From the NCBI GenBank assembly GCA_025922795.1, contig JAICHC010000048.1, forward strand, positions 1 to 10,234: a DNA stretch of 10,234 nucleotides, in the 5' to 3' direction. Shown here one piece after another: positions 1-10,234 of this stretch. Each line of letters begins with the position of its first letter. Position 1 is the first letter of the stretch. Below the pieces are notes generated by a model, which was not told where the DNA came from, did no database searches, and saw only the letters and a program-made list of their open reading frames with translations. The stretch is from Candidatus Binatia bacterium. Its GTDB lineage: Bacteria > Desulfobacterota_B > Binatia > UBA9968. Made by a program: the position numbers and the translations under genes.

Positions 1-606
1 ACGGTGTATCCGACGCGTGTGGCTCACGAGATTTGCGACAGGGCTCATGAAGCCGGATTGAAAGTTCATCTCGACGGAGCGCGGGTTTTCAATGCAGCGG
101 TTTATTTAAATGAAAGCCTCGCCGGGATGACAAAAAAATTCGACTCGGTGCAGTTCTGCTTCAGCAAAGGTCTCGGCGCCCCTGTGGGCTCAATGGTCGT
201 CGGCTCGAAAGATTTGATCGAGCGCTGCCGAGTGATTCGAAAAATGCTCGGCGGGGGTATGCGCCAGGTGGGCGTGCTTGCGGCCGCCGCTCTAGTCGCG
301 CTGGAGGAAGGGCCCAAACGCTTGCACATCGATCACGAGAACGCGCGTTTTTTGGCTCAAGGACTGGCACGGATCCCGGGAATCCGCATCCAACCGGAAA
401 AAGTGCAAACCAACATCGTTATTTTGGACGTCGGCGCCACCGGACGAAGCGCAACGGCGTTTCTAAAGCAGCTCGGTGAGCGCAAAGTGCTTGGCGGAGC
501 GGTCGATGCTCGCCGGGTGCGATTGGTGACTCATTTGGATGTGGATCGGGCTGACATCGAATCGGCGCTGCGGGTTATCGCTGAAGTTGCCGGCAGCGGA
601 TTCTGA
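1..606 (+). CDS. ltaE: Low-specificity L-threonine aldolase, 3' part (5' end outside the window)
   Basis: PLP-dependent enzyme that cleaves L-threonine or L-allo-threonine to glycine and acetaldehyde in the cytoplasm. The frame is open from base 1, and the 201 visible residues are the C-terminal part of a protein usually around 340 residues long. Family landmarks seen in order: the HLDGARVFNA block (the Asp binds the PLP pyridine nitrogen, the Arg is substrate-side), then SKGLGAPVGS, whose Lys (codon 166-168) should form the Schiff base with PLP, then RKMLGGGMRQ, the DHENA helix and the VQTNIV strand. It ends with TGA at 604-606. The start and any promoter lie to the left. It converges on the peroxiredoxin gene across a 111-bp gap in which I see no convincing terminator. 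The family call is secure; exact stereospecificity cannot be read from sequence. Confidence 0.93.
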   Translation, partial: TVYPTRVAHEICDRAHEAGLKVHLDGARVFNAAVYLNESLAGMTKKFDSVQFCFSKGLGAPVGSMVVGSKDLIERCRVIRKMLGGGMRQVGVLAAAALVALEEGPKRLHIDHENARFLAQGLARIPGIRIQPEKVQTNIVILDVGATGRSATAFLKQLGERKVLGGAVDARRVRLVTHLDVDRADIESALRVIAEVAGSGF

Positions 607-717
607 AATCGTTTGCAGCTGCTCTTGTCCGGTGAATCTCAAGCCTGTGGACTGTGCTCAGCCACAAAAAGTATTCGTCCCGGCTCGGTTACGAAATCAC
701 CGATTTGCGACGTGCGC

Positions 718-1209
718 TTAGGCACCTTGACCCTTTCGCTTTTTTGTACCACGAATCGAGCTCAAAGCGTCGGCGGCGGTGATGCGTCCGATGGGACCGG
801 TGGCGAAACAAGCCTGAAGAACCTTACCTTCCGGGTCGACAGTGAAATTGGTCGCGTGGATAATGCCGCGACGCGCTTCCCAGTAGGCGCCGACCTTGTC
901 GGCGTCCTCGGGTACTTTCAGACCATAGCCGATGGAAAACGTCGCGCCAGTCTTTTCAACCATCTCCTGGGCTTTGTCGAGCGGGTCGACGGAAAGGGCA
1001 ACAAGGTTGGTATTTTCCTGCTTGAATTCCTCAATATGCGCTTGGAAGTCGGCGACCTGCCGGACGCAGTAGGGTCACCAGACGCCGCGATAGAAGATGA
1101 TAACGCCATACTCACCCGTGAGATCCGCCGGAATATTCAACCTGCCGCCGGCGGTGGTTGACACGGTGTACTTTGGAAATGGGTCACCGGGCCCTAGTTG
1201 TCGAGACAT
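718..1209 (-). CDS. Selenocysteine-containing peroxiredoxin-like (AhpC/TSA, redoxin) protein with in-frame TGA
   Basis: Thioredoxin-fold redoxin, 163 residues if TGA at 1077-1075 is read as selenocysteine. Residues 1-44 run from MSRQLGPGDPFPKY through the strand YGVIIFYRGVW. Codon 45 is TGA, then PYC (Cys48), VADFQAH, the strand NLVALSVDP, EMVEKTGATFSIGYG and the C-terminal TVDPEGKVLQACF with Cys134, ending in TAA. In this family the YRGxW motif is followed by CPYC or CPFC, so TGA replaces the first redox Cys and gives a U-P-Y-C site. Start ATG at 1209 is chosen because AAAGGAAG (1217-1224) lies 7 nt upstream; the ATG at 1272 lacks such support and adds a non-conserved extension. It follows the amidohydrolase by 76 nt and is probably co-transcribed. 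Expected role: thiol or peroxide reduction in the cytoplasm. Alternatives are a nonsense mutation or a base-call error, but the open frame, the hairpin past the TGA and the exact position favour Sec. Confidence 0.85.
1044..1061 (-). promoter_or_regulatory. Candidate bacterial SECIS hairpin
   Basis: On the coding (minus) strand the RNA folds as GG-(C)-AGGUC, loop GCC, GACUUCC. That is seven pairs, one of them G-U, with one bulged C. The loop starts 21 nt after the TGA and begins with G. The published bacterial SECIS model asks for an apical loop roughly 16-37 nt past the UGA, a loop of 3-14 nt with a G in its first two positions, and a stem of at least 4 bp; this hairpin meets all of these. 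A competing fold uses GGUGAC with GUCGCC (both spanning 1079-1051) plus an inner CUGC/GCAG stem. I folded by eye only. Confidence 0.6.
1075..1077 (-). other. In-frame TGA, predicted selenocysteine codon (Sec45)
   Basis: This TGA sits between the Trp codon of YRGVW and the Pro codon of PYC. It is the only stop between the ATG at 1209 and the TAA at 720-718. Because other genes here use TGA as their real stop, general reassignment of TGA to Trp or Gly is unlikely. Sec insertion needs SelA, SelB, SelC and SelD elsewhere in the genome; none is in this window. Confidence 0.78.
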
Positions 1210-1216
1210 CGGTTTG

Positions 1217-1224
1217 CTTCCTTT
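1217..1224 (-). promoter_or_regulatory. Ribosome binding site that fixes the peroxiredoxin start
   Basis: AAAGGAAG on the minus strand, 7 nt before the ATG at 1209. It decides between this start and the upstream in-frame ATG at 1272. Confidence 0.7.
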
Positions 1225-1285
1225 CGAACGCTTTAGATGTGCCGCGTCCCGGCTTGGTTGCATTGACTGCAAAGGGTCAATCGGC

Positions 1286-2203
1286 TCATCCGGCCAAACC
1301 GAGTAGCTTGGCCGCGTTGCCGCCGAAGATTTTCTGCTTATCGTCTTCAGAAATATTCAGTTGTTTGACGGTTTCCACGGCGCGCGCGAGCGGCAGCGGC
1401 ACCGGCGGAGAGTCGCTGCCGAAAACGACATGATCGACGCCGACGGTATCGATGGCGCATTGCACCGCCGGCGGATGATAGCAGACGGTGTCGAAATAGA
1501 GCTGCTTCATGTAGCTCGCCGGCGGCCGCGTCATCACGTCCGGCTCCCACGGGCCGAAGCTCATGTCTTTTCTAAGCTCATACCCGAAGCCATATCGCCC
1601 GGGCAGCATGGGCAGGGCGCCGCCGACGTGGGCGCAGATCATTTTGAGTTTTGGAAATTTCTCGAAGCCGCCGCTGAAGATGAAGCGAGTCAAAGCGAGC
1701 GTGGTATCGAACGGCCGGCCGAGCATTTCCGGCAGGCGGAAGATTTCCATCTTCTCGTTGCCGATGGTGAACTTGGGCGGGTGAATGAAGAGCGGCACAT
1801 CGAGCTCGCTGACTAACTCGAAGAACGGCGTCGCGCGCGGCGAGTCGAGATACTCGCCGTCGGTGCTCGAACCGATCATGATGCCCTTGAGCTTGTATTC
1901 GCGAATCGCCCTTTCGGTTTCCTGGAGAATCTGGTCGTTATCATAGGGAACCGAGCAGGCCAGACCGAGCAAGCGCTTCGGATGCTTGGCGGTCAGCTCG
2001 GCCGCGTGGGCGTTGAACTCCTGAACGACTCTCAAAGGATCATAGCCGTCCGGCGAACGAATCCAGTTGTTGCCGAAGACCGTGATATCAACACCGGCCT
2101 TGTCCTGTTCGTCGAACAGACCGGGCAGATCGAAGATCGACTTCGGCGACTTCGGATGACGCCAGCTTTGCGGGACTAGATGAGCGTGACAGTCGATGAT
2201 CAT
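1286..2203 (-). CDS. Amidohydrolase family 2 (ACMSD-like) metal-dependent hydrolase or decarboxylase
   Basis: TIM-barrel amidohydrolase of the ACMSD / amidohydrolase-2 type, 305 residues, a usual length. Metal-binding landmarks: HxH near the N-terminus (DCHAH, His6 and His8), His141 in PLFIHPP, His192 in ICAHVGG, and Asp264 in VVFGSDSPP. The family includes decarboxylases such as ACMSD and gamma-resorcylate decarboxylase, and hydrolases; these motifs do not settle the reaction or substrate. The protein has no signal peptide and should be cytoplasmic. Start ATG at 2203 is supported by AGAGGT (2210-2215). It is the first gene of a probable two-gene unit with the selenocysteine peroxiredoxin, and a promoter lies just upstream. 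An aromatic or heterocyclic carboxylate is a reasonable guess for the substrate but only a guess. Confidence 0.88.
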   Translation of the reverse strand: MIIDCHAHLVPQSWRHPKSPKSIFDLPGLFDEQDKAGVDITVFGNNWIRSPDGYDPLRVVQEFNAHAAELTAKHPKRLLGLACSVPYDNDQILQETERAIREYKLKGIMIGSSTDGEYLDSPRATPFFELVSELDVPLFIHPPKFTIGNEKMEIFRLPEMLGRPFDTTLALTRFIFSGGFEKFPKLKMICAHVGGALPMLPGRYGFGYELRKDMSFGPWEPDVMTRPPASYMKQLYFDTVCYHPPAVQCAIDTVGVDHVVFGSDSPPVPLPLARAVETVKQLNISEDDKQKIFGGNAAKLLGLAG

Positions 2204-2223
2204 AATCGCACCTCTGGCTCGGA

Positions 2224-2252
2224 AAGATATGTGCTCGATCGAGGGATGTCAA
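2224..2252 (-). promoter_or_regulatory. Sigma70-type promoter for the amidohydrolase-peroxiredoxin unit
   Basis: Minus strand: -35 TTGACA (2252-2247, perfect consensus), 17-bp spacer, -10 TATCTT (2229-2224, 4 of 6). The spacer contains the perfect 10-bp palindrome CTCGATCGAG (2234-2243), which could be an operator. The predicted transcript start is only about 14 nt before the coding start, just enough for the AGAGGT ribosome site. Confidence 0.6.
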
Positions 2253-2600
2253 ATTATTAAGGGTTCATAAGTATCGAGACAACAGGGTTTACTGGACACG
2301 AACGGACGACTCGTTCCAAGCCCAGGCAAAGCGTCTGGGCGTCATCGGCCACCACCCGATCTCTCGCCCCGAGTGTTTATTTTGGGCGTGGGTGCGAAGG
2401 CGTCCTTTAACCTGGTGCCTGCGCTTTCCACGACTCGGCCCTTCGTCCCAGTAGGTCTAGTAACCAACGAATTCCTTGGTAACCCGAATTCCATAGTGTA
2501 AAGGAAGTCATGAGCGAGGAGCAAACCTTCCATAGCGAAGACAGTGGCTTCTGCCTCTGAGCGGGAAGCAGCTATCGGTGCCGTGAGTAAACACATTAAG
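2253..2600. other. Intergenic stretch without a supportable gene
   Basis: Between the amidohydrolase promoter and the terminator of the lspA-gdx unit I see no gene with family motifs. There is a short inverted repeat GCCCAG/CTGGGC (2320-2325 and 2335-2340) without a T-tract. A 16-codon plus-strand ORF (2510-2560) has AAGGAAG upstream, and a minus-strand frame stays open across much of the region, but neither has recognisable content. Parts of the stretch look more AT-rich than the flanking genes. Confidence 0.5.
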
Positions 2601-2633
2601 CAAATAAAGCGGCGTGCAAGCGGGCGCTTGCGC
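2601..2633 (-). terminator. Probable intrinsic terminator of the lspA-gdx unit
   Basis: Directly after the gdx stop (TAG at 2637-2635) the minus strand carries GCAAGCG-CC-CGCTTGC (2631-2616), a perfect 7-bp inverted repeat. It can be extended by one G-U and one G-C pair to 2633/2614. A T-rich run, CTTTATTT, follows a few bases later. The T-tract is interrupted and slightly displaced, so strength is uncertain. Confidence 0.5.
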
Positions 2634-2634
2634 A

Positions 2635-2952
2635 CTAAGTTGTTGTAAGCTTGAGGCCGATGATGCCGACGACGATCAGAGCGATGCAGGCGAGCCGGGC
2701 AGGAGCGGCGGATTCGCCAAAGAGAAAGATTCCAAGGATCGCCGTGCCGGCGGCGCCGATGCCGGTCCATACGGCGTAACCGGTGCCGACGGGGATGGTC
2801 TTGAGAGCGTTAGCGAGAAAATAAAAACTTGCGATCATGCCGCAGATCGTGAGCAGACTCGGCCAGAGCTTGGAAAAGCCGGCAGTGTATTTGAGGCTGA
2901 TCGCCCAAAAAATTTCCAAAATGCCGGCGACGAACAAATGAATCCAGGCCAT
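2635..2952 (-). CDS. gdx: SMR-family exporter of the Gdx/SugE type (guanidinium exporter)
   Basis: Small multidrug resistance protein, 105 residues with four membrane helices, inserting as an antiparallel dimer in the inner membrane and exchanging substrate for protons. The Gdx subgroup signature is present: Gly10, Glu13 (the essential proton and substrate carboxylate), Trp16, Ser42, Tyr59 and Trp62, with the block [11 protein letters not shown]. These residues match the guanidinium-selective transporters rather than EmrE-like polyspecific pumps, where export of guanidinium is established. Start ATG at 2952 follows a strong GGGAGGA site (2958-2964). It lies 50 nt downstream of lspA on the same strand and is probably co-transcribed with it. 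Only 50 nt separate the two genes, so there is no room for the guanidine-I riboswitch that often controls this family. Confidence 0.9.
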
Positions 2953-3002
2953 TCACATCCTCCCAAAATCGCGTATCCGATAAGTGGTAATCGGCCGTGC
3001 GC

Positions 3003-3506
3003 CTAAACCGCCGAGGGTTCTTTTGGTTTCTTTTTCAGGCTGTCAACCGCCAAAAGAACTGCGCCCGTGGTGATCGCCATGTCGGCGGCGTTGAAAATTC
3101 CCGTGCGAACGGGGCCAATGCCGAGATTAAGAAAGTCGACGACGTGCCCGCCGTAAACAATCCGATCGATCAAATTGCTCAAACCGCCGCCACAGACCAG
3201 AGATAAATACGCGCGGTAAGCGGCCGGCAGGCTGCGATTGAATATAAGATATGCGAGTAGCGCCGCCAGAAACACGCCGACGAAAACGGTGAACACGATA
3301 TGGCGCCAGGATGGCGACAAGGATGATCCGAGACTGAGGAAGGCGCCGGTATTCTCGGCGTATTGTAAGCGAAAAATGTCACCCGCAAAAGAGACGAAAC
3401 CATCCGGCGCGAGATAGGTCTTCGCCCACCACTTGGTTGCTTGATCGAGCGCGATACAAAGCGGGATGAGAAGCGGCACGGGAATTGCGGCAGCGAGACG
3501 ATTCAT
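3003..3506 (-). CDS. lspA: Lipoprotein signal peptidase (signal peptidase II)
   Basis: Inner-membrane aspartyl protease that removes the signal peptide of diacylglyceryl-modified prolipoproteins. Length 167, close to the E. coli enzyme (164). Conserved features: LDQATKWWA in the first helix region, QYAENTGAFLSLG, GGLSNLIDRI with catalytic Asp114, VVDFLNL, and FNAADMAI with catalytic Asp142. Four membrane segments are expected, roughly at residues 5-22, 68-89, 95-113 and 137-155. An in-frame TGA directly precedes the ATG at 3506, so the start cannot lie further upstream; the ribosome site before it is poor. Usual chromosomal partners such as ileS are absent; the downstream neighbour is the Gdx-type exporter. 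The start region is divergent from the adenine deaminase homologue, 124 bp away. The C-terminus is Lys/Pro-rich (KKKPKEP). Confidence 0.95.
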   Translation of the reverse strand: MNRLAAAIPVPLLIPLCIALDQATKWWAKTYLAPDGFVSFAGDIFRLQYAENTGAFLSLGSSLSPSWRHIVFTVFVGVFLAALLAYLIFNRSLPAAYRAYLSLVCGGGLSNLIDRIVYGGHVVDFLNLGIGPVRTGIFNAADMAITTGAVLLAVDSLKKKPKEPSAV

Positions 3507-3630
3507 TCAGACAAGCAGCCAGCGAAGATTGCTTCACAATATATCTTCCCTCCGGCTCAGATACCAGCGTGATGGCGATCGACAGATCATGCGCTGACAG
3601 CGGCGCCCACCGCGAGCTTTGGTAAAGCGG

Positions 3631-5421
3631 ATGGTTCATGTTAGAAACCGGGGCATGGCGCTTTCCAAGGAACAATCCGCCAGACTCATTCGCGGTGCGC
3701 TCGGCGAGATTCCGGCCGATCTGATCATTTCCGGCGGCAAGCTCGTGAATGTTTACTCCGGTGAGCTACTCGAGGGGATGGAGATTGCTGTGGTCGACGG
3801 GCGGATCTGCTACGTCGGGCCCAACGCCAAACACGCGCGCGGCGACGGGACGGAAGTGATCGATGCTTCGGGCGCGTACGTTGCGCCCGGGTTGATCGAC
3901 GGCCACACACACGTCGGCCACTACGCCCGGCCATTCGAAAATCTACAATCCTTTGTGCCGCGCGGCACAACCGCGATCGTCGCTTCATGCGACGAGCTGG
4001 CCACCGTGTTCGGCATGCGCGGAATGAATTTTTTTCTCGAAGAAGTCGAGAGGCACCCGCTGCGGGCCTATACCCTGGTCTCGATGGTCGCGCCCCAGGA
4101 TCCGCTGCTCTGCAAGACGGCGACGTTCTCGAATGACGAGATCGCCGCGGCACTGGCCGATCCGCGCGTGCTCGGCATGGGCGAGATCGTGTCGTGGCTG
4201 CGCTTGATTCAATGCGATGACGAGATTCTCGAGCGTCTGGCGCTGGCACGCCGAAACGGCCAGATCATTCACGGACACACGGCGGGGGCGCGCGACCAAA
4301 AATTATGCGCGGTTGTGGCGACGGGAGTTTCATCCTGCCATGAGCCGATACGTTTTGAGGAGGCGCTCGAACGCTTGCGCCTGGGCTATTGGACTATGTT
4401 GCGCGAAGGTTCCCTGCGCCAGGATCTCCAAGCGACCTTGCCAGGGCTACTGGCTTCGGGCGCTGGCCTGCACCGCCTGATTCTCGTGACCGACAGCACG
4501 ACGCCCGATGACGTCGAAGAGCGCGGGCACATGGACCATGTCGTGCGCCGCGCGATCGCGCTTGGGCTTACGCCGATTCAGGCTTTTCAATCAGTGACGC
4601 TCAATCCGGCGACGTATTCCGGATTGGAGCGAGACATCGGCGTCATCGCACCGGGCCGTATTGCCGATGTCGTGCTGATCGACAACCTCGAGCGGTGTCA
4701 TGTGCGCGAGGTGTTGATCGGCGGCAAAATCGTCGCAGGCAGCGGCGAATCCGTGGTGAAGCAGCGGCCGCCAGACCCGCCGCCCGACATGATGCATTCG
4801 CTGCGCGCCGGAATGGGGGTCACGCCGGAGACCTTCCGAATTATTAGCGCAGTGTCCGCACCGAAAGTTCGCGTTATGGAACTGGTCCACCAAAACATCA
4901 CCGCCGAGCGGATAGTTCGATTTAGCGCTTCGGACGGAATTGTTGCGGCCAATCCGGCAGAGGATATTCTGAAAGTCGCAATGTTCGACCGACATCAAAA
5001 TTCATCCCAGGTCGCTTTCGGCTTCCTCACGGGTTTCGGAGCCAGGGTCGGTGCCGTCGGATTGACGACGAATCTGGATGAAAACGCGCTGATGATTGTC
5101 GGAAACGATGATCGCGATATGGCGCGTTGCGCCAACGCGCTGCTCGAAGCCGGCGGGGGACTCGCGATTGTGGAAAAGGGCGAAATTTTGGAAATAATCG
5201 AATTTCCGTTGGGCGGCCTATTCTCGCTGCAGCCGTGGCGCCAGGTCGCAGATGGACTCAGACGGGTTCAGAGGCGTCTAAAGATGATGGGCTCGTCTTT
5301 CGACAAGCCCATTTTTGCGTTGAATTTTTTACCGTTCGCGACCTTGCCCGCGCTGCGCATTACGGCGCGCGGTTTGGTGATCGCCAAAGAGAGAAAGATC
5401 GTGTCGTTATTCGTTGATTAG
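3631..5421 (+). CDS. Adenine deaminase family amidohydrolase with divergent metal-site motifs
   Basis: About 596 residues, the usual size of adenine deaminase (adenine to hypoxanthine plus ammonia). Layout: small N-terminal beta domain, amidohydrolase barrel (about 80-345), then the Ade C-terminal domain with FPLGGLFS and LNFLPFATLPALRIT. Active-site relics: DGHTH (His92, His94), GMGE (Glu185), HGHTAG (His214, His216), CHE (His237, Glu238), LREGS (Arg258) and TDS (Asp288). Two canonical blocks are changed. The HIESS that normally follows the first metal histidine is HVGHY, and the DPHE segment is shortened to CDE, losing the Pro-His pair. The substrate may therefore not be adenine. Start: ATG 3631 is used; ATG 3655 and TTG 3619 are alternatives, and none has a strong ribosome site. 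The TAG overlaps the bactofilin stop by 4 bp tail to tail. Confidence 0.85.
   Translation: MVHVRNRGMALSKEQSARLIRGALGEIPADLIISGGKLVNVYSGELLEGMEIAVVDGRICYVGPNAKHARGDGTEVIDASGAYVAPGLIDGHTHVGHYARPFENLQSFVPRGTTAIVASCDELATVFGMRGMNFFLEEVERHPLRAYTLVSMVAPQDPLLCKTATFSNDEIAAALADPRVLGMGEIVSWLRLIQCDDEILERLALARRNGQIIHGHTAGARDQKLCAVVATGVSSCHEPIRFEEALERLRLGYWTMLREGSLRQDLQATLPGLLASGAGLHRLILVTDSTTPDDVEERGHMDHVVRRAIALGLTPIQAFQSVTLNPATYSGLERDIGVIAPGRIADVVLIDNLERCHVREVLIGGKIVAGSGESVVKQRPPDPPPDMMHSLRAGMGVTPETFRIISAVSAPKVRVMELVHQNITAERIVRFSASDGIVAANPAEDILKVAMFDRHQNSSQVAFGFLTGFGARVGAVGLTTNLDENALMIVGNDDRDMARCANALLEAGGGLAIVEKGEILEIIEFPLGGLFSLQPWRQVADGLRRVQRRLKMMGSSFDKPIFALNFLPFATLPALRITARGLVIAKERKIVSLFVD
5287..5316 (+). 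terminator. Intrinsic-terminator-like hairpin inside the adenine deaminase homologue
   Basis: ATGGGCT (5287-5293), a C/A mismatch, GTC with GAC, loop TTTC, then AGCCCAT (5306-5312), followed directly by five T residues (5312-5316). This is a textbook rho-independent terminator shape on the plus strand. It lies about 100 nt before the stop codon, within the codons for KMMGSSFDKPIF, a segment conserved only loosely in the family. It may be coincidental or may attenuate the transcript. Confidence 0.45.
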
Positions 5422-5831
5422 CTGGTCGACGAAGCGCTTTCCTTCTTGGTCTCTTGACGCAGCGGCAGCACTCGTCCCTCAGTCTTTTTCATCGAAACAT
5501 GGCCTTCGAGAACCGCGCCATCGCCGATGACCAAGCTTTGCGTAGTCACGTCACCAACGACGGAACCAGGTGGCTGAACTTCGAGTCTCTTGTCGGCCTG
5601 AACGTCCGCCATCACTTTCCCCTGTACCAGAATCGATGCCGCAGAAATCTTGCCTTTGATCGTTGCTTGTTGGCCGACCGTCACGTGTGCCTGGGCGACG
5701 ATTTCGCCTTCAACCTCGCCGTCAATGGTCGCTTGACCATCGAAATGTAGTTTGCCGTTGAGCTTGGTTCCAGGTCCAAGATAGGCGCCAAGATCCGCCG
5801 GTAAGCCGCTGGGTCTGTTAATTTCCGCCAT
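5418..5831 (-). CDS. Bactofilin (polymer-forming cytoskeletal protein, DUF583)
   Basis: Cytoplasmic or membrane-associated beta-helical protein that polymerises into filaments without nucleotide and helps organise cell shape, stalks or polar complexes. Length 137, usual for bactofilins. The core (about residues 15-115) shows the family pattern: YLGPGTKLNGKLHFDGQ, IDGEVEGEI, VTVGQQATIKGKI and the periodic V-x-G turns that form rungs of the right-handed beta-helix. A short polar N-terminal tail and a Lys/Glu/Ser-rich C-terminal tail flank it. Start ATG at 5831 has the strong site AAAGGGGGA (5838-5846). It is monocistronic here, converging on the adenine deaminase homologue with a 4-bp stop-codon overlap, and is served by a good promoter at 5867-5895. 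No M23 peptidase partner lies in the window. Confidence 0.93.
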   Translation of the reverse strand: MAEINRPSGLPADLGAYLGPGTKLNGKLHFDGQATIDGEVEGEIVAQAHVTVGQQATIKGKISAASILVQGKVMADVQADKRLEVQPPGSVVGDVTTQSLVIGDGAVLEGHVSMKKTEGRVLPLRQETKKESASSTS

Positions 5832-5866
5832 CGGGGTCCCCCTTTGTCTTTTAATACGAAGCCCGA

Positions 5867-5895
5867 ACTATAATTCACAATGTAAAGTTTGTCTA
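5867..5895 (-). promoter_or_regulatory. Sigma70-type promoter for the bactofilin gene
   Basis: Minus strand: -35 TAGACA (5895-5890, 5 of 6 with TTGACA), 17-bp spacer, -10 TATAGT (5872-5867, 5 of 6 with TATAAT). It lies about 35 bp before the coding start with a strong ribosome site between them. Confidence 0.65.
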
Positions 5896-5935
5896 CGTTT
5901 TTTGGCTCTACCGACCCGAAAACAGTTTTAAAGTT

Positions 5936-5965
5936 TTGCCCTGAATCGTTTAGGTCTGCTATAAA
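5936..5965 (+). promoter_or_regulatory. Extended -10 promoter for the UbiD gene
   Basis: Plus strand: -10 TATAAA (5960-5965) preceded by TGC, an extended -10 element. A -35-like TTGCCC (5936-5941) lies 18 bp upstream. The leader to the coding start is about 70 nt and contains a short CCACC/GGTGG hairpin (5987-5991 and 5995-5999). The site is divergent from the bactofilin promoter. Confidence 0.5.
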
Positions 5966-6042
5966 ATAGTTTAAACTTTAACGATCCCACCTCGGGTGGC
6001 TGTAAGCGAGCCGTTTTTGATTCCTCGATGAGGAGTTTTCCT

Positions 6043-7524
6043 ATGCAAATCGACGATCTGCGAGACTATTTGGATATCTTGGAAGAATACCAAGAAGTAC
6101 AACGGATCGGCCGGGAAGTAGACTGGAATCTGGAGATGGGAGCGATCACCCGACGAGTTTACGATCTCGGCGCTCCGGCGGCCCTGTTTGAAAACGTTAA
6201 GGGCTATCCCAAGGGCTTTCGCGCCCTGGGCGCTCCGCTTGGCCCGAGCAAACGGCCGGGCCATGGCGTATTTGCGCGTACGGCTCTCGCGATGCACATG
6301 GCGGCCAATTCTTCGCCGGAGCAGATCATGGCGACTTATTTAAAGCGCAAGGAAAAATTCATTCCACCGTCTCTGGTGAAAACCGGTCCATGCAAAGAGA
6401 ATGTCGATGTTGGCGACGCCGTCGACGTGCTCAAATTTCCCATTCCGTTAATACACGGCGGCGACGGCGGCCGCTACGTTGGTACCTGGCATACGGTCAT
6501 TACCCGGGATCCGGATAGCTCGTGGGTCAATTGGGGCATGTACCGTTTGATGGTTCATGATCGAAACACGCTCGGCTGTTTGTTTCCGATGCAGCAACAT
6601 ATCGGTCAGATGTACCAAAAGTACGAGGCGATGAACAAACCGATGCCCGTGGCGGTCGCCATCGGCGGTCCGCCCGTAATTCCGTTGGTCAGCTGCGTAA
6701 TGCTGCCGCCTTACGTAAACGAAGTTGAAGTCGCGGGGGCGCTGCAAGGCGCGCCGATCTCTCTGGTCAAATGCGAAACCGTGGATCTGGAAGTGCCGGC
6801 TTCTGCAGAAATCATCATCGAGGGCGAAGTATTGCCGCACGAGCGAATGGTCGAAGGGCCGTTCGGCGAGTACATGGGTTATGAAGCCGGCAAGTCATCG
6901 CCTAAACCGATTCTAAAAATCAAGGCGATCACCTATCGCAATGATCCGATTCTGCCGTTCTCCAACATGGGCATGCCGGTGCATGAGGGGCAGACCGCGA
7001 CGGCACTGATCAAGGGGGCTGAAATTTATTCGGAGCTCAAAAAACTCGGCCTGCCGGTCAAGGGCGTGTTCTGTCCGCCATTCGGCGTCGGCCACATGTG
7101 CGTCGTGTCGACCGAGGTTCCCTTCGTGAACTTTGCTCGCCGCGTAGCGCATGCGGTCTGGGCGACCAAGCCCGGCCTGTTTACCTACTTCATCGTCATC
7201 GTCGAGGCCGACGTGGATCCGACGAATATGGACGAGGTGCTGCACGCGATCACGACCAAGTGCCATCCGGTCAACGGCATTCACCCGGTGCCGCATATCC
7301 CGGGATTCCCTGTACTCCTGCCATTTTTGCCGCCCAAAGAGCGGCTGATCGGCGACGCTGCCGGAGTGATTTTCGACTGCACCTGGCCGAAAGATTGGCC
7401 CCAAGAAACTATCCCTCTGAAGGCTAGCTTTGAGAACCTTTGGCCGGCCGCAGTCCAAGAGCAGGTGCTGGCGAATTGGGAAAGCTATGGGTTTGGTAAG
7501 CCAAACCCCAAAAACGCCCGCTGA
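6043..7524 (+). CDS. UbiD-family (prenylated-FMN dependent) decarboxylase
   Basis: Reversible decarboxylase of aromatic or alpha,beta-unsaturated carboxylic acids that uses prenylated FMN made by a UbiX enzyme. Length 493 from ATG 6043, typical for the family. Visible landmarks: LFENVKGYPKGFRALG, then WVNWGMYRLM with Asn163 and Arg168 (metal and catalytic positions by family alignment from memory), His186, and the hallmark EGPFGEYMGY with catalytic Glu271 and Glu276. The start is set by AGGAG (6031-6035), 7 nt before ATG 6043; an in-frame ATG at 6028 sits just before that site and is not used in this model. It should be cytoplasmic. No ubiX lies in the window, and ubiquinone genes are absent, so a catabolic or anaerobic aromatic role is as likely as UbiD proper. 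The histidine kinase follows after 51 nt. Confidence 0.92.
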   Translation: MQIDDLRDYLDILEEYQEVQRIGREVDWNLEMGAITRRVYDLGAPAALFENVKGYPKGFRALGAPLGPSKRPGHGVFARTALAMHMAANSSPEQIMATYLKRKEKFIPPSLVKTGPCKENVDVGDAVDVLKFPIPLIHGGDGGRYVGTWHTVITRDPDSSWVNWGMYRLMVHDRNTLGCLFPMQQHIGQMYQKYEAMNKPMPVAVAIGGPPVIPLVSCVMLPPYVNEVEVAGALQGAPISLVKCETVDLEVPASAEIIIEGEVLPHERMVEGPFGEYMGYEAGKSSPKPILKIKAITYRNDPILPFSNMGMPVHEGQTATALIKGAEIYSELKKLGLPVKGVFCPPFGVGHMCVVSTEVPFVNFARRVAHAVWATKPGLFTYFIVIVEADVDPTNMDEVLHAITTKCHPVNGIHPVPHIPGFPVLLPFLPPKERLIGDAAGVIFDCTWPKDWPQETIPLKASFENLWPAAVQEQVLANWESYGFGKPNPKNAR

Positions 7525-7575
7525 GGGAGATTTTCGTTAAACTTAAGCATATTCCGCGACGCAGAAAATAGGCGG

Positions 7576-8877
7576 GTGAGCAAAGCCGAACGTGAAAGAA
7601 TAAGGATTCAGCAGACGACCATGCAATTCAATGCTCAGATTGAGGCCCACGCGTCGGGCGTATCTTTCCGGCAGACTTCACTTGCCAGTTCGACCAAAGC
7701 GGCGGTCATCCTGATTCGTTGGCCGGTGGTGCTGATCAGCGCATCATTAATACTGTTTCGCACCGGCCCTTTGCCGATGGGCTCGCTGTTCGACGCCCTG
7801 GTCGTAATCTATGCGCTGTCGAACGTCGGTTTATACTTTGTCGATGAATCCGCCTTCCGCAAACTGACCTTCAATGTTGTCCTGATTGGCCTGGACACTC
7901 TGGTGTTGACCGCATCGCTGATGGTCAACGGCCAGACCGAAACCAACTTTTTTCTAGCTTATTTCCTGCTTATCATCATTTGCTGCATCTTTGAGAACAC
8001 GCGCATGATTGCGATCGTGTCGTTCGTGGCGCCTTTCGCTTTTGCAGGATTTTTTTTCGACGCTGAAGATTTTCAACCCGCACGATACCTGCAACTGGTT
8101 TTCTTGTTTATCGTAGGGCTTTTTTATGGTCAATTCTCCCAACTCGTGCGCACGCAGCGGATGCTCAAGGAACGGGCCGAACAAAGAAGCCAGGCGAAAA
8201 CCGAACTGCTCAACATTCTCTCGCACGAGCTTAAAACCCCGCTCACGGTCATTGCCAGCTATACTCAGGCGCTCCGAGGCTGCGCGCTTGGTGAAATCAA
8301 TCGAGATCAAGATGAGGCGCTGGCGAAAGTACTGCGCCAAACCGAGAATCTTGCGAACCTTGTCGACGTCATTTTGGATTCGGCGAGTGTCGAAACCGGC
8401 GCGGTGACCGCGCAGCGCGAACAGATCGTTTTGTCCGAGTTCCTCGACCAATTGAGACAGAATTCCGAGGGATTGGTGCTCAATCCGAACGTTACTCTAC
8501 AATGGGACTACCCGGCGCCGCTCCCGGTGGTGACTTCGGACCCGGGCAAACTGAAAATCATCCTGCTCAACTTAATCAATAACGCGCTCAAATTTACCGA
8601 GTCAGGCGAAGTTCGCGTCTCGGCCAGGTACAATCCCAATTATCATAAAATGGTCTTCACGGTGTCGGATACCGGCATCGGTATCGAGCCTAGCCAGCTG
8701 CCGTTTGTCTTCGATAAATTCTGGCAGGTCGATGCCGCCAGAACCCGGACTCAGAACGGTATCGGTATGGGTCTTTACATAGTCAAGGCATTCACTGAAT
8801 TCTTGGGCGGCAACGTAACGGTCTCGAGCACTTTGAGAAAGGGCACTGCGTTTCGCGTCGAGTTGCCTACGGAGTAG
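7576..8877 (+). CDS. Orphan membrane sensor histidine kinase
   Basis: Two-component sensor, 433 residues. The N-terminal 40 residues are cytoplasmic-looking. About six hydrophobic segments follow between 42 and 187, with no large periplasmic loop, so it probably senses a membrane or intramembrane signal. A short linker helix (about 188-208) leads to the DHp domain with SHELKTP (phospho-acceptor His217). The catalytic domain has the N box NLINNALKF (Asn335/Asn336), G1 DTGIG (365-369), F box FVFDKFW (377-383) and G2 GIGMGL (395-400), so it looks active. Start GTG 7576 is taken; ATG 7621 is an alternative. There is no response regulator gene beside it, so its partner is encoded elsewhere. The 51-nt gap after ubiD suggests co-transcription. 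Confidence 0.92.
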   Translation: MSKAERERIRIQQTTMQFNAQIEAHASGVSFRQTSLASSTKAAVILIRWPVVLISASLILFRTGPLPMGSLFDALVVIYALSNVGLYFVDESAFRKLTFNVVLIGLDTLVLTASLMVNGQTETNFFLAYFLLIIICCIFENTRMIAIVSFVAPFAFAGFFFDAEDFQPARYLQLVFLFIVGLFYGQFSQLVRTQRMLKERAEQRSQAKTELLNILSHELKTPLTVIASYTQALRGCALGEINRDQDEALAKVLRQTENLANLVDVILDSASVETGAVTAQREQIVLSEFLDQLRQNSEGLVLNPNVTLQWDYPAPLPVVTSDPGKLKIILLNLINNALKFTESGEVRVSARYNPNYHKMVFTVSDTGIGIEPSQLPFVFDKFWQVDAARTRTQNGIGMGLYIVKAFTEFLGGNVTVSSTLRKGTAFRVELPTE

Positions 8878-8882
8878 CCAAA

Positions 8883-8904
8883 TTGGGGCGGCTTCAGGCC
8901 CCAA
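8883..8904 (+). terminator. Weak hairpin after the histidine kinase
   Basis: TTGGGGC (8883-8889) pairs with GCCCCAA (8898-8904) around an 8-nt loop, 6 nt past the kinase stop. No T-tract follows, so it is at best a processing or rho-assisted end. It separates the kinase from the convergent excisionase-like gene. Confidence 0.35.
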
Positions 8905-9009
8905 CTGTGATTACTCCAGCGGATCATTCAAGCGCGCAACGACCGACTCGGTAAAGGCAGGATGGCTGGAGCTAATGGCGGGAGGATCGATCCTTAGGAT
9001 CCAAATAAT

Positions 9010-9213
9010 CTAACCGGCTTTCGGAGCGGTATTTTCTTCCTCTTGCACCCATTCCTGGAAGCGGCTTTCCAAAATGCGCCATTGGCCACCGACCTTGAAA
9101 GCCGGGATCTGCCGATTTTGGATCATGCGATGTAAAGTTCGTTTAGAAATCTTTAGAATGCTTGCGGCTTCAGCAAGGGTTAAAAGCTTGATAGCGCTGT
9201 CGGGCTTTTTCAT
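9010..9213 (-). CDS. Small excisionase-type helix-turn-helix DNA-binding protein
   Basis: 67 residues; winged-helix HTH_17 / excisionase family domain of the MerR superfamily. The domain runs from LLTLAEAASILKISKRTLHR (the helix-turn-helix) to IPAFKVGGQWRI (the wing) and FQEWV, followed by a short acidic tail. Start ATG at 9213 is preferred because TAGGAGC lies about 9 nt upstream (9222-9228); the ATG at 9252 would add 13 residues with no family support. Proteins of this class act as recombination directionality factors or as small transcription regulators. No integrase, phage gene or att site is visible, so a regulator role is at least as likely. It is convergent with the histidine kinase. 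An imperfect direct repeat lies 120-170 bp upstream. Confidence 0.85.
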   Translation of the reverse strand: MKKPDSAIKLLTLAEAASILKISKRTLHRMIQNRQIPAFKVGGQWRILESRFQEWVQEEENTAPKAG

Positions 9214-9626
9214 GTTTTTCGCTCCTAAGAGACGATAAAAACAGCAAGCCATATGCCACCCTTAGCCCTAAGCGTAAGTGTCCGATTTGCAACGGCTCTC
9301 GTGAATTCATAGCAGGACGAGCAAATCCTCGCTGGTCAAAAATCGCCAGCGTCGCACTTGGTATGACAAAAATGGCTAGCGTCAGGTGAATTTGTGCGCA
9401 TGGCGGGTGAGCAAATCTGAACAACTGAATCGCGTCACGACGGAGGACCCCATCCCACCGAGATCGGCCAACGTGTTAGTTTCACGGCCGGCTTACGAAC
9501 GCTCTCGTACTTCTTAGGCGCTATAATCGAGATTCTTCGCCTGCGCCTGTCACAATGACATTGCATCCTAATTTTCCGTCGCGAGTTTTCTCCTTCAGGC
9601 GGGCGCGACTTATTCAGCCAGAGCGG
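9214..9626. other. Gene-free stretch between the HTH gene and the small membrane protein
   Basis: I see no coding region with family motifs. Besides the direct repeats, it holds a perfect TATAAT at 9522-9527 on the plus strand, but with no acceptable -35 at 16-18 bp spacing and no gene downstream on that strand. Confidence 0.5.
9335..9383. repeat. Imperfect 19-bp direct repeat with 30-bp period
   Basis: Copy 1 is 9335-9353 and copy 2 is 9365-9383, in the pattern G(T/A)CAAAAAT(C/G)GC(C/T)AGCGTC, 16 of 19 identical. The spacing of 30 bp is about three helical turns, so both copies face the same side of the DNA. GAGCAAATC also occurs at 9319-9327 and 9409-9417, exactly 90 bp apart. These sites lie upstream of the minus-strand HTH gene and may be binding sites for it or relics of a short tandem array. 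Confidence 0.5.
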
Positions 9627-9758
9627 CTAACGGTGCGACGCGAATCGGAACCTCAGCGCCACGCGAGACTCTTCCCGACTGCGGTCTGTCATCATCAGCA
9701 AGAATAACGAACAAACCACGAAAATCAGCGCCAAAAGCGTGTTCCACATTTCTTTCAA
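9627..9758 (-). CDS. Small single-pass membrane protein, 43 residues, TTG start
   Basis: I do not recognise a family. From TTG at 9758 the product reads MKEMWNTLLALIFVVCSLFL, followed by LMMTDRSREESRVALRFRFASHR, ending in TAG. Residues 4-20 form one hydrophobic helix, followed by a strongly basic, Arg-rich tail, giving a likely membrane anchor with a cytoplasmic or surface-bound tail. The start is set by GAGGAGG (9766-9772) with an ideal 7-nt spacing to the TTG; the ATG at 9749 is a second option (40 residues, poor spacing). An 8-bp hairpin lies in the leader just upstream. The good ribosome site and clean helix argue for a real gene; the short length and lack of a family argue caution. Confidence 0.55.
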   Translation of the reverse strand: MKEMWNTLLALIFVVCSLFLLMMTDRSREESRVALRFRFASHR

Positions 9759-10033
9759 TAGATTGCCTCCTCAATCTTGCGGCAGCCATAGACAGGGCTG
9801 CCGAAGGTTTGTTACGGCACGAACATCGCTCGGAGTTGAAGATGCGCAACGGCCGTGCCGCCGGGCAGCTGAGCGCAAAGCCGGACAAATTTTGCCTTGC
9901 TGTCTCAGGAGACGCCGCCCCGCTGAACAGATTTGTGCGTGAATGTCCGCGCTTGCAGGGTCGCGCACCACCGCGAGAAGCCGGGCAATAAGAAAAGTTT
10001 CTCATCTTCAGCGCTACGCCCATTGACGGGCAT
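9759..10033. other. Gene-free stretch upstream of the small membrane protein
   Basis: This contains the leader hairpin at 9780-9803 and otherwise nothing I can assign. Several short overlapping frames on both strands lack ribosome sites and recognisable content. No clear promoter for the small protein was found. Confidence 0.45.
9780..9803 (-). promoter_or_regulatory. 8-bp perfect hairpin in the leader of the small membrane protein
   Basis: CGGCAGCC (9780-9787) and GGCTGCCG (9796-9803) pair perfectly around an 8-nt loop. On the minus strand the stem ends 7 nt before the GAGGAGG ribosome site of the 43-residue ORF. No T-tract follows on either strand, so it is more like a leader element than an intrinsic terminator. 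Confidence 0.5.
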
Positions 10034-10051
10034 CTGTAACATCTTTTACAG
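10034..10051. promoter_or_regulatory. Palindromic operator candidate before the Xre-type gene
   Basis: CTGTAA-CATCTT-TTACAG, a 6-bp inverted repeat with a 6-bp centre. It ends 7 bp before the TTG start at 10059 and touches the AGGA ribosome site (10050-10053). Its position suits autorepression by the HTH protein that follows. As RNA it would be a weak hairpin. Confidence 0.45.
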
Positions 10052-10058
10052 GATCTAG

Positions 10059-10234
10059 TTGACACCCGATCACGTGAAAAGAATCCGACTGATGCTCAAG
10101 ATGACGCAGCAACAGTTTGCCGACGCCTTGCGCGTCGCAAGGGAGAGCGTCGCAAGATGGCAGACGGGAGCCGCCAAAGCCGCGAGGGCTTTACCTTGAG
10201 GCGCTGAAGGAGTTTCAGCCGACGACCAAGGCGA
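10059..10234 (+). pseudogene. Xre-type helix-turn-helix gene with an internal frameshift, 3' end outside the window
   Basis: From TTG 10059 the frame reads MTPDHVKRIRLMLKMTQQQF and on through ALRVARESVARWQTGAA, a typical Cro/C1 (Xre) helix-turn-helix with the VARW recognition-helix signature. It then runs into TGA at 10197-10199. Shifting by +1 at the AAA run (10176-10178) restores the expected continuation KPRGLYLEALKEF, open to the window end. One extra A therefore breaks the gene. This may be a real pseudogene, a homopolymer error in the sequence, or +1 recoding. The upstream in-frame TAG at 10056 limits the start to 10059, or to GTG 10074 or ATG 10092. AGGA at 10050-10053 gives 5-nt spacing to the TTG. 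Such proteins are often autoregulated antitoxins or small repressors; no partner is visible before the window ends. Confidence 0.65.

Follow-up and report, generated by a model that had tools for sequence, protein, structure and literature searches.

Does the in-frame TGA that breaks a minus-strand reading frame in a Candidatus Binatia contig mark a damaged gene, a boundary between two genes, or a codon for selenocysteine (Sec)? In the window (the whole 10,234-nucleotide stretch of DNA that was analysed), retranslation returned exactly the frame described in an earlier, sequence-only reading, running from ATG 1209 to TAA 720-718 (163 codons plus stop) with a single internal stop, a TGA at 1077-1075, which falls at residue 45 in the context IIFYRGVW-U-PYCVRQVADF. 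The same frame is also open upstream as far as TTG 1272, and the start at ATG 1209 agrees with the starts in relatives. The elements of the gene are as follows.

718..1209, minus strand: predicted selenoprotein gene, 163 codons plus TAA, with a peroxiredoxin (Prx)-like product carrying Sec45 and Cys48 (from the frame, the Pfam match and TGA in relatives)
1075..1077, minus strand: UGA codon 45, probably read as Sec (from the frame and the comparison of this column among relatives)
1066..1068, minus strand: TGC codon of Cys48, the second residue of the UxxC motif, at the column of the Prx peroxidatic Cys (from alignments)
1217..1224, minus strand: possible ribosome-binding site AAAGGAAG, Shine-Dalgarno-like, before ATG 1209 (by eye)

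The Pfam AhpC-TSA model scores 71.3 bits on the joined protein, against a cut-off of 26; the match spans the TGA, extending from residue 7 to residue 131. The same model matches all of 24 chosen family members at E<=0.001. Within the window itself ARAGORN finds no tRNA and no Rfam family reaches its gathering score. We put the probability that the gene encodes a selenoprotein with Sec at residue 45 at about 95%; the proposal of a 163-residue Prx-like protein with Sec45 and Cys48, made beforehand from the letters of this stretch, is supported by the UGA/Cys column in relatives, a covarying hairpin, protein-level selection past the UGA and the Sec machinery of related genomes.

Nineteen related loci were compared, from 18 genomes (L003 and L005 share one genome), and codon 45 is TGA in 16 of them (L001-L005, L008-L017 and L019) and TGT in the remaining three (L006, L007 and L018), all from Ktedonobacterales. 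The nearest relative, G001, has a copy 81% identical to that of the window, and the copy in G002 is 77% identical; throughout the class to which G001 belongs there are 24 matches, found in 22 of 148 genomes, and every one of the 24 has TGA at this column. The break in the frame is therefore more than chance. A pseudogene or sequencing error, in which the TGA would be a Cys codon altered in this contig and no other, has in its favour that the window is a single contig and that a lone stop within an open frame is the expected product of an error, but the recurrence of the identical TGA in these relatives makes this account very improbable. The comparison with L001 also speaks against it: over the 113 codons past the UGA, the two sequences differ at 12, 7 and 60 sites in the first, second and third codon positions, respectively; of the codon changes, 45 are synonymous and 18 non-synonymous. 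Decay of the downstream half in close relatives had been raised beforehand as a possible refutation of Sec; as judged from the aligned codons, the half downstream of the UGA is evolving as protein. One second copy, L071 in genome G126, looks decayed in its own right, with two TGA and one TAA codons in the matched stretch.

Protein databases give a different picture of the family at first sight. A protein search returned 428 homologues, of which the best 120 were listed, and 119 of those 120 are 94-134 residues long and start at (P0004) or past column 45; these entries are without their front part because the relatives' DNA has TGA at codon 45. The expectation that gene callers truncate such genes is thus borne out among the homologues listed. 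Taken at face value, as in the annotations, the same entries would favour a reading in which a 44-residue piece is followed by a second protein with a start of its own. Against this, the cut at the UGA falls between a strand (residues 34-39) and a helix (residues 46-57) of one modelled fold, and in the 16 UGA loci the second half directly follows the first without a change of frame. A profile search, which returned 1580 proteins, 120 of them listed, points the same way: among the 88 full-length proteins listed (those of at least 140 residues), column 45 is Cys in 86, each a single Cys-containing chain, and Trp in two (P0002 and P0242). Two separate products are accordingly very unlikely, and the homologue search that the sequence-only reading had called for has yielded what a Sec codon at position 45 leads one to look for, Cys in the full-length proteins alongside TGA or TGT in the related loci.

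The two Trp residues bear on another alternative, that the organism decodes UGA as Trp (for example under translation table 4). P0002, the only one of the 120 homologues listed from the protein search that spans column 45, has Trp there, and so has P0242 in the profile set; this is what a Trp code would produce. The window's beta-eliminating lyase, amidohydrolase and UbiD genes, however, all terminate in TGA, so TGA is also an ordinary stop here, and among 50 distinct DNA stretches compared, codon 45 is restricted to TGA, TGC or TGT in all 50. P0002 and P0242 are both JGI proteins, and P0002 also has Trp where its relative L005 has its stop, a TAA, so that the Trp of P0002 would possibly fit a gene call made with the wrong code, in which UGA was translated as Trp. 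A Trp code is the least probable of the alternatives weighed here, and Sec remains the preferred reading of codon 45.

The distribution of the family extends beyond the class of the nearest relative, with carriers that include Binatia-like, Acidimicrobiia, Sporomusaceae and Chloroflexota genomes. In a wider search (query P0001, E<=1e-15) of genome sets that are samples drawn from larger groups, 2 of 296 genomes from the class of G008 have a match, one with TGA and one with TGC, and 13 of 301 genomes from the phylum of G005 have 14 matches, 11 with TGA and three with no stop. Distant relatives from the latter phylum (L079-L089, about 28-31% identity) have USHC replacing UPYC. Matches were also found in 68 plasmid records, none above 60% identity; 15 were listed, and both records opened have TGC. 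A tree built from 70 sequences, 34 with Sec and 36 with Cys, indicates that the Sec/Cys state switches at least three times, with one Cys form (P0245) nested within the Sec clade of the window, although several terminal branches are long and the deep order is unsure. The tree omits L065, which contains runs of N, and L071, which has additional stops, and its Cys set comprises approximately every third database homologue plus five chosen sequences.

In addition to the codon itself, a SECIS-like element is found directly 3' of the UGA, recognised by the comparison of relatives:

1050..1062, minus strand: SECIS-like hairpin, stem 1062-1059/1053-1050 (CGGC/GCCG), loop 1058-1054 (AGGUC)

Numbered from the U of the UGA, bases 16-19 pair with bases 25-28, and the loop starts AG[G/U]U. 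RNAalifold, applied to an alignment of 33 UGA stretches from which exact duplicates had been removed, gives the same 4-bp stem, with compensatory changes in two pairs: pair 17-27 is A-U in 17 sequences, G-C in 11 and broken in five, and pair 18-26 is G-C in 20, A-U in eight, G-U in two and broken in three. When pair 15-29 is counted with the hairpin, 89.1% of cells are paired versus 82.1% in shuffles, and the covariation score is 0.284, whereas shuffles average 0.150, with none of 500 as high, and sliding the hairpin along the alignment gives at most 0.207. In the window itself pair 15-29 is mismatched (C-A), so that its stem has 4 bp. Two of five covariation measures do not rise above the shuffles, namely double-change pairs (as high in 380 of 500 shuffles) and further pair types (in all 500), and independent compensatory events are few because the changes follow clades.

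The contrast between UGA and Cys forms is illustrated by a tally in which identical 57-base stretches were counted once, leaving 42 UGA and eight Cys sequences. All four pairs are kept in 37 of the 42 UGA sequences and in none of the Cys forms; of the five exceptions, four (L010 and L067-L069) have a stem closing a 4-base loop, AGUU, and the fifth, L066, differs from these. If the stem rule is relaxed to allow this, all 42 UGA forms reach 4 bp, but so do four of the eight Cys forms. The AG[G/U]U loop start is found in 41 of the 42 UGA forms versus none of the eight Cys forms. Codon choice at this site is similarly particular: in 36 coding sequences the residue above the loop is Leu in 31 and Val in five; 30 of the 31 Leu codons are TTG or TTA, two codons that make up 14.7% of the Leu codons elsewhere in these sequences. 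Gln51 is encoded by CAG in 36 of 36 (elsewhere, CAG makes up 174 of 271). The USHC relatives L079-L089 have a hairpin at the same position as the UPYC forms in eight of eight distinct sequences. Single-sequence folding of the UGA region of the window (58 bases) gives a z-score of -0.65 and a minimum-energy fold other than this hairpin, with z-scores over ten sequences from -2.20 to +0.56. It is therefore the comparison of relatives, not the folding energy of one sequence, by which the SECIS-type stem-loop is recognised, and its binding by SelB is putative.

The genomes behind the 19 loci mostly possess the machinery for decoding Sec. A selB gene scores over cut-off in 16 of the 18 (the exceptions being G001 and G004), and a tRNA-Sec is present in 16 of 18, all above 60 bits (exceptions G001 and G003); the Ktedonobacterales genomes with the Cys form are among those having both. 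In the four genomes where selA and selD were sought, selA is over cut-off in G002 and G003 and below it in G001 and G004, and selD passes in G001 (partial, at a contig end), G002 and G003, though not in G004. In G002, selA, selB and selD lie side by side, and a tRNA-Sec is also present. The metagenome-assembled genome (MAG) of the nearest relative, G001, has no selB, selA or tRNA-Sec over cut-off, only the selD cut by the contig end, and G004 has only tRNA-Sec of the four components; these absences in the two MAGs are weak evidence against the Sec reading. Across the 22 carriers in the class, selB is found in 18, tRNA-Sec in 17 and at least one of the two in 21, neither being present in G001. 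There is no enrichment among carriers, because the background of the class is already 119 (selB) and 107 (tRNA-Sec) of 148 genomes, and co-occurrence within the class thus says nothing either way. The sequence-only reading also had the host of the window decode Sec, which for this organism is a prediction. The selD matches of G003 (L040) and G002 (L041) hold an in-frame TGA themselves, and selenophosphate synthetase is therefore probably a selenoprotein there too.

The genes on either side of the selenoprotein gene are as follows.

1286..2203, minus strand: amidohydrolase (Amidohydro_2, by Pfam), upstream on the same strand across a 76-base gap, with a TGA stop
1..606, plus strand: beta-eliminating lyase (by Pfam), convergent, cut by the left end of the window, with a TGA stop

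This order, with the amidohydrolase upstream, recurs in L001, L002 and L004; the lyase also adjoins the selenoprotein gene in L001, L003 and L004. Among the 120 of 963 amidohydrolase homologues listed, the close ones with a named source come from Deltaproteobacteria (88%), Candidatus Binatia (85% and 84%), Candidatus Acidoferrales (85%) and a Zixibacteria MAG (84%), which suggests a Binatia-like host. A possible frameshift is seen at L004:7689-8415, where an adenine-deaminase-like gene matches as two segments in different frames and no further than residue 254.

The structure model of the joined protein (pLDDT 92.1, pTM 0.88) has its best PDB matches in AhpC2 and Bcp4 (both within TMq 0.83-0.85) and in other peroxiredoxins, with ResA lower down; a viral structure library gave five matches at E<=0.001, the best with a TMq of 0.69. 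Canonical peroxiredoxins act through a Pro, a Thr and the peroxidatic Cys of a PxxxTxxC motif, together with a catalytic Arg. In a profile alignment to 6q5v, Arg41 falls on the Prx Pro, column 45 on the Thr, Cys48 on the peroxidatic Cys and column 119 on the Arg, whereas in a profile alignment to 3c71, a ResA variant, WUPYC aligns with WCPHC, columns 45 and 48 falling on both Cys residues of the CPHC motif. Counts from the alignment of the 24 chosen sequences give Tyr40, Arg41, Trp44, U/C45, Cys48, Gln51, Phe122 and Arg142 as invariant, and column 119 as Ala in 15 (including the window, Ala119) and Pro in nine. The canonical PxxxTxxC motif and catalytic Arg are consequently absent in 24 of 24 members. 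The structure model, the two alignments and these column residues together indicate that a UxxC site of thioredoxin type is set in a Prx fold. The label 'peroxiredoxin-like' in the sequence-only reading thus holds for the AhpC/TSA fold and not for the active site, where Arg41, Sec45 and Ala119 stand at the Pro, Thr and Arg columns.

The product is very probably a Prx-like selenoprotein of the UxxC type, with a thioredoxin fold and a redox function. In the mechanism we envisage, SelB with Sec-tRNA-Sec would bind the hairpin that starts 12 bases past the UGA, and the ribosome would place Sec at position 45 and continue to the TAA at 720-718. By analogy with related enzymes, the Sec45 selenolate may then attack a disulfide or peroxide substrate, Cys48 would resolve the Sec45 adduct to an internal selenenylsulfide, and a thioredoxin-like donor would reduce the latter. 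The chemistry would be thiol:disulfide exchange or thioredoxin-linked peroxide reduction, neither being preferred over the other, and we give this assignment about an even chance of being right. On a Deinococcus aetherius plasmid (L072:488-2924), a Cys homologue lies between an FAD-dependent oxidoreductase gene and genes for YkgB and trxA; the nearby trxA is a hint that may point to a thioredoxin partner.

Compared with known families, the window protein most resembles the catalogued Prx-like UxxC selenoproteins. As far as the accessible parts of these sources describe them, 22 Prx-like sequences, 21 with UXXC, were among the families already known in 2005 (PMC1088965), 225 'Prx-like 1' sequences have been assigned to pfam00578 with UxxC (PMC2398784), and a 'Prx-like thiol:disulfide oxidoreductase' (PF00578, UxxC/UxxU) is listed as a predicted family (PMC13188914, Table 1). 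According to the same parts, the catalogued proteins share with the window protein the Pfam domain, the UxxC motif, a single Sec, Cys homologues and a hairpin just past the UGA, and since the window protein fits this description it belongs to an already known kind. The RGxWUPYC clade and the catalogued sets are compared here by description only, so that its membership in those sets may go either way.

Other families are more distant. Canonical peroxiredoxins share the AhpC/TSA fold and the column of Cys48, but differ at the Pro and Arg columns, which hold Arg41 and Ala or Pro in 24 of 24 members. Relative to Sec-peroxiredoxin (PrxU, TxxU), Sec45 lies three residues earlier, at the Thr column; the PrxU model NF040737 is absent from the matches of the window protein and matches 14 of 24 members weakly. 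ResA/TlpA proteins share the aligned motif; the window protein is by eye without a signal or anchor at its N-terminus, and the NCBIfam ResA model gives 32.5 bits against a cut-off of 170. SelL has the motif UxxU. The window protein differs from it in having one Sec, and its similarity to SelL-related proteins (NF040769) is weak, at 22.3 bits against a cut-off of 120, with 23 of 24 members similar at E<=0.001. The window protein scores below the cut-off of every NCBIfam model. A published description of an RGxWUPYC clade, including selenoproteins of Binatota/Binatia, was not found in the literature searched, which excluded most subscription papers and all of bioRxiv.

We advance as a tentative proposal, at somewhat below even odds, that these proteins form an uncatalogued, mainly Sec-using Prx-like clade (RGxWUPYC, invariant Arg41, no catalytic Arg) whose carriers are Binatia-like bacteria, that Acidimicrobiia and Chloroflexota hold Sec branches of their own, and that the closest members adjoin an amidohydrolase gene. 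On this proposal the clade would be a distinct selenoenzyme that reduces disulfides or peroxides and that truncation in databases has concealed. The class of chemistry to which the window protein belongs is already known; correct calling of these genes would restore the active site to truncated database entries and would add a further set of uncultured bacteria to the probable users of selenium.
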